This document shows positions 1 through 64,000 of a DNA stretch of 64,000 nucleotides, piece after piece (position 1 is the first letter of the stretch; the number at the start of each line of letters is the position of its first letter). A program made the translations under genes and the position numbers. A model generated the notes under the pieces. That model was not told the origin of the DNA. It did not search any database and worked only from the letters and a program-made list of their open reading frames with translations. The stretch spans positions 124,001 through 188,000 of the forward strand of contig NZ_JAKNTW010000003.1 of NCBI RefSeq assembly GCF_022213955.1. The letters are read 5' to 3'. The stretch comes from Dolomitihabitans soli (GTDB taxonomy: Bacteria > Actinomycetota > Actinomycetes > Streptosporangiales > Streptosporangiaceae).

Positions 1-1104
1 CTTGTCGCGCTCACCACCGACGGCGACAGCCACCGCATCGGACGCGCGCTCGACGTCGTCGCCGGTGACGTCATCGTCGTACAGGGCCAGTCGAACGCGC
101 AGGCCGGCCGGCAGTCGAACTCGACGTCGTCGGAGGCGGACCGGTCCCGGTGGGTACGCACCTTCGGCACGTCCAACAACAACAACCCGCGGCTGGCCGC
201 CGCCATCGGCGGCTGGACCTACGCCATGGGCGACAACATCCAGCGGGTCGCGGCGATCGGCCAGTGGGCGGTCCGGATGGGGCAGCTGATGTCGGCCGAT
301 CTCGGCATCCCGATCGCCATCGTCAACGGTGCCCGTGGTGGCCGGTCGATCAGCTACTTCGCCCGCAACGACAGCGACCCCACCGATGGTGCGACCAGCT
401 ACGGGATGCTGCTGCAACGCCTCACCCGGGCCGGCCTGACCGGGCCGGACGCCATCGACGTCATGCTGTGGTACCAGGGTGAGGCCGACCGCGACAAAGC
501 CGAGGTACACGTCGCCGGGTTCACCGAGCTGGTCGCGGACTGGCGCCAGGACTACGGCGCCGAGCTGCCGGTCTACGTCCACCAGGTCCGGAGCTCCCCA
601 TGCGACCAGGCGACCCCGGTGGCGCTGCGGGACGCCCAACGGCGGCTGCCGGACACCATCGACAACCTGCGGGTGCTGTCGACGACCGGCCTCAACGGCC
701 ACGACGGATGCCACTTCGCCTACATCGACGGCTACCGCACCTTCGGTGAACACAACGCGGCCATGCTCCTCGACGACCTGTACCGCCCGGGTGCCCCGAA
801 GGTGGCGCCACCGAATCCCAGAGCGGCGCACCGGATCGACGGCAACCCGAACCAGCTGGCGGTGACACTCCGTTCCCCCGCCGCCCCGCTGACCATCGAG
901 GATGGCGCCGCCGCGGACTTCCGGGTACCGGGCACCGTCGTGGAATCCGTACGCCGGCAACGCGGCCGTGGCCTGGTGCTGACGCTGGACCGGCCGGTAC
1001 CCGCCGACGCCACCGTGGCGTACCTCGCCCACCATGGCGCCGGTCCCCGCGTCATCGACGCCCTCGGCATGGGTCTGCTCGCCTTCCAGATCCCCGTCGA
1101 ATAG
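1..1104 (+). CDS. Sialate O-acetylesterase family (SGNH-like) hydrolase, 5' end missing
   Basis: The reading frame is open from the first base, so the true start lies upstream of the window. About 367 residues are visible. A GQSNA block near residue 34 matches the family's nucleophile motif. A WYQGEADR block follows mid-protein, and a GHDGCHF stretch about residue 235 probably carries the catalytic Asp/His. Proteins of this family (PF03629) remove O-acetyl groups from sialic acids or plant cell-wall sugars and are usually exported. The signal sequence is not in view. The last ~90 residues look like an extra beta domain. The substrate cannot be told from the sequence. Confidence 0.85.
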   Translation, partial: LVALTTDGDSHRIGRALDVVAGDVIVVQGQSNAQAGRQSNSTSSEADRSRWVRTFGTSNNNNPRLAAAIGGWTYAMGDNIQRVAAIGQWAVRMGQLMSADLGIPIAIVNGARGGRSISYFARNDSDPTDGATSYGMLLQRLTRAGLTGPDAIDVMLWYQGEADRDKAEVHVAGFTELVADWRQDYGAELPVYVHQVRSSPCDQATPVALRDAQRRLPDTIDNLRVLSTTGLNGHDGCHFAYIDGYRTFGEHNAAMLLDDLYRPGAPKVAPPNPRAAHRIDGNPNQLAVTLRSPAAPLTIEDGAAADFRVPGTVVESVRRQRGRGLVLTLDRPVPADATVAYLAHHGAGPRVIDALGMGLLAFQIPVE

Positions 1105-1172
1105 AGCTCTGGATGACCCCGGCGTCCGCCGCTGACCGAGGCGGGCGCATATCGTCCTGCGCGGACAGCAGA

Positions 1173-1391
1173 TCAGGTCGACAGGGCGAGCAGGGCCGCC
1201 TCCAAGTCGGCCATGCTCTGATGGTTGAACATCCTGATGTCGCAGTACTCGGAATCGCTGAGAGTTCTCAGGTCACCGAGCTGGGCAGGCCGCCCGTGAG
1301 GGATCCGAAACCGCCGGGCCAAGAGCAGATTGATCCTGCTTGGAAGCCCCGGAATGGACTCGAACGAGCCGAGCTCGAAGTCGGCGGGCAC
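1173..1391 (-). CDS. Small hypothetical protein
   Basis: This is a 72-residue frame with a GTG start 10 bases beyond the stop of the LuxR-family gene on the same strand, so it could be translated by coupling. Third codon positions are mostly G or C, which favours real coding. The protein is soluble and acidic near its C-terminus, with no membrane segment or motif I recognise. It may instead be the tail of a lost gene. The rest of the gap (1105-1172) shows nothing else. Confidence 0.35.
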   Translation of the reverse strand: MPADFELGSFESIPGLPSRINLLLARRFRIPHGRPAQLGDLRTLSDSEYCDIRMFNHQSMADLEAALLALST

Positions 1392-1401
1392 CGGGTCGCC
1401 G

Positions 1402-4254
1402 TCATGCGCATCCGAGGGCTGTGTCTGTGGCGTTTATTTCGGTTTTGAAGAGTTGGTTGCGGTGGGCCCAGGCGGCGGCTTCGAGGCGCGTTGTGACTGT
1501 GAGTTTGGCGAGGATGTTGGAGACGTGTACGCCGGCGGTTTTGGCGGAGATGAACAGGTGCTCGCCGATCTTTCGGTTGCTCAGGCCGGCTACCACCAGC
1601 TCGAGCACTTCCATCTCGCGGGTGGTCAGCCCCGCGGGGTTGCCGGGTCGGGTCGGGTTGGTCGTGATCCGTGCTCGGGTGGCGAGTTGTTGGATCTCGC
1701 GGTGAAGTGGGGCGGCGCCGAGGCCTTCGGCGATCGACGCTGCTTCGGTGATCAGCTCGGCCGCAGTGGATCGGTGCTGTGTCGCCAGTGCGGCGCGGGT
1801 GGAGTGCAGCAGTGCTTCGGCGAGCGGGTACGGCTGTCCGAGGTCGCGCCATGCCTCTATGGCCGCTGCCCATGCGTCGGTGTCGTCGTGGCGGGTCGCG
1901 GCGAGGAAGGTCAGTCGGTGGGCCTGCTGGAGTCGGCCGGTGACGGCGAGCGTGTCGGCGTACGTGCTCATCCGGGTGAGGAGGGCGCCGGTGCCGTGGT
2001 GCCCGACGAGGGTGAGCGCGCCCGTGGTCAGCAGCGGCCAGCTGTAGCGCGGGCTTCGTGCGAGGTCGTGGTCGGTGAGGACGTGGTCGAGGATCGCCGT
2101 CACCGCGCCGGCGTCCTGTCTGATCTGCGCGAGTCGGCAGTCCAGGAGGTCCGGTTCGAGGCACGTCTCCTCACCCCGGTTGGGTTCACGCATCACCGCT
2201 CTCGCCTGCGTCGCGGCTGTGGTCGCGGCGTCGAGTGCGCCGCGTCTGAGGTCGACGGTCGCCTGGATGACCTGGAGGTAGGCGCGGTACAGCGGCGGTG
2301 GCGACTGGGCGAGCGCCTCTCGGTACACCGCTTCGGCTTCGTCCCAGCGGCCGAGGGAGAGCAGCGACTCGGACAGGTTCGGGGCGAGGAGGGTGCCGCG
2401 GGTGCGGGTCAGTCCCAGCTCGCGGGCGAGGGTGATTCCGCTCCGCGCGACCTGCTCCGCTCTGGCATGTTCGCCGGCGGCCTCCAGGCGGTCCGATTCG
2501 GTCACGGCCACGGCGAGTTGGGTGTCGGCGGCGCCGGCGTCCCGGGCGGCCGTGCGTGCTCGCTCGAACAGCTCGACCGCGGTGGGCAGGTCCGCGTCAG
2601 CCGCGGCGAGCGTGATGAGTGCCCGAGCCTGTACGCCGCGGTCGCCGGTGCGCCGGCCGATCCGCAACGCGTCTTCGGCCGTCGTTCGCGCCTCCGCGTC
2701 GTGCTGGTGATGCCGCTGCGCGATGGCGAGGTCGGCCAGGACCTCGCCGCGCAGCGGGGTGTCCGCGCCGGTCGGGAGCAGCCGGACCGCCTCGTGCAGG
2801 TCGGGCATCGGGTCCTGCCCGTTGCGGTCGTACATCGCCGCGCGGGTCCGGAGCAGGAGTGCGGCCACCTCGGGATCGGGGTGTTCGGCTAGGGCGGTGG
2901 TCACCGAGGCGACGCCGGTGTCCAGCTCGCCGGCGTTCAGTGCAGCTTCGGCGGCCAGGCTGGCGACGGTGCCGCGGTCCACGCCGAGGCGGTCCGCCAG
3001 GTCCGGCACGCGCTGCCAGGTCCGTAGCACCCGGTCGAGCAGGCGGTGCTGTTCGGCGTACGCGTAGGTCCGCCGCGCGGACTCGGCCGCGTGCCAGGCG
3101 GCCTCGGCGGCGCGGATGGGTGCGCCCGACGCGTGCCAGTGCAGGGCGACCTCGGCGTACGCGCGATCGCCGGAGACGAGGGCTGGGTCGGTGGTGATGG
3201 CTTCGGCGCAGGCGCGGTGCAGCCGCACCCGCTCGCCCGGCAGCAGGCTGCCGTAGACCGCCTCGCGGATCAGGTCGCGCCGGAACGCGTACCCGTCCTC
3301 GACGACGTCCAGGAACCGTCGGCGTACCAGCGGCCGGAGCGCGTCCTCGAAGGCGAGGTCGTCCATCTCGACGAGGATCGCCAGTAGCGCGTGACCGACC
3401 GGGCTAGCGGCGACGGCGGCGGTGTGCAGCACCCGGCGGCTGGGGTCGGGCAACCGGTCGACATCGGCCAGCAGCAGGTCGGACAGCGACGCGGCGGGCG
3501 CGTCGCCGACTGTCACGAGGGCCTCGACGAACAGCGGGTTGCCGCCGCTGCGGAGGAACACCCGCTCGGTGAACGCCTCGTCCGCCGGGGCCGCGAGGAG
3601 CCCGCCGAGCTGCTCGGCCACGCCGTCCCGGTCCAGCCCGCCGAGGCTGATGCCGCGCACGCTGTCGACGCGGGAGACCAGCGGTCGCAACGGGTGCGTG
3701 CCGCCGATCTCGTCCGGCCGGTACGTGCCGATGATGAGGACGCCGGGCTCTCCCAGGTTGGTGGCGAGGAACGTCAGCAGCTCACCGGTCGACCGGTCCG
3801 CCCAGTGCAGGTCCTCCAGGACGAGGACCAGCGACCGTTGTCGCGCCGCGCCCTCGAGCAGGAGCAGGACCTCCTCGAACAGCCGGGCGCGGCCGAGGTC
3901 GGGCTCCGGTTCGTCATCCGCCACGCCCAGCTCCGGCAGCAGACGCGCCAGACCGCGCCGGCCACCGCTGGGCAGCAGCGCGGTCACCGGCGGCGCGTCG
4001 AGCTCGCGCACCAGCCGGCGCAGTGCCGTGACGAACGGCCCGAACGGCAAGCCGTCGACGCCGAGGTCGGTGCAACCTCCGGTGAGAACGCGCACGGAGG
4101 CGCCCAGGCCGCCGGTGAACTCGCGGACGAGCCGGGTCTTGCCCATCCCGGCCTCGCCGCCGACCAGCACCACGGCCGCGCCGGACCTGGCAGCGGTGAG
4201 GGCAGCCGCCAGCGCCGCACGTTCGCGTTCCCGCCCCACCAGCACGGGACTCAT
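1402..4254 (-). CDS. Large LuxR-family transcriptional regulator with N-terminal AAA/STAND ATPase (LAL type)
   Basis: The protein has 950 residues from the ATG at 4254, which is preferred over an in-frame ATG at 4314 because the family usually opens with a VGRE-type motif, here at residues 4-9. Walker A is GEAGMGKT (33-40), and a Walker B-like LEDLHWAD follows about residue 145. The middle is helical, TPR-like repeats. The last ~65 residues form a LuxR helix-turn-helix beginning LTTREMEVLELV. LAL proteins act as signal-responsive activators, often of carbohydrate or secondary-metabolism genes. It is divergent from the reductase gene at 4407, a possible target. The 1105-1401 side holds only a small ORF. 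Confidence 0.9.
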   Translation of the reverse strand: MSPVLVGRERERAALAAALTAARSGAAVVLVGGEAGMGKTRLVREFTGGLGASVRVLTGGCTDLGVDGLPFGPFVTALRRLVRELDAPPVTALLPSGGRRGLARLLPELGVADDEPEPDLGRARLFEEVLLLLEGAARQRSLVLVLEDLHWADRSTGELLTFLATNLGEPGVLIIGTYRPDEIGGTHPLRPLVSRVDSVRGISLGGLDRDGVAEQLGGLLAAPADEAFTERVFLRSGGNPLFVEALVTVGDAPAASLSDLLLADVDRLPDPSRRVLHTAAVAASPVGHALLAILVEMDDLAFEDALRPLVRRRFLDVVEDGYAFRRDLIREAVYGSLLPGERVRLHRACAEAITTDPALVSGDRAYAEVALHWHASGAPIRAAEAAWHAAESARRTYAYAEQHRLLDRVLRTWQRVPDLADRLGVDRGTVASLAAEAALNAGELDTGVASVTTALAEHPDPEVAALLLRTRAAMYDRNGQDPMPDLHEAVRLLPTGADTPLRGEVLADLAIAQRHHQHDAEARTTAEDALRIGRRTGDRGVQARALITLAAADADLPTAVELFERARTAARDAGAADTQLAVAVTESDRLEAAGEHARAEQVARSGITLARELGLTRTRGTLLAPNLSESLLSLGRWDEAEAVYREALAQSPPPLYRAYLQVIQATVDLRRGALDAATTAATQARAVMREPNRGEETCLEPDLLDCRLAQIRQDAGAVTAILDHVLTDHDLARSPRYSWPLLTTGALTLVGHHGTGALLTRMSTYADTLAVTGRLQQAHRLTFLAATRHDDTDAWAAAIEAWRDLGQPYPLAEALLHSTRAALATQHRSTAAELITEAASIAEGLGAAPLHREIQQLATRARITTNPTRPGNPAGLTTREMEVLELVVAGLSNRKIGEHLFISAKTAGVHVSNILAKLTVTTRLEAAAWAHRNQLFKTEINATDTALGCA

Positions 4255-4406
4255 CAGCCGACCAGACACCCGCAGATGATCCCATGCGCGGCGGATCTGA
4301 AGAGGTGATCTCATCAGACCTAAGGCATCTGCCCGATGTCGGCGGGCCGCGAGACGGACAAGCTGAGTGCGACAGCCGATCGACCGAACCCGACATAGGA
4401 GACCTC

Positions 4407-4952
4407 ATGCGCATCCGCACCCACATCGCCGTGAGTGTCGACGGCTTCATCGCCTCTCCGGACGGCCTGCCCGTCATCCTGACCGCGCCCGACTTCGAGT
4501 CGGGTGTCTCCCACGGCCTGCCCGACCTCGTCGCGGACTGCGGCGCGGTGGTGATGGGACGCACCACGTTCGAGCCGGCGGCCGGTTCGTCGCACTGGCC
4601 GTGGCCGAACCTGCGGGTGTTCGTCCTCACCAGCCAGCCCCTCCCGGACGGAACACCCGACGACGTCGTGGCGGCCGACGACCCGGCGACGCTGCTGCGG
4701 CTGATGCGCGAAGCCGACATCGACGGCGACGTTCATCTGATCGGCGGGCAGCGCACCATTCAGGCGTTCCGCGACATCGGCGCGCTCGACGAGCTCGGCG
4801 TCGTCGTGATGCCGATCCTCCTAGGCGACGGGCTCCGGCTCACGCCCGAGAAGAGTGAGCGACAGCAATTGCAGCTCACCACGAGCCGGACCTTCCCGGA
4901 CGGGTCGGTCGAGCAGCTGTACACCGTGGTGGATGACGAGGACCGATCGTGA
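4407..4952 (+). CDS. Dihydrofolate reductase family protein (RibD C-terminal domain)
   Basis: The 181-residue protein starts at an ATG preceded by AGGAG (4397-4401). The N-terminal strand with SVDGFIA and the central VVMGRTTFE and LIGGQR segments are typical of the RibD_C/DHFR fold, which binds NADPH. Most actinomycete members are of unknown substrate and are not true folate enzymes. It diverges from the LAL regulator. A fragment of an FAD-linked oxidase follows immediately, then a second protein of the same fold, so the pair may form a small redox cassette. Confidence 0.8.
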   Translation: MRIRTHIAVSVDGFIASPDGLPVILTAPDFESGVSHGLPDLVADCGAVVMGRTTFEPAAGSSHWPWPNLRVFVLTSQPLPDGTPDDVVAADDPATLLRLMREADIDGDVHLIGGQRTIQAFRDIGALDELGVVVMPILLGDGLRLTPEKSERQQLQLTTSRTFPDGSVEQLYTVVDDEDRS

Positions 4953-4953
4953 C

Positions 4954-5211
4954 GTGCCCGGCGCCGACCAGGTCGACAGGACGGACGAGGCCCGGATCGC
5001 CGCGATCAGACGATGCGCCGCCGCGCTCGCGCCGTGCGCCAACGGCGCCTACGTCAACACCCTGAACGACGAGGACGTCGCCGGCGTACGACGGGCATGC
5101 CCGCCGCACAAGCTCGCCCGCCTCACCGCGCTCAAGGACCGCTACGACCCCGACAACGTGTTCCGGCTCAACCAGAACATCGCACCCAGCCGATCACCGA
5201 AAGAGGATTGA
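4954..5211 (+). pseudogene. C-terminal fragment of FAD-linked (berberine bridge-like) oxidase
   Basis: The frame encodes about 85 residues. The second half matches the BBE tail that ends these flavoenzymes: YVNTLNDEDV, then LKDRYDPDNVFRLNQNI. The FAD-binding part is absent; the upstream sequence is the end of the RibD-type gene. A GTG at 4954 could still start translation, but a lone BBE tail would not be a functional oxidase. It is most likely the remnant left by a deletion that joined two neighbouring genes. Confidence 0.7.
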
Positions 5212-5213
5212 TC

Positions 5214-5822
5214 ATGGCCACCGAAGAGACCCGCGCGCACGCAGCCGTCTCGCCCACCTGGGCGATAGCGGACACGAGACCGCAGACCGCCGAAGGCAAG
5301 GTGCTCTGGCACTTCACGATGTCGCTGGACGGGTTCGTGGCGGGACCGAACCACGCAATGGACTGGATGACCGGCGTCGACCGCCCCGGCCTCACCGAGG
5401 AGTACATCGAGACGACCGGCGCCGTCCTGGGCGGACGGGATGGCTTCGACGCCTACCCCGAGCCCACCAGCGCCTACGGCGGCTGGCAGGGCCCGGTGTT
5501 CATCCTCACGCACCATCCCGAAGACGCCCCGCCCACCGCCGACACGACATTTCTGAACTGCGATGTCGCCGAGGCCGTCCAGATCGCGCTGAAGGCCGCC
5601 GGCGGAAAGAACCTCGAGATCCACTCCGCCGACGTCGGCCGCCAACTCCTCGAGCGCGGACTGATCGACGAGATCGACCTCCACATCGTGCCGGTACTGC
5701 TCGGCGACGGGGTCCGGCTGTTCAACAACCCAGGAGGCGAACCCGTCCATCTAGAACTGCTCAACGACCACGACCAGGTGACCACCCTCAACGTGCGCTA
5801 CCGCCCACTCCCCGTTCGGTAG
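5214..5822 (+). CDS. Dihydrofolate reductase family protein (RibD C-terminal domain), second copy
   Basis: The 202-residue protein starts 2 bases after the oxidase fragment's stop, with GAAAGAGG just upstream as a ribosome binding site. A 30-residue N-terminal extension precedes the fold, which begins LWHFTMSLDGFVAG. Later segments AVLGGRDGF, IHSADVGRQLL and VPVLLGDGVRLF are typical of the family. It is clearly related to the gene at 4407 but not a recent duplicate. Substrate unknown; NADPH-dependent reductase activity is inferred from the fold. Confidence 0.8.
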   Translation: MATEETRAHAAVSPTWAIADTRPQTAEGKVLWHFTMSLDGFVAGPNHAMDWMTGVDRPGLTEEYIETTGAVLGGRDGFDAYPEPTSAYGGWQGPVFILTHHPEDAPPTADTTFLNCDVAEAVQIALKAAGGKNLEIHSADVGRQLLERGLIDEIDLHIVPVLLGDGVRLFNNPGGEPVHLELLNDHDQVTTLNVRYRPLPVR

Positions 5823-5930
5823 GGCGAACCGGCCGGAGCGCCGGGCGGCGGTCCCCGAAGACGATGTCGCGGAGCGAGCAGGCAGTACGGTCTCGACGAG
5901 CGGTTACAAACCACAAGCGGAAGGAACCCC

Positions 5931-6767
5931 ATGCTGACGCAGGTCGCGGAGGGTGTGCTGGTCCACCAGAGCGAGCTACTCCAGAACAACACGGTTGTCG
6001 TGCAGGGCCGGGCCGGCGTGTTGCTCATCGACCCGGGAATAACGGGCGACGAAATGGTCTGCCTCGCGAACGACCTTCGCGAGTTGGGCCAGACCGTCGT
6101 GGCAGGCTTCGCGACGCATCCTGATTGGGATCACGTGCTCTGGCACCCCGAGCTCGGCGAAGCGCCCCGTTTCGGTACAGCCCGCTGCGCGGCTTATATG
6201 CGAGATCTGCGGTCGAACGCGGACTGGAAGGCCCGCGTCGCCGAGGGGTTGCCGCCGGAAATCGCGGACGAGACACCGCTGGACCTGTTCGGCCTCCTCA
6301 CCGGCCTGCCCGCCGGAACTGCGCAGATTCCATGGGATGGCCCTGGAGTCCGGATTATTGACCATCCGGCGCATGCCCCGGGCCATGCGGCGCTGTTGAT
6401 CGAGGAACGCGGGGTTCTCGTCGCCGGCGACATGCTCTCTGATGTCTTGGTCCCGGGGCTCGACGACTTGAACGACACCAATGACCCGATCGAGGAGTAC
6501 CTCGTCGGGCTGCGGCTGCTCGAGGGCGTGGCAGGCGACGTCGATGTCGTCGTACCCGGCCACGGGTCAGTCGGCGGAGCCGATCAGGTACACGCGCGGA
6601 TCGAGCTGGATCGGGCGTACGTGCTCGCCTTGCGTGAGGGCCGTGTTCCCAGTGACCCGCGGGTCGGCCCATCGGCTAAGCCCGGCTGGGAGTGGGTAAG
6701 CGACATTCACATCGGGGAAGTCCAGCGCCTCGCCGAAAGAAGCAAACGCGGCGGAACACCCGGCTAG
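5931..6767 (+). CDS. MBL-fold metallo-hydrolase
   Basis: The 278-residue protein starts at ATG 5931 behind GGAAGGAAC. The metal site reads THPDWDH at residues 62-68, a variant of HxHxDH with Asp in place of the second His. Later ligands appear as PGHA (about 150), a GDML segment and VPGHGS near residue 207. The protein probably hydrolyses an ester, lactone or similar substrate in the cytoplasm; no signal peptide is seen. Residues 6768-6887 downstream hold nothing recognisable. Confidence 0.8.
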   Translation: MLTQVAEGVLVHQSELLQNNTVVVQGRAGVLLIDPGITGDEMVCLANDLRELGQTVVAGFATHPDWDHVLWHPELGEAPRFGTARCAAYMRDLRSNADWKARVAEGLPPEIADETPLDLFGLLTGLPAGTAQIPWDGPGVRIIDHPAHAPGHAALLIEERGVLVAGDMLSDVLVPGLDDLNDTNDPIEEYLVGLRLLEGVAGDVDVVVPGHGSVGGADQVHARIELDRAYVLALREGRVPSDPRVGPSAKPGWEWVSDIHIGEVQRLAERSKRGGTPG

Positions 6768-6887
6768 AGAGCCGCTTGCGACACAAGACGACCCTGCCGA
6801 ATTTCTTGACTCAGGGCTGAGCAGGGGCGGACGAACGCCAGACCGGCGCCCCGCATCACGCGCTTCAAGCTCGTCGGCGCCTGCGAC

Positions 6888-7097
6888 TCATGGTGCGAAC
6901 AGGACTCGTGATTCGAGGTCGAGACGTGTCGTGGGTTCGGCAGCCGGCGGGTTGAGGTTGAGGATCCAGTTGCCGAACCGGCGGATGACGTGCGTGATGT
7001 AGGGCGAGATGGTGGCCAGGTTGCCGGGGTCGACTGGACGGCCCTCGGCGGCGATGGCGTTGGCGGCGTCGGTGATGTCGCAGGCGGTGGAGTAGAG
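6888..7097 (-). pseudogene. C-terminal end of a Tn3-family transposase
   Basis: About 70 residues match the extreme C-terminus of actinobacterial Tn3-type TnpA: an STACDITDA helix, an ATISPYITHVIRRFGNW block and a closing TTRLDLESRVLF. The rest of TnpA is missing. The frame runs straight into an ISL3-type transposase piece at about 7097, giving one continuous chimeric ORF of 91 residues (7163-6888). A recombination scar, not a working gene. Confidence 0.7.
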
Positions 7098-7222
7098 GTT
7101 GACGTGCCCTTCGACCGGGCCGGAGCTGTAGGGCAGGGTCAGGCCGGCGCGGGCGGCGTCCACGTCACGGCGGAGACCGATGACGAAGGAATGCAGTTCG
7201 GGCAGGTCATCGGCGTCGCCCC
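7098..7222 (-). pseudogene. Fragment of an ISL3-family transposase
   Basis: Around 40 residues read LPELHSF, then LTLPYSSGPVEGHVN. These are the sequences just before the C-terminus of ISL3-family transposases, where the next residues would normally be RIKMIKRQMYGR. Instead the frame switches to Tn3 transposase sequence. Upstream it is cut off at a stop codon near 7225, where a resolvase fragment on the other strand begins. Confidence 0.65.
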
Positions 7223-7225
7223 AGA

Positions 7226-7474
7226 GTCATCGACGACGACATGCTCGTCTTCGCCCGCGCCCTGCAGGCCAACGGCGTCCCGGTGCCGGAGATCGTCACC
7301 AAGCTCACCATCAAGACCGGCAAGAACGCCGGCGGGCACCCGTCCGTCGTGTCCTTGTACCGGGCACTCGCCGAGAGCGATCCACAGGACGCCGCGCCGA
7401 GGCAGGGTGCGTTCCCCGCTACCGCCGTCGTCAGCTATCGCGCAGGGGCCTCAGCGCGCGGCCCCAGGCGATGA
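7226..7474 (+). pseudogene. C-terminal fragment of a serine recombinase / Tn3-type resolvase
   Basis: The open frame encodes the helix-turn-helix tail of a resolvase: ALQANGVPVPEIVTKL, then KTGKNAGGHPSVVSLYRALAE. The catalytic N-terminal domain with its serine is absent. The frame overruns into the end of the FMN reductase gene on the other strand, so the original stop has been lost. With the adjoining TnpA end it marks the remains of a Tn3-type element. Confidence 0.6.
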
Positions 7475-7994
7475 CGTCTTCCAGCATGGTGCTCACCGCG
7501 TCGTTCTGATGAACTTGCGGCTTGAGCTCCTTGAAGTCGATGAAGTCGTGGTGCATCTGCAGCGCCACGTGGTGGCGGACGTCGGCGATTCCGAGGGCGG
7601 CCATCGTGCTGCGCAGGTGCTGGATGGCCCGGCCTGCGCCCTCCATGCCGTATCCGACGAAGCCCGCCGACTTGTTCCCCCACTCGTGATAGAGGAAGTC
7701 GAGCGCGTTCTTCAGAATGCCGGGAAAGCTGTGGTTGTACTCCGGGGTGACGAAGACGAAGGCGTCCAGCGAGGCGACTTTCTCCGCCCAGCGGCGGGTA
7801 TGCGGTCGGCTGTAGTCCGCGCTCATCAGCGCGGGCACCGGCTCGTCCAGCTGCGGCAGGTCGTAGTCCATGAGGTCCACCAGCTCGAACTGCGCACCGC
7901 CGTGTCCTTTCGCCTCGTCGAGGACCCAGCGGCCCACCGCGTCGCCGACGCGTCCGGGGCGAGTGCTCGCCACGATGATGCCAACCTTGATCAT
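7431..7994 (-). CDS. NADPH-dependent FMN reductase family protein
   Basis: The 187-residue flavodoxin-like protein starts at ATG 7994 with GAAGGG upstream; a longer in-frame start at 8084 lacks a ribosome site. The phosphate-binding loop is IVASTRPGRVG (residues 6-16), and the PEYNHSFPGILKNALD block about residue 85 is diagnostic of this family. It reduces FMN or small quinones/azo compounds with NADPH in the cytoplasm. It diverges from the AraC-type gene at 8151, a natural regulator candidate. Its 3' end touches the resolvase scar. Confidence 0.85.
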   Translation of the reverse strand: MIKVGIIVASTRPGRVGDAVGRWVLDEAKGHGGAQFELVDLMDYDLPQLDEPVPALMSADYSRPHTRRWAEKVASLDAFVFVTPEYNHSFPGILKNALDFLYHEWGNKSAGFVGYGMEGAGRAIQHLRSTMAALGIADVRHHVALQMHHDFIDFKELKPQVHQNDAVSTMLEDVIAWGRALRPLRDS

Positions 7995-8150
7995 TAGATT
8001 GCCCTTCGCTTCATATTCAGGGCCGGCCATCTGACGCCGACGGAGCCAGCGTACGAAGAGCCACCGAGATGATCCATGCGTCAAAATCCCTCATAGATAC
8101 GTCATCGTCCTCGGGCGCTGCCTGACGAAGGACTCAGGTACCCTGCGTCG

Positions 8151-9117
8151 GTGGACGTGCTGAGTCAAGTGATCGATTCCATGCGCTCAGGTCGGCCGCG
8201 GTTCGCCCGCATTGCGGGGCATGCTCCATGGGGAGGCCGGTTTCCGGCCCGTCGGGGGCGTGGCGTTCCACGTGCTGCTGCGGGGAGCCTGCACACTGAT
8301 TCCCCCTGCTGGCGATCCCGTCGCGCTGAGCATGGGCGACGTCGTGCTGCTCCCCAACGGGCACAGTCACGAGCTGGCCGACAGCCCCGGTACGGAGCTG
8401 GAAGACGTTCCGCTCACGAGGGGAGAGGAATTCCGGCTCGAACCGCAGACCGTGCCGCTGGGATTCTCCGGCTGGCCCGTCTCCGCAGTGGTGCTGAGCG
8501 GAATGTTCCCCGTTGACGACAACCGCTGCCATCCGATCGTCAACGACCTGCCGGACCTCATCCACATGCCGGCCCAGTTGGGCCACGAGCCGCCGTTGCG
8601 CCATGTGATCGACCTGCTGGCCGCGGAGCTGGACAAGCCGGGCATCGGTACGGAGTCGGCGATCGGCTCGCTGCTCGACGCACTGCTGCTGTTCGCGCTA
8701 CGCGCCTGGTACGGCGAACATGGCGCCGTGGTCGGCTGGGGACCGGCATTGAACGATCGGGCGATCAGTCACGTGCTTTGCCGCATCAACAACGACCCTG
8801 GCCGACCGTGGACGGTCCACGACCTCGGCGCGGAGGCGGGGCTGTCGCGATCCGCTTTCGCCCGCCGCTTCACCACGCTCGTCGGCCGGCCGCCGCTCAG
8901 CTATCTCACCTGGGTGCGGATGAACGCGGCGGCGCAGACCCTCCGCGAGTCCGATGAGCCGCTGGAGACGGTGGCACGGAAGATCGGCTATGGCTCGGAG
9001 TACGCGTTCGCCACCGCCTTCAAACGGCACTTCGGCATCGCTCCCGGCGCTTATCGCCGGCAGAACCCGGCGACCTCGAAAAGATCGCAACGCCCACCCT
9101 CCAATCGGCAGCTCTGA
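8151..9117 (+). pseudogene. AraC-family regulator with N-terminal cupin, apparent single-base frameshift
   Basis: Family members open with the sequence seen here from GTG 8151 (VDVLSQVIDSMRSGRP) to HAPWGGRF. The cupin then continues in the next frame from about 8255 (GGVAFHVLLRGACTLIPP) through to the AraC HTH domain ending at 9117. Dropping one C from the GGCCC run near 8250 restores a continuous ~321-residue protein. The C-terminal HTH is intact, with LSRSAFARRF and IGYGSEYAFATAFKRHFG. It may be a true mutation or an assembly error. It diverges from the FMN reductase it probably controls. Confidence 0.75.
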
Positions 9118-9174
9118 ACACCCTCCCCGCCCTAAGGTCCGGTTGATCGTCGGTCCGGCTCAGCGCGTCCTCGC

Positions 9175-10122
9175 TCAGCTCGCGAAGCCGTCCAGGGTGG
9201 CGAGGACCTCTTTGCGCATGGTGTGGCTGCCGGTGTGCCCGGAGTCGTCCACCACGACGAGTCGTGCGTCAGGCCAGGCCTGGGCCAGCTGCCAGGCGTT
9301 CTCCAGCGGTCCGCCCAGGTCGAAGCGGCCGTGGATGAGCACGCCGGGGATGCCGGCCAGCGTGTGCGCATTGCGCAGCAGGACGCCTTCCTCCAGCCAG
9401 GCGGCATTGGAGAAGTAGTGGCTGCAGATGCGGACGAAAGCGATCAGGGCGGCGGGCGGCCGGTCGCTGTAGGCGTTCGGCTTGCCGTTGACCTCCAGGG
9501 AGATCACCGTGTCCTCCCACGTCGTCCAGTCGTGAACGGCCTTGGCGCGCACAGCGGGGTCGGGGTCGGACACGAGCCGTGCGTAGGCCGCCAGCAGATC
9601 GCCGTCGCGTTCGGCCTCGGGGACGCCTTCGCGGAAGCGCTGCCACTGCTCGGGGAAGAAGCGGCCGACGCCGCGGTAGAGCCAGTCGATCTCGGAGCGG
9701 CGGGTCATGGTGACGCCGGTGATGACCATCTCCGACACCCGCGCGGGGTGGGCTTCGGCGTAGGCGAGCATGAGCGTGGATCCCCACGAGCCGCCGTAGA
9801 GCAGCCACCGGTCGACGCCGAGGTGCTCGCGCAGCCGTTCCATGTCGGCGACCAGGTGGTGGGTGGTGTTGGTGGTCAGATCGGTGGTCGGGTCTGCGGC
9901 GTGGGGCCGGCTCCGGCCGCAGTTGCGCTGGTCGAACAGGATGATGCGATAGCGCTCGGGGTCGAAGCCGCGGCGCTGGCCGGGCGTGCAGCCCGAGCCG
10001 GGGCCGCCGTGGACGACGAGCGCGGGCTTGCCTTCAGGGTTGCCGCAGACCTCCCAGTAGACGAGATGGTTGTCGCCGGTGTCGAGGTGCCCGTGGTCGT
10101 AGGGCTCGATCGGTGGATACAC
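9175..10122 (-). CDS. pip: Proline iminopeptidase
   Basis: The 315-residue alpha/beta hydrolase (family S33) starts at GTG 10122. It has HGGPGSG (38-44) for the oxyanion hole, FDQRNCGRS (63-71), the nucleophile elbow GGSWGS (Ser112), and later HGRFDLGGP (Asp) and DSGHTGSH (His). It removes N-terminal proline from peptides in the cytoplasm. The length and all motifs match the family. No close operon partner; the next gene upstream is 86 bases away and unrelated. Confidence 0.9.
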   Translation of the reverse strand: MYPPIEPYDHGHLDTGDNHLVYWEVCGNPEGKPALVVHGGPGSGCTPGQRRGFDPERYRIILFDQRNCGRSRPHAADPTTDLTTNTTHHLVADMERLREHLGVDRWLLYGGSWGSTLMLAYAEAHPARVSEMVITGVTMTRRSEIDWLYRGVGRFFPEQWQRFREGVPEAERDGDLLAAYARLVSDPDPAVRAKAVHDWTTWEDTVISLEVNGKPNAYSDRPPAALIAFVRICSHYFSNAAWLEEGVLLRNAHTLAGIPGVLIHGRFDLGGPLENAWQLAQAWPDARLVVVDDSGHTGSHTMRKEVLATLDGFAS

Positions 10123-10208
10123 AGCACTGACACTAAGTCCGCATTCCCGCTGACAGATCGGCGGCCCAATCGGCCGCGGTCAGGCGGCGGGTCGTGGGTC
10201 CTGCGGGG

Positions 10209-10517
10209 TTATGTCGGTGGCGTGGTGCAGGCCGCTGGGCAGGGGGCCATGGTGATGGACGTGGCCTGCTGCTCACCGCCGCCCAGGGCGATGACCTGAC
10301 CCGACCCGAGGCAGTAGCCACACAGCCCGGTCCCCGCGAGCGCCGGATGCCTCCAGGCGGGAGGCGGCTCCGGCGGCGGGCGGAGGCGCCGCTCAGCGGG
10401 TTCGTGTTCCCCGCCGACCCAGCCGAGCCCGCCGCAGAACCTGCAGGCGAGGAACAGTTCGCCCAGGCGGTCGCCCTTACGGCCGTCGCACTCAGGGCAG
10501 GTGATCGGGTCGGTCAT
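10209..10517 (-). CDS. Small Cys-rich (zinc-ribbon/DnaJ-like) protein
   Basis: The 102-residue protein starts at ATG 10517, overlapping the previous gene's stop as ATGA. It has Cys pairs CPEC, CRFCGGLG and CGYCLGSG, resembling the CxxCxGxG zinc-binding repeats of DnaJ, separated by a proline-rich linker. It probably binds zinc. Such paired mini-proteins are common in plasmid and phage-derived regions of actinomycetes, but I cannot name a function. Confidence 0.6.
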   Translation of the reverse strand: MTDPITCPECDGRKGDRLGELFLACRFCGGLGWVGGEHEPAERRLRPPPEPPPAWRHPALAGTGLCGYCLGSGQVIALGGGEQQATSITMAPCPAACTTPPT

Positions 10518-10660
10518 ACCCGTCCCGTCCCGTCGCATGTGGAGCAGTCGACCCACTTCTTGGCGGTCTGCTTGCTGTTCCCGTTGGTCTGCATCCACTC
10601 GCCGCCCGCGCCGAGGCACACGCCGCAGATCGGCTTCTCCGGGACCTCTTCGCTGCCCAT
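10514..10660 (-). CDS. Small CxxC zinc-binding mini-protein
   Basis: The 48-residue protein runs from ATG 10660 to a stop shared with the start of the next gene (ATGA), so the two are almost certainly translated together. CGVCLGAGG and CSTCDGTG form one complete CxxCxGxG zinc centre. An upstream in-frame start at 10729 is possible but adds a hydrophobic stretch unlike the rest. Function unknown. Confidence 0.55.
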   Translation of the reverse strand: MGSEEVPEKPICGVCLGAGGEWMQTNGNSKQTAKKWVDCSTCDGTGRV

Positions 10661-10784
10661 GCAGACGACGCTACGCCGTAGAAGTGCGGCCGTCAGGAGG
10701 ACAACCGCCGAGACCGACCCGCCGCCCATTCCTGGCGATGCCGGGACTGAGCCGACGCCCCAGCGCAGTTGTTGCGTGATGTAG

Positions 10785-11018
10785 TCACCGCAGCATCGGA
10801 CGGCCGAAGGGCCGACCTTTGGAGGGGCAATACCAGACCCTCACCACAGCGCGCCGCTTGCCGCCTGGGGCGGGGGAGTGGGGGTCGATGGGAGGGGTGT
10901 GGTAACAACGGAGTTCGCCGGTCCATGTGGCTCCGAGGTTCGCTGCTTCGCACGTCGGGCCTGCGGCGGGCGTCGACCACAGCTTGGCGATGTTCAGGCA
11001 CTCGCCCTTGCTCACCAC
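10785..11018 (-). CDS. Hypothetical protein (doubtful)
   Basis: A 77-residue frame starts with tandem GTG codons at 11018 and carries four cysteines and a proline-rich centre. Nothing in it matches a family I know, and its start lies right at the edge of the IS3 scar, so the upstream sequence may be foreign. It may be a truncated gene or chance. Listed because the interval otherwise holds no gene. Confidence 0.3.
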   Translation of the reverse strand: MVSKGECLNIAKLWSTPAAGPTCEAANLGATWTGELRCYHTPPIDPHSPAPGGKRRAVVRVWYCPSKGRPFGRPMLR

Positions 11019-11026
11019 TTATAAAT

Positions 11027-11388
11027 CTACAATGTAAAGGCGCTGGCTAAGGATAACTTTCTATAACCAGGCCACACAAACATCAACAGGAGGACTATAG
11101 GCCAGGACGCGCCACCGGCGCGCTGCCGACGCTCATACTCGGCAGGGCTGAGCTGGCCGTTGGCGGAGTGACGGCGACGCCGGTTGTAGAACCCCTCGAT
11201 GTAGCCGAACACCGCCCGTTCAGCCTCTGACCTGGTCCGGAAGGTCCGCCGGTCGATCAGCCCGCACTCCGGGGACGCAAAGAAGCTCTCGGTGATCGCG
11301 TTATCGAAGCATGTCCCGGTTCTGCCCGTCGACGGGCGCACGCCGGCCTGTTCGCAGCGCTGGCCGAAGGCGATCGAGGTGTACTGGG
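11027..11388 (-). pseudogene. C-terminal half of an IS3-family transposase (OrfB)
   Basis: The frame covers the end of the rve-type integrase domain: QYTSIAFGQRC, then GTCFDNAITESFFAS with the last acidic catalytic residue, and YIEGFYNRRRRHSANGQLSP. The N-terminal half and OrfA are missing; the frame is cut where the TetR gene's 3' end begins. The last ~25 residues are not IS3-like, so the 3' end is also altered. A relic, not an active IS. Confidence 0.8.
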
Positions 11389-11393
11389 CGGAT

Positions 11394-12008
11394 TCAACTG
11401 GTCGTCGCAACACCCGCGCCTGCCTGGGCTCCGGCGTCGATGCTGCCGACGGTCAGGTCGGTCAGCGCCGCGATGGCCTCGGCGACGGTGGCTCGCCCCC
11501 GGTTCAGCTCCGCGGCGATCGCCTCTGCCGCGCCCAGCGCGCCGACGCAGCGCAGCCGGAGGGCTTCCTGCGTGAGCCCGGAGTACGGCCGCAGGGCGGT
11601 GGCCATCAGGTCCGTGTAGCCGTCGAGCAGTTCGCGCTCGATCGCCTCCATCTCCTGGTTCCCCTTGAGCGCGGCCGAGATGGCGGTCCACTCCGGCATG
11701 TCGGTCGCGCACGCGAAGTAGGCGGCGCTCAGGACGCGGGCGATCTCGCGGGGGACGGCCGGGGCGTCACGCAGGGCCTCCTCAGAGGCGGCCCGGTGCC
11801 GCTCGTCGAGCCTCCGGTAGAGCGCGATCAGCAGGCCGGGGCGGGTGCCGAAGTGGTCGTAGACGATCGGCCTGCTCACTCCTGCGGCCTCCGCCAGGGT
11901 GAGCAGTGTGAGGCTGTCGGTGCCGTGGGCGCGCACGATCGCCATGGCGGTGTCGAGCAGTTGCTCCCGCCTGGCCGGCTTGGACAGGCGAGTCGATCCC
12001 GTGGTCAT
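11394..12008 (-). CDS. TetR-family transcriptional repressor
   Basis: The 204-residue protein starts at ATG 12008. The N-terminal HTH reads LLDTAMAIV then TLAEAAGVSRPIVYDHFGTR (residues 17-55). It diverges from the dehydrogenase at 12087, and two tandem 14-bp sites lie between them, so it very likely represses that gene and itself. Its last codons run into the IS3 scar, so a few native C-terminal residues may be lost. Confidence 0.85.
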   Translation of the reverse strand: MTTGSTRLSKPARREQLLDTAMAIVRAHGTDSLTLLTLAEAAGVSRPIVYDHFGTRPGLLIALYRRLDERHRAASEEALRDAPAVPREIARVLSAAYFACATDMPEWTAISAALKGNQEMEAIERELLDGYTDLMATALRPYSGLTQEALRLRCVGALGAAEAIAAELNRGRATVAEAIAALTDLTVGSIDAGAQAGAGVATTS

Positions 12009-12040
12009 CGTCCTCCCTTGCGTTGCTTCCCATCTTAAGC

Positions 12041-12068
12041 TACAAAATGTAAGTTACAGAACGTAAGT
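12041..12068. promoter_or_regulatory. Tandem operator repeats for the divergent TetR regulator
   Basis: Two adjoining 14-bp repeats, TACAAAATGTAAGT (12041-12054) and TACAGAACGTAAGT (12055-12068), differ at two positions. Each contains a TACA/TGTA-type or TTAC/GTAA-type half-palindrome. They sit in the divergent promoter between the TetR gene (start 12008) and the dehydrogenase gene (start 12087), where an operator is expected. Confidence 0.6.
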
Positions 12069-12086
12069 TAGCGAGAGGACATCACC

Positions 12087-13112
12087 GTGGAGCACTCCGT
12101 ACTGATCATGGGCGGATCCGGCCAGGCGGGCGCGGGGACCGCAGCCCTCCTGCGCCGGTGGTACCCGGAGCTGCCGCTGACGATCGCGGGCCGGGATCTC
12201 GGCCGCGCCCGGCGGGTCGCCGACGAGCTCGGCGGCGCGACAGCCGTAACCATCGATCTGCGGCGAGGCGACCTCGGCCTCCAGCGGACCGACGGCTACT
12301 CGGCGGTCGTGGCAACGGTGTGGGACAGCCACTTGAACGGACTGCGTTACGCACAGGACCACGGCCTGCCGTACGTCAGCATCTCCAGCGGCCTGGTCGA
12401 CATCGGCCCCGAGGTTGTCGCCGCCGGCCTGCGAGCCGGCGCGGCGCCGATCCTGCTGGCCAGCCACTGGTACGCGGGGCTCGTCGTTCTCGCGGTGCAA
12501 GGCCTCGCCAGGGAGTTCGACCGGCTCGACACCATCGAGGTCAGCGGGGTGCTGGACGAACAGGACAGCGGCGGGCCCGCGGCCACGGCGGACATGGCAC
12601 GCCTGCTGGCCGCCACCTCGGCGGGGCACGTCCGCCGCGACGGCGTCTTCAGGTGGGTCAGCGGCCCCGACGCACAGGTGGAGGTCACCAGCGTCGACGG
12701 CGCCGTACTGCCCGGCCAGATCGTCCCCATCCTCGACGTGCCGAGCCTGGCCGTCGCGACGGGCGCGCCCAACGTCCGCTTCGCGTTCGCGATCGGTGAA
12801 TCGGCGGGCAGGCGGCGCGGCGGGCCCGCGTCCACGGAGGTCAAGATCGATCTCGAAGGCGTGGACCGCGCGGGCGCACCACTCAGGACGAGCCGCTACC
12901 TCCTCCACCCGGAGGGGCAGCGCCCCCTGACGGCGCTCGGCGTGGCCCTCGGTGTCGAGCGACTGCTCGGCCTGCGCGGCGACCCCGTGCCGCCCGGCCT
13001 CCACACCCCCGAGGCGTTGATCGACCCCGGCTACGCGGCCGAGCGGATGGCGGAGATCGGCGCCACCTTCATTGACTCCGCCGATCGAGAATCGCGGGCG
13101 GTGCACCCGTGA
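12087..13112 (+). CDS. Saccharopine dehydrogenase-like NAD(P)-binding protein
   Basis: The 341-residue protein starts at GTG 12087 behind GAGAGGAC. The N-terminus has a Rossmann loop MGGSGQAGAGTA (residues 8-19) followed by TIAGRDLGRA, as in the saccharopine dehydrogenase NAD-binding family. The catalytic residues of true lysine-pathway enzymes cannot be assigned, so it is an oxidoreductase of unknown substrate. Probably induced by ligand release of the divergent TetR protein. Confidence 0.75.
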   Translation: MEHSVLIMGGSGQAGAGTAALLRRWYPELPLTIAGRDLGRARRVADELGGATAVTIDLRRGDLGLQRTDGYSAVVATVWDSHLNGLRYAQDHGLPYVSISSGLVDIGPEVVAAGLRAGAAPILLASHWYAGLVVLAVQGLAREFDRLDTIEVSGVLDEQDSGGPAATADMARLLAATSAGHVRRDGVFRWVSGPDAQVEVTSVDGAVLPGQIVPILDVPSLAVATGAPNVRFAFAIGESAGRRRGGPASTEVKIDLEGVDRAGAPLRTSRYLLHPEGQRPLTALGVALGVERLLGLRGDPVPPGLHTPEALIDPGYAAERMAEIGATFIDSADRESRAVHP

Positions 13113-13662
13113 GACGACCTGGTTCATGATGGCGCTGTCAGGCACGGGTCGCCGAGCTTGCGGGTGCGGACGTCACTTGACGCGCGTACATCCAGCCCTG
13201 ACGCCTCGGCCATCGTCCACGGCCCTGCACTTCCGAGTAGGCCCACGGCGAACTTCTGCGTCACACGCCCCGACGCAGGTCAACAGCCATCATCCCGCAG
13301 GGTGTCAAATCATGTGACAGTAACCCGGTTCATCGTTCCACTAGTACTGGGAGGCCTCAATGCGGCAGCCGATCATGGGGGTCCCGTCACCCGATAGCCC
13401 TGCCTGTTCCGCGCGATATCCCCTATCGGCATGATGACCAACTGCGGACACATGTCCTGCTGACGGGCTTTCGGGACATCTGCGCGTGCTGGCGTGGCGA
13501 TCCGGCACTCATCGCCCGCTATCCCCATGCAGGCGAGGCACCGCCTTCGCTCGCGGCTCTGCGGGCGCTGCATGGTCGAGCCCGACATCGCTCACGCCGA
13601 TCCGCGTAAGCAACGCTCGGCATCCGCCGCCATAAGCCGCAGGTTCCATCGAACAGAGACCT
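13113..13662. other. Gene-free stretch containing one copy of a dispersed repeat
   Basis: No convincing gene is visible in these 550 bases on either strand. The one recognisable item is a 51-bp sequence at 13302-13352 that recurs at 36525-36576. The rest shows no motif I can support. Confidence 0.5.
13302..13352 (+). repeat. Dispersed ~51-bp repeat, copy 1
   Basis: This begins GTGTCAAATCATGTGACAG and ends CCACTAGTACTGGGA. It matches copy 2 at 36525-36576 with about three differences, including one indel in a C run. Both copies are in the same orientation, and neither lies in a gene. It could be the surviving end of a mobile element. Confidence 0.7.
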
Positions 13663-14199
13663 TCAGGCGTGGCGGCGGCGCCGATGGTAGGCGTAGGCGA
13701 GGGCGAGCATCGTCGGGCCCCATAGCGCGATCGGAGTGATGCAAACCATGGCCAGCGCGCGCCACCAGCCGTTCTCGTACGCCATGCTGCTGGAGACGCC
13801 GACCCAGGTGAGTACCATCCAGACCGATAGCGCGGTCAGCACCAGCCCACCGGCCACGGCAGGGACGACCGCCGCCATCGGCGGCACGCGTCGGCCGCCG
13901 ATGATCGGGATCCAGCTTGGGGTCACCTCGCCCCACCGGCGCACCAGGCCGATGTTGAGCAGCGCCGCCAACTCGGTGAGCACACTGAGCCCGAAGACGT
14001 ACGGGATGGTGATCCACAACGGCCACACGGGCGCGTCGTTGAGCTGGCCCATGTCGAAGTGAAAGGCGAACGGCAGTCTCCACAGGCACGAGGGCAGCAA
14101 CAGCCAGGGAAGCGCGTAGGCAGCACGCAGCGCCCAGCGTGGGACGGGCTGTTCGGTGTCGCTGGTGGCAGGAGCCCTGTGCAGCAAGTTGATCGTCAT
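13663..14199 (-). CDS. Integral membrane protein, unknown function
   Basis: The 178-residue protein starts at ATG 14199, chosen over an in-frame start at 14262 because GAGGTAG lies just upstream. Four hydrophobic segments are visible (about residues 25-45, 60-80, 105-130 and 148-170), and the C-terminus is a run of arginines and histidines, so it sits in the cytoplasmic membrane. No family motif recognised. A frameshifted membrane peptide gene and a two-component system lie nearby. Confidence 0.7.
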   Translation of the reverse strand: MTINLLHRAPATSDTEQPVPRWALRAAYALPWLLLPSCLWRLPFAFHFDMGQLNDAPVWPLWITIPYVFGLSVLTELAALLNIGLVRRWGEVTPSWIPIIGGRRVPPMAAVVPAVAGGLVLTALSVWMVLTWVGVSSSMAYENGWWRALAMVCITPIALWGPTMLALAYAYHRRRRHA

Positions 14200-14367
14200 T
14201 CTTCTACCTCCGGGACCGTCCAGATAACTGGATAACGGGGTTTTTCGATCTTGATGATTCATCGGGTCGTCGGAACCCGGCCGGCCGTCAAACGTAAAGG
14301 CGAAGGCTGGCCAGCAGCATCCCTCCTGTGTCCGCTTCTGCCAGCCCGTGCCCTGGCGAGATTGTTC

Positions 14368-14588
14368 TCAGCGCCAACGGCTGGTGCCGGCGGCGACCAG
14401 GACGCCCGCCGTACACGTCAGGGCGATCACCGGAGCCCTCGCATCCGTGCTCACGGGTCGCCGAACGGAAACCCACCGCCGCCCGCCCACCAGTGGTAGC
14501 CGAGCGCTCCGTAGACGGCGCATGACAGCAGCGCGCCGGACATCACCCGTCTCTTCGACACCCACCGCTCATCGCCGGGCCGTACCAT
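14368..14588 (-). pseudogene. Small membrane protein gene with a one-base frameshift
   Basis: The start is convincing: ATG 14588 with AGGAGG upstream. Reading gives a transmembrane segment (MSGALLSCAVYGALGYHWW) and GGGFPFGDP, then a stop at 14451. Adding one C to the GACCC run continues the protein as STDARAPVIALTCTAGVLVAAG, a second transmembrane segment ending at 14368, for about 72 residues. Either a recent frameshift or a base-calling error; as it stands a 45-residue peptide is made. Confidence 0.6.
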
Positions 14589-14698
14589 CGTCGCCTCCTG
14601 GCCTCTGGAATCAGGACCCAGACTGCGCTCCCCCGGGGAGGAAGACATCTGCCGATCGGCCGATTCGCCGGCGCGGGCCGCTGCCCTAAGGTGTCGCC

Positions 14699-15823
14699 AT
14701 GAGACTCCTTGCAGGTGGGCTGGTGGTGGCCGGCTCGCTCGCGCTCGCACTCCTCCTCCGGCCGCTCCCGAGCCTGCTCGTTGTCGTGCCCGCGATGATC
14801 ACGGCCGCGGCCATGTCGCTTGTCTGGTGGCCGAGGGCACGCCCCCTCCTCGCGACGATCACGGCAGCCGTCGGTGTGACCGGCGCGACGTGCACGCTTG
14901 CCTGGCTGGCCGATCCCGGTATCTCCGGCGGTCCGTCGACCTACGTCCACACGGTTGCCGTGCTCACGCTCATCACGCTGACCGTGCGCTGGACCGCCGT
15001 GTGGCAGGCAGTCCCGGCGGTGGGGGTGGCCGCGATCTCCGAAGCACTGCTGGCATTGCAGATCACCCAGCCGCCGCCCTCGGGCCTCGACGCGGTCGCC
15101 CTCGCCCTCTTTTGGTCCGTCGGCACGGCAGGCGCGGTAGGCCTCGGCGCCTATCTCCGCACCCTTGACCGGCGCCGGGTCGACGCGGTCAGGCAGGCCC
15201 GCCGCACCCAGCGCCTGCAGCTGGCCCGCGACCTGCACGACTTCGTCGCCCACGACGTCAGCGCCATGGTCCTCCAGGCCCAGGCAGCGCAGATCCTGCT
15301 CGACCGCGATCCGTCCGAGGCCGCGGCGGCACTGCGTGCGATCGAGGAGGACGGCGCGCGGGCGCTCGCGTCGATGGACCGGACCGTGCGCATGCTGCGC
15401 GAGCTGGAGGGCGAGAGCGCCTCCGCCGAGCCGTTGCCCGGACTCGACGGCCTGCCCGATCTGGTACGGCGCTTCGCCGACGCGGGCTTCCCCGACACCG
15501 AGATGCGCGTCGAACCATCTGGCCTGGTGCCGCGCGAGGTCGCGACCACGATCTACCGCATCGTCGTCGAGGCGCTCACCAACGTCAGAAAGCACGCGCC
15601 GGCCGGGTCGAGCGTCGCCATCCAGGTGAGCGACGAGACGGGGGCGGTCGTCGTGACCGTGGCCGACCATGCGCGCGACCAGACCCTGCCGCGCCTGCCG
15701 TCCGCCGAACGGGCCGGTGTCGGCCTGGCCGGGCTGGCCGAGCGGGTGCAGGTGCTGGGCGGCGAGTTCACCTCCGGCCGCGCCGCCGGGGGCGGCTGGG
15801 TCGTGAAGGCGATGTTCCCATGA
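14699..15823 (+). CDS. Sensor histidine kinase, NarL/DesK type
   Basis: The 374-residue protein has four or five hydrophobic segments in residues 1-150 and no large extracellular domain. The HisKA_3 dimerisation box is LARDLHDFVAHDVSAM with phospho-acceptor His180. The ATPase domain shows VVEALTNVRKHA and VGLAGLAERVQVLGG. It autophosphorylates and passes phosphate to the response regulator whose gene overlaps its stop (ATGA). The signal is unknown but probably membrane-borne, as in DesK-like kinases. Confidence 0.9.
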   Translation: MRLLAGGLVVAGSLALALLLRPLPSLLVVVPAMITAAAMSLVWWPRARPLLATITAAVGVTGATCTLAWLADPGISGGPSTYVHTVAVLTLITLTVRWTAVWQAVPAVGVAAISEALLALQITQPPPSGLDAVALALFWSVGTAGAVGLGAYLRTLDRRRVDAVRQARRTQRLQLARDLHDFVAHDVSAMVLQAQAAQILLDRDPSEAAAALRAIEEDGARALASMDRTVRMLRELEGESASAEPLPGLDGLPDLVRRFADAGFPDTEMRVEPSGLVPREVATTIYRIVVEALTNVRKHAPAGSSVAIQVSDETGAVVVTVADHARDQTLPRLPSAERAGVGLAGLAERVQVLGGEFTSGRAAGGGWVVKAMFP

Positions 15824-16467
15824 CCATCCGAGTTCTGATCGCCGACGATCAGCCGTCCGTCCGGCGCAGCTTCCGCACGATCCTCGATGCCCAGTCGGAC
15901 CTGGAGGTGGTGGGCGAGGCACCCGACGGCGTGGCCGCGCTCGACCTCGCCAGCGAGCTCCGGCCGGACGTGGTCGTCGCCGACATCCGCATGCCGCGCA
16001 TGGACGGGCTCGAACTCACTCGACGCCTGGCCGGCCCCGAGACGGCGGCGCCGATGCGGGTGATCGTCGTGACCACCTACGACCTCGACGAGTACGTGCA
16101 CGCCGCGCTCCGCGCCGGAGCCTGCGGCTTTCTGCTCAAACACGCGGGGCCGGTACTCCTCGTGGAGGGCATCAGAGCGGCAGCTGCAGGCGATGCCTTG
16201 ATCAGCCCCTCGGTGACCGTACGCCTGCTGCGCCACCTCACCCCGTCACCCGCCCGCACCGGCGTGCCGGGCGAACAGTCGCTGAGCGACCGCGAGTTGG
16301 AGATCGTCAAGCTGGTCGCCGGAGGCAGGTCCAACCCCGAGATCGGCGCTGAGCTGTTCATCTCGGCCGGCACTGCCAAGACCCACGTGGCCAACGTTCA
16401 GCGCAAGCTCGGTGTGCGCAACCGCGTGGGCATCGCCGCCTGGGCCTGGGAACACGGCCACGCGTGA
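15820..16467 (+). CDS. NarL/LuxR-family response regulator
   Basis: The 215-residue protein starts within the kinase's stop codon, so the two are co-translated. The receiver domain has acidic residues at 9-10, phospho-acceptor Asp55 (VVADIRMPRMDG) and a switch TTYD. The C-terminal LuxR HTH reads LSDRELEIVKLVAGGRSN then GTAKTHVANVQRKL. Targets are unknown; the membrane-protein genes just upstream are candidates. The downstream 240 bases before the MarR gene contain no gene I can support. Confidence 0.9.
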   Translation: MTIRVLIADDQPSVRRSFRTILDAQSDLEVVGEAPDGVAALDLASELRPDVVVADIRMPRMDGLELTRRLAGPETAAPMRVIVVTTYDLDEYVHAALRAGACGFLLKHAGPVLLVEGIRAAAAGDALISPSVTVRLLRHLTPSPARTGVPGEQSLSDRELEIVKLVAGGRSNPEIGAELFISAGTAKTHVANVQRKLGVRNRVGIAAWAWEHGHA

Positions 16468-16706
16468 ACCTTGGGCGAGCGCTTTCGGAAGCCGACGCCC
16501 TTCGACCACCTCGACGGCGGTCGTTGCGGCGGTCTGGACGCCGCGTACGTCGCGTGCGGCGATCGCGTCGCTGATCAAGCCAGGCGTTGAGCGGGTCGTA
16601 GCTGTGGGTCGTGCATCGCGAACAGCTGTGCCGGCGCCCGCGGGATTCTGTAGGCAGCGGTCTGACAGGCACGCAGTTCGTGAGCGATGAGGTCCGGGGT
16701 CGGGTA

Positions 16707-17177
16707 TCAGTGCTTGTGTTCCAGCGCCGCCAGCCGTTCGCGTACTTTGTCGCCGATGGTGACGAGCATCGCCATCTCTGTCGCAGTGAGATGATCGATG
16801 AGCACGTCGCGGACGTCGGCCACGTGCTGCGGAGCCGCGACCTTGATCAGGTCGCTGCCCCGGGGAGTGATGGCGACTACCGCCCCCCGTTGGTCGGCGA
16901 GGCACCGCTCGCGGGACACCAGGCCGCGATTTTGCATCCGGCCCAGGTGCTGCGACAGGCGGCTCTTCTCCCAGCGCAACAGGCGGCCGAGTTCGAACGA
17001 CCTCAGCCGGCCTTCGGGCGCCTCAGAAAGATGGGCCAGGACCTGGTAGTCAGCGACGGACAGCCCGCACCGGTTGCGCAGTTGCCGCTCGATGAACTCC
17101 GACAGCCCGTCCTGCATCTTTATCAGGCTGCGCCAGGCCTGCTGTTCTCGCTCGTCCAACCACCGCGGCTCGGTCAT
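16707..17177 (-). CDS. MarR-family transcriptional regulator
   Basis: The 156-residue protein starts at ATG 17177; an in-frame start at 17237 would lie inside the operator. The winged helix is typical: LSVADYQVLAHLSEAPEG, LLRWEKSRLSQHLGRMQNRGLV, and the wing RGAVVAITPRG. It diverges from the redox operon beginning at 17329 and has two matching palindromes in between, so it very probably represses that operon and itself, with release by a small aromatic or oxidant. Confidence 0.9.
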   Translation of the reverse strand: MTEPRWLDEREQQAWRSLIKMQDGLSEFIERQLRNRCGLSVADYQVLAHLSEAPEGRLRSFELGRLLRWEKSRLSQHLGRMQNRGLVSRERCLADQRGAVVAITPRGSDLIKVAAPQHVADVRDVLIDHLTATEMAMLVTIGDKVRERLAALEHKH

Positions 17178-17195
17178 GCACGTCACTTTACCGTC

Positions 17196-17247
17196 TGGTT
17201 GACATGGTAACCAAGTGCGACGTACATTCTGGTTCACACGTTAACCA
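17196..17247. promoter_or_regulatory. Pair of MarR-type palindromic operators
   Basis: Two 18-bp imperfect palindromes, TGGTTGACATGGTAACCA (17196-17213) and TGGTTCACACGTTAACCA (17230-17247), share TGGTT and TAACCA ends and are 34 bases apart, close to three helical turns. They sit between the MarR gene and the divergent redox operon. Confidence 0.75.
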
Positions 17248-17328
17248 ATGGGGGGCGTCGATGACACAGCCGTTGACAACGACGGGTGGGCATGGCGTCC
17301 TATCCAGCTCCAGAAAGCAGGCACACCA

Positions 17329-17949
17329 ATGAGCAGCATCAGCATTATCGGCCTGGGGAACATGGCCGGCGCCCTGGCCGGCCGGGCGCTCGCCGGCGGC
17401 AACGCCGTCGAGATCATCGGCCGCGACCCGGTCAAGGCCAAGGAAGTGGCCGCCGCGCTCGGCGGCGCCACTGTCGGGACGGCCGGCGCCGCCCCGGCCG
17501 GGGACATCGTTATCCTCGCCGTGCCGTACGCCAGCGCGGCGGCGGTGGTTAGCGAGTACGGGGACGCACTGCACGGCAAGGTCATCATCGACATCACCAA
17601 CCCCGTCTCTCCCGATTCCCAGGGCCTTGTCACCCCCGACGGCAGTTCCGGCGCGCAGGAGATCGCCAAGGTCGCTCCCGCCGGCGCGCACGTCGTGAAG
17701 GCGTTCAACACCGTCTTCGGTCACATGCTGGCGCAGGGCAACCCGCTGGACGTGCTCATCGCCGGCGACGACGCCGAGGCCAAGGCGACCGTGTCGGCAT
17801 TCATCAAGAGCCTCGGGCTGCGGCCGATGGACACCGGCCCCCTGGGAATGGCGCGCTGGCTGGAGGGAACGGGCCTGGTGATGATAGGCCTGGGCCGCTA
17901 TGGCGCGGGAAGCTTCAACTTCACCCTCGGCGTCAACACTTCTGCCTGA
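17329..17949 (+). CDS. NADPH-dependent F420 reductase-like oxidoreductase
   Basis: The 206-residue protein starts at ATG 17329, preferred over a frame-open start at 17248 inside the operator. The Rossmann loop is IIGLGNMAGALAGRA (residues 5-19), followed by the NADP-type IIGRDP and the ILAVPY strand typical of COG2085 proteins. True F420:NADP reductases transfer hydride between NADPH and F420; many relatives act on other substrates. First gene of a three-gene operon with 18002 and 18995. Confidence 0.75.
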   Translation: MSSISIIGLGNMAGALAGRALAGGNAVEIIGRDPVKAKEVAAALGGATVGTAGAAPAGDIVILAVPYASAAAVVSEYGDALHGKVIIDITNPVSPDSQGLVTPDGSSGAQEIAKVAPAGAHVVKAFNTVFGHMLAQGNPLDVLIAGDDAEAKATVSAFIKSLGLRPMDTGPLGMARWLEGTGLVMIGLGRYGAGSFNFTLGVNTSA

Positions 17950-18001
17950 GCGCGCCCGCACCACCACTTCTCGCGCCACATCAATCACAAGGACCAGTAG
18001 C

Positions 18002-18940
18002 ATGCGCGTTTTCGTCACTGGCGGGACCGGCCATTCCGGTTCGTACATCGTCCCCGAGCTCATCGCCGCCGGGCACGAGGTCACCGGCCTAGCCCGATCG
18101 GACACGGCCGCGGCGGCGCTGTCCGCGCTCGGCGCGAAGGTGCGCCGCGGCGACCTCCAGGATCTCGACGGGCTCAAGGAGGCGGCCGCGGACTCCGACG
18201 GCGTCATCCACGTCGCGCACAGGCAAGACCTGCTTCCGTCCGGCGGGATCGACGCCGTGGCCGCCGCGGAGCTCTCGGTCATGCTCGCGTACGGCGAGGC
18301 ACTGGCGGGAACCGGAAAGCCGCTGGTCGCAGCGGGGAGCATTGGCTCGCCCGGGCAGCACCTGGGCCGGCCGGCCGCCGAGGAGGACCCGGCCCTTCCC
18401 GGCGGCGATGAGTACAAGGGCACCCTGCGGGTTCGTAACGTCGTGGAAACCGCCGTAGTCGGCCTTGCTGAGCGGGGAGTGCGGTCTTCGGTCGTGCGGA
18501 TTGCCAACATCGCGCACAGCACGACTGACCGTACCGGCTTCCTTCCCACGCTGATCGCGCTCGCGAAGGAGAAGGGCTTCGTCGGCTACCCCGGAGACGG
18601 CGCGAACCTGTGGAACGCCGTGCACACCCGCGATGTCGCCCCCTTGTTCCGCTTGGCGCTGGAGAAGGGGCCGGCTGGCAAATACTGGCACGCGGTTGGG
18701 GACGGGGCCATCCCGTTCCGCGAGATCGCCGAGGCCATTGGCAGCCGTCTGGGCCTGCCCGCCGTGAGCATTCCCGCGGACGTACTGATGGTGCCGGGAT
18801 ACTTTGGGTTCCTCGCGAACATAGTCACGCAGAACTACCCGGCGTCCAACCTCATCACCCGCCGGACCCTCGGCTGGGAACCCGCTCAGCCCAGCCTGCT
18901 CGCCGACTTGGACAACGGCCATTACTTCTCCGCCAGCTGA
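18002..18940 (+). CDS. NAD(P)-dependent epimerase/dehydratase-like (atypical SDR) protein
   Basis: The 312-residue protein starts at ATG 18002. It opens with the atypical-SDR loop VTGGTGHSGSYIVPELI and has ARSDTAAAAL for NADP preference. The usual YxxxK site appears as EYKGTLRVRNVVE, so Tyr is followed directly by Lys and catalysis may differ from classical epimerases. It sits 52 bases after the previous gene in the MarR-controlled operon. Substrate unknown. Confidence 0.75.
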   Translation: MRVFVTGGTGHSGSYIVPELIAAGHEVTGLARSDTAAAALSALGAKVRRGDLQDLDGLKEAAADSDGVIHVAHRQDLLPSGGIDAVAAAELSVMLAYGEALAGTGKPLVAAGSIGSPGQHLGRPAAEEDPALPGGDEYKGTLRVRNVVETAVVGLAERGVRSSVVRIANIAHSTTDRTGFLPTLIALAKEKGFVGYPGDGANLWNAVHTRDVAPLFRLALEKGPAGKYWHAVGDGAIPFREIAEAIGSRLGLPAVSIPADVLMVPGYFGFLANIVTQNYPASNLITRRTLGWEPAQPSLLADLDNGHYFSAS

Positions 18941-18994
18941 CGGCAGGGACCCGAATCGCAATGGATACGGCTCTTCTGGAGGGACGCTGAGAAT

Positions 18995-19666
18995 ATGACG
19001 ACTGTGGGATTCATCGGAAGCGGACACATCGGCAGTACCATCGCGCGGCTCGCCATCGAGGCCGGGCACCAGGTCGTGCTCAGCAACTCGCGCGGTCCCG
19101 AAACGCTCGCGGACACGGCCGCGGAACTGGGGCCGCGGGCGTCCGCGGCGACGAGCGTGGAGGCCGCGGCGGCCGGTGACATCGTCGTGGTCACGGTGCC
19201 GGTCAAGGCGTTCCCCAACTTGCCCGCCGTGCCACTGGCCGGGAAGACGGTCATCGACACGTGCAACTACGGCCCCGAGCGTGACGGGCACATCCCCGAG
19301 CTCGACAGCGAGTCGCTCACCTCGAGCGAGCTGCTGCTGGGGTACATCCCGGACGCCATGGTCGTGAAAGCGTTCAACAACATCTTCTTCAAGCACCTTC
19401 TGTCACTCGCCCGCCCGGCGGCGGGGGCGGCCGACCGCTCGTACTTGCCGATCGCCGGGGACTCCGCGCCGGCGAAGGCGGCGGTGACCGAATTCATCGA
19501 ATCCATCGGGTACAGCGTGGTGGACGCGGGACCACTGGCCGATAGCTGGCGGCAGGCGACGGGCACGCCGGTGTGGGGGACCCCGTACGGGCCGTTCTCG
19601 AACGAGAAGGGCCAGCCGGTCGGCGAGGACGCCATCCGCGCGGCACTGGCCACCGCAACGCGGTAA
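18995..19666 (+). CDS. NADPH-dependent F420 reductase-like oxidoreductase, second copy
   Basis: The 223-residue protein starts at ATG 18995 with GGAGGGAC upstream. Its loop is FIGSGHIGSTIARLA (residues 6-20), then NSRGPETL, VVTVPVKAF and VVKAFNNIFF, as in the COG2085 family. It is a distant paralogue of the 17329 product. Last gene of the operon; a fragment cluster begins directly after it. Confidence 0.75.
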   Translation: MTTVGFIGSGHIGSTIARLAIEAGHQVVLSNSRGPETLADTAAELGPRASAATSVEAAAAGDIVVVTVPVKAFPNLPAVPLAGKTVIDTCNYGPERDGHIPELDSESLTSSELLLGYIPDAMVVKAFNNIFFKHLLSLARPAAGAADRSYLPIAGDSAPAKAAVTEFIESIGYSVVDAGPLADSWRQATGTPVWGTPYGPFSNEKGQPVGEDAIRAALATATR

Positions 19667-19689
19667 CCGCAAGTTGGCGCGGGCCGCGA

Positions 19690-19790
19690 TATGGCCCGGC
19701 CGTGTTATGGCCCGTCCGGTAGGCGTCGGGCGGGGCCATAACGCAGAACTCGTTGCCGTCCGGATCCGTCAGGATGCGCCATGTCCAGCA
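19690..19790 (-). pseudogene. C-terminal remnant of a VOC/glyoxalase-type protein
   Basis: Reading the minus strand gives [15 protein letters not shown], the closing strand of vicinal-oxygen-chelate proteins (DPDGN with the metal-ligand Glu). The rest of the domain is missing. It is one of three unrelated gene ends packed into 500 bases. Confidence 0.5.
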
Positions 19791-19963
19791 GTCGAACCGG
19801 CACGACCGACGGCGTCACGATCAGTGGCCTGCCCACCGTGTTGATGACCGACCGGGGCGCAAAGACCGGCAAAACACCGGTCATGCGTGTCGAGCACGAG
19901 GGGCGCTACGCGGCCGTCGCGTCCATGGGCGGCGCGCCGACGAACCCGCAGTCGCGTCGGTGA
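19781..19963 (+). pseudogene. Fragment of a deazaflavin (F420)-dependent nitroreductase-like protein
   Basis: The frame holds [22 protein letters not shown], split here by short residue losses, then [22 protein letters not shown]. This is the N-terminal core of DDN-type F420-binding proteins. It stops at 19963, well short of the ~140 residues expected. Not functional. Confidence 0.65.
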
Positions 19964-19964
19964 A

Positions 19965-20205
19965 GATCCAGGTGCGGGCCTCGACGGTGACGTCGGCGAA
20001 GCCAGCGTCGAGGTGAAGGTTGCGATAGCGGCGGGCGACGCGCAGGCGGCGCGAGCGTGCACGATGGTGCGGGTGAGCGTGGCGTCGTCGATGACGAAGG
20101 TGTCCCAGTCCTGCCCGATCAGCACGATGCGCCCGCCGGGGGCGAGTCTGCGCTGTGCCTCGCCGGCCACGCGGGTGGGGTTCGTCCAGGACGTGGTTCA
20201 CCTTC
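19965..20205 (-). pseudogene. Remnant of a SAM-dependent methyltransferase
   Basis: One minus-strand frame shows RRLAPGGRIVLIGQDWDTFVID, split from a second frame that shows [24 protein letters not shown]. These are the strand 4 and strand 6-7 regions of class I methyltransferases. They are out of frame with each other, and the SAM-binding N-terminus is missing. A decayed gene end. Confidence 0.5.
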
Positions 20206-20210
20206 TCCGC

Positions 20211-20615
20211 CTACCTGAGTCGACCGAGACGGAGGGCGTCCCAGATCTCGCTGAGTTTCGCGGTCGTCGCTGGGGTCCACTCCTTCGCCTGCTCCCCAAG
20301 ACGGAGGGCATCCTCAATCTCGCTGAGTTTCGCGGAGGGCAAGACGCCCGCTTGCTCGATCAGGTCGTCCCGGGACACCGTGGTCAGCCACGTGCAAGGA
20401 GTAATGCCTGGACGAGGGAACGCTATCCGCAGCACGCCTTCAAAGGGCAGTCCTTCCACGGCTCCTACTACCACTTCGACGCCCAGACCGCTGATGTCGA
20501 CGCCTGCCGGAGCGACGACCTGCATCGCCCGGATCCCGGACGCGTCGTCTCCCGACAGCAGGACGACCGGCCGTCGCTCGTCGAACGCGACCCACCAGAC
20601 TTCGCCACGTTGCAC
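20211..20615 (-). CDS. MazF/PemK-like toxin family protein with repeated C-terminal tail
   Basis: The 134-residue protein starts at GTG 20615, six bases after AGGAGG. It opens RGEVWWVAFDERRPVVLLS, like the beta-barrel core of MazF ribonucleases, and continues LRIAFPRPGITPCTWLTTVSRDDLI. The tail contains two near-copies of KLSEIEDALRLG about 21 residues apart. In type II systems the toxin cleaves RNA and is held by an antitoxin. No antitoxin gene is visible on either side, so it may be an orphan or a housekeeping relative. Confidence 0.7.
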   Translation of the reverse strand: MQRGEVWWVAFDERRPVVLLSGDDASGIRAMQVVAPAGVDISGLGVEVVVGAVEGLPFEGVLRIAFPRPGITPCTWLTTVSRDDLIEQAGVLPSAKLSEIEDALRLGEQAKEWTPATTAKLSEIWDALRLGRLR

Positions 20616-20720
20616 ATGTCCTCCTGACACAGGGCGGCAGATCCGGACGGCGGTCAGGTCGTACCTCTTCGGCGACACCGCCGCGGCGTCGGCGATGCGG
20701 GTGCCCTGTTCGGCCGGTTC

Positions 20721-21572
20721 CTACGAGTTTAGGGAGGACGTGTTGGCAATGGCAGCCATTCGGTCGTCGCTGGTCGTTTGTTGCTCGGCATCGCCCCCGA
20801 GCTCGATGCCGCCGGCCAGCCAGCCGCCATCGATGGTGAACACGCTGCCCGTGATGAACGACGCGCTCTCACCGGCCAGGAACGCGACCAGGTTGGCGAC
20901 CTCCTCGCTGCGCCCCGGTCGGCCCAGCGGAAATCGGCTGGCGACGTCGAGCTCTTCGCCCATTTTCCGGGTGAGATCGTTGCTGGCGATGTATCCCGGG
21001 CAGATGGCGTTGACCCGGATACCGACCGGCCCCAGTTCCAGGGCAGCCGACTTGACCAATCCGAGCACACCGTGCTTCGACGCCGCGTACGCCGCTGACA
21101 TCCGAGCACCGGTGAGCCCGGCAGCCGACGAGGTGACCACGACCGAGCCACCACTCGCGTCGCGCATCGCCCGGCCCGCTGCCTGCAAACCGAGCAGCAC
21201 ACCACGCAGGTTCACCGCGATGGTGCGGTCCCACTCCTCCAGCGGGTAGTCCAGCACACCGGCCCAGTGCCCCGTCGCGGCGTTGAGGTGCGCGATGTGC
21301 ACGGCACCGTAACGGGCGACCGTCTCGCGCACCATCGCATCGTTGTCCTCAGGCGATGCCACGTCAACCCGCATCCCGAACGCCTCGCCACCAGCAGCCG
21401 CGATCTCCCCGGCCGTCCGCTCGACATTCTCGATCGTACGTCCGGCGCAGCACACCCGCGCCCCCAGAACCGCCAGCGTCGCCGCGGTTGCCGCGCCGAT
21501 ACCGGACCCCGCTCCGGTCACGACCGCAACCTTCCCGGCCAACGAACCCATTCCTTGCTCCGTCATAGTCAT
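20721..21572 (-). CDS. Short-chain dehydrogenase/reductase (classical SDR)
   Basis: The 283-residue protein starts at ATG 21572 behind AAGGAAGC. It has the cofactor loop TGAGSGIGAATA, the NAAT-type strand (HLNAATGHW), catalytic Ser in VVTSSAAG, and YAASK as YxxxK, followed by the PGYIASNDL loop. It uses NAD(P)H to oxidise or reduce an alcohol/ketone; substrate unknown. The C-terminal ~25 residues extend past the usual GGW end. Adjacent to, but separately transcribed from, the next SDR. Confidence 0.85.
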   Translation of the reverse strand: MTMTEQGMGSLAGKVAVVTGAGSGIGAATAATLAVLGARVCCAGRTIENVERTAGEIAAAGGEAFGMRVDVASPEDNDAMVRETVARYGAVHIAHLNAATGHWAGVLDYPLEEWDRTIAVNLRGVLLGLQAAGRAMRDASGGSVVVTSSAAGLTGARMSAAYAASKHGVLGLVKSAALELGPVGIRVNAICPGYIASNDLTRKMGEELDVASRFPLGRPGRSEEVANLVAFLAGESASFITGSVFTIDGGWLAGGIELGGDAEQQTTSDDRMAAIANTSSLNS

Positions 21573-21868
21573 CAATTGCTTCCTTTCCTGATCCGAGATC
21601 GAGTCCTCGGGTCGAACACGACGTCAGCGACGTCGGAGGTCTCCAACACGGGCGACATCACCCCAAGATCACCAACCATGTTGGCACTGACGGCGTCGCA
21701 CGCCTGTGCCGTGGTCTCGTCCTGGGGTGGCCGGTCAGCAGGACCACAATGCCGTCGTCGTCTTGGGCGAACCCGGCCGGCCTCGTGGGGCTCGATGGCT
21801 TCGAGAGGTGTCGCCTCGGGCCTTTGCGGTGTTGCCGGTCAATGGACCGGCGGTGGGTTGCGCGTCGG

Positions 21869-22612
21869 TCACCAGGCGACGGGGCCGAGGCGATCGATGA
21901 AGATGCCGGTCGGTCCGTCGGCGTCGCTCAGCGCGAGTTCGACGATCGGATCGGTGCCCTCGGTGACCGTCAGCTGGCCGGTGTGGTTGTTCATGTCGGT
22001 GGCGGTGAATTTGTGGTTGGCGACTTCTCCGGGAGTGATGCAGTTGAACTTGACCTGCGGGATCGCCTGGGCGTACCGGATGGTGATCATGTTCAGCGCC
22101 GCTTTGGACGAGGTGTAGGCGAGCTCGTGCATTTTCGAGACGGCCTGCTGTGGATCGGTCACGACCGCGAAGGAACCGCCGGCGCTGGACACCATCACCA
22201 CTCGCGGATTGTCCGCCGCCTGCAGCAGGGGAAGGAACGCGTGCGTGACCCTGACCGGTCCGTACACGTTGGTGTCGTAGACGGAGTGAATTTCGTCAAC
22301 CGTCGTGTCAACGGGCGCGATGAACTTTCCCGGCGCACCGGCGTTGTTGACCAACACATCCAGCCGATCGGTGTGCTCCCGGACGAGCCGGACGGCGTCG
22401 GTCACGGACTCGTCCGAGGTCACGTCCAGCGGGACCATGACCACGTTCGCGCCGCCGTCGCTCAGCTTGTCGGCAGCCGCTCGTCCTCGCCCTTCGTCGC
22501 GCGAGCCGAGAAAGATCGTCCAGCCGAGTTCGCCGAGCCGCCGGGCCGTTTCGAAGCCGAGTCCCTTGTTGCCGCCGGTGATCAGCACCGAGGTCTGTTC
22601 CGAGTTCGTCAT
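21869..22612 (-). CDS. Short-chain dehydrogenase/reductase (classical SDR)
   Basis: The 247-residue protein starts at ATG 22612 with GAGGG upstream. Motifs are TGGNKGLGFETA, DVLVNNAGAPG, catalytic Ser in VMVSSAGG, and YTSSK as YxxxK. The TGGNKGLG variant resembles carbonyl-reductase-like SDRs. It is about 300 bases from the SDR at 20721; that gap (21573-21868) holds no clear gene. It diverges from the sigma-factor operon. Confidence 0.85.
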   Translation of the reverse strand: MTNSEQTSVLITGGNKGLGFETARRLGELGWTIFLGSRDEGRGRAAADKLSDGGANVVMVPLDVTSDESVTDAVRLVREHTDRLDVLVNNAGAPGKFIAPVDTTVDEIHSVYDTNVYGPVRVTHAFLPLLQAADNPRVVMVSSAGGSFAVVTDPQQAVSKMHELAYTSSKAALNMITIRYAQAIPQVKFNCITPGEVANHKFTATDMNNHTGQLTVTEGTDPIVELALSDADGPTGIFIDRLGPVAW

Positions 22613-22778
22613 GCCCTCTAAGACGAGATGCCCCGATCGGCTGTGACACGGTGTGAGCGGCCTCACAATCGCGTGTCCATCGGTCAGCCCAGTTACCAGA
22701 TCAGGATCGCTGCGGTGGACACGACATGCGGCCCCGCCGGGGATCCCGCTGAAGCCAGGACGCGGGAGGATTCGGAGA

Positions 22779-22805
22779 TGTCACTGGCGGGGTCGCTGTC
22801 TCGTC
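22779..22805 (+). promoter_or_regulatory. Candidate ECF41-type sigma promoter
   Basis: TGTCACT (22779-22785) and CGTC (22802-22805) are separated by exactly 16 bases. The published ECF41 consensus is TGTCACA-N16-CGTC, so this matches at ten of eleven positions. It lies 40 bases before the DoxX gene that heads the operon encoding an ECF41 sigma factor, suggesting autoregulation. Confidence 0.65.
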
Positions 22806-22844
22806 TAGGGGGTGCAGGCAATCCTCGATCAAGGAGTAGATGCG

Positions 22845-23240
22845 ATGAACCTCGCGTTGTGGATCGCTGCCGGGTTCGTGGCTGTTCTAGCGCTGGGCAG
22901 CGGCATCCAAAAGACGTTCGTGCCCAAGGACAGGCTGGCTGCGTTCCATCAGAGGGCGTTTGCCTATGGATGGACCGCAGAGGCCAGTGTCGGCTTTCTC
23001 AAGACCTTGGGCGTCCTTGAGCTCCTGGCCGGGGTGGGCTTGATCCTGCCCGCCGTGCTCGGCATCGCGCCGGTTCTGGTGCCGGTGACTGCCGTCTGCT
23101 GGATCCTGCTGATGGTCGGCGCCATGATCACTCACGCTCGACGCGGCGAATCCGTGTTCGTGCTGGTGAACGTGATCTACCTCGCGGTTGCGGCGTTCAT
23201 CGCGTGGGGCCGCTTCGTCCTCGAGCCCTTCACCGGCTGA
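22845..23240 (+). CDS. DoxX-family membrane protein
   Basis: The 131-residue protein starts at ATG 22845 with AAGGAG upstream. It has four hydrophobic segments (about residues 1-20, 50-72, 75-95 and 105-125) and the family's FLKTLGVLELLAGVGLI block. DoxX-like proteins are small membrane subunits linked to thiol or quinone redox. It is the first gene after the candidate ECF41 promoter and probably in an operon with the next two. Confidence 0.8.
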   Translation: MNLALWIAAGFVAVLALGSGIQKTFVPKDRLAAFHQRAFAYGWTAEASVGFLKTLGVLELLAGVGLILPAVLGIAPVLVPVTAVCWILLMVGAMITHARRGESVFVLVNVIYLAVAAFIAWGRFVLEPFTG

Positions 23241-23317
23241 CGGGCGGCGACACACAGTTCCCGATCATCTGACCCGCTCTGCGGAGGGGCGGTGGTCGAT
23301 CATGGAGAGTGATGATC

Positions 23318-24250
23318 ATGCGAGTGTTCGTGGCAGGTGGGAGCGGGGTTCTGGGGCAGCGGCTGGTGTCGCAGCTGGTGGCGCGAGGTCACCAGGTGAC
23401 GGCCACGACGACGAGCGAGGCCAAGTTGGGGTTGCTGGCGGAGTTGGGTGCGCAGGGGGTGGTGATGGACGGCCTGGATGCGATGTCGGTCGGTGAGGTG
23501 GTGGCCACGGCTCGGCCGGACGCGATCGTGCATCAGATGACCGCGATGTCGATGGCGCACACGGGCAAGCCCGATATCAAGCACCTCAACCGGTGGTTCA
23601 CTCAGACCAACCGGCTGCGCACGGAGGGGACGGACCATCTGCTGGCCGCCGCCGAGGCCACCGGGGTTCCCCATGTCGTCGCGCAGAGCAACGCCTCATG
23701 GAACGGCATCCGGCAGGGCGGATGGGTGAAGACCGAGGAGGACCCGCTGGACCCGGAGGAGGTTACGGTGGCGCGCGCCGGGGCGGCGGCGATCCGCCAT
23801 GTCGAGGAGGTGGTCGTCGAGGCCGGCGGTGCGGCCCTACGGTATGGCGGGCTGTATGGGCCGGGAATCATCGACGACCAGGTCGAGCTCATCCGCAAGC
23901 GGCAGTTTCCGCTGGTGGGGGGCGGTACCGGCTACTCTTCCTGGGTGCATGTGGACGACGCGGCGAGTGCCACGGTCCTGGCGGTGGAGCAGAAGGCCAG
24001 AGGGGTGTTCAACATCGTGGACGACGAACCTTCCCCGGCCGGCGAATGGCTGCCGTATCCGGCGGAGCGCGCGGGAGCGAAGCGGCCGAAGCGGCTGCCC
24101 GCTTGGCTGGCCCGGCTGCTGGCCGGACAGGTGGCGGTGACGATGATGACCGAGGGGCGCGGCTTGTCCAACGTCAAGGCAAAGCGGGAGCTCGGCTGGC
24201 AGCTGCGCTACCCCTCGTGGCGGCAGGGTTTCGAGGAGGAGCTGGCATGA
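23318..24250 (+). CDS. NAD-dependent epimerase/dehydratase family protein
   Basis: The 310-residue protein starts at ATG 23318; GGAGAG sits nine bases before it, too close for the ATG at 23312. The Rossmann loop is VAGGSGVLGQRLVSQL (residues 5-20). GGLYGPG and SSWVHVDDAA are standard extended-SDR landmarks. The usual Tyr-x3-Lys is not evident, so activity may be altered. Its stop overlaps the sigma factor start (ATGA). ECF41 loci are known to carry an oxidoreductase or epimerase next to the sigma gene. Confidence 0.8.
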   Translation: MRVFVAGGSGVLGQRLVSQLVARGHQVTATTTSEAKLGLLAELGAQGVVMDGLDAMSVGEVVATARPDAIVHQMTAMSMAHTGKPDIKHLNRWFTQTNRLRTEGTDHLLAAAEATGVPHVVAQSNASWNGIRQGGWVKTEEDPLDPEEVTVARAGAAAIRHVEEVVVEAGGAALRYGGLYGPGIIDDQVELIRKRQFPLVGGGTGYSSWVHVDDAASATVLAVEQKARGVFNIVDDEPSPAGEWLPYPAERAGAKRPKRLPAWLARLLAGQVAVTMMTEGRGLSNVKAKRELGWQLRYPSWRQGFEEELA

Positions 24251-25170
24251 GCAGGGCCGAGGAGTTTCAGGAGCTGCGGCCGCTGTTGTTCTCGATCGCC
24301 TACCGGATTCTGGGCAGCGTGAGCGAGGCCGAGGACGCGGTCCAGGAGACCTGGCTGCGCTTCGTGGCCGCCCCGACCGAGATCAGGTCGGCCAAGGCGT
24401 TCCTGTCGGCGGCGGTGACCCGGATCTCGATCGACGTGTTGCGCTCGGCCCGCGCCCGGCGGGAGGAGTACGTCGGGCCGTGGCTCCCCGAGCCGCTGCT
24501 CGCCGACCCTTACCAGGACCCGGAGCGGTCGGCGGAACTGGCCGACTCATTGTCGATGGCGGCCTTGGTGCTGCTGGAGCGGCTGTCCCCGCTCGAGCGG
24601 GCGGTCTTCGTGCTGCGAGAGGTGTTCGACTTCGGCTTTCCCGAGGTCGCGTCGGCCGTGGGGCGCTCGGAGGCGGCGTGCCGCCAGCTGGCGGTGCGGG
24701 CGCGGCGCCATATGGCCGCAGGCCGGCCCCGCTTCCAGGCGGACCGCAAAGAGCGGCAGGAACTGGCGTCGCGGTTCTTCGACGCCCTCCGTGAAGGCGA
24801 CGTCGCCGGCCTGCAGAACCTGCTGGCCGCCGATGTATCGATGGTCGGTGACGGCGGCGGCAAGGCCCCTCAGCTGGCCAGGGCCGTTATCGGCGCCCAG
24901 AACGTGGCCCAGCTGCTCGCTTCCGTCTTCCCCCGGATGGCCCTGATCGGCGTGACGGGCGAGCCGCACGAGGTCAACGGCCAGCCGGGCGCGATCTTCC
25001 GCGACCGGGACGGCAAGGTGCTCCACGCCCTGGCGCTCGATGTACTCGACGGGCAGATCCAGACGATCCGCGTGGTGATCAACCCCGACAAGCTAGGGCA
25101 CGTGGGCGCAGTAGCGGACGCCTGGGCAATCGACCGCGAAGTAAGGCAGGCACGCCGCCCCACGCAATAG
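24247..25170 (+). CDS. ECF41-group RNA polymerase sigma factor with SnoaL-like C-terminal domain
   Basis: The 307-residue protein has sigma region 2 (residues ~10-75, AEDAVQETWLRF) and region 4 (~108-160, LSPLERAVFVLREVF). It also has the fused NTF2/SnoaL-like domain of ECF41 factors. Three group markers are present: WLPEP (79-83), DGGGK (202-206) and NPDKL (279-283). In this group the C-terminal domain replaces a separate anti-sigma factor and both activates and restrains the sigma. Translation is coupled to the upstream epimerase gene. Confidence 0.9.
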   Translation: MSRAEEFQELRPLLFSIAYRILGSVSEAEDAVQETWLRFVAAPTEIRSAKAFLSAAVTRISIDVLRSARARREEYVGPWLPEPLLADPYQDPERSAELADSLSMAALVLLERLSPLERAVFVLREVFDFGFPEVASAVGRSEAACRQLAVRARRHMAAGRPRFQADRKERQELASRFFDALREGDVAGLQNLLAADVSMVGDGGGKAPQLARAVIGAQNVAQLLASVFPRMALIGVTGEPHEVNGQPGAIFRDRDGKVLHALALDVLDGQIQTIRVVINPDKLGHVGAVADAWAIDREVRQARRPTQ

Positions 25171-25254
25171 CCGCTACGACTGCACCTCGAACCCCAGCGG
25201 CCGGGTAGAGCAGCGTGCCGTCGAAGACCACCGGTCCCGTCGGCCTGGCCGCCG

Positions 25255-25458
25255 CCACCCTGCAGGCTCGGCTTCGCCTTGATCTTGAAGTTCTACGAGA
25301 TCGAGGGGCGGTTTCCCGCCTATCCCGAGGAGATATCGGCGGCCGCGGTGGAATACGTGGCGTCGCTGGTGGAGGTTGAGCCGGGGCTGCTGGCGAAGTA
25401 CTCCTGGCGGGGCCGGACCATCGAGCGTCACCGAGCGCAGATCCGCAAGAGATTGCGG
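25255..25458 (+). pseudogene. Internal fragment of the Tn3-type transposase N-terminal domain
   Basis: The frame reads LGFALILKFYEIEGRFPAYP then VEYVASLVEV and YSWRGRTIERHRAQIRKRLR. This is the DUF4158 region near the start of actinobacterial Tn3-family TnpA. Neither end of the gene is present. It lies directly against the broken FMN-reductase fragment on the other strand. Confidence 0.7.
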
Positions 25459-25474
25459 GGGTGGACTCCGCCGG

Positions 25475-25636
25475 GTAGCGGTCGGGGAAGGCGTAGGCGG
25501 CCAGGTCGAGGAGCTGGATCGCGAGGTCGTCGCGCAACCGGGCCCGCTCGGCGAGCCAGCCGCCGACCAGGTCGCCGGCGCGGCCGGTCCGGGTGCTGCC
25601 GATGATCACGGCGACGTTCAGCCGTTCGCTCGTCAT
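25475..25636 (-). pseudogene. N-terminal fragment of an NADPH-dependent FMN reductase
   Basis: From ATG 25636, with GGAGGGAC upstream, the frame gives VAVIIGSTRTGRAGDLVGGW, then LLDLAAYAFPDRYP, the first ~55 residues of an FMN reductase. After that the sequence turns into transposase on the other strand. The start and ribosome site remain intact, so a dead peptide could still be made. Confidence 0.7.
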
Positions 25637-25924
25637 CGTGTCCCTCCTTCCTGCGCTGTCACTCAGGAGGCGCTAGATCGGATCTAGCGGGCTAGCGAGG
25701 ACGGTTCCGGCGGCAGAAGGGGGTGTCGCCGCCTGCGGCGTTGCGGGGGAGGTACGACCGGTGGGGTGTTTGGGGCCACTGGGAGCGCGGCCGCTACGCC
25801 GAGGGGTGTAGGCCGCGAACCGCTCGCGGGCCGACGCGGGGGCGGGGCCTGGCGGCGACGCTGGATGCGTGCATCGGACGAGGCCCCGCGGGACCGCGGG
25901 GCGCAGAGCAAAGGAGGCACGCAC

Positions 25925-27298
25925 ATGCGAACGCTTGCGCTGGCGGTGGCGGGCACGATCCTGGTCGCGAACCCGCTCCAGGCCGAAGCGGTGACGGCGG
26001 ATCGGGCCGGGGCGGCGTCGCAGGTCCGAGCGGGGGTGGGGCCGGAGGTCCGGGCGGGGGTGGGAAAGGAGGGCCGGGCCCAGAGCGCGTCGCCGGTTGT
26101 CGAGTGGGTGGGGCGGCATGCCGTACCGCTGGTGCTCGATCCACGGGCGCCGCTGACCGACCTGGCGGCGCTGCGCCCGATGGTGGGCGCCGCGCCCGTG
26201 GTCGGGCTGGGCGAGTCCACCCACGGCGCGCGGGAGGAGACCCAGCTCAAGCACCGGACCCTGCGTTACCTGGTGGAGGAGCTGGGCTTCCGATCGATCG
26301 CCTGGGAGGAGGACTGGACGGTGGGCCTGGAGGTCGACCGCTACCTGCGTACCGGGAAGGGGAGCCTGGACGCGGTGCTCGGCAGGATGTCCACCACCTG
26401 GCGGACGCGCGAGGTCAAGGCCGTACTGCGGTGGCTGCGCGACTACAACGCCGGTCACGCCGACCAGGTGCGCTTCGTCGGCGTGGAGTTCTACGCCACC
26501 GGCCGGGCGGCCTACGACGCGGTGTCGGCGCACGTGGCCAGGACCGCCCGGGGGAAGCTGCCGCAGGTGCGGCGCCACCTGAGGGTCATCCGGCCGGACA
26601 CCGCCGACATGGGCGCGTACGTCAAGTGGTACTACTCGCTCAACGACAAAAGCCCCTACATCAGGCACGCCCGCGAGCTGTACGAGCTGGTCGAGAAGCT
26701 GCCGCACCGCAGCGGGGACCGCGCCCACGAGCTGGCCCTGCACCACGCCCGCCAGATCCTGTCGTTCTACGAGTACTTCGCCCAGCAGAACCTGTACCAG
26801 TACCGGGACCGGCACACCGCGGCCAACGTGCGCTGGTGGCGGGACCGTACCGGGGACAAGGTCGCCTATTGGGCCGCGCTGGCCCACACCGCCGCCGCGC
26901 CCGGCTTCAGGGTCAGCCCCAGGCCCGTGTCCTTCGACCCTGCGGGTTCCTACCTTCGCCGCTGGTACGGCAAGCGCTACCGCTCCATCGGCTACACCTT
27001 CACCACAGGCACGCTGAGCGACGCCACGGGCAAGCCCGCCCGGGTGCCGCCGCCACCCGCGAGCTGGGCCGACGCCCCGTTCGGCGAGGCGAAGCACGCG
27101 CAGTTCGCGCTGGACCTGCGCACGGGAGCCCCGCCCGAGGTGCGGCGCTGGCTGCTGGCCCCGGCCAAGATCCGCGGCGTCGTCTCCTACGACCCCTCGA
27201 AGCCCGACGAGCACCACGGCTCGGGAAGCTCGCTGTCCGGCTGGTTCGACGTGATCATCCACCGTCAGGAGGTCACCCCGGTGAACCCGCTGCCGTGA
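25925..27298 (+). CDS. Secreted erythromycin esterase family protein
   Basis: The 457-residue protein starts at ATG 25925 with AAGGAGG upstream; longer in-frame starts lack such a site. Residues 1-24 form a signal peptide. The family (PF05139) signature GLGESTHGAREE contains the catalytic-type Glu and His, with a second His-Glu region mid-protein (QLKHR, then AWEEDW). Ere enzymes hydrolyse the macrolide lactone; many environmental relatives have other or unknown substrates, and export would be unusual for resistance. A low-complexity Ala/Gly/Val stretch follows the signal peptide. Confidence 0.85.
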   Translation: MRTLALAVAGTILVANPLQAEAVTADRAGAASQVRAGVGPEVRAGVGKEGRAQSASPVVEWVGRHAVPLVLDPRAPLTDLAALRPMVGAAPVVGLGESTHGAREETQLKHRTLRYLVEELGFRSIAWEEDWTVGLEVDRYLRTGKGSLDAVLGRMSTTWRTREVKAVLRWLRDYNAGHADQVRFVGVEFYATGRAAYDAVSAHVARTARGKLPQVRRHLRVIRPDTADMGAYVKWYYSLNDKSPYIRHARELYELVEKLPHRSGDRAHELALHHARQILSFYEYFAQQNLYQYRDRHTAANVRWWRDRTGDKVAYWAALAHTAAAPGFRVSPRPVSFDPAGSYLRRWYGKRYRSIGYTFTTGTLSDATGKPARVPPPPASWADAPFGEAKHAQFALDLRTGAPPEVRRWLLAPAKIRGVVSYDPSKPDEHHGSGSSLSGWFDVIIHRQEVTPVNPLP

Positions 27299-27394
27299 CC
27301 GTCGGCGGAACGCGCTTGATCTGGAGCGTACTCCAGCAGGCAGGCTCTGCCAGGTGAACACGCAGCAGCTGAACCTCCCCACGTGTGGGTGATG

Positions 27395-27886
27395 TCAGAG
27401 TTGGGTGGCGAGCGATCGGAGTTGCTTGATCACATCCGCGCCGGTGGGCGCGTGGTCCGGGTCCAGCAGCCACTGCATCATCAGGCCGGTCAGCAGGGCG
27501 AGCGGTATCGAGCCGCCGAGTCCCTCCCGTCCCTCCCGCTGCCCTCTGGTGAGGTGTTCGCGTACCTCCGGTGACCGCTCCGCCTGCACTGCGGCCTCGA
27601 GTTGCGCCACCCACAGCGCCCGGTGGGTGGTGAAGCTGTCGATCAGGGCCTGCCAGCGCTGCTCTGGCTCGTCCGAGGGGGTGCGGCGGGCGATTTCGTC
27701 GCTGAGTTCGTCGACCGCCTCCACCAGGGCGTGGGTGAGCAGAGCGTCCTTGGAGCCGAAGTGGTAGCCGATGGCAGCGTGGCTGACTCCGGCGGCCGAG
27801 GCGATGTCCCGGACGGTCGTGCGAGCCCAGCCGCGTTCGATCAGGCACCGCTTGGCTCCGGCCAGCAGATCCTCTCGGTTTCCCAT
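27395..27886 (-). CDS. TetR-family transcriptional repressor
   Basis: The 163-residue protein starts at ATG 27886. The HTH is TTVRDIASAAGVSHAAIGYHFGSKDALL (residues 23-50 region). The C-terminal domain is short for the family. It diverges from the FAD monooxygenase gene, with a large inverted repeat in between, so it probably represses that gene and itself. Confidence 0.85.
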   Translation of the reverse strand: MGNREDLLAGAKRCLIERGWARTTVRDIASAAGVSHAAIGYHFGSKDALLTHALVEAVDELSDEIARRTPSDEPEQRWQALIDSFTTHRALWVAQLEAAVQAERSPEVREHLTRGQREGREGLGGSIPLALLTGLMMQWLLDPDHAPTGADVIKQLRSLATQL

Positions 27887-27906
27887 GACGTGCAGCCTAG
27901 CCGATT

Positions 27907-27952
27907 ATTTGCCCGTCTGGTCTATCCATATGGTTTGACCAAACGGGCAAAT
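27907..27952. promoter_or_regulatory. Inverted repeat, likely TetR operator
   Basis: The arms ATTTGCCCGTCTGGTC (27907-27922) and GACCAAACGGGCAAAT (27937-27952) are complementary at 15 of 16 positions, with a 14-base spacer. The repeat occupies the whole divergent promoter between the TetR gene and the monooxygenase gene starting at 27966. Confidence 0.75.
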
Positions 27953-27965
27953 CGGCTTTACGGTC

Positions 27966-29045
27966 ATGCTCATGGCCAAGACGAGAGTTCTGATCTCAGG
28001 CGCGAGCGTGGCCGGCCCCACCCTCGCCTTCTTCCTGAACCGTGATGGGTACGACGTGAGCGTGGTCGAGCGCGCGCCTGAGCTTCGCGACAGCGGCTAC
28101 GCGGTGGACTTCCGCGGCGAGGCGTTCGACGTGCTGGAGGAACTGGGCGTCCTCGCCGAGATGCGCGAGCACGACACGAAGATGCGCGGCACCACCTTGC
28201 TGGACGACAAGGGCGGGGAGACCGGACGGCTGCCCGCCGAGGTCTTCGCCGGCGAACTGGAGGTGCCGAAGCAGGAGCTGACCCGGATCCTTCACCGCAT
28301 CACCGCCGACGACGTGACCTACGTGTTCGACGATTCGATCAGCGCGTTGACCCAGCACGGGTCGGGCGTCGCGGTCGAGTTCGAGCGCGGCACCGCCCGC
28401 GAGTTCGACTTGGTGATCGGAGCCGACGGCGTCTATTCCAAGGTGCGGCAACTGGCCTTCGGCCCACACGCCGACCACTTGGGGCACCTGGGCCTGTCCG
28501 GAGCCGGCTTCAGCACCGCCAACCACCTCGGCCTGGAGCGCAGCGGCCTGCTACAGCAAGGCCCCGGCGCGGCGCTCTATCTGTTCAGCTCCGGCGCACC
28601 GGACCGCCTTACAGTCAGCTTCTCCTTCGCCACCACCTCACCCGCACTGGACCGATGCAGCCGAGACGAGCAGGAGAATGCGGTGCGAGCGGCTTTCGCC
28701 GGCTTCGGCGGGGAGGCGCCCCGCCTGCTGGAGGCGATGACCACAGCGGACGACTTCTACTTCTCCTCGACCTGCCAGGTCCACCTGGACCACTGGTCGT
28801 GCGGCCGGATGGCCCTGGTCGGCGACGCGGGCTACTGCGCCGCCCCGACCAGCGGCATGGGCACCTCACAAGCGCTGATCGGCGCCCGAACCCTGGCCCG
28901 CAGCCTGGCCTTGGCGGCCGGAGACCACGTGGCCGCCTTCACTGCCTACGAACAAGAGCTACGGCCCTACGTCACCGGGAACCAGGCCGCGGGCCGTCAG
29001 GCCGCAACGATGTTCGGCGGCCACGCCGACCTGGCCAACTCATAA
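27966..29045 (+). CDS. FAD-dependent monooxygenase (PHBH fold)
   Basis: The 359-residue protein has the dinucleotide loop ISGASVAGPTLAFFL near residue 10, the DG motif LVIGADGVYSKVR, and the GD motif MALVGDAGYCAAPTSGMGTS. These mark class A flavin hydroxylases that add one oxygen to aromatic or polyketide substrates, including tetracycline- and rifampicin-modifying enzymes. No clear ribosome site precedes either ATG (27966 or 27972), so the transcript may be nearly leaderless. It pairs with the divergent TetR gene. Confidence 0.85.
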   Translation: MLMAKTRVLISGASVAGPTLAFFLNRDGYDVSVVERAPELRDSGYAVDFRGEAFDVLEELGVLAEMREHDTKMRGTTLLDDKGGETGRLPAEVFAGELEVPKQELTRILHRITADDVTYVFDDSISALTQHGSGVAVEFERGTAREFDLVIGADGVYSKVRQLAFGPHADHLGHLGLSGAGFSTANHLGLERSGLLQQGPGAALYLFSSGAPDRLTVSFSFATTSPALDRCSRDEQENAVRAAFAGFGGEAPRLLEAMTTADDFYFSSTCQVHLDHWSCGRMALVGDAGYCAAPTSGMGTSQALIGARTLARSLALAAGDHVAAFTAYEQELRPYVTGNQAAGRQAATMFGGHADLANS

Positions 29046-29272
29046 GGCGTTCCGGCAAGGAGGGCCGGCACCCTCACCGCAACGGTGATGAGCATGCTCC
29101 GCGACCACGACGCGGCCGAACAAGCGACCAGACCTGACCAGGCCTAACGCCGCCACGTGCGGAGACCCAAGCGCAATCAAGACCTACCTGACGGCTGGGG
29201 ACACGTTCGGGAGCAGAGGGCCTAGTACGGACGGAGGGCGGCTGCGGCGATGGGGCGGTCGAAGTCGACGGG

Positions 29273-29881
29273 TCAGGATGTTCCGGGGTTCAGGACCGCA
29301 TCGACGGCCATGTAGAGGGTGTCGTTCTCGGACTGCAAGATCGAGCCGTCGGAGGGGAGGGCTCGCTCCAGCGCCAGGCCGTTCAGGACGGTAAGGAGGA
29401 ACTTCGCGCGCCGGGAGGTGTCTCCGGGGGCGAGAGCGCCTTCCTGCGTGAGCACCGTCAGCCAGTACTCCACGCGACGCCGCCCCTCACGTTCGAGGGC
29501 GAAGTATGCCTCCCGTACCTGCTCAGTCGGTTCCGAGGCGATGAACTGCTCGTGGATGATGCGGTGCGCTTCCCGTGCTCCGGCGCCGACTCCGGCGGGG
29601 GCGAGGACCTGGCGCAGGCAGTCGACAAGGCGGTCACGGGCCGGCGCGTCCCGATCGTGGATCCGCTCTTCGGAGACGACGACGTCGTACAGACGGGTGA
29701 GTACCTCGTCCTGGAGCGCGCGCTGCGTCGGGAAGTGGAATCGGAGGGATCCCGTGCTCACTCCCGCGCGCGCGGCGACCGCTCGCACGCTGAGCTTCGC
29801 CCCGGGATTTTCCCCGATCAATTGCATCGCCGCCAGGAGAACCTTGTCCCGGCTGCTGAGCTGCTCGTTCTGATCCGTCAT
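29273..29881 (-). CDS. TetR-family transcriptional repressor
   Basis: The 202-residue protein starts at ATG 29881; an in-frame start at 29920 would fall in the operator. The HTH reads SVRAVAARAGVSTGSLRFHFPTQRALQ. It diverges from a membrane-protein gene at 30018, with two strong palindromes between them. The preceding gap 29046-29272 contains nothing I recognise. Confidence 0.85.
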   Translation of the reverse strand: MTDQNEQLSSRDKVLLAAMQLIGENPGAKLSVRAVAARAGVSTGSLRFHFPTQRALQDEVLTRLYDVVVSEERIHDRDAPARDRLVDCLRQVLAPAGVGAGAREAHRIIHEQFIASEPTEQVREAYFALEREGRRRVEYWLTVLTQEGALAPGDTSRRAKFLLTVLNGLALERALPSDGSILQSENDTLYMAVDAVLNPGTS

Positions 29882-29913
29882 CACACGATCCTCCGCCTCA
29901 CTCGCCCACAGCA

Positions 29914-29982
29914 CTATCACACTGTACTAGCACACTGTGATAGCTTGGCCGTCAACCCGACTAACACAGCGTGTTAGTCGGG
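29914..29982. promoter_or_regulatory. Two palindromic operator candidates for the TetR regulator
   Basis: The first palindrome (29914-29943) has ends CTATCACA and TGTGATAG. The second (29956-29982) has perfect 12-base arms, CCCGACTAACAC and GTGTTAGTCGGG, around AGC. Both contain ACAC/GTGT-type half-sites and lie between the TetR gene and the gene at 30018. The second may also form an RNA hairpin just ahead of that gene. Confidence 0.7.
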
Positions 29983-30017
29983 TTGTGATGAAGCGACCCA
30001 CGGAGAGTGGAGGGAAC

Positions 30018-30674
30018 ATGGTGAAGACATGGCGGCGCAGCCGGGCGATCCGGCGGGTCAAGCAGGGCGACGGGCGTCCCCTTCAGCGGTTTCGCTGGTG
30101 GCAGGTGCCGTTAGGACGCAAGCTATTCCACCTCCCGCCCTCATCCGATGGCCGACGGCCGGGGACATATGCCGTCGACGTGCGGCACTGGGGCAACCAG
30201 TCGGGCGGCGAGAGCACGGCACACCTGTATCTCGATGGTCGCCATCACGCCCGCTCCAAGATCCCCGCCGTGTTCCCTGCGGAGGGCGGCGTCATCGAGG
30301 TCGCGACGAGCAGCTTCGGGATCAAGCGCTGCCACTACGTCACCACCACGGGCGAGGAGCACCAGCTTGTTCCCGACCCGAAATCGAGCGAAGGCAGGCG
30401 AGTCCGTCTCGAGCGTGATCATCCGACGGTGAGCCGCATGGTCGCCGCCACCTCGGTAGTGATGCTCGTGATCGGTGCGGGGCTGAACCTCCCGCAGATC
30501 ATCGCGCCGATCTCGCAGGTGCCGCCCATCGCCGACAACCTCGGCACCTTCACCTCCCCCATCCACCTGCCGCTCTGGCTCAACATCACGCTCGCCCTCG
30601 GCGCCGCGCTGGCCAGCACGGAAAGGGCGCTACGTCTGCGCTACCACTGGCTGCTCGACGCCGGAGGCAACTGA
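30018..30674 (+). CDS. Membrane protein, unknown function
   Basis: The 218-residue protein starts at ATG 30018 with GGAGGGAAC upstream. The first ~140 residues are basic and probably cytoplasmic. Two hydrophobic segments follow (about 143-165 and 188-207), the first starting MVAATSVVMLVIGAGLNL. It is under the TetR palindromes and followed by another membrane-protein gene, so the two probably form an efflux- or envelope-related operon. No family recognised. Confidence 0.65.
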   Translation: MVKTWRRSRAIRRVKQGDGRPLQRFRWWQVPLGRKLFHLPPSSDGRRPGTYAVDVRHWGNQSGGESTAHLYLDGRHHARSKIPAVFPAEGGVIEVATSSFGIKRCHYVTTTGEEHQLVPDPKSSEGRRVRLERDHPTVSRMVAATSVVMLVIGAGLNLPQIIAPISQVPPIADNLGTFTSPIHLPLWLNITLALGAALASTERALRLRYHWLLDAGGN

Positions 30675-30794
30675 CCGACACCTCAGGCTGCGGCCGACAG
30701 GCCGGGTCCGCACGCAGCACTCGGCCCGGCGACACCCAGGGCCCGCGCCAGCAGGCGTCGATGACACATCACCAGAGAAACGGACACGAGAATC

Positions 30795-31412
30795 ATGAAC
30801 CGTCTTCGCAGACCGTTCCAGATCATCCGCGCCGACCTGCGCGCGTACCTGCTGATCAATGCCCTCGTCTACGGGGTGCTCCTCCTCGGCATGGCCCTGG
30901 CCATGATCTTCCCCGATCTCCACGCCGCACGGACGTCCTCGTTCGTCGACGGCGACCAAGGGGCGCTCGTCAACACCGTGATCGCCAACCCCTGGACCTT
31001 CGGCGCGACCATCTTCATGGTCAACGTGTTCGCGACAGCGCTGCTGCTCATCGTCCTGCCCTCGCTCGTGATCCCCTTCGCCGGCCTTGTCGTCTTCGTG
31101 ATCAAGACGATCGACATTGGGATCCTCCTGGCGCCCGTCGACCGGACATCGGCACTGATCCTCATCCCGCACTCGCCGACCATCCTCATCGAGTTCCAGG
31201 CCTACGTACTGGTGATGTTCGGCGCCTACCTGCTCGGCAGGTCCTGGCTCCGACCGGCGACAGTGGATACCACCACGCGAGGACAGGCCTACGTGCGCGG
31301 CCTGAGCCTCCTCGGCCGGCTCTGGCTCCCGGCGCTTGCGCTCTTCGTCATCGGCGCGGTCTACGAGGCCGTCGAGATCTACTTCCTCGTACCGCTGGTG
31401 CTCGGCACCTGA
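30795..31412 (+). CDS. Membrane protein resembling stage II sporulation protein M
   Basis: The 205-residue protein starts at ATG 30795. It has five hydrophobic segments, and the IPHSPTILIEFQAYVLVM block resembles the HG-x-pE-x region of SpoIIM-like proteins. It is the second gene after the TetR operators. A 28-codon frame (31421-31507) follows but looks like chance; 31508-31647 shows nothing. Confidence 0.5.
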   Translation: MNRLRRPFQIIRADLRAYLLINALVYGVLLLGMALAMIFPDLHAARTSSFVDGDQGALVNTVIANPWTFGATIFMVNVFATALLLIVLPSLVIPFAGLVVFVIKTIDIGILLAPVDRTSALILIPHSPTILIEFQAYVLVMFGAYLLGRSWLRPATVDTTTRGQAYVRGLSLLGRLWLPALALFVIGAVYEAVEIYFLVPLVLGT

Positions 31413-31647
31413 CTGCCCCCATGGAACACGGGAAGAATCATCTCGCGGGCGACGTCGCTCGCCTGATGAAGAACGCCGGCGCGACCACGGCCGGGCTGCC
31501 CGCCTGAGCGAGCCTGGAGGCCAGGCGTCATTCTCGCCGAATGGGCGGCCACGGAACTCAGATCTGGTTCCAGGAGGTCGGAATGCGTGCCCCCGGTAGC
31601 GGTATCGGATCACCTTCACGCCGGCAGCGCCGGTGAACTCGACTCCG

Positions 31648-32112
31648 TCACGGGCGAAAGGCCAGGATGACGGCAATCCCGGCGCCCAGGAAGATCAGGC
31701 TCGCCATGCCGCTCAGGATGCTGGGCAGGACGCGATAGCGCGCGGTGAAGACCCGGGCTGCCTGCGGCTGTCCGTCGAGGTAGGCGATCGGGACCTGCTG
31801 GCCGACGGTCAGCCGTAGGCCGATCCCGGCCACCTGCGGAGTGAACTCGATGTGGTGGCCGGCCTTGTCGGTGAAGGCGATGACGGGATGCTGGGACGAG
31901 TCGTGCACGACCGCTCCGATCACTGTGCCCGACACGTGCACGCCGTACCCCTGTAACCGGGAGACCAGGCGCCGCTCCCTTACCGCGAAGACCAGGAGCC
32001 CGAGCGCGGTGGCGACGAAGACGAGGCCGGCCACTATGGTCATCATGCTGGGAATACTACGGAAACCACGTAAGAAATAACCTCCGAGTTCCCGAGCCCT
32101 TCTCCAGGTCAT
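31648..32112 (-). CDS. DUF3592-like membrane protein
   Basis: The 154-residue protein has hydrophobic segments at about residues 25-43 and 130-150, flanking a soluble beta domain (VSGTVIGAVVHDS, HPVIAFTDKAG, VGQQVPIAYLDG). This is the layout of DUF3592 proteins. Start taken at ATG 32112; ATG 32046 is also possible. No operon partner. Confidence 0.6.
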   Translation of the reverse strand: MTWRRARELGGYFLRGFRSIPSMMTIVAGLVFVATALGLLVFAVRERRLVSRLQGYGVHVSGTVIGAVVHDSSQHPVIAFTDKAGHHIEFTPQVAGIGLRLTVGQQVPIAYLDGQPQAARVFTARYRVLPSILSGMASLIFLGAGIAVILAFRP

Positions 32113-32303
32113 CCAGCCCCAGGACCAGGGCGTTTCCCTGTAGAGCAGGTCGATCTAATGGTTGAGGGGATTTCGGGCTCGATGAAGCTTCTCCCTCTTC
32201 GTTGAGGTTCTTGTCGTCATGGTGAAGACGAGGAGGCGCGTGCCGTGCCCGGCCGAGATGTCGCCATGGCAGAGAACGCCTGCTCACGCGGGGGTCGGCT
32301 CCT

Positions 32304-32357
32304 TACAGGGGTCCCGGTAGTAATGGCGGAAAATCCAACGGATATAACCTTGACCTG
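32304..32357 (-). repeat. Inverted terminal-like repeat, left copy
   Basis: This runs TTACAGGGGTCCCGGTAG through GGCGGAAAATCCAACGGATAT to TTGACCTGC. It is the reverse complement, with scattered differences, of the sequence at 34234-34286. The two copies flank the acyl-CoA dehydrogenase-like gene (32850-34004). The rest of 32113-32849 shows no gene. Confidence 0.7.
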
Positions 32358-32849
32358 CGTTAACTCGCTCTTTGGGCAGGTCGAAGGGGCCGGCGGTCCA
32401 TCCTGGGTTCGCATCGGACGCGAGTTTCACGCATCCGATGCCGAACTCAGGGATGCTCGCGGCGAAGATTCTTCAGCGAGGGTGAACCCGAGGGCGAAGG
32501 ACATGCAGGCTGGTTTCGGCTCGAACATGGCGGGATAAGTCCGGCGCGATAACGATCACCGGCAAGTTTCCCCAGGTCGTGGTGCTCGATATCAAGCCTT
32601 ACGTCAACCGGCCGCCCCTTCCCGGCGTACGTGGGCTGGGCCCGGGAGAGACGACGACATCAGACGGACCTTCGCCGATGGGCCGGAGCTGGGACACCAA
32701 GATCAAGGACCGAATCGTGCCGGGATAGCCTGGCTTCCAGCGTCGGCCCGGCCCCGGGCGGTGCGGCAGCAAGCGCACGCCACCCCGGGCGCCTGTGAGC
32801 CGGCCTGGGCCACCGACCGGGTGGCCCTCCCGGAAGAAGTAGGGGAGAC

Positions 32850-34004
32850 ATGCGATTTCTGGAGCGGGAACGCGCCACTCTGGCGAAGCTGCTGCCGGGG
32901 CTGGACGAGGGCCTGCGGGCGGTACCCCTCATGGAGCTGGAGGGCCCGGATAGCCCCGGCCTCCAGCTCTTCCGCGACAACGGCGGCGTCGGCCTGCTGG
33001 TGCCGACCGACCTGGTGCAGACCGAGGACGACAGTGAGCAGGGGCGGGCAGCCACCGCCCTGGACGCCCTGCGAGTGCAGCGCGCGCTGGGGAGCAGGAC
33101 ACCGTCGCTGGCCGTGGCCACCACCATGCACCACTTCTCGGTGGCCGTCATGACCGCTCTGAACGCCCGTGTCGATGACCGACTCCGGAACTGGTTCGAG
33201 GAGCTGCTGACCGACCGCAACGTCGTGGCGCCCGGCTTGGCCATGGACCGCCCCGTCGCGGGAGTCCTCTCCCCCTCCCTGACCGCAACGGAAACGGACG
33301 GGGCGTGGCTGACCAACGGGGTGACGCACGCATACCGTCTACCACCCGAGTTCATGGATCTGTTCCTCATCAGTTTCATGTACGTCGAAAACGGCGGCCC
33401 CCAGGACGGGGAACAGGTACTTGCGGTGGCGCTGTTGCCCCTTGACTGGGCGGGTGTGAGCGTCAGCGGGGCCGGGGCGGGGGCGGAGAACGTGCAGGTC
33501 ACCCTCGACGACGTCATGCTGGTGCAGGAGCTGGTAGTGCCGGCCTGGACCCTCGACGGGAAACTGGACGACGTGATGACCGGGAGCTTCGCCTGGTTCC
33601 AGCTGCTGATGACGGGCAGCTACCTCGGGGCCGCCAGCGCACTGGTCGAGCGGGTACTGCTCAACGATCAGGTGCCCGAGTCCGAGCGGGTCCGGCTGCT
33701 GGTGGAGACCGAGCTCGCGATGTCGGCCGCGGAGGGCGTCGCCGGCCGGATCGACGCCGGCGACCCGGACGAGTCGACGCTCGCCGAGGCGCTGTATGTC
33801 CGGTACGGCGTGCAGGACACCCTCGCCCGGATTATTCCGCGCGCGGTCGAACTGCTCGGCGGCAACCTCGACTCCACGGCCTCCGAGGAGGTCGCCTACC
33901 TCGCCACCTTTGCCAACGGCCTGGCCCTGCATCCGCCGACACAGTCCCAGATGGCCGGTCCGCTGTCGGCGTACCTGGCCGACGGGCCGCTCACCCTCGC
34001 CTGA
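32850..34004 (+). CDS. Acyl-CoA dehydrogenase superfamily protein
   Basis: The 384-residue protein starts at ATG 32850 with AGGGGAG upstream. The layout is that of the acyl-CoA dehydrogenase fold: helical N-domain with LLVPTDL, a beta domain with GVTHAYRLPPEF, and a helical C-domain with ELLGGNLDSTASEEV. The catalytic Glu cannot be placed with confidence. Relatives include flavin-dependent N-hydroxylases and sulfur-group oxygenases, so it may be a monooxygenase rather than a dehydrogenase. It is the only gene between two inverted repeats. Confidence 0.75.
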   Translation: MRFLERERATLAKLLPGLDEGLRAVPLMELEGPDSPGLQLFRDNGGVGLLVPTDLVQTEDDSEQGRAATALDALRVQRALGSRTPSLAVATTMHHFSVAVMTALNARVDDRLRNWFEELLTDRNVVAPGLAMDRPVAGVLSPSLTATETDGAWLTNGVTHAYRLPPEFMDLFLISFMYVENGGPQDGEQVLAVALLPLDWAGVSVSGAGAGAENVQVTLDDVMLVQELVVPAWTLDGKLDDVMTGSFAWFQLLMTGSYLGAASALVERVLLNDQVPESERVRLLVETELAMSAAEGVAGRIDAGDPDESTLAEALYVRYGVQDTLARIIPRAVELLGGNLDSTASEEVAYLATFANGLALHPPTQSQMAGPLSAYLADGPLTLA

Positions 34005-34150
34005 CCCCAGGCGCCCAACACCCAACGGCTGTTCCTGGGCTCCTCGCCCCCGAAGATGGTCAGGACGCTGAGAGCATCCCCAGGACGTCCCCGCCGACGC
34101 GGACGTCCCCGGGCCCGCGGGGCGGGATTGGGGAGTCCCCGTAGCTTCGG

Positions 34151-34290
34151 CCGGAAATCCAACAGATATGCCTCTCGCCTGCATAGACAACAGAGCTCAG
34201 GTCTGGCCTATTAGCCAGAGACCCTGCATAAGCGCAGGCGAAAGGCATATCCGTTGGATCCTGCGCCATTACTACCGGGACCCTTTACAC
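34151..34290. repeat. Palindromic element containing the right inverted repeat (MITE-like)
   Basis: The outer arms AATCCAACAGATATGCCTC... (34156-34182) and ...AAAGGCATATCCGTTGGATC (34234-34260) pair over 27 bases with three mismatches. An inner stem pairs GGTCTGGC with GCCAGAGACC. The right arm continues to 34286 as a match to the repeat at 32304-32357. It could be a small non-autonomous transposon or a structured RNA. Confidence 0.7.
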
Positions 34291-34540
34291 CAGCGCAGGC
34301 ATCCCGGCTGCTCGCCGGGCGCCGGGCATCGCCCGGTGCCACTCCAAGACCGGCTGACCATAGGCGCCCTTGGGCTCCGGCGAACCCAAGGGCGCATAAC
34401 CTCCCAGACCACCCCAACGGCCCGGCCTCGGCCCTTGGGTTCGCGGGAACTCTGGGCTTTCAAGGGGGGCAGACCAAGTACGGGAGAAAGGGACAGTCGT
34501 CCACTCCCACCTCAGCGTTCACGGCGCCTGCACCCTTCGA

Positions 34541-34634
34541 TGGAACGGAATCCGGCGTTAACCACGTCCGGAAGACCGCAACGGCAGGGGTTCGCTGACC
34601 TGGGAGAACCCCACTAGCGCCGGATTCCGTTCCA
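34541..34634. repeat. 94-bp hairpin element overlapping the 3' end of the cupin gene
   Basis: Twenty-base arms TGGAACGGAATCCGGCGTTA (34541-34560) and TAGCGCCGGATTCCGTTCCA (34615-34634) pair with one mismatch. Inside, GGGGTTC and GAACCCC form a second stem. The element supplies the last ~23 codons of the cupin gene, whose relatives usually end near the preceding Cys-Asp-Phe. Confidence 0.7.
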
Positions 34635-35079
34635 CATCTCTCTGACCCCCGAAATCGCACTCCGGATTGGGGGCGCCGGTGGAAAGAGGTGCGCCATGAG
34701 GGACGATGTAGGCGACATCGAGAACGACGGGCTTCTTGCCGAGGTTGCGGCCGATGTGCACGTATTTCGAGCCACCCGGCTCGGTGATGGTGCTGCCCTG
34801 CTTGTAGACACCATCCGACTTGCACGTGGCGTCGAAGTGGCTCAGCGTGCCCTTCTGGACGACGCCGAAGATGGTGTGTCCGTGATAGTGCCAGCCGGTG
34901 CTCTCGCCAGAGGGCAGGGTGATCCGCCGCACGATGTAGTCCATGCCGTACAGGGTGCTTTGCGAGATCACCATGCTGGTGACACCCGAGCCGCCCGGGG
35001 TCGCGGAGGCGGGACCTGCGGTGAGGCCGGCAGCAGCGATCACGCCGGCGGCCAATCCCCAACGGAGCAGATTACGCAT
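34558..35079 (-). CDS. Secreted cupin-domain protein with altered C-terminus
   Basis: The 173-residue protein starts at ATG 35079; the upstream in-frame start at 35097 is less likely. Residues 1-26 are a signal peptide ending in PASA. The cupin core has GWHYHGHTIFGVV (metal His ligands) and PHGAPLSTGAPNPECDF. The tail after CDFGG is encoded by an inserted hairpin element. It probably binds a metal and acts outside the membrane; function unknown. 35098-35216 holds nothing. Confidence 0.7.
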   Translation of the reverse strand: MRNLLRWGLAAGVIAAAGLTAGPASATPGGSGVTSMVISQSTLYGMDYIVRRITLPSGESTGWHYHGHTIFGVVQKGTLSHFDATCKSDGVYKQGSTITEPGGSKYVHIGRNLGKKPVVLDVAYIVPHGAPLSTGAPNPECDFGGQRDVERNPALVGFSQVSEPLPLRSSGRG

Positions 35080-35216
35080 GAGCGGAATGCCTTTCATCAG
35101 ATTTGTTCAGGAGGTGAGTCACAGGAACTCATCCGCGAAGCGCAAAAAGCGCTGCTCCTCCAACCGACCAGAGCCGCCGGCCCGGACGGCACCCACGCCG
35201 TCAGAAAATCTTACGA

Positions 35217-36158
35217 TCACCTCGTGCTACAAGCAGGTCGTTCCTTGCGTTGGCCCCCGGGCAAGGCTGCATCGCTTCGAGCGTCGTAGCAGCGGGCGCA
35301 GGATCGCCGGGCGGCCCTGGCCAGCAGCGGCGCCTTGGTGCCCGCCTCGTACTTGGCCAGCGTCTTCATCCGCCGCACCGGCACCTTGTCCACCCGCACC
35401 CGCGCCAGCCGGAACGCCGCGATGTCGTCCACCCGCTTGAGCGCCTTGGCCATCTCGGTGCCCGACTGCCGCTTGGGCGCCTGCCGCAGCCGCTCCAGCT
35501 CCGAGATCCGAGCCCCTTCGGGAACCACCAGCAGCCCCGACAGCGCCCGCGGCAACCCCGCATCGGCGCGCTCCACCTGACGCGTCACCGTCGCATACAG
35601 GCGCTCATCAGCCCGCTCCCGCACCGAGCCGACCAGCCGCTCCAGCACCGTCACCCCCGGCAGCAGCACCCGATGCCGGCGCAGCCACGCCACCGACTGA
35701 TCGAACAACGCCGTCGGCCCCTCGGCATGCGTCCACGCCCGCCCGTGCAAGAACGTCAAGAACCGCTTCGACAGCACCCGGCCCTCCCACGACTCCCGAT
35801 CGTCGAAGTCGTGATAGCCGTAGACGTCCCGGATCATCCACGCGTGCTCGTAGACCGTCTTCGGCCGCTCCCCGTACCGTTTCACCTGCGAGGGGTCCCC
35901 GATGCCCAACTGTTCGGCCAGGTAGTCCACCACCGGCCACGGCACCTCGAGCGGGTCCTCCAGGAACAGGCCCTTGTGCCGGACCGTCCCGATCTGGATC
36001 GCCACGCCGAGGCGATGTGAATCCTGGCGTGAGCGCGCGATCACTTCCCGGTCGAAGGCGTCCAGGAAGAAGAACTTCTCCATGTCCGGCAGCGACGGCA
36101 TCTCACCAAACGTCGAGTACGCCGTCCTCTGCTCATCAGACAAAAACTCCGCAGGCAT
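35217..36158 (-). pseudogene. N-terminal third of a Tn3-family transposase (DUF4158)
   Basis: From ATG 36158 the frame matches the start of actinobacterial TnpA: PAEFLSDEQRTAYSTFGEMP, RLGVAIQIGTVRHKGLFL and VKRYGERPKTVYEHAW. About 285 residues are recognisable before the frame turns into unrelated sequence near 35310. Full TnpA has close to 1000 residues with its DDE site further on, so this is inactive. Confidence 0.85.
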
Positions 36159-36271
36159 GACCGACGACCGTAGGCACACCACCTAGCGCCCGGTAGCCAC
36201 CGGAAACACACCGCAAGTCCAGATCTTGAACGGAAACGATCAAGCATAGGACGACCTGCCCAGGCGTCCAG

Positions 36272-36470
36272 CTAAGTTACTCGCCGGTACCGCCAACGGC
36301 TGTCCGCAGGTTCCTCAACCCCGTAGGCGGCGTCGGCGGCCTGCGTGCGCAGGTCGTTGGAGCCCTGCAGGGCAAGCGCGGCTTCGTGCCCGGCCTCGAC
36401 GGCACGGCGGAGCCAGCCCATGCTGTCGTGGCCCCAGCCGCGCAGCAGGGCGCTGGTTGGGCAGCGGCGC
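36272..36470 (-). pseudogene. Short hypothetical gene fragment
   Basis: One minus frame reads LLRGWGHDSMGWLRRAVEAG, then LALQGSNDLRTQAADAAYGV, ending at a TAG at 36272. It is helical and looks like the tail of a real protein, but no start with a ribosome site is visible beyond an internal ATG at 36421. I cannot assign the family. It sits between the Tn3 remnant and the second dispersed repeat. Confidence 0.35.
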
Positions 36471-36524
36471 GGCCAGCACCCTCAGAATCCGCCACAACGC
36501 AAGAATGGCCTGGTCAGAGACCTA

Positions 36525-36576
36525 GTGTCGAATCATGTGACAGTAACCCCGGTTCGTCGTTCCACTAGTACTGGGA
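36525..36576 (+). repeat. Dispersed ~51-bp repeat, copy 2
   Basis: This begins GTGTCGAATCATGTGACAG and ends CCACTAGTACTGGGA, matching the copy at 13302-13352 in the same orientation. It lies between a gene fragment and the TetR gene. Confidence 0.7.
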
Positions 36577-36611
36577 CGCCAGTAACGCGCCGGGCACGCG
36601 CGTCCTTCGGC

Positions 36612-37190
36612 TCAGCTCGCGCGCGGGGCCCCGTGGCGCAGGCCATCGAGGAGGAGGGTGGTGATCTGCCGGGCCTCGTCGAGCCATCCCTCGGACACGC
36701 GCATGGCGCAGATGCCGCCCAGGGCCCGCAGCAGGGTGGGGCCAGTGACATCGCCGCGAACAGTGCCGGCCGCGCTGCCGGCGTCGAGCAGCCGGGAGAG
36801 GGCGTCGCCCATGCGGGTGCGGGCGTCGTCGAAGACCGGTGAGTCCGTCGCCATGATGTTCTCCAGCGCGACAGACATCCCCTTGCCCACGGCGGCGTGG
36901 TCCACGAGCAGCAGCAGGAACCGCCGCAGGGCCTCCTCCGGGGCGTGCTGGTTCAGCAGGTCGCCGGGCGCGGCGCACAGGTCGTCGACCTCCTTGCGGT
37001 AGACCTCCTCGATCAGCGCCTCGCGGGTCTCGAAGTGGCGGTAGAGCGTGCCCACGGCGACGCCGGCGCTGCGGGCGATGTCCTCCACGTGCGCGTCGGC
37101 GTCGCCGCCGAGGAACGCTTGGCGGGCCGCGGACAGCAGTGCCTCGCGGTTGCGTCGCGCGTCGGCGCGTAGCGGGCGTGATGACGGCAA
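36612..37190 (-). CDS. TetR-family transcriptional repressor
   Basis: The 192-residue protein starts at TTG 37190, four bases after GGAGG. The HTH is HVEDIARSAGVAVGTLYRHFETREALIEEVY. The C-terminal half (LLLLVDHAAVGKGMSVALE) fits the common ligand-binding form. It diverges from the SDR gene at 37271, its likely target. The 80-base gap contains a repeated CCGTTT element but no palindrome I would call an operator. Confidence 0.85.
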   Translation of the reverse strand: MPSSRPLRADARRNREALLSAARQAFLGGDADAHVEDIARSAGVAVGTLYRHFETREALIEEVYRKEVDDLCAAPGDLLNQHAPEEALRRFLLLLVDHAAVGKGMSVALENIMATDSPVFDDARTRMGDALSRLLDAGSAAGTVRGDVTGPTLLRALGGICAMRVSEGWLDEARQITTLLLDGLRHGAPRAS

Positions 37191-37270
37191 GGAACCTCCA
37201 TAAGGTGAGTCCGGTTCCGTTTACGTGTACCGTTTCCGGAGTCAGGTTCATCTTACGGAGGAGATTTCCC

Positions 37271-38044
37271 ATGCCGAACACCGACGAGGGCCTGGACGGC
37301 CTGCGAGTGCTGGTCACCGGCGGCAGCCGGGGTCTGGGCGCGGCGACCGTGCGCCGCTTCGTCGCCGCGGGCGCGACCGTGCTGACGGCCTCCCGCAGCC
37401 GACCCGAGGAGGATGACGGCGCCACCTTCGTGCCGGCGGACCTCTCGACGCAGCAGGGCGTGGCCGGGCTCGGCCGCCAGGTCGTCGACCAGGTGGGCGG
37501 AGTGGACGTGCTCGTGAACAACGCCGGTGCGGCCAGCGCCCCGGCGCCGACCCTGAGCCGGTCCGATGCATCCTGGCAGGCGGACCTGGAGATGAACCTC
37601 CTCAGCGCCGTGCGCCTGGACCGGGCCCTGGTGCCGGGAATGGTCGAGCGGGGCTCCGGCGTCGTCGTGCACGTCTCCTCGATCGCCAGCCAACTTCCCC
37701 AGCGCACCGAGGCGTCCTACGCCGCCGCCAAGGCCGCGCTCAACACCTACAGCCGCGAACTGGCCACAGAGGTCGGCGCACACGGGGTGCGTGTGGTCTG
37801 CGTCCTTCCCGGCTTCGTCGTCACCGACGGCGCCACCGCCCACCTCCGGCACATGGCCGAGGAGCAGGGCGTGACCACCGAGGAGGTCACGCAGCAGATC
37901 GTGGACCGCCTGAACGTTCCCATGGGCCGCCCCGGGGGTCCCGAGGACGTCGCCGAGATGATCGCTTTCCTCGCCTCCGGCCGCGCGAAGTGGCTCACCG
38001 GGGCGCAGTTCCGCGTCGACGGCGGCATCATCCCGACCGTCTGA
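37271..38044 (+). CDS. Short-chain dehydrogenase/reductase (classical SDR)
   Basis: The 257-residue protein starts at ATG 37271 behind GGAGGAG. It has TGGSRGLGAATVRRF, DVLVNNAGAA, catalytic Ser in VHVSSIAS, YAAAK as YxxxK, and the end FRVDGGIIPTV. Family, length and motifs are all standard. It probably forms an operon with the VOC gene 39 bases on, under the divergent TetR regulator. Confidence 0.9.
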   Translation: MPNTDEGLDGLRVLVTGGSRGLGAATVRRFVAAGATVLTASRSRPEEDDGATFVPADLSTQQGVAGLGRQVVDQVGGVDVLVNNAGAASAPAPTLSRSDASWQADLEMNLLSAVRLDRALVPGMVERGSGVVVHVSSIASQLPQRTEASYAAAKAALNTYSRELATEVGAHGVRVVCVLPGFVVTDGATAHLRHMAEEQGVTTEEVTQQIVDRLNVPMGRPGGPEDVAEMIAFLASGRAKWLTGAQFRVDGGIIPTV

Positions 38045-38083
38045 GCACCGACCAGTACCAGCGCAAAGAACAGGACCATCACC

Positions 38084-38455
38084 ATGTCCATCACCCTGAG
38101 TTCCGTGATCATCGACGCTGCCGAGATCGAGGCGGAGAGCGCCTTCTGGCACCGGCTGCTCGGTGGCTCGATCCATCGCACGCCGACCCATCACTTCATC
38201 CAGGCCCCCGGCCTCCCGGTCATCGTCGTCCAGTCCGCCCCCGAACACGTCGCCCCGAGCTGGCCGGACGGCACCACCTCCCAGCAGATGCACCTCGACT
38301 TCGGCGTCGAGGACCTCGCGACCGCCGACCGCACTGCCACCGACGCCGGCGCCACCCGACTGCGGCCCACCGAGGAGATCACCTCGGAAACCCGCACCGG
38401 CAGCTGCGTCTACGCCAGCCCGGCCGGACATCCCTTCTGCCTGCGCGCGGCCTGA
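38084..38455 (+). CDS. VOC-superfamily (glyoxalase-like) protein
   Basis: The 123-residue protein starts at ATG 38084. Two beta-alpha-beta-beta-beta modules are visible, with QQMHLDFGVEDL at the start of the second and the closing YASPAGHPFCLRA. Members act as metal-dependent lyases, dioxygenases or drug-binding proteins. It is the second gene of the TetR/SDR module. Confidence 0.8.
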   Translation: MSITLSSVIIDAAEIEAESAFWHRLLGGSIHRTPTHHFIQAPGLPVIVVQSAPEHVAPSWPDGTTSQQMHLDFGVEDLATADRTATDAGATRLRPTEEITSETRTGSCVYASPAGHPFCLRAA

Positions 38456-38489
38456 GACCACCACCCCTCACCGCCTGTCTGTTATCGCG

Positions 38490-38650
38490 TACATGGCATG
38501 CCGCGCAGGAGCGAGCGATGGCGGGAGTGCGTCTCCACCCAGCGACACCTGCCCGAGCACACCAACGCGGCCGACGCCGTCCTGGCCGCAGCCCACGAGC
38601 TGGGCGTCGAACCAGCCGCCGCCCTCAAGCTCGCCGCCCTGGCCGGATGA
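38490..38650 (+). pseudogene. C-terminal fragment of an unidentified protein
   Basis: One frame ends RHLPEHTNAADAVLAAAHEL then VEPAAALKLAALAG before a TGA at 38648. It is helical, Ala/Leu-rich and codon-biased like real genes here, but no start is present. I do not recognise the family. The region 38651-39328 shows no gene I can support. Confidence 0.35.
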
Positions 38651-39328
38651 AGCCCGCCCGCCCAACGACCGGCCGGCCGGGCCCCTTCCCTCGGCAGCCC
38701 GCACGGTCATCTGGCGCTGGCGCCGCCCAGCGCCAGACGAACGAATCAGCTGCGGCCCACCTACGTGCCTGAACGACCTTCAAGCTGCTGACATGCAACA
38801 CGGCGTCACCGCAGCCCACGAACGTCGCTGACCTCAGCACCGCGCACCGGACCAGCCGCTCCCCGTGGATACCATGATCGCCCACGCCCACGCCCGCTCC
38901 TGGCTGCACCCGCCGGGGCCATGCAACCCAGGCGTTACCCGACGTCATGATCAGCTGCGTGCCGGACGGCGTCCGTCATCGCCCATCAGGCCTCACCCCG
39001 GCTGGTCCCTGAGGCTCGCTGCACGTCCCTGAAGCCTCAACCCTGAGAGCGCGATGGATTGCCGATCTCCAGGATGTTCGTCAGGGATCTTGCCGTCTTC
39101 ATAGCCCGATTCGGTGGTTTCGGGTCGGTCGGGATGATCAGGATCGACGGGCCGGCCGGCCACCGCGAGCGGGTGCGGGGGTCGGATCTGGTTCATCGGC
39201 CCAGGCTGGTCAGCGGGGACGGCGGACCCATCACCTACCAAAGTCGGACCCGTATCCCACCGGGGGAGTACATGGCGCGACCGCACGCCCGATGCGGCAG
39301 ACCGGGCTGCGGGGCGAGGCTGACCGAC

Positions 39329-39715
39329 ATGAACACCTCCGCAGAAGGCTGCTCACTGTGATCGGCGCGCCGGCGGTCGCCCTGGCCCGTGTGGGCCCTG
39401 GCGGTTCCGGTGGCCGGAACTGCGCTGATCATGCGGACGGGCAGCGGCACGCAGTCGGTCGGGCCGGTATCGGTCCTGGTGGCGAGTCTGCTGGCCGGGC
39501 TGGCGGGTTGGGCTGGCGGGTTGGGCGCTGCTGGCCGTTCTCGAGCGATTCGGGTCCCGGCCCGGCCGGATCTGGACGACCGTCGCCTTGGTCGTGCTCG
39601 CCCTGTCCCTGTTCGGACCAGGCCTTCGGCTGGTGGGTCTTCCGCGGCCGGGCCCAGGCCCCCGGCTACTTCTGACCACACCTGGGCGGTCACGCCCTGG
39701 TGCCAAATTTCGATC
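39329..39715 (+). pseudogene. DUF6069-like membrane protein gene broken by three frameshifts
   Basis: Segments in different frames line up as one family protein: RRLLTVIGAPAVALA, then WALAVPVAGTALIMRTGSG and VSVLVASLLAGLAGW, then WALLAVLERFGSRPGRIWTT and VALVVLALSLFGPG. The last shift is caused by a 13-bp tandem duplication (39499-39524). Removing one unit restores the frame exactly. The start at ATG 39329 and the stretch near 39390 need one-base changes too. Clearly non-functional. Confidence 0.7.
39499..39524 (+). repeat. 13-bp tandem duplication causing a frameshift
   Basis: GGCTGGCGGGTTG occurs twice in a row (39499-39511 and 39512-39524) inside the DUF6069-like gene. Thirteen is not a multiple of three, so the duplication shifts the frame by one. 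Confidence 0.8.
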
Positions 39716-39727
39716 TTTGGAGGTTCT

Positions 39728-41023
39728 GTGCCCTTCGGGTATCTGTTCACTGTGGCGCTCGTCGCGATCGGTACGCTGTTCGCGCTACGGCCGGTGCCGT
39801 TCTCACGCCCGCTCGGCCGTCCGAGCTACTACTTCGGCCTGGCCGCCAACGAACTGCCGTTCGCGGCCTTCTTCTGGATGCTGCTGCTCCCGACGGCGCT
39901 GGCGTTCGCCGACGGTGACATCGACTCGGCGGGCGGCTGGGCGACCGTCGCCCTGGCCGCCGTGACCGCGATCGGGCTCGCGGTCATCGCCTACCGCGCG
40001 ATGGGAGAGCGGGCCAGGATCGAGCGCGCCATGGACGAAGGGCTGGGCGCGGGGTGGCGCGCCGCCATCGACGCCGACCTCAGCGCTGGACTGCGGCGCC
40101 GTCCCCCGTTGGCCCGCATCCTGCTCCTGCCCATCCTCAAGCGCCGCCCAGATGTCCGGCGCGTGGCCAACCTCTCGTACGGCGACGCGGGCCGCCGCAA
40201 CCTGCTCGACCTCTACCAGCACCGCTCGCGCCCGTCCGGCGCGCCCGTGATGATCCACCTACACGGCGGCGGCTACTCCGGCGGCCACAAGAACAGCCAG
40301 TCGCTTCCCCTGCTCTACCACCTCGCCGGCCAGGGATGGGTGTGCATCAGCGCCAACTACCGGCTACGGCCGCAGGCCCAGCATCCGGACCACCTGATCG
40401 ACCTCAAGAAGATCATCGCCTGGGTGCGCGAGCACGCCCACGAGTACGGCGCCGACCCGTCGACGCTGTTCGTCGCGGGCAGTTCGGCGGGCGGGCACAT
40501 GGCGGCGCTGGCCGCACTCACCCCCAACGACCCCGCCTTCCAGCCCGGCTTCGAGGACGCCGACACCTCCGTGACCGGCGCCATCTACCTGAACGGCTGG
40601 TACGGCACCTACTTCGGCCAGGGCCCCGAATCCTCGCCGCTGGCCCACATCACACCGGACGCACCGCCGTTCCTCGTGGCCCACGGCGATCTGGACCCGC
40701 AGGTGCCCGCGGCCGATGCCCGGCACTTCGCCGACCGGCTACGCCAAACCTCGACCGCCCCCGTCGTCTACGCCGAGTTGCGCGGCGGGAACCACGCCTT
40801 CGACCTGTACCACTCGGTCCGCTTCGAGGCCGTCATCGACGCGATCGAGGGCTTCACCGCCTGGGTGAGATCACGGGAAAGAAGAGCCATAGACGGTCCA
40901 GGCTCTCCACCCGCCGCCCTTACCCGGCGAGTGGGGGGCCTACTTGCTGGGACTGTGCGAGGTGGGAGGAGATGGCCGGGTGTCCGAAGACCTCGTCGAA
41001 GCGGTGAGCGCGGTAGGTGCTGA
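39728..41023 (+). CDS. Alpha/beta hydrolase with N-terminal membrane domain (acetyl-esterase/HSL type)
   Basis: The 431-residue protein starts at GTG 39728, four bases after GGAGG; the frame is open upstream only because of the decayed neighbour. Three hydrophobic segments occupy residues 1-95. The catalytic domain has HLHGGGYSGG (oxyanion), VAGSSAGGHMAAL (nucleophile Ser), HGDLDPQVP (Asp) and GGNHAFD (His). It is probably a membrane-anchored esterase. The last ~50 residues overlap the opposite-strand nuclease gene and are low in conserved sequence. Confidence 0.85.
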   Translation: MPFGYLFTVALVAIGTLFALRPVPFSRPLGRPSYYFGLAANELPFAAFFWMLLLPTALAFADGDIDSAGGWATVALAAVTAIGLAVIAYRAMGERARIERAMDEGLGAGWRAAIDADLSAGLRRRPPLARILLLPILKRRPDVRRVANLSYGDAGRRNLLDLYQHRSRPSGAPVMIHLHGGGYSGGHKNSQSLPLLYHLAGQGWVCISANYRLRPQAQHPDHLIDLKKIIAWVREHAHEYGADPSTLFVAGSSAGGHMAALAALTPNDPAFQPGFEDADTSVTGAIYLNGWYGTYFGQGPESSPLAHITPDAPPFLVAHGDLDPQVPAADARHFADRLRQTSTAPVVYAELRGGNHAFDLYHSVRFEAVIDAIEGFTAWVRSRERRAIDGPGSPPAALTRRVGGLLAGTVRGGRRWPGVRRPRRSGERGRC

Positions 41024-41435
41024 TGAAGAAGTACGAGCCGGTTGGGCAGCGGAGTTCGGCGGCACCGTAGTGCATGACCTCAGGAGGTGTGAGGACGCTG
41101 AGGTCGCCAAGGACGTAGAAGAGGGGGATGGGGGCGTTCGTGCCGAGAAACTGAAGCCCGGCCAGGACTGATTTGCGGGAGATCGTGTATCGGTCGGTGT
41201 GGGTGCTGGGCATGCGGTCCTTGGCGTCGATCGTGACGATGTCCATGCCGCGGGCGGCGATCATGTCGGGGAACTGTCTGAGGGGGGAGTCGCAATGCCT
41301 CAGGGCTCGCTGGATCTCCGCTGGGTAGGTTCCCTGCCCGCATAACTGCACCGTCCAGCCGCGGTGCTGGAGTTCGGTCATGACGCGTCGCTCGTGTCGG
41401 TCCCCGATTTGCTGCCGAGCCTGCCAGTTCGCCAC
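40920..41435 (-). CDS. Predicted restriction-endonuclease-fold protein
   Basis: The 171-residue protein starts at GTG 41435 with AAGGGA seven bases ahead; ATG 41450 is an alternative. [12 protein letters not shown] followed by [18 protein letters not shown] gives the Glu...Asp-x-Lys pattern of PD-(D/E)xK nucleases such as resolvase-like and mobile-element enzymes. Family assignment is by pattern only. It diverges from a zinc-finger protein gene, and the pair may work together. The last ~35 codons overlap the hydrolase gene's end. Confidence 0.5.
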
Positions 41436-41520
41436 CTGTGTTCCCTTCATCACTAGCAATCAGGGCGTGGTACCTAACAGAAGCTTTTGGTACTACGAGT
41501 TTAACGCTAGGCTGATGGGC

Positions 41521-42435
41521 ATGGCGGCATACGTTGACACACGTTTTCGTCCCACTCTATGGCCGGGCACTCCAGTGCCGACGCCGCACCTGCGCAGGTT
41601 CGCCGGCGTCGAAGTCGAGGGAGACTGGATCACCTGGCCCCCCGCGCCCACCAGAGGGCAGCCTGCCGCGCACCTTCCGGATGACTTCTACCTGCGTGAA
41701 CTCCTTGAGTTGTCACCCGATGACCTTGAAGGGGTGGCCGAGCTCTTCCGATCCCACGGCTTGTTCTTCGACCTTGATCTTCGCGATCTCGATCTTCGCA
41801 GCTACGAAGACGAGACGATCCAAGAGATCCGCTCGTACGCGGAAATGCAACTGCCGGGTGACAAGTTCTTCCGGACGGGTGTGCACCGGGAGACCGTCAA
41901 GCTGCATTTGGAGAAGGCCCAGGACGCGATCACCACCTGGTTGGCGTGTCAGCGGGAAGGCGGGCTGGAAGAACTCGTCGCGCCGGATATCACCATCGAG
42001 AACCTGACCGATCTGCAAGAGCAGCAGGATCCCGACCATGATCCCCTTTGGCCGGCTTCCTTGGATGACTTCCGCAAGGTCCTCATCGAGATCCGGGTCG
42101 GAGACCTTGAGACCGTCCTGCAGGCCGCCCTCGGCAGGTTCAGCATCGGCATCGGCGACTTGGCCGATCGTCATCCCACCATCTACTCGGTCTCGTTCCT
42201 GCAGCTGTACAACCACCTGGCCGAAGGCGCCAACGTGCGCAGATGCGCCAACGAGACATGCCTGCAGCATTTCGTCCGCCAACGCGGCCGAGCCGCCTAC
42301 GGTCAGCACCGCACCAGCGGCGTGAAGTACTGCTCGCGCGAATGCGCCCGGGCTCAGGCCCAGCGAGCCCTGCGTCGGCGACGCAAGCAGAATCCCGATC
42401 AGAGCGGGAAGTCTGAAACCACGTCAAACCGGTGA
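41521..42435 (+). CDS. Zinc-finger (CGNR-like) protein, unknown function
   Basis: The 304-residue protein starts at ATG 41521 or 41515. A TAGGCT at 41508 would place transcription close to 41521, so it may be leaderless. Most of the protein is acidic and helical. The end carries [20 protein letters not shown] and [20 protein letters not shown], a four-Cys zinc centre with a basic tail like CGNR zinc fingers, which bind nucleic acid. It is divergent from the predicted nuclease. Confidence 0.6.
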
Positions 42436-42830
42436 TCATGCCGTTACCGTGACGCGCATCGGCCATACGCGCGAGTTGATCGTGGCGTTGGGGCCGTTGA
42501 TGTTCCACTGGGTGTCGATCGGCGGGGCGGGGGCCTGCGCCGGAGGGTTGGTGGCGTGGAGCCGGGACCGTACAGGCCGTCCACGTCCACGTCGAGGCGG
42601 GCCTGCCACGCGGTGATGTCGGCGCCCTTCATGTACGGCTTGCCCTTCGTGTATACGAGGATCCGAGACCAGGCGGCGGGCTTCGCGGGCTTACCGTCCG
42701 TCTGCTCCTTGACCAGGGCGAGGAACCGATCCCAGGGGTAGCCGTTGCCGGGGTCGGTGTGGGAGCCGGTGCCCGGGTACGCCTTGGTGACGTCGACGTG
42801 GCCGCAGAAGCCCTTCTTGCCGGCGCGCGG
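42436..42830 (-). pseudogene. Fragment of a phage-type N-acetylmuramoyl-L-alanine amidase
   Basis: One frame reads GHVDVTKAYPGTGSHTDPGN, then GYPWDRFLALV, the active-site region of endolysin amidases. The C-terminal linker and tail (QWNINGPNATINSRVWPMRV) sit in another frame. The N-terminal half is missing; the frame joins unrelated DNA near 42830. A prophage scrap. Confidence 0.6.
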
Positions 42831-43268
42831 CGGGAGCTGAGCGCGAGGCTGATCGTCCTCGGGCAGGCGGCCAGTGGGGCGGGGTTCGAGATACCGGCGG
42901 AAGCTCGCGGCGTGGTGCTGGAGAGGCTGCGGGAGGAGCGGGCGCGGCAGTATGAGCGGCTCGCCGGGGAGGTGCGGGGGCTGGCCGACGACGCTGGCCG
43001 GTACATGGCGAAGTTTGCGGGGTCCGCCATGGTGTTGGTGGGGGATGTCCTGTCCAAGCTGCACGGGGTGATGCTGTCGGAGCGCTCACGGTCCGAGCAG
43101 TGCGTGATGGTGCTGGACGTGGTGAAGCTGACGGCCCTGGTGTTGGACGGTCCGCGCTGGCGGTTCTGGATCCGCTTGAAGGCGTGGTTAGCGCTGCAGC
43201 GGGTGCTCGCCGGGTTGGAAGGACACGAAGCGCCTGGTGCGGTTGCGGTGGAGGGCGGAACGGCCTGA
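42826..43268 (+). pseudogene. Truncated helical protein, unknown function
   Basis: The frame is open from the amidase junction to a stop at 43268. It encodes about 145 residues of charged helix (ERLREERARQYERLAGEVRG) followed by YMAKFAGSAMVLVGDVLSKL. No start codon with a ribosome site is visible, so the 5' end was probably lost at the junction. Family not recognised. 43269-43395 is empty. Confidence 0.4.
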
Positions 43269-43395
43269 TGGGCGCCAGCCGGTTCGGCGGGCGCCCATCG
43301 CGGGTGGCGGTCAATAGGGGCGGCTGAGAAGGTCCGCCTTGGAGTAACGGGGCTGGGCTGATGATGGTCAGCCCGCGCTTCTCAGGGCCGGGGCG

Positions 43396-43916
43396 GTTAC
43401 GGGCAGGTGACCAGAACTATGGAGATGACGGTGCACGAGGCGTTGTCGTTGGCCGGGTTGGGGTCGGCTGGGGCACTGGTGGTGCGGGTCCCGGTGACGG
43501 TGACCTGGCCCAGCGACAGTAGCGACAGCGGCACGCGGAACGTCTTGTCCACCGAGGCGCCGTTGGCGATGGCCCCGTAGGGTGCAGGTGACCGTGCCCG
43601 CGCCGGTGGTGCAGCCGGACGAGAGGTTGGTCGCGCTGGCGCCTGGCGGCAGGGTGGCGGAGGTGACCGCGTTGGGGCCGGCGTTGTCGGCGGTCAGGGT
43701 GTAGCGCAGATACGGGACCAGAATGCCGAGGTTGGGCTGGGCGCCGAGGTCGACGTCGATGTCGGCGGCGGGCGGCGCGGTGAGCAGGAGTTCGGGGTCG
43801 GAGGGGAGCGGGGTGCCGGCGGCGAGCGCGGCGGCCGCCACGGCGCGCCCGCCCTGCATACCGTCACCGCCGGTCAGGCCCTGCGCTCCCAGAAGCTCAT
43901 CCTCTACGTTCGCCAT
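43396..43916 (-). pseudogene. DUF11-like surface repeat protein remnant with frameshift
   Basis: From about 43790 the frame reads LGILVPYLRYTLTADNAGPN and ATLPPGASATNLSSGCTTGA, a DUF11/CARDB-type Ig-like repeat. A one-base shift at the CCCTAC run near 43575 is needed to continue into YGAIANGASVDKTFRVPLSL and PANDNASCTVIS, ending at a TAA at 43396. The N-terminus has no signal peptide. Such proteins are normally long and cell-wall bound; this is a broken end. Confidence 0.55.
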
Positions 43917-44597
43917 GACGGCCAAGCGCACGCCTATTTTCGCGCGGTCGCTCGCCTCGACGAAGCCCTCGCGGGCGCGTCCGTCGCCCGAGCCGGGCCC
44001 ACTCCCAGCCACCGAAGCCCCATCGCCCCCTGCAGGAGGTTTTGCACCGGTCGTGTCCACGCAGACCTCCTGCCGCCCACAGCAGGCACTGTGATCGGCT
44101 CATGCCTCCAGTGAGGTGACGTGCTCGACAACCCGGCCTTCCCGCTTGTCGACCGGATCGGCGCTTTGTATCGCCCTCGAGGCCCGGAGCCGTCCGCCAC
44201 GACGACCCGGGCGCTGGGCCAGACCTGCCCGGCGGCCCGGTGCTGTCCAGTTGAGTGCCGAACGATGTCGTCGGCCAGTTACTGACGGCCGGTGCCCCGC
44301 GCGGGGCGCTGCTGTATCTGGTGGCCACTCCGGTGATGGCGTTGGCAGCGGTATGGGCGGGCAGCGGGGCCACTCGATCCCTGGCCCGCCTGGCCGGCAG
44401 GAGGAGTCCTCACGCGCCTGCACGCGTACGGAGGCGACGCTCGCAACGCGTGTACGTGCACCGGGGTCGAGGACCGACGGGAAGACATTAGCGGTCCGGG
44501 TTGTCCGAGCAGGTCAGGGCGGTCTCTTCTGCCGTTGTCCCCGTGGAATGCGGGCCCCAGCGGCGGACCGCCAAGGATGGGGGGGCAAACTGGCCGG

Positions 44598-45998
44598 GTG
44601 ACGCACAGAGACGACGCAGCGACCGTCCACGCCTGGACCGCTCTCGGGGGGCCGGAAGGGCTGGCCGAGGAGGTGTCGTACGAAGGGGCGGGTGACGTTC
44701 TGTCGGCCCGTCTGCCGGTGCGGGAGCTGGCTCGGGCGAGCGTGGGCGTGTGCTCGCTGGCGGCTGCGGAACTACTGGCGCGGCGCAATGCGGTGCCGGT
44801 ACCCGCAGTACGGGTCCGGGAGGCGGCGGTGGCTACGGCGTTCGTCAGCGAACGGCACCTGCGCATCGACGGCCGGGCCCCGGTGTCCTTCGCGCCGCTT
44901 TCCGGCTTCTGGCGCGCGGCCGACGGCTGGGTGCGTACCCACGCCAACTACCCACACCACCGCTCCCGGTTGCTGAATGCCCTGGGCATCGGCGATACGG
45001 GAGATGACCGGGCGCTGGCCGAGTCGCTCGCGAACGAACTGGCGGCACGCCCGGCCCAGTGGATCCAGGAGACCGTCTACAAGGCCGGCGGCCTGGCCGT
45101 GGCCGTGGCCCCTCCTGACGGGAGGGTGCATCCGCTCGCCGAGATCCTGCCCACCAGAGAGAGCCGCCCGCGGTCTCTGGCACCGGCGTTGCTGCCGGCC
45201 GCCGGAGTGCGGGTCCTGGACCTGACCCGGGTCATCGCCGGTCCTGTCGCCACGCGTAGCCTCGCCCTCCTGGGCGCCGACGTGCTTCGCGTCGACTGCC
45301 CTCGGCTGCCGGAGAGCGCGGACGCCCACGCCGACACCGGGATGGGCAAGCGGTCCGCGTTGCTGGACCTGTCCGCCACCGCGGGCCGACGCACCTTCGC
45401 CGATCTCCTCGGCTCGGCCGACGTCGTGGTCCTCGGCTACCGGCCCGGCGCGCTGGAGGCTCTGGGCCTCGACACGCTCCTTGCACGGCGTCCCGGCCTG
45501 ATCGTCGCCCAGTTGTGCGCCTGGGGCTGGTCGGGAGCGTGGGCGGCGCGGCGCGGCTTCGACAGCTTGGTCCAGGCAGCGAGCGGTATCGCCGCGATCG
45601 AGGCCGGGGCTGACGGCCCTCCCGGTGTGCTGCCGGCGCAGGCGCTGGACCACGGAACCGGATATCTGCTGGCCGCCGCGGTCCTGCGGGCATTGGGCGA
45701 CCGGCAGCTCACCGGCGGCGGGCGGTGGCTACGGCTCTCTCTCGCGGGCACCGCCTCCTGGTTACTGCATGACATCCATCCCGCGCCGGTCGAGGGCGAC
45801 GGCTACGACTCGAGGCCCTGGCTGGCGGAGACCGCTTCGCCGTACGGGTCGCTCCGCCACGCCGTGCCTCCGATCCACTACGAGGGTGCGCCCCGAACGT
45901 GGAGCGATCCGCCGACCCGGTGGGGTACGGACCTTCCCGTGTGGACGGGCCGGGCAGGGGAGCAGGACAGGGACGGCGGGGAGAGACAATGGCCATGA
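44598..45998 (+). CDS. CoA-transferase family III (CaiB/BaiF-like) protein
   Basis: The 466-residue protein starts at GTG 44598. A divergent N-terminal half is followed by the core VLDLTRVIAGPVATRSLALLGADVLRVD, the start of family III CoA-transferases. DLSATAGRRTFADLLGSADVVV and GFDSLVQAASGIA follow. These enzymes move CoA between carboxylic acids through an Asp-bound intermediate. No acid-metabolism neighbours are present. Region 44061-44597 has no convincing gene. Confidence 0.8.
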   Translation: MTHRDDAATVHAWTALGGPEGLAEEVSYEGAGDVLSARLPVRELARASVGVCSLAAAELLARRNAVPVPAVRVREAAVATAFVSERHLRIDGRAPVSFAPLSGFWRAADGWVRTHANYPHHRSRLLNALGIGDTGDDRALAESLANELAARPAQWIQETVYKAGGLAVAVAPPDGRVHPLAEILPTRESRPRSLAPALLPAAGVRVLDLTRVIAGPVATRSLALLGADVLRVDCPRLPESADAHADTGMGKRSALLDLSATAGRRTFADLLGSADVVVLGYRPGALEALGLDTLLARRPGLIVAQLCAWGWSGAWAARRGFDSLVQAASGIAAIEAGADGPPGVLPAQALDHGTGYLLAAAVLRALGDRQLTGGGRWLRLSLAGTASWLLHDIHPAPVEGDGYDSRPWLAETASPYGSLRHAVPPIHYEGAPRTWSDPPTRWGTDLPVWTGRAGEQDRDGGERQWP

Positions 45999-46122
45999 TC
46001 TGCGGGCCGGTGAGTTCAGCGAAGAGGACCGCCGCAGCCTCGACCACTGTGCCGTCGCCGTAGACCAACTGGTGCGGCTCCCACTCATCCTTCGTCTCGA
46101 TCAGCCTGCCGACTTCAGCCAC
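45975..46122 (-). pseudogene. N-terminal fragment of a tyrosine site-specific integrase
   Basis: From GTG 46122 the frame reads VAEVGRLIETKDEWEPHQLV then AAAVLFAEL, as in the first ~50 residues of actinobacterial integrases, before unrelated sequence. Related integrase pieces lie at 48.5 kb (C-terminus) and 54.4-55.1 kb. Confidence 0.5.
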
Positions 46123-46770
46123 CGGCGCCGCGTTCCTGGCCCGGCTGAGCGCCATCCGCAAGCCGCCGGTCCTGCGCCGCTTGCCCGACGGCTCCTTCCT
46201 GTCCCGGATCGGCCGGATCGAGGTCCGCATCGTGGAATGCGAGATCACCATCGCCACCACCGCCGGACGCACCCGGGGCGTGTACCGCCTGGCCACCACC
46301 CAGCTCGACCACCACCGCCACCCCGCCTTCGAGCTGGTCGAGCTCTATCACGAGCGGTGGGAGGTGGAATCCGCCTACTTCGCGATCAAGAAAAGCATGC
46401 TCGGCCGCCACGTCCTGCGCGCCCGCACCATGGCAGGCATCACCCAGGAAATCTACGCCCTGCTGACCGCCTACCAACTCATCCGGATCGCGATCGCCAC
46501 CGCCACCGTCCCCGGCGCCGACCCCGACCGGGCCTGCTTCACCATCGCCCTGCAGACCGCCCGCGACCAGGTCATCCAGGCCGCAGGCGTCATCGCCGAC
46601 ACCGTCATCGACCTCGCAGGCCGCATCGGGCGGGCGGTCCTGGACCAGCTCATGCCCGCCCACCGCCTGCGGCTCAGCCCTCGCGCTGTCAAGCGTCCGC
46701 TGTCTCGCTACGCCTACAAGAGCCTGCGCGTCGACCGCCGCACCTACAAGGCCACGCGGCAACCACGGCC
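46113..46770 (+). pseudogene. C-terminal part of an IS4-family transposase
   Basis: The frame gives FLARLSAIRKPPVLRRLPDG, LVELYHERWEVESAYFAIKK (with the Y-x2-R-W-x-V-E catalytic Glu motif), and SRYAYKSLRVDRRTYKAT. The first two Asp regions are missing. At its 3' end the sequence switches to an AfsR-like gene piece. Confidence 0.8.
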
Positions 46771-46775
46771 GGCCG

Positions 46776-47087
46776 GTGCACCCCGTGACGGTCCTGGAGG
46801 ACTTCCTGCGCTGGCTCGGCTGCCCGGTCCAGGCGATGCCCGCCACACTCGACCAGCGACAGAAGCTGTTCCGCACCTATACGGCCAATCGCCGACTGCT
46901 CCTACTGCTGGACAACGCCTCGAACGAAGGCCAGGTGCGTCCCCTGCTGACCTCGTGCCCCACGATCGTCACCAGCCGGTCGCCGCTCGGCGGTCTCACC
47001 GACGCCGTACGGCTGGCCGTGGACGTCCTCGACGACGGCGACGCGGTGGCCCTGCTCGTCCAGCTGATAGGCCCGCAGCGGGCGGGC
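46776..47087 (+). pseudogene. NB-ARC fragment of an AfsR/SARP-like regulator
   Basis: The frame reads VTVLEDFLRWLGCPVQAMPA, then YTANRRLLLLLDNASNEGQV and PTIVTSRSPLGGL, the Walker B and sensor region of the ATPase in AfsR-type regulators. Both ends are missing. It meets a Tn3 transposase start on the opposite strand at about 47085. Confidence 0.65.
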
Positions 47088-47353
47088 CGCAACTGCTCCG
47101 CCAACCGGGCCACCGCCGCGGGCGGCACCGACGCCACATCATCTGGCACGAACCCGAGCCAGGACAACGTTCCCAGCTGGACGGCAAGCCCCAGCTTGTC
47201 GCCCCGGCCCCGGCCCCGTCCCGGGTCCACGAACGCCTGATCCGCCGACGTCAACGTGAAATGCTTGATCAACTCCTCCCGGCTGATCTCCGGGAACGAC
47301 TGCAGCTGCTCCAGCTGCTCGGCCGTGAACATCTTCTGTGACACGAAACCCAC
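47084..47353 (-). pseudogene. N-terminal fragment of a Tn3-type transposase
   Basis: From GTG 47353 the frame gives MFTAEQLEQLQSFPEISREE and LGLAVQLGTLSWLGFVPDDV, the first ~90 residues of actinobacterial TnpA (DUF4158), then stops matching at the AfsR junction. A different TnpA lineage from the one at 35.2 kb, judging by the sequence. Confidence 0.75.
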
Positions 47354-47572
47354 TCCACGCACGAACCTGGACAAACGGTCCGAACGTAGCGGCAGCGCCT
47401 CCGAAGGCGATCACCGACCCCCGCTTAACCCCAGCTCAGGGGCATAACCGACGGAAATTCCTACAGGGCTACCGGGACCCCGTCATGCTGCCCGCGTGGG
47501 CCGGTATCCTCGATCAGCACTTTCCCGGTACGCCGGCGGGTGAGCATCCCGGCGTATCGGGGCGGGGCTGAC

Positions 47573-47800
47573 ATGCAGGTGCCGTGGCGACATCGGCGAG
47601 TCCTCTCGGAGGCGGAGAAGAAGGCGGCGAGGCAGCGGACCGACACCCGTTACCTCTGGGCGCTCTTCGTGCTGTCGTTCGCCACCGCCTGCCTGGAGTG
47701 GCGGCGGGGTGAGGAGGAGTTCGCCGTGCTGGCGGGGTCGTGTTCGCTGCTGGCAGCTGTGGTGATCGTCGGGCAGCACTATGGCCGCCACCCTCGCTGA
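47573..47800 (+). CDS. Small membrane protein, unknown function
   Basis: The 75-residue protein starts at ATG 47573. A basic N-terminus (HRRVLSEAEKKAARQRTDTR) is followed by two hydrophobic segments, YLWALFVLSFATACLEW and FAVLAGSCSLLAAVVIVGQ. GGGGC just upstream is only a weak ribosome site. No family recognised. Confidence 0.45.
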   Translation: MQVPWRHRRVLSEAEKKAARQRTDTRYLWALFVLSFATACLEWRRGEEEFAVLAGSCSLLAAVVIVGQHYGRHPR

Positions 47801-47893
47801 TCACCTGGTCGTGGCCATTTGTTCGATCAAGCCGGAGATATGGGTCTCACCCTGCGGCCGGAGGCTTGACCCTGCCGCCGAGATGGCATGTAC

Positions 47894-47958
47894 TGAGTGT
47901 GGCCAGTGACAAGAGGTCCAGGGGACCTCTTCCCGCGAGGGATAGCTGGCCACACTCA
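47894..47958. repeat. 65-bp double-stem hairpin
   Basis: The outer arms TGAGTGTGGCCAG (47894-47906) and CTGGCCACACTCA (47946-47958) are perfect. Inside, AAGAGGTCC and GGACCTCTT (47911-47931) form a second perfect stem with a three-base loop. The element ends exactly at the stop of the DUF3800-like fragment. It may be a transcription terminator or a small mobile hairpin. Confidence 0.7.
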
Positions 47959-48262
47959 TGCCCGGCCCCAGGGGAGAAACGTGCTCTGGAGCGTCGATTC
48001 GACGGCCCACATGAATTTGTCGTCACCGCGATCAAGGTTGCGTTGCAGGGCCCACAGCCCATAGTCGGCGACTTGCAGCCCCCAGCTGGTACATGAGTCC
48101 CAGTGGCAGACCACCACATCCCGCAGCGGCGGAGCGTGGTTGGCGCAGACTTCCTTGATCGCATTCTCGAACGCCTTCTTGCGGGCCGCCGTGTCCAGCG
48201 TCGATACGACCACGTACAGCGTGTCGCCCTCGTCCGTGACGCGCTTAGCGATCTCAACTCCG
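47956..48262 (-). pseudogene. C-terminal fragment of a DUF3800-like protein
   Basis: The last ~100 residues of the frame read VEIAKRVTDEGDTLYVVVST, then HWDSCTSWGLQVADYGLWAL and QSTFLPWGRA, resembling the end of DUF3800 proteins (WGLQVADY motif). Upstream of about 48262 the sequence becomes unrelated, so the N-terminal part with most acidic residues is gone. 48263-48470 holds no clear gene. Confidence 0.5.
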
Positions 48263-48470
48263 CAAGATCGCCACCACCGTGGAACACACGGAGCCGACGC
48301 CGTCCTCGACGTCGTGCACCAGGCCGAGGCCGACGACCCCGAAGCGCGCCGATGGCCGCACTTCAAGACCCACGACGACAAGACACGGCCGTCCCCGAGT
48401 CCCCCGGTCACGGCGGCCAGTCCATACGCGTATCTGGTTCGCGCAGGCTTCGCATGCCTCGCGGCCAAGG

Positions 48471-48938
48471 TCATGCGGGTGGGCTCTGCGGCGGGCTGGT
48501 GGGGCGCAGAGGGCGGACTTGGGGTGCACGGAGCCGGTCGGCGCTGTCGCGGAGTTCTTCGCTCGGCCGCAGGTCGTAGAGCATGGTGGTGTCGACGCTC
48601 GCGTGCCCGGCCATCGTGGCGGTTTGGATGGCGTCAGTGACGCGCAGCATGTCCGCCAAGGGGCTGGTCTCCTGCGGCGCGTCGAACGTCATCGCCATCT
48701 TGCCGCTGGAATCGGGGTCCGGCATGTTGACGCCGTTCTCGCGCATGCACTGAGCGAACTTCAGCGCCTTATCCTGCGAGTCCGCGCTCGGCTGGGCACT
48801 GGCCGCGGCCCTACTACCGGTGCCACCACTCACCGAGGCCATCTCCGACCCTCCCCCGTCACTGGAACCGCAACCGGTCAGGACCAGGGTGAGTGCGAAC
48901 GGTGCTGAGACCAGCGCGCTGAATACTCGTCGTCGCAT
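48471..48938 (-). CDS. Chimeric lipoprotein fused to the C-terminus of a tyrosine integrase
   Basis: The 155-residue ORF starts at ATG 48938 with GGAGGAG upstream. Residues 1-22 are a lipoprotein signal with lipobox LTGC; the mature part ALKFAQCMRENGVNMPDPDS is typical of a common actinomycete lipoprotein. Near residue 92 it switches to VTDAIQTATMAGHASVDTTM, then LYDLRPSEELRDSADRL, the extreme C-terminus of a tyrosine recombinase. The promoter is shared with the divergent serine hydrolase gene, so a hybrid lipoprotein may really be made. Confidence 0.7.
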   Translation of the reverse strand: MRRRVFSALVSAPFALTLVLTGCGSSDGGGSEMASVSGGTGSRAAASAQPSADSQDKALKFAQCMRENGVNMPDPDSSGKMAMTFDAPQETSPLADMLRVTDAIQTATMAGHASVDTTMLYDLRPSEELRDSADRLRAPQVRPLRPTSPPQSPPA

Positions 48939-48983
48939 AAGACATCTCCTCCGTCGAATAAATGTCGTTCGAGCAGGGATGTG

Positions 48984-49020
48984 GCAACGCCCGCATATGG
49001 CAGGGATATGGTCCGCCGAT
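48984..49020. promoter_or_regulatory. 37-bp response-regulator box, copy 1
   Basis: GCAACGCCCGCATATGG followed by ATATGGTCCGC repeats, with 31 of 37 identities, the sequence at 54150-54186 in front of the OmpR-type regulator gene. Direct repeats of ATATGG 11 bases apart suit an OmpR-family dimer. It lies between the lipoprotein gene (48938) and the hydrolase gene (49090). Confidence 0.7.
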
Positions 49021-49089
49021 CGGTCACCCATAGGTGCCGGCCGGTAGATGTGGTCACCCTCGAAAATCCGTAGCGAGAGGACCACAGCG

Positions 49090-50169
49090 ATGAGGCGTGT
49101 AACGGTGGGCATGGCCGGGCTCGCATGCGCGGTGCTGGTGCTGAGCGTCCCGGCACCGGCGGCCGCCGCCGACGAGGTCAAGCTGGGAGATGTCCAGCAG
49201 GCGATCACGAGCGTAACGAAGACCGCCGGGGTGGTGGGGGTCATCGGCGAGGTGTACGTCGACGGCAAGCGGATGGGCCGGGGGACGGCGGGTTCGCGTT
49301 TGCTCGGTGGCAAGGGCGGGCGCATTCCCTCGAATTCCCGCTTCCGTATCGCGTCCCAGACCAAGCTGATGGAGGCCACGGTCGTCCTGCAACTGGTGGG
49401 GGAGGGCAAGCTCAGCCTGGATGACAAGCTCAGTGACGTCCTGCCCGAGGTGGCCGAGAAGGACTATGTGGCTGGGGCCGAGAAGATCACCGTACGGGAT
49501 CTGATCCGCCACACTTCAGGCATTCCCGACTCGATTGGCGGGCAGTTCGACGTCTTCGACTTCACCACCTCCTACAAGCCGATCGACCTGGTGAAGGCGG
49601 CACGTACGGCGCCCCAAGGCGAGCTCGGAAAATACCACTACTCCACCACCAACTACGTGCTCCTGGGCATGATCATCGAGAAGGTGACCGGCCACGACCG
49701 GGCAGCCGAGTTCAAGCGGCGCCTGTTCGCACCGCTCGGCATGAAGCACACCTATCTGGCCACCGAGGTCTCCGACCAGATCAAGGGCCCGCACGGACAC
49801 GGCTACTACCCCGACGCCCAGGGCAGGCCGCGTGACGTCGACCGGCTCAACGCCACCAGTTACGGCGCCGAAGGAGCGATCTCCACCGCGCATGACGTCA
49901 GCGCCTTCTACCGCGCGCTCAGCCAGGGCAAGCTGGTGCCGGCGGACCTGCAACGACAGCTGCCACGGCCGTTCCCCAACCTTTGCGGCGGAACGGTCTC
50001 CTCGGCCTCCGGCGGCTTGCCCGGGATCAGCTCTGTCACGTTCACCTCGGCCGACGGCCGGATCCAGTTCGCGGTGGCCGCCACACTCAAGATCGACAAC
50101 GAGAAGGCCATGGCCGTCGGTGACGCCACCACCAAGGCCGCCGAAGCGGTGCTCTGTCCTGCCCAATGA
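49090..50169 (+). CDS. Secreted serine beta-lactamase/penicillin-binding-like hydrolase (class C fold)
   Basis: The 359-residue protein starts at ATG 49090. Residues 1-27 are a signal peptide. The catalytic SxxK is SQTK (89-92), and the Tyr motif appears as HYSTTNYVLLG. A clear KTG/HxG third motif is not seen; the region reads SASGGLPGISSV. The family includes D-alanyl-D-alanine carboxypeptidases and esterases. It carries the response-regulator box in its promoter and is followed by an exported peptidase gene. Confidence 0.85.
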   Translation: MRRVTVGMAGLACAVLVLSVPAPAAAADEVKLGDVQQAITSVTKTAGVVGVIGEVYVDGKRMGRGTAGSRLLGGKGGRIPSNSRFRIASQTKLMEATVVLQLVGEGKLSLDDKLSDVLPEVAEKDYVAGAEKITVRDLIRHTSGIPDSIGGQFDVFDFTTSYKPIDLVKAARTAPQGELGKYHYSTTNYVLLGMIIEKVTGHDRAAEFKRRLFAPLGMKHTYLATEVSDQIKGPHGHGYYPDAQGRPRDVDRLNATSYGAEGAISTAHDVSAFYRALSQGKLVPADLQRQLPRPFPNLCGGTVSSASGGLPGISSVTFTSADGRIQFAVAATLKIDNEKAMAVGDATTKAAEAVLCPAQ

Positions 50170-50265
50170 CCAGAGCCGTCCGTCCCTGAAGGGCTTGACG
50201 CCGTCGGCCTTCGTCACGCAGTGGAACCCTCCTCACCTGTCCCGACCAAGAAAAGGATCGCTATT

Positions 50266-51795
50266 GTGAAGCGTTGGACCATGGTGCGCCTCGGCGTGCT
50301 GGGTTGTGCGATGGCGAGCATCGCTGTACCGGGCACCGCTGTCGCGGACCAGGCCGATCCGGCCGTCGGCTGGAAGGACTGCCCTTCCTATTCCGATGCG
50401 GCGATTGTCAGCATGGGCTATCCCCAGGAGCAGATCACGGCGTTCCGCACTCGGTTGGAGCGTCTGGAGTGCGGGACGGTGAGTGTCCCGCTGGACTACA
50501 GCCGCCCGGACGGCCGGAAGATCAACATCGCGGTCACCAGGCTGGCCGCCGTGGACCCGGAGCACCGACTCGGCGCCCTCGCGGTCGCCCCGGGCGGTCC
50601 GGGCCAGCCCGGATATCTCGATCCGCTCAGGGTCACGCTCAGCAACAAGGAGAGCGCGCGGCTGAATGACCGATTCGACCTCATCGGCTTCGATCCCCGC
50701 GGCGTGAACTACAGCACCAAGGTCGACTGCAAGGGCTCAGGTCAGATCGGCGGGAGCCCCGGACCGCTGACGAAGGCGGCGGCCAAGCGGAGCTACGACG
50801 CCGAGGCAGCCGGCAACAAGGCCTGCGGGCAGACCGATCCCGCCTTCCTGGGTCGGCTCACCACCGTGAACGTGGCCCGGGACCTCGATCTGGTGCGAGC
50901 AGCACTCGACCAGCCGAAGCTCAACCTGCTCGGCGTGTCCTACGGCACCTGGCTCGGCGCGGTCTACCGCAGCCTCTTCCCCGAGCAGAGCGGCCGCGTC
51001 TTCCTCGACAGCGTGGCCGGCCCGGGCAACAGTCTCGCCAAGCACGAAGAGACGCGCGTACGGGCCACCGAGCGTAACTTCCCGCGCTTCGCCGCCTGGC
51101 TCGCCCGACACCACAAGGCCTTCGGCCTCGGTACCACTGCGCGGCAGGTACGCGTCACAGTCCTGAAACTCGGCCGCGACTACGACCAGAACCCCAAGAC
51201 CTTCACCGATCTGAGGATGCCCATCGACGGTGGCTCGATCGCCGCACTGGCCGCGAAGACCTCACGCGAGTGGCCACAGGCGGGCAAGGCGCTGGCCGAG
51301 TTGCGGGAGACGGCCAGCAACACCGCGCCGCCTGCCGTCAAGCAGGTCTTCGACGCCCAGCCTCCCGCGCACGCCCCCGGCGCGACCGAGTGGGTCAACA
51401 TGACGATGAACCGCGCGGTCAAGTGCAACGAGGACCACAGCCGACTCAGCTTCTCCGCCGCCTGGTCTGCCTACCAGAAGCTCCTCAAGCGTAACCCCGT
51501 CACCGGCCGGGCCTCCTTCTTCGGCGCCGGTTGCGCCGGCTGGCCGCTGCCGGCACAGACGACCCGGCTACGCCACGGTGACGGGTCGCTGGTCCTGGCT
51601 GGGCACCGTTACGAGTTCATGTCCGCCTACGAGTACGCGGCTCAGATGCAGGCCAAGATCGGCGGCAAAATCTACACCATCGACGACGACGCACACTCCT
51701 CCGCCCTACGCGAGTGCGCCGCCGATGTGGTCGGCTACTTCACCACCGGCCGGATCGACCGGGGCTGTCCCGGTGCCAAGGTGCCGACGCCATGA
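50266..51795 (+). CDS. Secreted alpha/beta-hydrolase peptidase (tripeptidyl aminopeptidase type)
   Basis: The 509-residue protein starts at GTG 50266 behind AAAAGGA; the in-frame GTG at 50221 is less likely. A signal peptide covers residues 1-27. Landmarks are ECGTVSVPLDY, VAPGGPGQPGY (oxyanion), NLLGVSYGTWLGAVY (nucleophile Ser) and a C-terminal TAP-like domain ending HSSALRECAADVV, where a catalytic His is expected. These exported S33 peptidases trim tri- or dipeptides from protein N-termini. Probably co-transcribed with the upstream hydrolase. Confidence 0.85.
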   Translation: MKRWTMVRLGVLGCAMASIAVPGTAVADQADPAVGWKDCPSYSDAAIVSMGYPQEQITAFRTRLERLECGTVSVPLDYSRPDGRKINIAVTRLAAVDPEHRLGALAVAPGGPGQPGYLDPLRVTLSNKESARLNDRFDLIGFDPRGVNYSTKVDCKGSGQIGGSPGPLTKAAAKRSYDAEAAGNKACGQTDPAFLGRLTTVNVARDLDLVRAALDQPKLNLLGVSYGTWLGAVYRSLFPEQSGRVFLDSVAGPGNSLAKHEETRVRATERNFPRFAAWLARHHKAFGLGTTARQVRVTVLKLGRDYDQNPKTFTDLRMPIDGGSIAALAAKTSREWPQAGKALAELRETASNTAPPAVKQVFDAQPPAHAPGATEWVNMTMNRAVKCNEDHSRLSFSAAWSAYQKLLKRNPVTGRASFFGAGCAGWPLPAQTTRLRHGDGSLVLAGHRYEFMSAYEYAAQMQAKIGGKIYTIDDDAHSSALRECAADVVGYFTTGRIDRGCPGAKVPTP

Positions 51796-51867
51796 TCCGG
51801 TGCGCTTCCTCTTCGGCTTGAGGCAGCGACGGTGACAGCGTCGTCATAGCCGGAAGGAGCACGGTCC

Positions 51868-51924
51868 AGCACATCGAGTCGGCCCGGTGATCACACGCGT
51901 GATCACCGGGCCGCTCGATGTGCT
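51868..51924. terminator. 57-bp hairpin after the peptidase gene
   Basis: The arms start AGCACATCGAG and end CTCGATGTGCT; the centre pairs GGCCCGGTGATCAC with GTGATCACCGGGCC around a four-base loop. Only the short TC/G bulge is unpaired. There is no T-run, so it could be an actinomycete hairpin terminator or a mobile hairpin. It is 72 bases after the peptidase stop. 51925-52310 holds no gene. Confidence 0.6.
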
Positions 51925-52310
51925 CACCTTCACCCATACCGTGTTGCATGCGCAGTGCCGACCATCAGGAGGGCGATGCCGGCTCGGCATGATCGGTTGT
52001 GGTCCTTGGCCGGTCCAGCTGACCATCAAGCCTCTTCAGCCGCGCGACACAGCGCCGGCCGTCTGCGAGGCCAAGAGCAGTTTGAGCAGCATGGTCCTCG
52101 ACGCATGTGCCCTGCATGGCAGCCCTCCGCCGGGAGGGCGGCGGGCGGCCCCGGCCGGAGAACACGATGCGCCGGTGAAGACCGCAGCCTGACCGGGTAG
52201 TCCCGAACCGCCGAGCCTACGACGATGGGCAGGGTTCCGCCTGCGCCACTTCAGCCTGTTCAGCCCTGGAGGGCATTACTGGCGTGATGAGGTCGGTGGG
52301 GTTCCCGTCG

Positions 52311-53477
52311 TCATCGGGGGTCTGGGAAATCTACGGTGATGTCGAGGCCACCGCCGGAGCGGGCCGCGAGCGCGATGCGTCCCCGGTGGGCGAGGGCGAC
52401 CGCACGTACGATCGACAGCCCCAGGCCCAGTCCTTCGGTACGCACGCGGGCGCCCTGCCCATGCACGAACGGTTCCAGAAAGGTCTGCGCCTCACCAGGC
52501 GGGATCTCCAGGCCGGTGTTGCAGATCCGCAGCACAGCGCGCCCGCCCGCGGTACCGGTCTCGACGGCCAGGTGGCCGCCGGCATGGTTGTAGCGGAGCG
52601 CGTTGTCGACCAGATTGCCGATCATCCGTTCCAGCAGGACGGGCTCGCCGGTGACCGGTGCGGGCCGCAGCCCGGAGCGGATGGCTATGCCAGCGGTTGC
52701 CGCCCGCCCTTTGACAGCGTCGAGGGCGGCAGCCGCGATCGCGGCCAGATCGGCCGGTATGCGTGCGGTGAGCCCGGCCTGACTTCGGGCCAGCAGCAAC
52801 AGCCCGTTCAGGACGCGCTGCATGTGCTCGACGGCGTCGCGGACGTCACCTGCCATCGCCAACAGCTCCTCCCGGCTGGGCCGGCCGTCCAGGGTGACGT
52901 CGATCGCGGTGCGTGCGGTGGTCAGCGGCGTACGCAGCTCGTGGGCGGCGTTGGCGGTGAACAGCCGCTGGCTGTCCAGGACCCGGTCCCGCTCGGCGAC
53001 GCCACGATGGATACGGTCCAGCATGTCGTTGACCGTGCCCGCCAACGCCGACAACTCGTCGGCCGGGGTGGTGACCGGGACCCGATCAGTGAGATTCTCG
53101 GCCGACAGCCGCCGGGCGGCTGAGGAAATCACGCGGATCGGCCGCAGCACCCGGCCGGCCACCAGCCAGCTCAGCACAGCGGCCAGGACGGTCACCACGA
53201 CCAGCGCCAGACCGGCCTGAGACAACAGCGCGGACAGGGTGTCGGCCTGCACTTGGTCGGCGAGATCATGCAGGTCCCGCCTCTGCGGTGGTATCAGCCG
53301 GAGCGTCCCCTCTGGGCCGAGGCCGTTCGGGTCCAGGTGGGTGACGAGCGCGGGGCGCCGCCTCATCAGCAGGTAGGTCAGCCCGGTCAGCGCGGCCCCG
53401 GCGGCCAGCACGAGGGCGGTCTGCAGCAGCGCGAGCCGGGCCCGGGCGGTCAGCCGGACCGTTCTCAGCCGGAGCAC
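52311..53477 (-). CDS. Sensor histidine kinase, OmpR-partner type
   Basis: The 388-residue protein starts at GTG 53477, three bases after the response regulator's stop. Two membrane segments (about 14-36 and 88-108) bracket a short ~50-residue outside loop. A HAMP region follows, then the H-box NAAHELRTPLTTART with His179, and an ATPase domain with NLVDNALRYNHAGG and EGLGLGLSIVRAV. It phosphorylates the adjoining regulator. The short sensor loop suggests membrane or envelope stress sensing. Confidence 0.9.
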   Translation of the reverse strand: MLRLRTVRLTARARLALLQTALVLAAGAALTGLTYLLMRRRPALVTHLDPNGLGPEGTLRLIPPQRRDLHDLADQVQADTLSALLSQAGLALVVVTVLAAVLSWLVAGRVLRPIRVISSAARRLSAENLTDRVPVTTPADELSALAGTVNDMLDRIHRGVAERDRVLDSQRLFTANAAHELRTPLTTARTAIDVTLDGRPSREELLAMAGDVRDAVEHMQRVLNGLLLLARSQAGLTARIPADLAAIAAAALDAVKGRAATAGIAIRSGLRPAPVTGEPVLLERMIGNLVDNALRYNHAGGHLAVETGTAGGRAVLRICNTGLEIPPGEAQTFLEPFVHGQGARVRTEGLGLGLSIVRAVALAHRGRIALAARSGGGLDITVDFPDPR

Positions 53478-53480
53478 CTG

Positions 53481-54137
53481 TCAGCCGCCGATCCGGTAGC
53501 CGGCGCCGATGACGGTCTCGATCAGCGGCGGGTCGCCGAGCTTGCGGCGCAGCGTGCCGACGGTGATCCGGACCGCGTTGGTGAACGGGTCCGCGTGCTC
53601 GTCCCACACCTTCTCCAGCAGCGTCTCCGCGCTGACCACATCACCATCGGCGGCCAGCAGTCGCTCCAGCACGCCGAACTCCTTCGGCGTCAGCCGCAGC
53701 AGCCACCCGTCCCGTTCGGCGCTACGCCGAGCCGGATCCACCACCACATCGCCAGCGCGCAGCACCGGCGGGCGAGCTGGCGCGCTGCGCCGCACCAGCG
53801 CGTGGACCCGCGCGACGAGCTCGGAGAACGCGAACGGCTTGCCCAGATAGTCGTCGGCTCCCAGCATCAGCCCGCCAACCCGGTCCTCGACCGCGTCGGA
53901 CGCGGTCAGCATCAGCACCCGCGACTCGCCCCGCTGGGCAAGCCGGCGGCACACCGCGTCGCCGTGCACGACGGGCAGGTCCCGGTCCAGGACCACCACC
54001 TCGTACGGGGTGAGCTCGCACTTGTCCAGCGCGCTCTGGCCGTCCAGGGCGACGTCCACGGTGAAACCGTGCTTGCGCAGCCCAGCCTCGATGTAGCCGG
54101 CGAGGGGCTGCTCGTCTTCGACCAAGAGCACACGCAT
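53481..54137 (-). CDS. OmpR/PhoB-family response regulator
   Basis: The 218-residue protein starts at ATG 54137; the frame is open to 54194 but that start would lie in the regulatory box. The receiver has VEDEQ (7-11), phospho-acceptor Asp51 (VVLDRDLPVVHGD) and MLTASD. The winged helix has LTPKEFGVLERLLAADG and VRITVGTLRRKLGDPPLIETVIGAGYRI. It probably binds the box at 54150 (autoregulation) and at 48984. Confidence 0.9.
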   Translation of the reverse strand: MRVLLVEDEQPLAGYIEAGLRKHGFTVDVALDGQSALDKCELTPYEVVVLDRDLPVVHGDAVCRRLAQRGESRVLMLTASDAVEDRVGGLMLGADDYLGKPFAFSELVARVHALVRRSAPARPPVLRAGDVVVDPARRSAERDGWLLRLTPKEFGVLERLLAADGDVVSAETLLEKVWDEHADPFTNAVRITVGTLRRKLGDPPLIETVIGAGYRIGG

Positions 54138-54149
54138 TCGGGCAGTATC

Positions 54150-54186
54150 GCAACGCCCGCATATGGACCACATATGGTCCGCTGAT
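54150..54186. promoter_or_regulatory. 37-bp response-regulator box, copy 2
   Basis: GCAACGCCCGCATATGG followed by ATATGGTCCGC lies 13 bases upstream of the response-regulator start and matches the box at 48984-49020. The pair defines a likely two-site regulon inside this window. Confidence 0.7.
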
Positions 54187-54240
54187 CGCCTCAACCCAGC
54201 GATAAGGGGGTGACCTTCCCCTCAAGATCGAAGAGCCCCT

Positions 54241-54352
54241 TCAACTGAACGCTGCACGGTCGGAGGCGTTGAGCGATGTGAGAAGGTCGTCGTCCGCCGC
54301 GAATACGACCGCATCGAGGTCAACCAAGGCATGTCGCCCCAACTCGGTGATA
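54241..54352 (-). pseudogene. C-terminal fragment of a MarR-family regulator
   Basis: One frame ends ITELGRHALVDLDAVVFAAD, then DDLLTSLNASDRAAFS, with a stop at 54241, as in the last helix of MarR proteins. The rest of the gene is replaced by the integrase piece. Confidence 0.45.
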
Positions 54353-55114
54353 TCAACGATGGATGCCGCCGTGGCGGTCGATGGAACGCAGCAGAGCGCC
54401 GGTGGTGGCGCCGCGTTCGCCCAGGTCGGCCAGCCACGATTGCACGACGCGGACCGGGCAGGTCTCCGGGTGAGAGCCGTGCGGGATGGCGACGGTCTCG
54501 CCGTGCGCGTCCTGGTCGGTCTTGCTGACGGGGATGTAGACCTCGAGGCCGTCGGGGGTGAAGGTGAGATCGCCGATGTCGCAGGCGACGAGTTCGGAGC
54601 GGCGGCCCATCAGGGCGAAGCCGAGGACCAGGACGGCTCGGTCGCGCAGGCCGGTGGCGCCGGTGGCGGGTAGGGCGGAGATCATGGCGCGCAGCCGGTC
54701 GATGGTGATGGGCGGTGACTTGCGGGTGCGGTGGCCCTGCTGGGCGCGGTCGCGGCGGTAGGCACGCAGCGCCAGGCGGGCCTGTTAGGTGGCGGGCTTG
54801 CCGAGCTGGGCGTGGTCGTGGGCGGCCAGGATGCAGGCCAGTGCCCGGTCGATGGAGGCCGGCGCGTACGCACCGGCGGCCAGGTGGGCGATGTAGTTGG
54901 CCAGCGTCTCGGCGCTGGCGGGCAAGAGCGCGAGCCCGCGCTCATCACACCAGGCGCCGTAGGCCGCCCAGTCGCAGGCGTAGGCCAGCCGGGTGTTCGC
55001 CGCGAGGCCGCGCCCGACCAGCAGGGCGGCCTCGTCGGTGAGGCCTCGGTCCGGGGTTCCGGCTTCCAGCGTGGTCGCGGATCGCCGAAGAGCGACCTCA
55101 CCTCTGTTGATCAT
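54353..55114 (-). pseudogene. Tyrosine integrase gene with internal stop and missing catalytic end
   Basis: From ATG 55114 the frame gives the SAM-like core-binding domain (AANTRLAYACDWAAYGAWCD, SIDRALACILAAHDHAQLG), then a TAA stop at 54785. The same frame continues after the stop with RLALRAYRRDRAQQGHRTRK and LVLGFALMGRRSELVACDIG, which holds the first catalytic Arg. It ends LLRSIDRHGG at 54353, before the HxxR and Tyr motifs. Both the nonsense codon and the truncation make it inactive. Confidence 0.8.
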
Positions 55115-55153
55115 GGGATACGGTTCTCCGCCCCTGCCCCCTGGCTGTCGACA

Positions 55154-55837
55154 ATGCAGATCATCGCTAACCAGACGCGCCCGGCCGCCGCTGCCTGGAA
55201 TCGGGTGCCGGCGAGCCTCGCCCCAGTCGACCCGACATCTCATGGCCAACGTCGGGACACCAGTGATCCAGGCTTGGTCAGCGCTTGTAAGGGGCAGAAG
55301 CATTACTCGGGCACATACTGGTCGGCCACTCAATGCGACCATGTGATCTACGAATCTCGCCTTGAGCTGGCCCGGCTTCTGTTCGCCGACTTCGATACCT
55401 CCGTCCTGGGCATCATCGCCCAGCCTTTCCTTCTTACAGTCACGCTCGACGGCACGGCCCTCAGGCATGTTCCCGACTTCCTGCTGCTGACTACGACCGG
55501 TCCAGCGATCGTTGACGTCAAGCCCGCCCACCGTGTGACGACGCCGAAAGTGGCCGTCACCTTCGCCTGGACCCGGCAAGTGGTCGAATCCCGCGGCTGG
55601 CGCTACGAGGTCTGGAGCGAGCCTCCGACCAGCCAGTTGGAGAACATCCGCTTGCTCGCCGGGTATCGGCGCCCCTGGCTGTTCGACCAGCACCTGATGA
55701 ATGCACTGATGAGCGAACCGTTCGACGGCGTGAGCCTGACTGACGTGATTTCCAGCCAGCCTCGATGGCCATCGCCGTCGCTGGCCACCGCGGCGCGCGC
55801 GGCGATGGCGCCGCGCACGACCGGCACCGCGAGATGA
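55154..55837 (+). CDS. TnsA-like endonuclease of a Tn7-type transposition module
   Basis: The 227-residue protein starts at ATG 55154. It reads SGTYWSATQCDHVIYESRLE, then HVPDFLLLTTTGPAIVDVKP and TRQVVESRGWRYEVWSEPP. This is the TnsA_N nuclease pattern: Glu, then Asp, then Asp-x-Lys in VDVKP. TnsA cuts the 5' ends of heteromeric transposons and needs TnsB, TnsC/TniB and TniQ. None of those follow; instead short unidentifiable sequence (55838-56194) precedes the peptide-modification cluster. Confidence 0.7.
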   Translation: MQIIANQTRPAAAAWNRVPASLAPVDPTSHGQRRDTSDPGLVSACKGQKHYSGTYWSATQCDHVIYESRLELARLLFADFDTSVLGIIAQPFLLTVTLDGTALRHVPDFLLLTTTGPAIVDVKPAHRVTTPKVAVTFAWTRQVVESRGWRYEVWSEPPTSQLENIRLLAGYRRPWLFDQHLMNALMSEPFDGVSLTDVISSQPRWPSPSLATAARAAMAPRTTGTAR

Positions 55838-56194
55838 TGGATCGGCTCAACGCGCAGATCGAGGACTTGGCCCGAGAGCCCAGTCCGTCCACCTCGATCG
55901 CCGCCTGCGTCGTCGTGCGCGCCCAGCCGGCGCTCCAGCACGCCGTGGAATTGATTGCGCTGTGGCCCGGCTACCCAGAATCGTCGGCAGTGCTCCGGCC
56001 TTCAGGCCGGCGGTAAAGCCGACCAGCCCGCGTAGCGGGGCAAGAACAGTCGATGCGCCGCCAGGCGAACCGGCGTCCACCCGGCTCAGAGCGGCCGGTT
56101 CTGCTGCTCGATGTACTGGCGCAACTCTACGTTGTCGTCGGACATGCCCAGGGCCAAACACCGGCCGCGCCGCCGCCATTCCTGGCGGGGCGCG

Positions 56195-56827
56195 TCAGGG
56201 AGTCAGGAAGCCGGTGATGGAGCGCCGAAGGTTGTCGCCCGCGCCCGCCTCCACCTTCCTCACCCGGTGGAACGTGCCGGCCACCATCACCACGAGCCGG
56301 TTCGGCCGGGGCGCGATGGACGTGGCCGGCACGGGAGCGTTCATCAGGTCCTTGGGGACGTCGAACTCGGCACACGGCACCTCGCCGACCGGGCAGTCGA
56401 ACAGCTCCAGCTCGCCGCCCCACGTCGCCCGCCACTCGCCCGACAGGTAGAGCGTGTACGCCGCCCCCCGGCCGCTCCCGTCGTCGTGCCAGTCCAGCCC
56501 AGACCCCCGGCCGTACCGCCAGAACTTGAACCGGTCGTTGTCCGCCGCCGTCACGCCGAGCGCGTCGAGGCCCCTCCTGACGGCCGACGTCACCTCTCCG
56601 GCGTGCTCCTCGCCGGCTTTCGCGGAGGCGTACGACGCGTCGGCGTAGAACGCCACTCCGTCGAACATCGGATCGACCGAGCTGAAGGTGGGCCGGTGCT
56701 GCACGGCCCGCTCCTCCTCCCGCCAGGCGGCCAGGGCGTCCGGGGACAGGGCGTTGTCGACCACCACGAACCGCCGCCCCTGTACGAAGGTCACGGCCTC
56801 GGCGGTCCGTCCGTCATGAGCTGCCAC
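56195..56827 (-). CDS. 2OG-Fe(II) dioxygenase, last gene of the putative RiPP cluster
   Basis: The 210-residue protein starts at GTG 56827, seven bases after GGAGG, and overlaps the exporter gene's end by 37 bases. Iron ligands are His114 and Asp116 (LDWHDDGSGRG) and His187 (MVAGTFHRVRKV); Arg201/202 (NLRRSITGF) would bind 2-oxoglutarate. The fold is that of prolyl-4-hydroxylase-like oxygenases. It probably hydroxylates a side chain in the precursor peptide or product; the residue is unknown. Its end position and coupling tie it to the five-gene unit. Confidence 0.8.
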   Translation of the reverse strand: MAAHDGRTAEAVTFVQGRRFVVVDNALSPDALAAWREEERAVQHRPTFSSVDPMFDGVAFYADASYASAKAGEEHAGEVTSAVRRGLDALGVTAADNDRFKFWRYGRGSGLDWHDDGSGRGAAYTLYLSGEWRATWGGELELFDCPVGEVPCAEFDVPKDLMNAPVPATSIAPRPNRLVVMVAGTFHRVRKVEAGAGDNLRRSITGFLTP

Positions 56828-58206
56828 GCTCGCGCCTCCTGATCTCCTTGGACATGGCCTTCCGCCTCGCCTTCTCGGCCGCCCTCGCGACCGGATCCCG
56901 GGGAGGTCGACGAGGGCACCCCCTGCCACGCCGAGTCACCGGCGCCGTCCTCAAGAGCGCGGTCCCGCAGCCCCGAACGCGGGACCGCCCAGACGAGCAC
57001 CGCCGCCGCCGTGGCGACGATGACGGCCGCCAGCCCGGCCAGGTACGCCGTCCGGCCCACCAGGTTCGCGAGCGGCAGCGCGATCACGAAGCCCAGCGGC
57101 ACCATCGCCGTGGTCATGGTCGTCTCGAACGATCCGACCCGCGACAACATCGGCTTGGGGACCGTGAGCTGCACGAGGGTGTCGAAGACGACCCCGGCGA
57201 CCCCCGCCGCCAGAGCCGCCAGGAACAGGGCGCCCGCGACCACGACCAGATGCCGGCCGTACGCGAGAGCCAGGAGCTGCACCGGCATCGAGACGACCAG
57301 CAGGGCGACGGTGAGCACCCCGCGCCACTCGACGCGCACGTGCCCGCTCACCAGCGCTCCCAACAGCCCGCCCGCGGCCAGGAACGTCACGATGACGCCC
57401 CACTGCTCGATGCTCCCGAACCTGTCCTGCACGGTGATCGGTCCGAGCACGCTCACCGAGGCCAGCCCGACCTGCACCGGAACCCAGACGAGGATCGCGC
57501 CCAGGACCAGCGGCAGGCGGGGCATGACGCGCACCGCGTCGAGGAACCGCACGCGCTCCCCCGCGCCGCCGTCATCGTCCTCGGCGGGTCCGCGCTCCGG
57601 CGGCCGGGCCCGGATCAGCCGCCTCAGCCAGGCGAGCGAGACGAGGGAGACGACGAAGGTGGCGGCGTCGAAGAAGAGCGCCAGCGGCACGCCTCCCACC
57701 ACCACCAGCAGCGACGCGAGCGCGGGCCCGGCCAGCCGTCCGGTGTCCCCGGCGACGTCGAGCCAGGAGTTGGCCTTCTGCAGCTGGGCGGGGCGGACCA
57801 GCTCGGGGAGCAGCCCGACGGCGCCCGGCGTGAAGAAGGCCGTCGCCGCGCCATAGACGGCCGCGGACACGACGAGGTGCCAGAGCTCCGGGTGCCCGAG
57901 GGCGAAGGTGATCGCCGGGAACACCTGGGCGGCCAGGCGGACGGCGTCCGCGCCGAACATGACCGGCAACCGCCCGACCCGGTCCGGCAGGCTGCCTCCG
58001 TACGCGATGAAGACGAACCTCGCCAGCCACAGGGCCAGCAGCACCATCGGGATGCCCCGCCCGTCGGGCGCGACGGCCAGGGCGGCGAACGCGAAGGTGA
58101 CCGAGACGACCCCGTCCCCCAGCTGTGAGACCGCCTGCCCCGCCAGGTAGACCCTGTAGAGCGGCGACGACAGGGGCGAGCCGGGTACGGCGGGAGCGTC
58201 GGTCAT
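56791..58206 (-). CDS. MFS transporter, probable exporter of the cluster product
   Basis: The 471-residue protein starts at ATG 58206, overlapping the arginase gene's stop (ATGA). Twelve hydrophobic segments are visible. It opens SPLYRVYLAGQAVSQLGDGV and carries GGSLPDRVGRLPVMF between helices 2 and 3, as in the MFS-3 (enterobactin exporter-like) group. It ends in a highly charged ~50-residue tail. Its position suggests that it exports the modified peptide and protects the producer. Confidence 0.85.
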   Translation of the reverse strand: MTDAPAVPGSPLSSPLYRVYLAGQAVSQLGDGVVSVTFAFAALAVAPDGRGIPMVLLALWLARFVFIAYGGSLPDRVGRLPVMFGADAVRLAAQVFPAITFALGHPELWHLVVSAAVYGAATAFFTPGAVGLLPELVRPAQLQKANSWLDVAGDTGRLAGPALASLLVVVGGVPLALFFDAATFVVSLVSLAWLRRLIRARPPERGPAEDDDGGAGERVRFLDAVRVMPRLPLVLGAILVWVPVQVGLASVSVLGPITVQDRFGSIEQWGVIVTFLAAGGLLGALVSGHVRVEWRGVLTVALLVVSMPVQLLALAYGRHLVVVAGALFLAALAAGVAGVVFDTLVQLTVPKPMLSRVGSFETTMTTAMVPLGFVIALPLANLVGRTAYLAGLAAVIVATAAAVLVWAVPRSGLRDRALEDGAGDSAWQGVPSSTSPGSGREGGREGEAEGHVQGDQEARAWQLMTDGPPRP

Positions 58207-59429
58207 GCGTCTTCTCCGGCGAAATTGGTCACCGGCGAGCCCCGCCCTACCACCCGCTCCACCACCTGCCCCGCCTCCGCGAGCTGGACGGTCTCCACGA
58301 GATCGGCCAGATGGGCGGCCGTCAGGTGGCGGCCGGACGGGGAGGGGCACGCCTCCACCAGGTCGCTCGCGACCAAGCGGCCCGCTGCGGCGACGCTCCG
58401 TACCAGGGCCGTCAGAGTCGCGGGGTCGAGACCGCCGCCGGCGGGATAGACGACATCGGGAGCGTACGCCGGGTCCAGCACGTCGATGTCCACCGTGAGG
58501 TGCACGGGCGCGCCGGCGCAGAACCGCGCGATCGTGTCCGCCGCCTCCGGCGCGCGGGCCTCGTCGGCCGTCAGGTAGGAGACGCGCCCGTTCGTGGCCT
58601 GGTCCAGGTTCGTGTCGACGCCGCGCACGCCGATGGTGAGCCATTCGACGTGGGGATGCTCGGAGAGCACCCAGCTGACGAAGTTCCCGCAGTCCGCGGT
58701 GACCGCGTTCCCGGCCGGGCGGCGGTCGGCGTGCGCGTCGAAGTGGACGACGCGCAGCGCCGGATGCCTGCCCGCGACCGCGCTGATCACCGGGTAGCCG
58801 ATCGAGTGGTCCCCGCCGATCACCAGAGGCCGGTGGCCCTGCGCCAGGACGGTGCCGACGAGGGCCCGCAGCCGCTCGTGGGCCGCCGCCCCCGTGTCGG
58901 TCTGCGGATGGACCGCGAGGTCACCGTGATCCACGAGGCCGGGCAGTCCCTCGGCCGGCCGGGCCCGCAGCGTCCACGACCAGGTGCCCGGCTGGGCCAG
59001 AAGCCGGAACCTGCCCGCGAGGGCCTGACGGATCACGGGGACGGCGTCCTTGGGCCGGGGGCCGGGAGGGCTTCCCAGGTCCACCGGCGCTCCGATCAGT
59101 CCCCATACGGCCGCGGCGGCCCTGGTGCCCGCGGGCAGGGACAGCGGGGTCCCGGCCGTCCGCGCGAGCCCGCCGGTCGCCGCCGCCGAGGCGTCCGGCG
59201 GCACGATCAGGCGGATCCTGCGCAGGGCCTTTTCCGCCTCCTTAGTGAGCCGAACCGCTGGCGCGCCGTCACGGCGTTCCCCCAGCTCCCACAGCTCTCG
59301 CAGGGGCGGGGTCAGGGTGAGCCGCGTGCCCTCGGCCTCGTTGACGAGGTCGCCGCCCTGGATCCGGAACGCCGGGTTGAGGACCCACGGGGCCCCGGAC
59401 TGGTCCACGCTCGTCATGGCGAGGCTCAC
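58203..59429 (-). CDS. Arginase/agmatinase-family protein with extra N-terminal domain (candidate peptide arginase)
   Basis: The 408-residue protein starts at GTG 59429 within the preceding stop (GTGA); ATG 59417 is possible. Residues ~110-395 carry the ureohydrolase metal site: GGDHS (205-209), FDAHAD (230-235) and DIDVLD (314-319). Before it lies a ~100-residue domain (WVLNPAFRIQGGDLVNEAEG...) that free-arginine enzymes lack and that resembles a PqqD-like or winged peptide-binding domain. Peptide arginases such as OspR turn Arg into ornithine inside RiPP precursors; the neighbours make that role likely here. Confidence 0.8.
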   Translation of the reverse strand: MSLAMTSVDQSGAPWVLNPAFRIQGGDLVNEAEGTRLTLTPPLRELWELGERRDGAPAVRLTKEAEKALRRIRLIVPPDASAAATGGLARTAGTPLSLPAGTRAAAAVWGLIGAPVDLGSPPGPRPKDAVPVIRQALAGRFRLLAQPGTWSWTLRARPAEGLPGLVDHGDLAVHPQTDTGAAAHERLRALVGTVLAQGHRPLVIGGDHSIGYPVISAVAGRHPALRVVHFDAHADRRPAGNAVTADCGNFVSWVLSEHPHVEWLTIGVRGVDTNLDQATNGRVSYLTADEARAPEAADTIARFCAGAPVHLTVDIDVLDPAYAPDVVYPAGGGLDPATLTALVRSVAAAGRLVASDLVEACPSPSGRHLTAAHLADLVETVQLAEAGQVVERVVGRGSPVTNFAGEDA

Positions 59430-60526
59430 CGGGCCTGCTCGACCAGGAGAAGCCCGGCGCGGACCAGCGAGTCAAGCGCCTGGTCGATCTCCGCGTCGGT
59501 CAGGGCGATGCCCGCCGTGTCATCGCGCAGCGTGGTTCGCCCCGCCGACCACTCGTTCATCCAGGGTGCGAGACGGCCGTCGATCCTGAGCCGCACGCCG
59601 AGGCTCTCGATCGCCATCAGGCCGTCCCCGGCCTCGACCAGCGGCGGGAACCGGGCCGCCCACCTGAGCCGGGTACCGGTGTACGGGACGCTCTCCACCG
59701 ACCACGGCAGCGACAGGCCCTCGCGCCTTTCGAGCGACTGCGCGGAACGCACCTCCCGCGCCCGGTGCACGTCCGAGGCCAGGGCGGTCATGAGGGAGTC
59801 GAGCTCGCCGCCGTCATCGGGCGTCCCCTCGGTCCTGGGCCGGTTGGACCAGGCGTCCAGCGCGGTCCGCGCGAGGTCCTCGGGGGTGGACGCGTGCAGG
59901 CCGAAGGTCCAGTGCAGGCTCGGCCCGATGCCGGTGGCCTCGTGGTCCCATCCCCGGGGGATGTGCCACACGTCGCCGGCGTGCATGTCCGCCTCCTCGA
60001 TCAGCCGCGCGCCGGGCCCGGAGCCCTCCCAGATCCGCCAGCGCTTGCTGCCCTCCGCCTGGAAGATCACCGTGGCGTGGCCGTCCGCGTGGCGGCCGAA
60101 CGCTGACTGCGTCGTCCAGCAGGCGTAGCAGTTCACCCAGGCCGGGTCGTCGGCGAAGTACTCGAACTCCTCCCGCAGGCGAGCAGGGCCCACGTGGATG
60201 CGGTCGGCCCTGTTGGCGACGAGGGTCGCGCCGGAGCGGAGGTACTCGACCATGGCGCCGTAACGCCAGTTGCGGTGCACGATGTCGCCGCCGTCGATCC
60301 GCGTGCTGATGTAGGTGCCGGGATAGGCCATGGGTTCGGACGACAAGCGGATCATCAGCGGTTCGATCGTGGTCGTCCTCATGATGTGGTCGATGACGCC
60401 CCATCCGAGCGACGCGCGCCACGATCCCTGCGGGACCCGGCCGGCCAGAAGCTCGTTCCCGAACGACTTGCGCCAGACGGACTCCCCGCCGAGCGCGTCG
60501 ACGATGTTCTCCCACGACAGTGTCAT
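59426..60526 (-). CDS. JmjC/cupin-fold Fe(II) oxygenase with C-terminal winged-helix-like tail
   Basis: The 366-residue protein starts at ATG 60526 within the preceding stop (ATGA). The cupin core has the metal triad His146/Asp148 (GRHADGHATVIF) and His195 (IPRGWDHEATG), with Lys161 placed to bind 2-oxoglutarate. It is thus a candidate peptide hydroxylase of the ROXY/JmjC type. The last ~70 residues (TDAEIDQALDSLVRAGLLL) look like a small winged helix that could grip a leader peptide. One of two such proteins in the cluster; not close copies. Confidence 0.8.
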   Translation of the reverse strand: MTLSWENIVDALGGESVWRKSFGNELLAGRVPQGSWRASLGWGVIDHIMRTTTIEPLMIRLSSEPMAYPGTYISTRIDGGDIVHRNWRYGAMVEYLRSGATLVANRADRIHVGPARLREEFEYFADDPAWVNCYACWTTQSAFGRHADGHATVIFQAEGSKRWRIWEGSGPGARLIEEADMHAGDVWHIPRGWDHEATGIGPSLHWTFGLHASTPEDLARTALDAWSNRPRTEGTPDDGGELDSLMTALASDVHRAREVRSAQSLERREGLSLPWSVESVPYTGTRLRWAARFPPLVEAGDGLMAIESLGVRLRIDGRLAPWMNEWSAGRTTLRDDTAGIALTDAEIDQALDSLVRAGLLLVEQAR

Positions 60527-61686
60527 GACTGTGTCCCAACGCTCCGAAGGACGCCCACGCGGACCAGGGCCCGCACAGCGGCTCGCAGCTCTGGCGTGGT
60601 GGCCGCGTCGCGCAGCTCGTCGGCGCCGACGAGGGCGCCGGGCTTCAGCAGGCGGGCCAGCTCACCGAGATCGACGGAGAGCTCTCTTCCCAGGGCGAAG
60701 ACGCTGTGGTCGGCGATCACGACCGGCAGGCGGGTGACTGTATAGGGTGGACCTTGATCGCTGGTTCTGCCGGGGAACCGGGGCGGCGAGCCGTACCCGC
60801 ACGACCGGCGGAGCATCGCCTGCCGCCGCACGGCCCGCTCGACGCCGTCGTCGCCGAGGGCGTCCCGGAAGGCGTCGATCGCGCCGGCGACCGGATCCCC
60901 GTCGGCCTGTTCCGGGTGCTGGGCGTTCCGGCGGCGCATCTGGTGGAACAGCGCGTCCGTGGCGGTCTGCCCGGGATCTTCCGGATACACCGTGAGCCCC
61001 AGGAACAGCGACGGGCCGTCATTGCGGAAGAGGTGGTACATCCCCGCGGGGATCAGCAGGAAGTCACCGGGCGCGAGGCGGACGCTGTCCGCCGACGGCA
61101 GAAGAGGCTCCGCGTCCAGCGTGTGCGGGCGCCCCTGGCCGAATGCTGGCAGGCTCAGCCCTGGCCAGGTCCACGCCGTCTTCGCCGCCGGGCCGAGGTG
61201 GAAGATGAAGGAGGGCTCCGGGTCGGTGTGCACGCCGAACGGGGTGGTGCCGGAACTGGCCACGAAGCAGTACCAGTCCACCCCTCTCGTCAGCGGAACG
61301 CCCGCCGATTCGAGCGGGAGGACGAAGCCGGTGTAGAGAAGCTCGGCGAGCTCGGCGTCCCAGGAGTCCAGGCCGTTGATCGCCAGGCAGATGTCGTCCT
61401 TTCCGGTGCGGGCGGAAAGCCAGGAATGTACCGCGGACCGCCCGGAAAACGCCCCCGATACCAGTTTTTCCGAGGCGTCATAGTCGAGGCAGGTGTCACG
61501 GAACGCTCTCATGGCGGGCAGATCCGTGTCGTCGCCGTCCACTCTGGTGGTGGCGGCCCGGAGAGCGCCGAGAACGAGCTCCGCGAGAACGTCCGGTTCG
61601 CGGATCAGGCCGGGAATGTGCACGCGTTCGGCGAAATGCAGCCCGTCCCGCTCGCAGAGTTTCCGCCAGGTGCCTTCGTCCAGCAA
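60523..61686 (-). CDS. JmjC/cupin-fold Fe(II) oxygenase, first modification gene after the precursor
   Basis: The 387-residue protein starts at TTG 61686, eight bases after GGAGG. Metal ligands are His153 and Asp155 (FGVHTDPEPSFIFHLG) and His218 (LIPAGMYHLFRND). As in its neighbour, the C-terminus (LARLLKPGALV, ELRAAVRALVRVGVLRS) forms a small helical, winged-type domain. It probably hydroxylates a precursor residue. A strong hairpin separates it from the peptide gene, and all later genes follow by 4-37 base overlaps. Confidence 0.8.
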   Translation of the reverse strand: MLDEGTWRKLCERDGLHFAERVHIPGLIREPDVLAELVLGALRAATTRVDGDDTDLPAMRAFRDTCLDYDASEKLVSGAFSGRSAVHSWLSARTGKDDICLAINGLDSWDAELAELLYTGFVLPLESAGVPLTRGVDWYCFVASSGTTPFGVHTDPEPSFIFHLGPAAKTAWTWPGLSLPAFGQGRPHTLDAEPLLPSADSVRLAPGDFLLIPAGMYHLFRNDGPSLFLGLTVYPEDPGQTATDALFHQMRRRNAQHPEQADGDPVAGAIDAFRDALGDDGVERAVRRQAMLRRSCGYGSPPRFPGRTSDQGPPYTVTRLPVVIADHSVFALGRELSVDLGELARLLKPGALVGADELRDAATTPELRAAVRALVRVGVLRSVGTQS

Positions 61687-61741
61687 ATCTCAGACCTCCG
61701 GAATCGTGCGGTGAATGGTCCCGTCAAGCCGCCTGACCAGC

Positions 61742-61793
61742 CCGGTGGGCGCGGGAACCCGTCCTGTGCTCAGAGAAGTCCCGCGCCCACCGG
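61742..61793 (-). terminator. Strong hairpin between peptide gene and modification genes
   Basis: The 15-base arms CCGGTGGGCGCGGGA (61742-61756) and TCCCGCGCCCACCGG (61779-61793) pair perfectly around a 22-base loop. It starts nine bases after the precursor's stop and ends about 55 bases before the next start. In RiPP operons such a partial terminator lets most transcripts end after the precursor, so that peptide exceeds enzymes. Confidence 0.75.
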
Positions 61794-61801
61794 CCTGCGG
61801 A

Positions 61802-61954
61802 TCAGTGACCGACGTCCCGCTGCGGCCGCATCCAGAGCTGCCGGTCCTGCAGAGCGGCGACCGACTCCTCCGACACGATGATGTCCGCGATGTCGACGAG
61901 AACGGGGCCCCGCCCTTCGTGCCGGTCGAATTCGTTGTGCGACGTCATTTCCAT
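61802..61954 (-). CDS. Putative RiPP precursor peptide, 50 residues
   Basis: The frame starts at ATG 61954 with AAGGGAAG upstream (ATG 61948 is also possible) and heads the cluster. The first ~35 residues look like a leader: charged start, then VLVDIADIIVSEESV, a hydrophobic/acidic strand-helix typical of leaders bound by winged-helix recognition domains. The C-terminal end, ALQDRQLWMRPQRDVGH, holds Arg38, Arg43 and Arg46 plus Trp, Met and His, plausible targets for the arginase and oxygenases. There is no Cys, Ser or Thr after residue 31, so it is not a lanthipeptide or thiazole precursor. Too short for standard gene callers. Confidence 0.7.
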   Translation of the reverse strand: MEMTSHNEFDRHEGRGPVLVDIADIIVSEESVAALQDRQLWMRPQRDVGH

Positions 61955-62224
61955 GTGACTTCCCTTCTTGTTGTCGCGGGCCCGCGACGTGCACGGACCC
62001 GGTAACAGGAATCAGCGGCTCCGAACCGCGGGAGAACCCGTGCCGCAGCGTCACGGGCATTCCGGCTTTTCTTGTGCCGCTGAGGGCGTTATTGCTGAGT
62101 CTTCACCCGTGGAAGGGCGTTCGCCCAGGTCACCGACCGGGCATTCTCCGGACATTCACCGGGCGAATCCGTGACCCTTGCCGCCCGGCGTCTTCGATTC
62201 ACGCCGCCACCGGTTGCTGACGGC

Positions 62225-62413
62225 TCAGGTGTCGCCCGCCCGCGCGGCGTGGCCGAGGCGGAGGGCCGAGATGAGGAAGAAGATGCCGCCCGGGATGGCG
62301 TAGCTAGCCGCGTTGAACAGCGTCGGGCTCTGCGCGGAGGCGCCGGCGATGAAGGACACGCCGGCGAGCGCTAGCCCCGTTCTCCGCATGATTGTTTTCG
62401 CTGGCCGCGTCAT
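62225..62413 (-). CDS. Small membrane protein upstream of the peptide gene
   Basis: The 62-residue frame starts at ATG 62413 and has two hydrophobic segments, TGLALAGVSFIAGASAQ and YAIPGGIFFLISALRLG. No clear ribosome site is seen, and the frame is open further upstream. It lies 270 bases before the precursor on the same strand and might assist export or immunity, but that is position only. The gap 61955-62224 presumably holds the cluster promoter; I see no sure -10/-35. Confidence 0.4.
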   Translation of the reverse strand: MTRPAKTIMRRTGLALAGVSFIAGASAQSPTLFNAASYAIPGGIFFLISALRLGHAARAGDT

Positions 62414-62568
62414 AGTTGGCGGGTTGGTCCGTGGGATGAGGCATGGGTGGTCTTTCGGGCCGGCCTCGTCATCGGTCGCGCCGGGGGCGGGCGGAGATTG
62501 TGTCGGAGTTCGTGCTGCAGCGGCGACCGGTGAGTGGCCGGAGGGACACCTGTCGTACCATTCCGGCC

Positions 62569-62811
62569 ATGCCCCATCGTGTTGCCGTTCTGGCCCTTGA
62601 CGGAGTCGATCCGAATGTGCTGTTCGTCGACAACGGGCGCATCCTGACCTCCGCCGGCGGGGCCGCGGGCATCGACCTGTGCCTTCACCTGGTTCGCCTC
62701 GACCACGGAGCGGCCGTCGCGGCCGCCGCCGCACGCCGGTGCGTCTCGGCGCCGTAGCGCGAGGGCGGTCAGGCCCAGTTCATCGGACACTCGTGACGCG
62801 ACTGGCCATGC
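62569..62811 (+). pseudogene. Remnant of a GlxA-type (DJ-1/AraC) regulator
   Basis: From ATG 62569 the frame reads MPHRVAVLALDGV, the start of GlxA-type regulators, then jumps to VLFVDNGRILTSAGGAAGID and LCLHLVRLDHGAAV, which normally lie ~120 residues later. A TAG at 62755 interrupts, and REGGQAQFI follows in frame. An internal deletion plus a nonsense codon; the AraC DNA-binding domain is missing. Confidence 0.65.
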
Positions 62812-62898
62812 TGGAAGGCGTGGCCACGGGCCGGGAGCTCGAGGCTCGGAACCCCCTCAGGCCCACTCCGGCCGCCTGAGCGCGCGAGAGGCTCTCAC

Positions 62899-63480
62899 GC
62901 CGCCTGGGTGCGGAGGCGGAGCACCTCAACCAAGACGGATCGCTGATCGACTATGCCCGGCGCCGCGCACTGTTCGCCAACCAGGGAGAATTCATCACTC
63001 TCCACCACTGGTCATCGCTCCGAACGCGCCGACGAAGCGATTTCGCCCAGACGCACATCCACGCACAGCGATGGCTCTATGAGGCTGACCGGCAGTCCCG
63101 CCGAAATCGCTCCCAGCCAGATCGCCGCCAACGACTGCCGCAGCCGCACCGCCTACAGCACCTTCCGCATGCGCCTGCTGCCCTCCGAGACCAAGCTGCT
63201 CCAGAAGGCCGGCGCCGAACTGCTCCACAGCAACGGCATCGACGAGCCACTGACCTGGCAACCTACCTTCCGATTCTCCCCAGACCAGCTTGCCGCTCTG
63301 CCCCGACGAGACCCCGACGCTATCGACATCACCGCCGTCCATCAGGCATTCCTCCAGGACAGCTATCCGAGCGCCAAGCAGATCGCCACAGCGTGCGAAA
63401 CCACGAGCGAGTTCGTTCGCTACATCCTCGACGCACACCCTGTCGACAGACCAATCCTGACCATCGGTCCCCGCAGCTGA
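62899..63480 (+). pseudogene. TniQ-like protein remnant with frameshift
   Basis: The first part (62899-63090) reads SLIDYARRRALFANQGEFIT, then HIHAQRWLYEA. A one-base shift near 63090 continues as RLTGSPAEIAPSQIAAND, LLQKAGAELL and EPLTWQPTFRF, ending at 63480 with EFVRYILDAHPVDRP. This layout resembles the middle to C-terminal part of TniQ-like proteins of actinobacterial Tn7-type modules. The zinc-binding N-terminus is absent. The family call is tentative. Confidence 0.4.
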
Positions 63481-63575
63481 GGAAACCGCCATGCCGGTGA
63501 GACTGACCTTGCGCCAAGCGCATGAGACAGTTCGAGAAACCGCAGGTCACACAAGATCAAGATGTCACGAAGACT

Positions 63576-63639
63576 GAGACCCTACGAGTTGCAGGGTCTC
63601 AAATTTCGCTGCACAGTCTCGCTGCACAGTCTCGCTGCG
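63576..63639 (+). repeat. Hairpin plus 13-bp tandem repeats, possible transposon end
   Basis: GAGACCCT (63576-63583) pairs with AGGGTCTC (63593-63600). Then TCGCTGCACAGTC occurs at 63606-63618 and 63619-63631, followed by a partial third copy. GAGAC-type words also recur at 63500-63530 and 63655. Ordered short repeats like these mark transposase-binding sites at the ends of Tn7-like elements. Confidence 0.5.
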
Positions 63640-63797
63640 CCTATGAAGCGTCTGTGAGACACCACGGGTCAGCGGCCTGCCGAGCCGAGCGTCGTCTCAG
63701 TTCACCGCGAGGAAGTGGAACGGGAACTGAGGTAGACCTCAGTGAATCGGCGAGAGACGGCCAGAAAATGCGCAGGTCGCAGCGCGGTCAGCCACAC

Positions 63798-64000
63798 ATC
63801 AGGCCTTGTCGTCGTCGCAGTGGTAGCGCTCTCGCAGCAGTTGCTGCTCGCGCTCCGACAACCCCGACACGGCCAGAAACCCCCCGGACTCGTCCGCGCC
63901 CGTCCAAGGCTGTGCCGCCAGGCGTACCTGGCCAGGTCAGCACGCCGAACGAGCTCGTCCTTATCGCCCGCTGGCGCCACACGCTCGGTCACATGGTCAC
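63798..64000 (-). pseudogene. Hypothetical protein, 5' end outside window, one-base frameshift
   Basis: The frame read from the window edge (or GTG 63992) gives VAPAGDKDELVRRADLARYA, then RHSLGRARTSPGG. Adding one G to the six-G run near 63884 continues as FLAVSGLSEREQQLLRERYH to a stop at 63798. Without it the frame goes on, out of register, to 63702. Charged, helical and unidentified. 63640-63797 has no other feature. Confidence 0.4.

What the first reader, a model, noticed from the sequence alone, without database searches (positions are those of the whole stretch)
56195..61954. Undescribed-looking RiPP cluster combining a peptide arginase, two JmjC/cupin oxygenases and a 2OG dioxygenase
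Seen: a 50-residue peptide gene followed by five same-strand genes joined by 4-37 base overlaps. All four enzymes keep their metal-binding residues: HxD...H in the three oxygenases, GGDHS/DAHAD/DxD in the arginase. Known: OspR-type peptide arginases make ornithine in precursor peptides, and JmjC/cupin enzymes hydroxylate peptides. Inferred: together they would give a peptide with ornithine and hydroxylated residues, exported by the MFS protein. There is no lanthionine synthetase, YcaO, radical SAM or ATP-grasp gene, so it does not fit a common RiPP class.
Basis: partly seen in the sequence, partly recalled or inferred. Interest (0 to 1): 0.92.

Follow-up and report, generated by a model that had tools for sequence, protein, structure and literature searches.

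The report
Mobile gene cassette making modified peptide
A small block of genes that moves between soil bacteria appears to make and export a short, chemically decorated peptide, and sister gene blocks in quite unrelated bacteria encode peptides with the same unusual ending, which points to an undescribed family of peptide natural products.

Summary
The cluster is real and best read as a RiPP (modified-peptide) pathway; the 50-aa ORF is very likely the precursor. Each of 22 examined loci with adjacent relatives of the two JmjC/cupin genes (Nonomuraea-type, Streptomyces, Pantoea/Klebsiella plasmids, a radical-SAM sister group; several near-copies) has exactly one ORF ending D-x-G-H/C, against 2 of 14,310 frames in 158 other loci. 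Five of the 22 were opened after the motif was known. Enzymes covary with core residues: arginase with Arg at -7 (Arg43 here); 2OG oxygenase with Pro at -6 and Val at -2. The cassette is 98.6-99.6% identical to five Nonomuraea copies in largely different surroundings; rpoB, found for three of those hosts, differs by 9-15%, so it moved recently. An rsgA paralogue sits in the N. zeae operon and all five Streptomyces loci opened; only scraps remain here. Corrections: the arginase is PF00491, not OspR-type, and lacks the usual active-site His; arginase plus JmjC ornithine hydroxylase is known from biphenomycins. Chemistry, product and target are inferred. Both structure predictions failed; leader-binding domains remain only suggestive. 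Ten open-access literature searches found no description.

The parts
61802..61954 (-). Precursor peptide, 50 aa, ...VLVDIADIIVSEESVAALQDRQLWMRPQRDVGH
   Evidence: the only one of 1246 window frames of 22 or more codons ending D-x-G-[HC]; 100% identical in 4 loci, 98% in L038, divergent orthologues in L040 and L195
61805..61828 (-). Inferred core, residues 43-50 RPQRDVGH: Arg43 (-7), Pro44 (-6), Asp47 (-3), Val48 (-2), Gly49 (-1), His50 (0)
   Evidence: Column table over 22 loci
61850..61897 (-). Inferred leader motif, residues 20-35 (VDIADIIVSEESVAAL)
   Evidence: Resembles the leader of one family of peptides beside other JmjC genes (2 of 2000 shuffles as good) but not the other family (296 of 2000) nor both pooled (332 of 2000); by eye like FEDIVVE/DDVIVEV leaders of sister precursors
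60523..61686 (-). J1: cupin/JmjC-type oxygenase, 387 aa, TTG start
   Evidence: remote relative of J2 by profile comparison
59426..60526 (-). J2: JmjC_2 (PF08007) oxygenase, 366 aa; C-terminal part possibly a winged-helix/RRE-like domain
58203..59429 (-). Arginase-family (PF00491) hydrolase, 408 aa, with ~100-aa N-terminal domain that aligns with that of the Pantoea/Klebsiella arginases
56947..58206 (-). MFS exporter (conserved 420 aa; the ORF reads on to 56791)
56823..56923 (-). Scraps of an rsgA paralogue; the rest of the gene is gone
   Evidence: blastn/tblastn of the N. zeae rsgA against this stretch; intact in L040 and in five Streptomyces loci
56195..56827 (-). 2OG-Fe(II) oxygenase of the PF13640 superfamily, 210 aa

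Best explanation
A RiPP pathway on a recently mobile cassette. Shown: gene content, conservation, the D-x-G-H/C precursor end, enzyme-residue covariation, and transfer. Inferred: the 50-aa precursor is held by its leader (around DIIVSEE) on winged-helix, RRE-like domains of J2, perhaps J1 and the arginase N-terminus. J1 and J2, the pair common to every cluster type, hydroxylate the shared C-terminal part, most likely Asp47 and a neighbour. The arginase turns Arg43 into ornithine. The 2OG oxygenase hydroxylates Pro44 (or Val48). A host protease frees the C-terminal peptide and the MFS protein exports it. The repeated rsgA neighbour suggests a product acting on the ribosomal small subunit or its assembly, most likely an antibiotic; this last step is the weakest.
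For: 22 of 22 adjacent J1+J2 loci carry exactly one ORF ending D-x-G-[HC] (22 of the 6247 frames of 22 or more codons in those loci) versus 2 of 14,310 such frames in 158 control loci, and 0 of 14,310 for D[VT]GH. L192-L196 were fetched after the motif was known and all 5 have it. Arg at -7 in 13 of 13 arginase-bearing loci and 0 of 9 others; Pro at -6 in 13 of 13 oxygenase-bearing loci and 0 of 9 others. J2-type JmjC genes elsewhere have a small peptide just upstream in 20 of 20 loci examined (20 of the 26 non-own matches). J1 and J2 families are related (hhalign probability 96%, E 7e-9). J2 C-terminus versus PqqD: E 3e-4, probability 39%; E 1e-3, 20%. Precedent: BipG/PbsQ JmjC-type enzymes hydroxylate peptidyl ornithine (passages); KgrD is a PF00491 RiPP arginase. 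Cassette identity versus rpoB and a different genus label (g1 versus g4) show transfer.
Against: No chemistry is shown. Both AlphaFold models were useless (mean pLDDT 40.3 and 35.3). RRE similarity is weak: arginase N-terminus versus PqqD E 0.02 on 26 columns, 0.31 on 1 column; J1 C-terminus versus PqqD E 0.49 and 0.53; J1 versus J2 C-termini E 0.028, probability 2% with the first set and E 9.5e-6, 83% with a broader set. The Nonomuraea-type arginase lacks the His of the usual SHG motif (DCGNF, resembling HutG TSGTGF), so it may be impaired or do something else. The covariation rests on four cluster types, so few independent events; the 22 loci include near-copies; Val(-2) fits the oxygenase as well as Pro(-6). 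The 20 peptides beside J2-like genes elsewhere do not end D-x-G-H/C. No protease gene is among the six. J1-like genes also occur in amidinotransferase/DUF3865 clusters without an adjacent J2 and without an ORF ending D[VT]GH (L042, L169, L171, L172, L178). rsgA is missing from L195 and broken in the spreading cassette. The precursor's own dN/dS against L040 is only moderately low (0.13/0.32).
Confidence: 0.65

Rival explanations
1. The peptide is a carrier/scaffold whose C-terminal residues are excised into a very small metabolite (a hydroxylated di- to tetrapeptide or a single amino acid), as in PQQ-type logic.
For: Only Asp(-3) and Gly(-1) are shared by all four types; no dedicated protease gene; an MFS exporter.
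Against: No ligase or PQQ-type enzyme among the six genes; covariation extends to -7, so at least 8 residues appear to matter.
Confidence: 0.17
2. A RiPP metallophore: beta-hydroxy-Asp and beta-hydroxy-His (plus modified Orn) at the C-terminus chelate iron.
For: Asp(-3) and, in three types, His(0) are invariant and are classical hydroxylated siderophore ligands (recalled). Some peptide-JmjC loci elsewhere lie by a FhuF-like reductase gene.
Against: No receptor or importer gene among the cluster genes annotated; iron boxes were not searched for. rsgA and GNAT neighbours fit an antibiotic better (inference); the rSAM type ends in Cys.
Confidence: 0.1
3. The enzymes work on a small molecule and the 50-aa ORF is a regulator or an accident.
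For: J1-like proteins also sit in non-peptide-looking amidinotransferase clusters.
Against: 22 of 22 co-occurrence with a conserved C-terminus despite very different leaders; in-frame 27-bp length change relative to L040.
Confidence: 0.06
4. Sub-claim rival: in the Nonomuraea-type cassette the arginase-family protein does not make ornithine (lost or changed activity), so the product keeps Arg43.
For: The SHG-type His is replaced.
Against: All six Mn ligands kept; the gene is detected at E 0 in 8 of 8 Nonomuraea-type loci.
Confidence: 0.3

Closest known systems
Biphenomycin / pbs clusters (PMC12707348, PMC12257519)
   Same: Peptide arginase plus JmjC/cupin hydroxylase acting on the resulting ornithine, short precursor; MFS transporter in the bip operon (passages).
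   Different: No MNIO, B12-rSAM, HExxH hydroxylase or TldD protease here; arginase of PF00491 rather than UPF0489/PF12640; core RPQRDVGH rather than FRF; two JmjC-type genes plus a 2OG oxygenase; rsgA association.
Enteropeptin KgrD (described in PMC12703449)
   Same: A PF00491 arginase used in a RiPP pathway.
   Different: KgrD needs a thiomorpholine formed earlier in its pathway; nothing comparable seen here. KgrD's sequence was not compared.
OspR-type peptide arginases (PF12640)
   Same: Proposed Arg-to-Orn on a precursor.
   Different: Different Pfam family.
JmjC_2 ribosomal oxygenases (YcfD, MINA53, NO66; recalled, not compared)
   Same: PF08007 domain; a C-terminal winged-helix part in that family is recalled.
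   Different: Operon with a cognate peptide instead of a ribosomal protein target.
RRE-fused JmjC proteins in RiPP-like contexts (PMC12710340)
   Same: The paper notes PF08007-fused RRE-like folds and bacterial homologues in RiPP-like contexts (passage).
   Different: The two passages I saw describe no precursor, core motif or cluster of this kind; I did not read the rest.

Membership tests
RiPP pathway | Small precursor gene conserved with the maturases | tested here: met
   22 of 22 loci; control 2 of 14,310 frames
RiPP pathway | Leader-binding (RRE-type) domain | tested here: inconclusive
   J2 C-terminus versus PqqD E 3e-4, prob. 39% and 1.2e-3, 20%; J1 and arginase N-terminus not significant; AlphaFold failed
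RiPP pathway | Precursor is modified post-translationally | not testable with these tools
   Needs expression and mass spectrometry
Biphenomycin family | MNIO and B12-dependent rSAM in the cluster, FRF core | tested here: not met
   None among the six genes; core RPQRDVGH
OspR-type peptide arginase | PF12640 membership | tested here: not met
   PF00491 is the only Pfam match at E up to 0.1
PF00491 ureohydrolase | Six Mn-ligand residues | tested here: met
   Invariant in alignment A7
PF00491 arginase/agmatinase | His of the SHG-type active-site motif | tested here: not met
   DCGNF in the window and in L040; HANF in Pantoea/Klebsiella
JmjC_2 oxygenase | PF08007 above cut-off with HxD...H | tested here: met
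   J2 53.2 bits versus cut-off 22; J1 is below any cut-off and linked only by profile comparison

The most novel reading that the evidence does not exclude
A new, modular family of plasmid- and cassette-borne RiPP antibiotics spanning Actinomycetes and enterobacteria. A fixed JmjC pair acts on a C-terminal D-x-G-H/C core; interchangeable enzymes (arginase, prolyl/valyl hydroxylase, radical SAM) each match one part of the core; RsgA or GNAT genes give self-protection, which would point to the ribosomal small subunit as the target.
Probability: 0.3. Interest if true: 0.88.

Novelty: new variant of a known kind. Interest (0 to 1): 0.74.

Why it matters
It gives a sequence handle (adjacent JmjC pair plus an ORF ending D-x-G-H/C) for an apparently unnamed RiPP family spread over distant bacteria, partly on plasmids. 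It also gives residue-level predictions of what each enzyme does, testable by simple co-expression. If the rsgA link means a ribosome target, the product would be a small antibiotic peptide without cross-links or heterocycles, which is unusual.

Tried and rejected
AlphaFold2 of the arginase (alignment A3) and of J1 (A5): mean pLDDT 40.3 and 35.3; not used, no fold search run. PDB sequence searches: oxygenase no match up to E 0.1; J1 four weak matches, E 0.21 or more; J2 one, E 0.007 on 30 residues; arginase to agmatinases and proclavaminate amidinohydrolase. Whole cassette in plasmids by near DNA match: none. Pantoea genes in E. coli genomes: none. Considered and rejected: OspR-type arginase (wrong Pfam); biphenomycin member (no MNIO/rSAM); Arg46 as the arginase target, my first guess (note), dropped because L193 has Arg at that place without an arginase gene. 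The mobilising element was not identified: a sub-threshold TnsA-like match, an integrase N-terminal domain, and Tn3 transposase and resolvase pieces lie near two of the copies, but no common ends were found. A first control count (2 of 24,390) counted frames too short to match; it was redone with frames of 22 or more codons (2 of 14,310). The two control hits lie in L102 and L107.

Not examined: 9 of the 11 plasmid records with the Streptomyces-type J1 (only L162 and L163 opened); 3 of the 7 Streptomyces genomes (G993, G910, G957, weak matches; G310 was opened as L178 and is the amidinotransferase type); 6 of the 26 J2-like places; most of the 112 plasmid records with a J2-like match. The genome scan finds close relatives only and missed L195, whose J2 is 87% identical.

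Papers: ten searches. Relevant listings: the biphenomycin papers, peptide-arginase papers, the RRE paper PMC12710340, and PMC9290621, which lists rsgA in a table of translation-related genes used to look for self-resistance (one passage). No paper on this cluster; only openly licensed PubMed Central text was searched.
Full report
Observation. The six genes are present as described. Three junctions are 4-base overlaps; the 37-base overlap arises because the MFS frame runs through scraps of a deleted rsgA gene into the oxygenase, whose likely start is 56827. Metal ligands are conserved.

Same cluster elsewhere. A scan of one genome per species for 84,980 species with J2, which finds close relatives only, gave six loci, all Nonomuraea, all with the six genes in order. 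Five of them are 98.6-99.6% identical to the window at DNA level over the cluster (lowest pair among the six 97.7%). Surroundings are largely different, although the L036 copy shares about 400 further bases with the window on the oxygenase side, and shared sequence reaches up to 600 bases beyond the peptide gene in L035. rpoB was found for four of the six other hosts (L035, L036, L039, L040; none for those of L037 and L038) and is 85-91% identical to the window host's. dS between the window and the five is 0.003-0.033 for J1, J2 and MFS. This is recent horizontal transfer. The sixth, N. zeae (L040), is 84.5% identical and has an extra, intact rsgA paralogue between MFS and oxygenase. All seven genomes also have at least one other rsgA-like match, 40-45% identical to the cluster copy apart from one partial match at 38%.

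Sister clusters. tblastn of J1 against plasmids led to linear Streptomyces plasmids with peptide - J1 - J2 - MFS - 2OG oxygenase - rsgA and no arginase, and to Pantoea/Klebsiella plasmids with arginase - J1 - J2 - (GNAT in 4 of 5) - MFS. The Streptomyces peptides turned up when ORFs upstream of J1 were listed; the enterobacterial ones are annotated hypothetical genes on the opposite strand just upstream of the arginase. They end GPRQDVGH, and RDRRDTGH or RDRSDTGH; the window ends RPQRDVGH. A third sister group (L041, L043, L179, later L196) has radical SAM, J2, J1 and GNAT genes, MFS in 3 of 4, and short precursors (22-27 aa where the start was clear) ending DFGC.

Test. Over 22 loci with adjacent J1+J2 (8 Nonomuraea-type including the window, 5 Streptomyces, 5 enterobacterial, 4 rSAM) each has exactly one ORF ending D-x-G-[HC]. 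In 158 other loci held, 2 of 14,310 frames of 22 or more codons do, and none ends D[VT]GH; the 22 loci hold 6247 such frames. L192-L196 came after the motif was known and all five have it. The 22 are not independent: five loci are near-copies of the window, and four of the five enterobacterial ones share near-identical precursors. Position -7 is Arg in the 13 arginase-bearing loci and Gly/Ser/Val in the other 9; position -6 is Pro and -2 is Val in the 13 oxygenase-bearing loci and neither in the other 9. Hence the assignment of Arg43 to the arginase and Pro44 (or Val48) to the oxygenase. Arg46 is less likely because L193 has Arg at that place without an arginase gene.

J2 and peptides. In a profile search of 394 genomes of the class, 23 (own included) had a J2-like match. 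I fetched 20 of the 26 non-own places; all 20 have a small peptide just upstream (18 listed, the other two read). They fall into two sequence families; the examples I scanned match nothing in Pfam or NCBIfam, and none of the 20 ends D-x-G-H/C. The window leader resembles one family's leader (2 of 2000 shuffles as good) but not the other's (296 of 2000) nor both pooled (332 of 2000). J1 and J2 families are related over 273 columns (hhalign probability 95.8, E 7e-9). The J2 C-terminus resembles PqqD-type RREs weakly; J1's and the arginase's domains do not significantly. The arginase's N-terminal domain aligns with that of the Pantoea/Klebsiella arginases; of the non-own matches listed all but one (from residue 12) begin at residue 62 or later. 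Its RRE nature is not established.

Arginase. All six metal ligands are present, but the SHG-type His is absent in the window and in L040 (DCGNF), present in Pantoea/Klebsiella (HANF); the loop resembles a HutG above its curated cut-off (TSGTGF). Arg-to-Orn is therefore likely from context and covariation, not from motif.

Literature. Arginase plus JmjC ornithine hydroxylase in one RiPP pathway is known from biphenomycins (PMC12707348: first of six parts and passages; PMC12257519: passages). PMC12703449 (first of five parts) separates PF12640 peptide arginases from the PF00491 enzyme KgrD. PMC12710340 (two passages) mentions JmjC-fused RRE-like domains in RiPP-like contexts. The ten searches listed no paper on this cluster; they cover only openly licensed PubMed Central text.

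Reading. A RiPP pathway with a conserved JmjC pair and interchangeable accessory enzymes. Product and target are unknown. rsgA is found in 6 of 13 oxygenase-bearing loci, as copies closer to each other (49% between N. zeae and Streptomyces) than to the housekeeping-type copies compared (38-44%). This hints at the small ribosomal subunit; its loss in the spreading cassette and absence in L195 argue for caution.

Noticed in passing
L091-L110 (for example L094 7840-7998, L096 7977-8090, upstream of L108 6272): PF08007 JmjC genes across Actinomycetes each preceded by a small peptide of one of two unnamed families (MDPIEVEVEDLAEVTSRDITAGGDSDGTDSSSDFI type; VAVEEIAVVRSRAEQPSDGGSTGR type). Several loci of the first type also hold FhuF-like and, by my reading, prolyl-oligopeptidase-like genes; perhaps a hydroxy-Asp metallophore peptide.
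   Followed up: partly
L041 7567-13930, L043 9123-13915, L179 8006-13930, L196 7221-11450: Radical SAM + J2 + J1 clusters with a GNAT gene and mostly an MFS gene, with short precursors ending DFGC.
   Followed up: partly
L169, L171, L172 (Streptomyces plasmids), L042, L178: J1-like gene in a different kind of cluster; on the plasmids it is annotated with inosamine-phosphate amidinotransferase, DUF3865, fatty acid desaturase, aminoacyl-tRNA ligase-like and TauD-type genes.
   Followed up: no
window 54353-55837; L161 12717-13064; L036 12789-13860: Mobile-element scars: a sub-threshold TnsA-like match and an integrase N-terminal domain near the window copy, integrase-like pieces by my reading at 54353-54685 and in L161, Tn3 transposase and resolvase pieces beside the L036 copy. 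No common cassette end found.
   Followed up: partly
host genomes of L035, L036, L039, L040: Two rpoB-like genes each in the four Nonomuraea hosts for which rpoB was found; the window's genome shows one.
   Followed up: no
L164 3235-5895, L166 1468-4128, L168 1514-4126: FAD-dependent oxidoreductase, hypothetical protein and EamA transporter genes next to three Pantoea clusters, not annotated beside the Klebsiella (L167) and P. ananatis FDAARGOS_680 (L165) copies.
   Followed up: no
plasmid records: J2-like matches in 112 plasmid records, 25 of them Escherichia and 7 Acinetobacter; only the J1-adjacent ones were opened.
   Followed up: no
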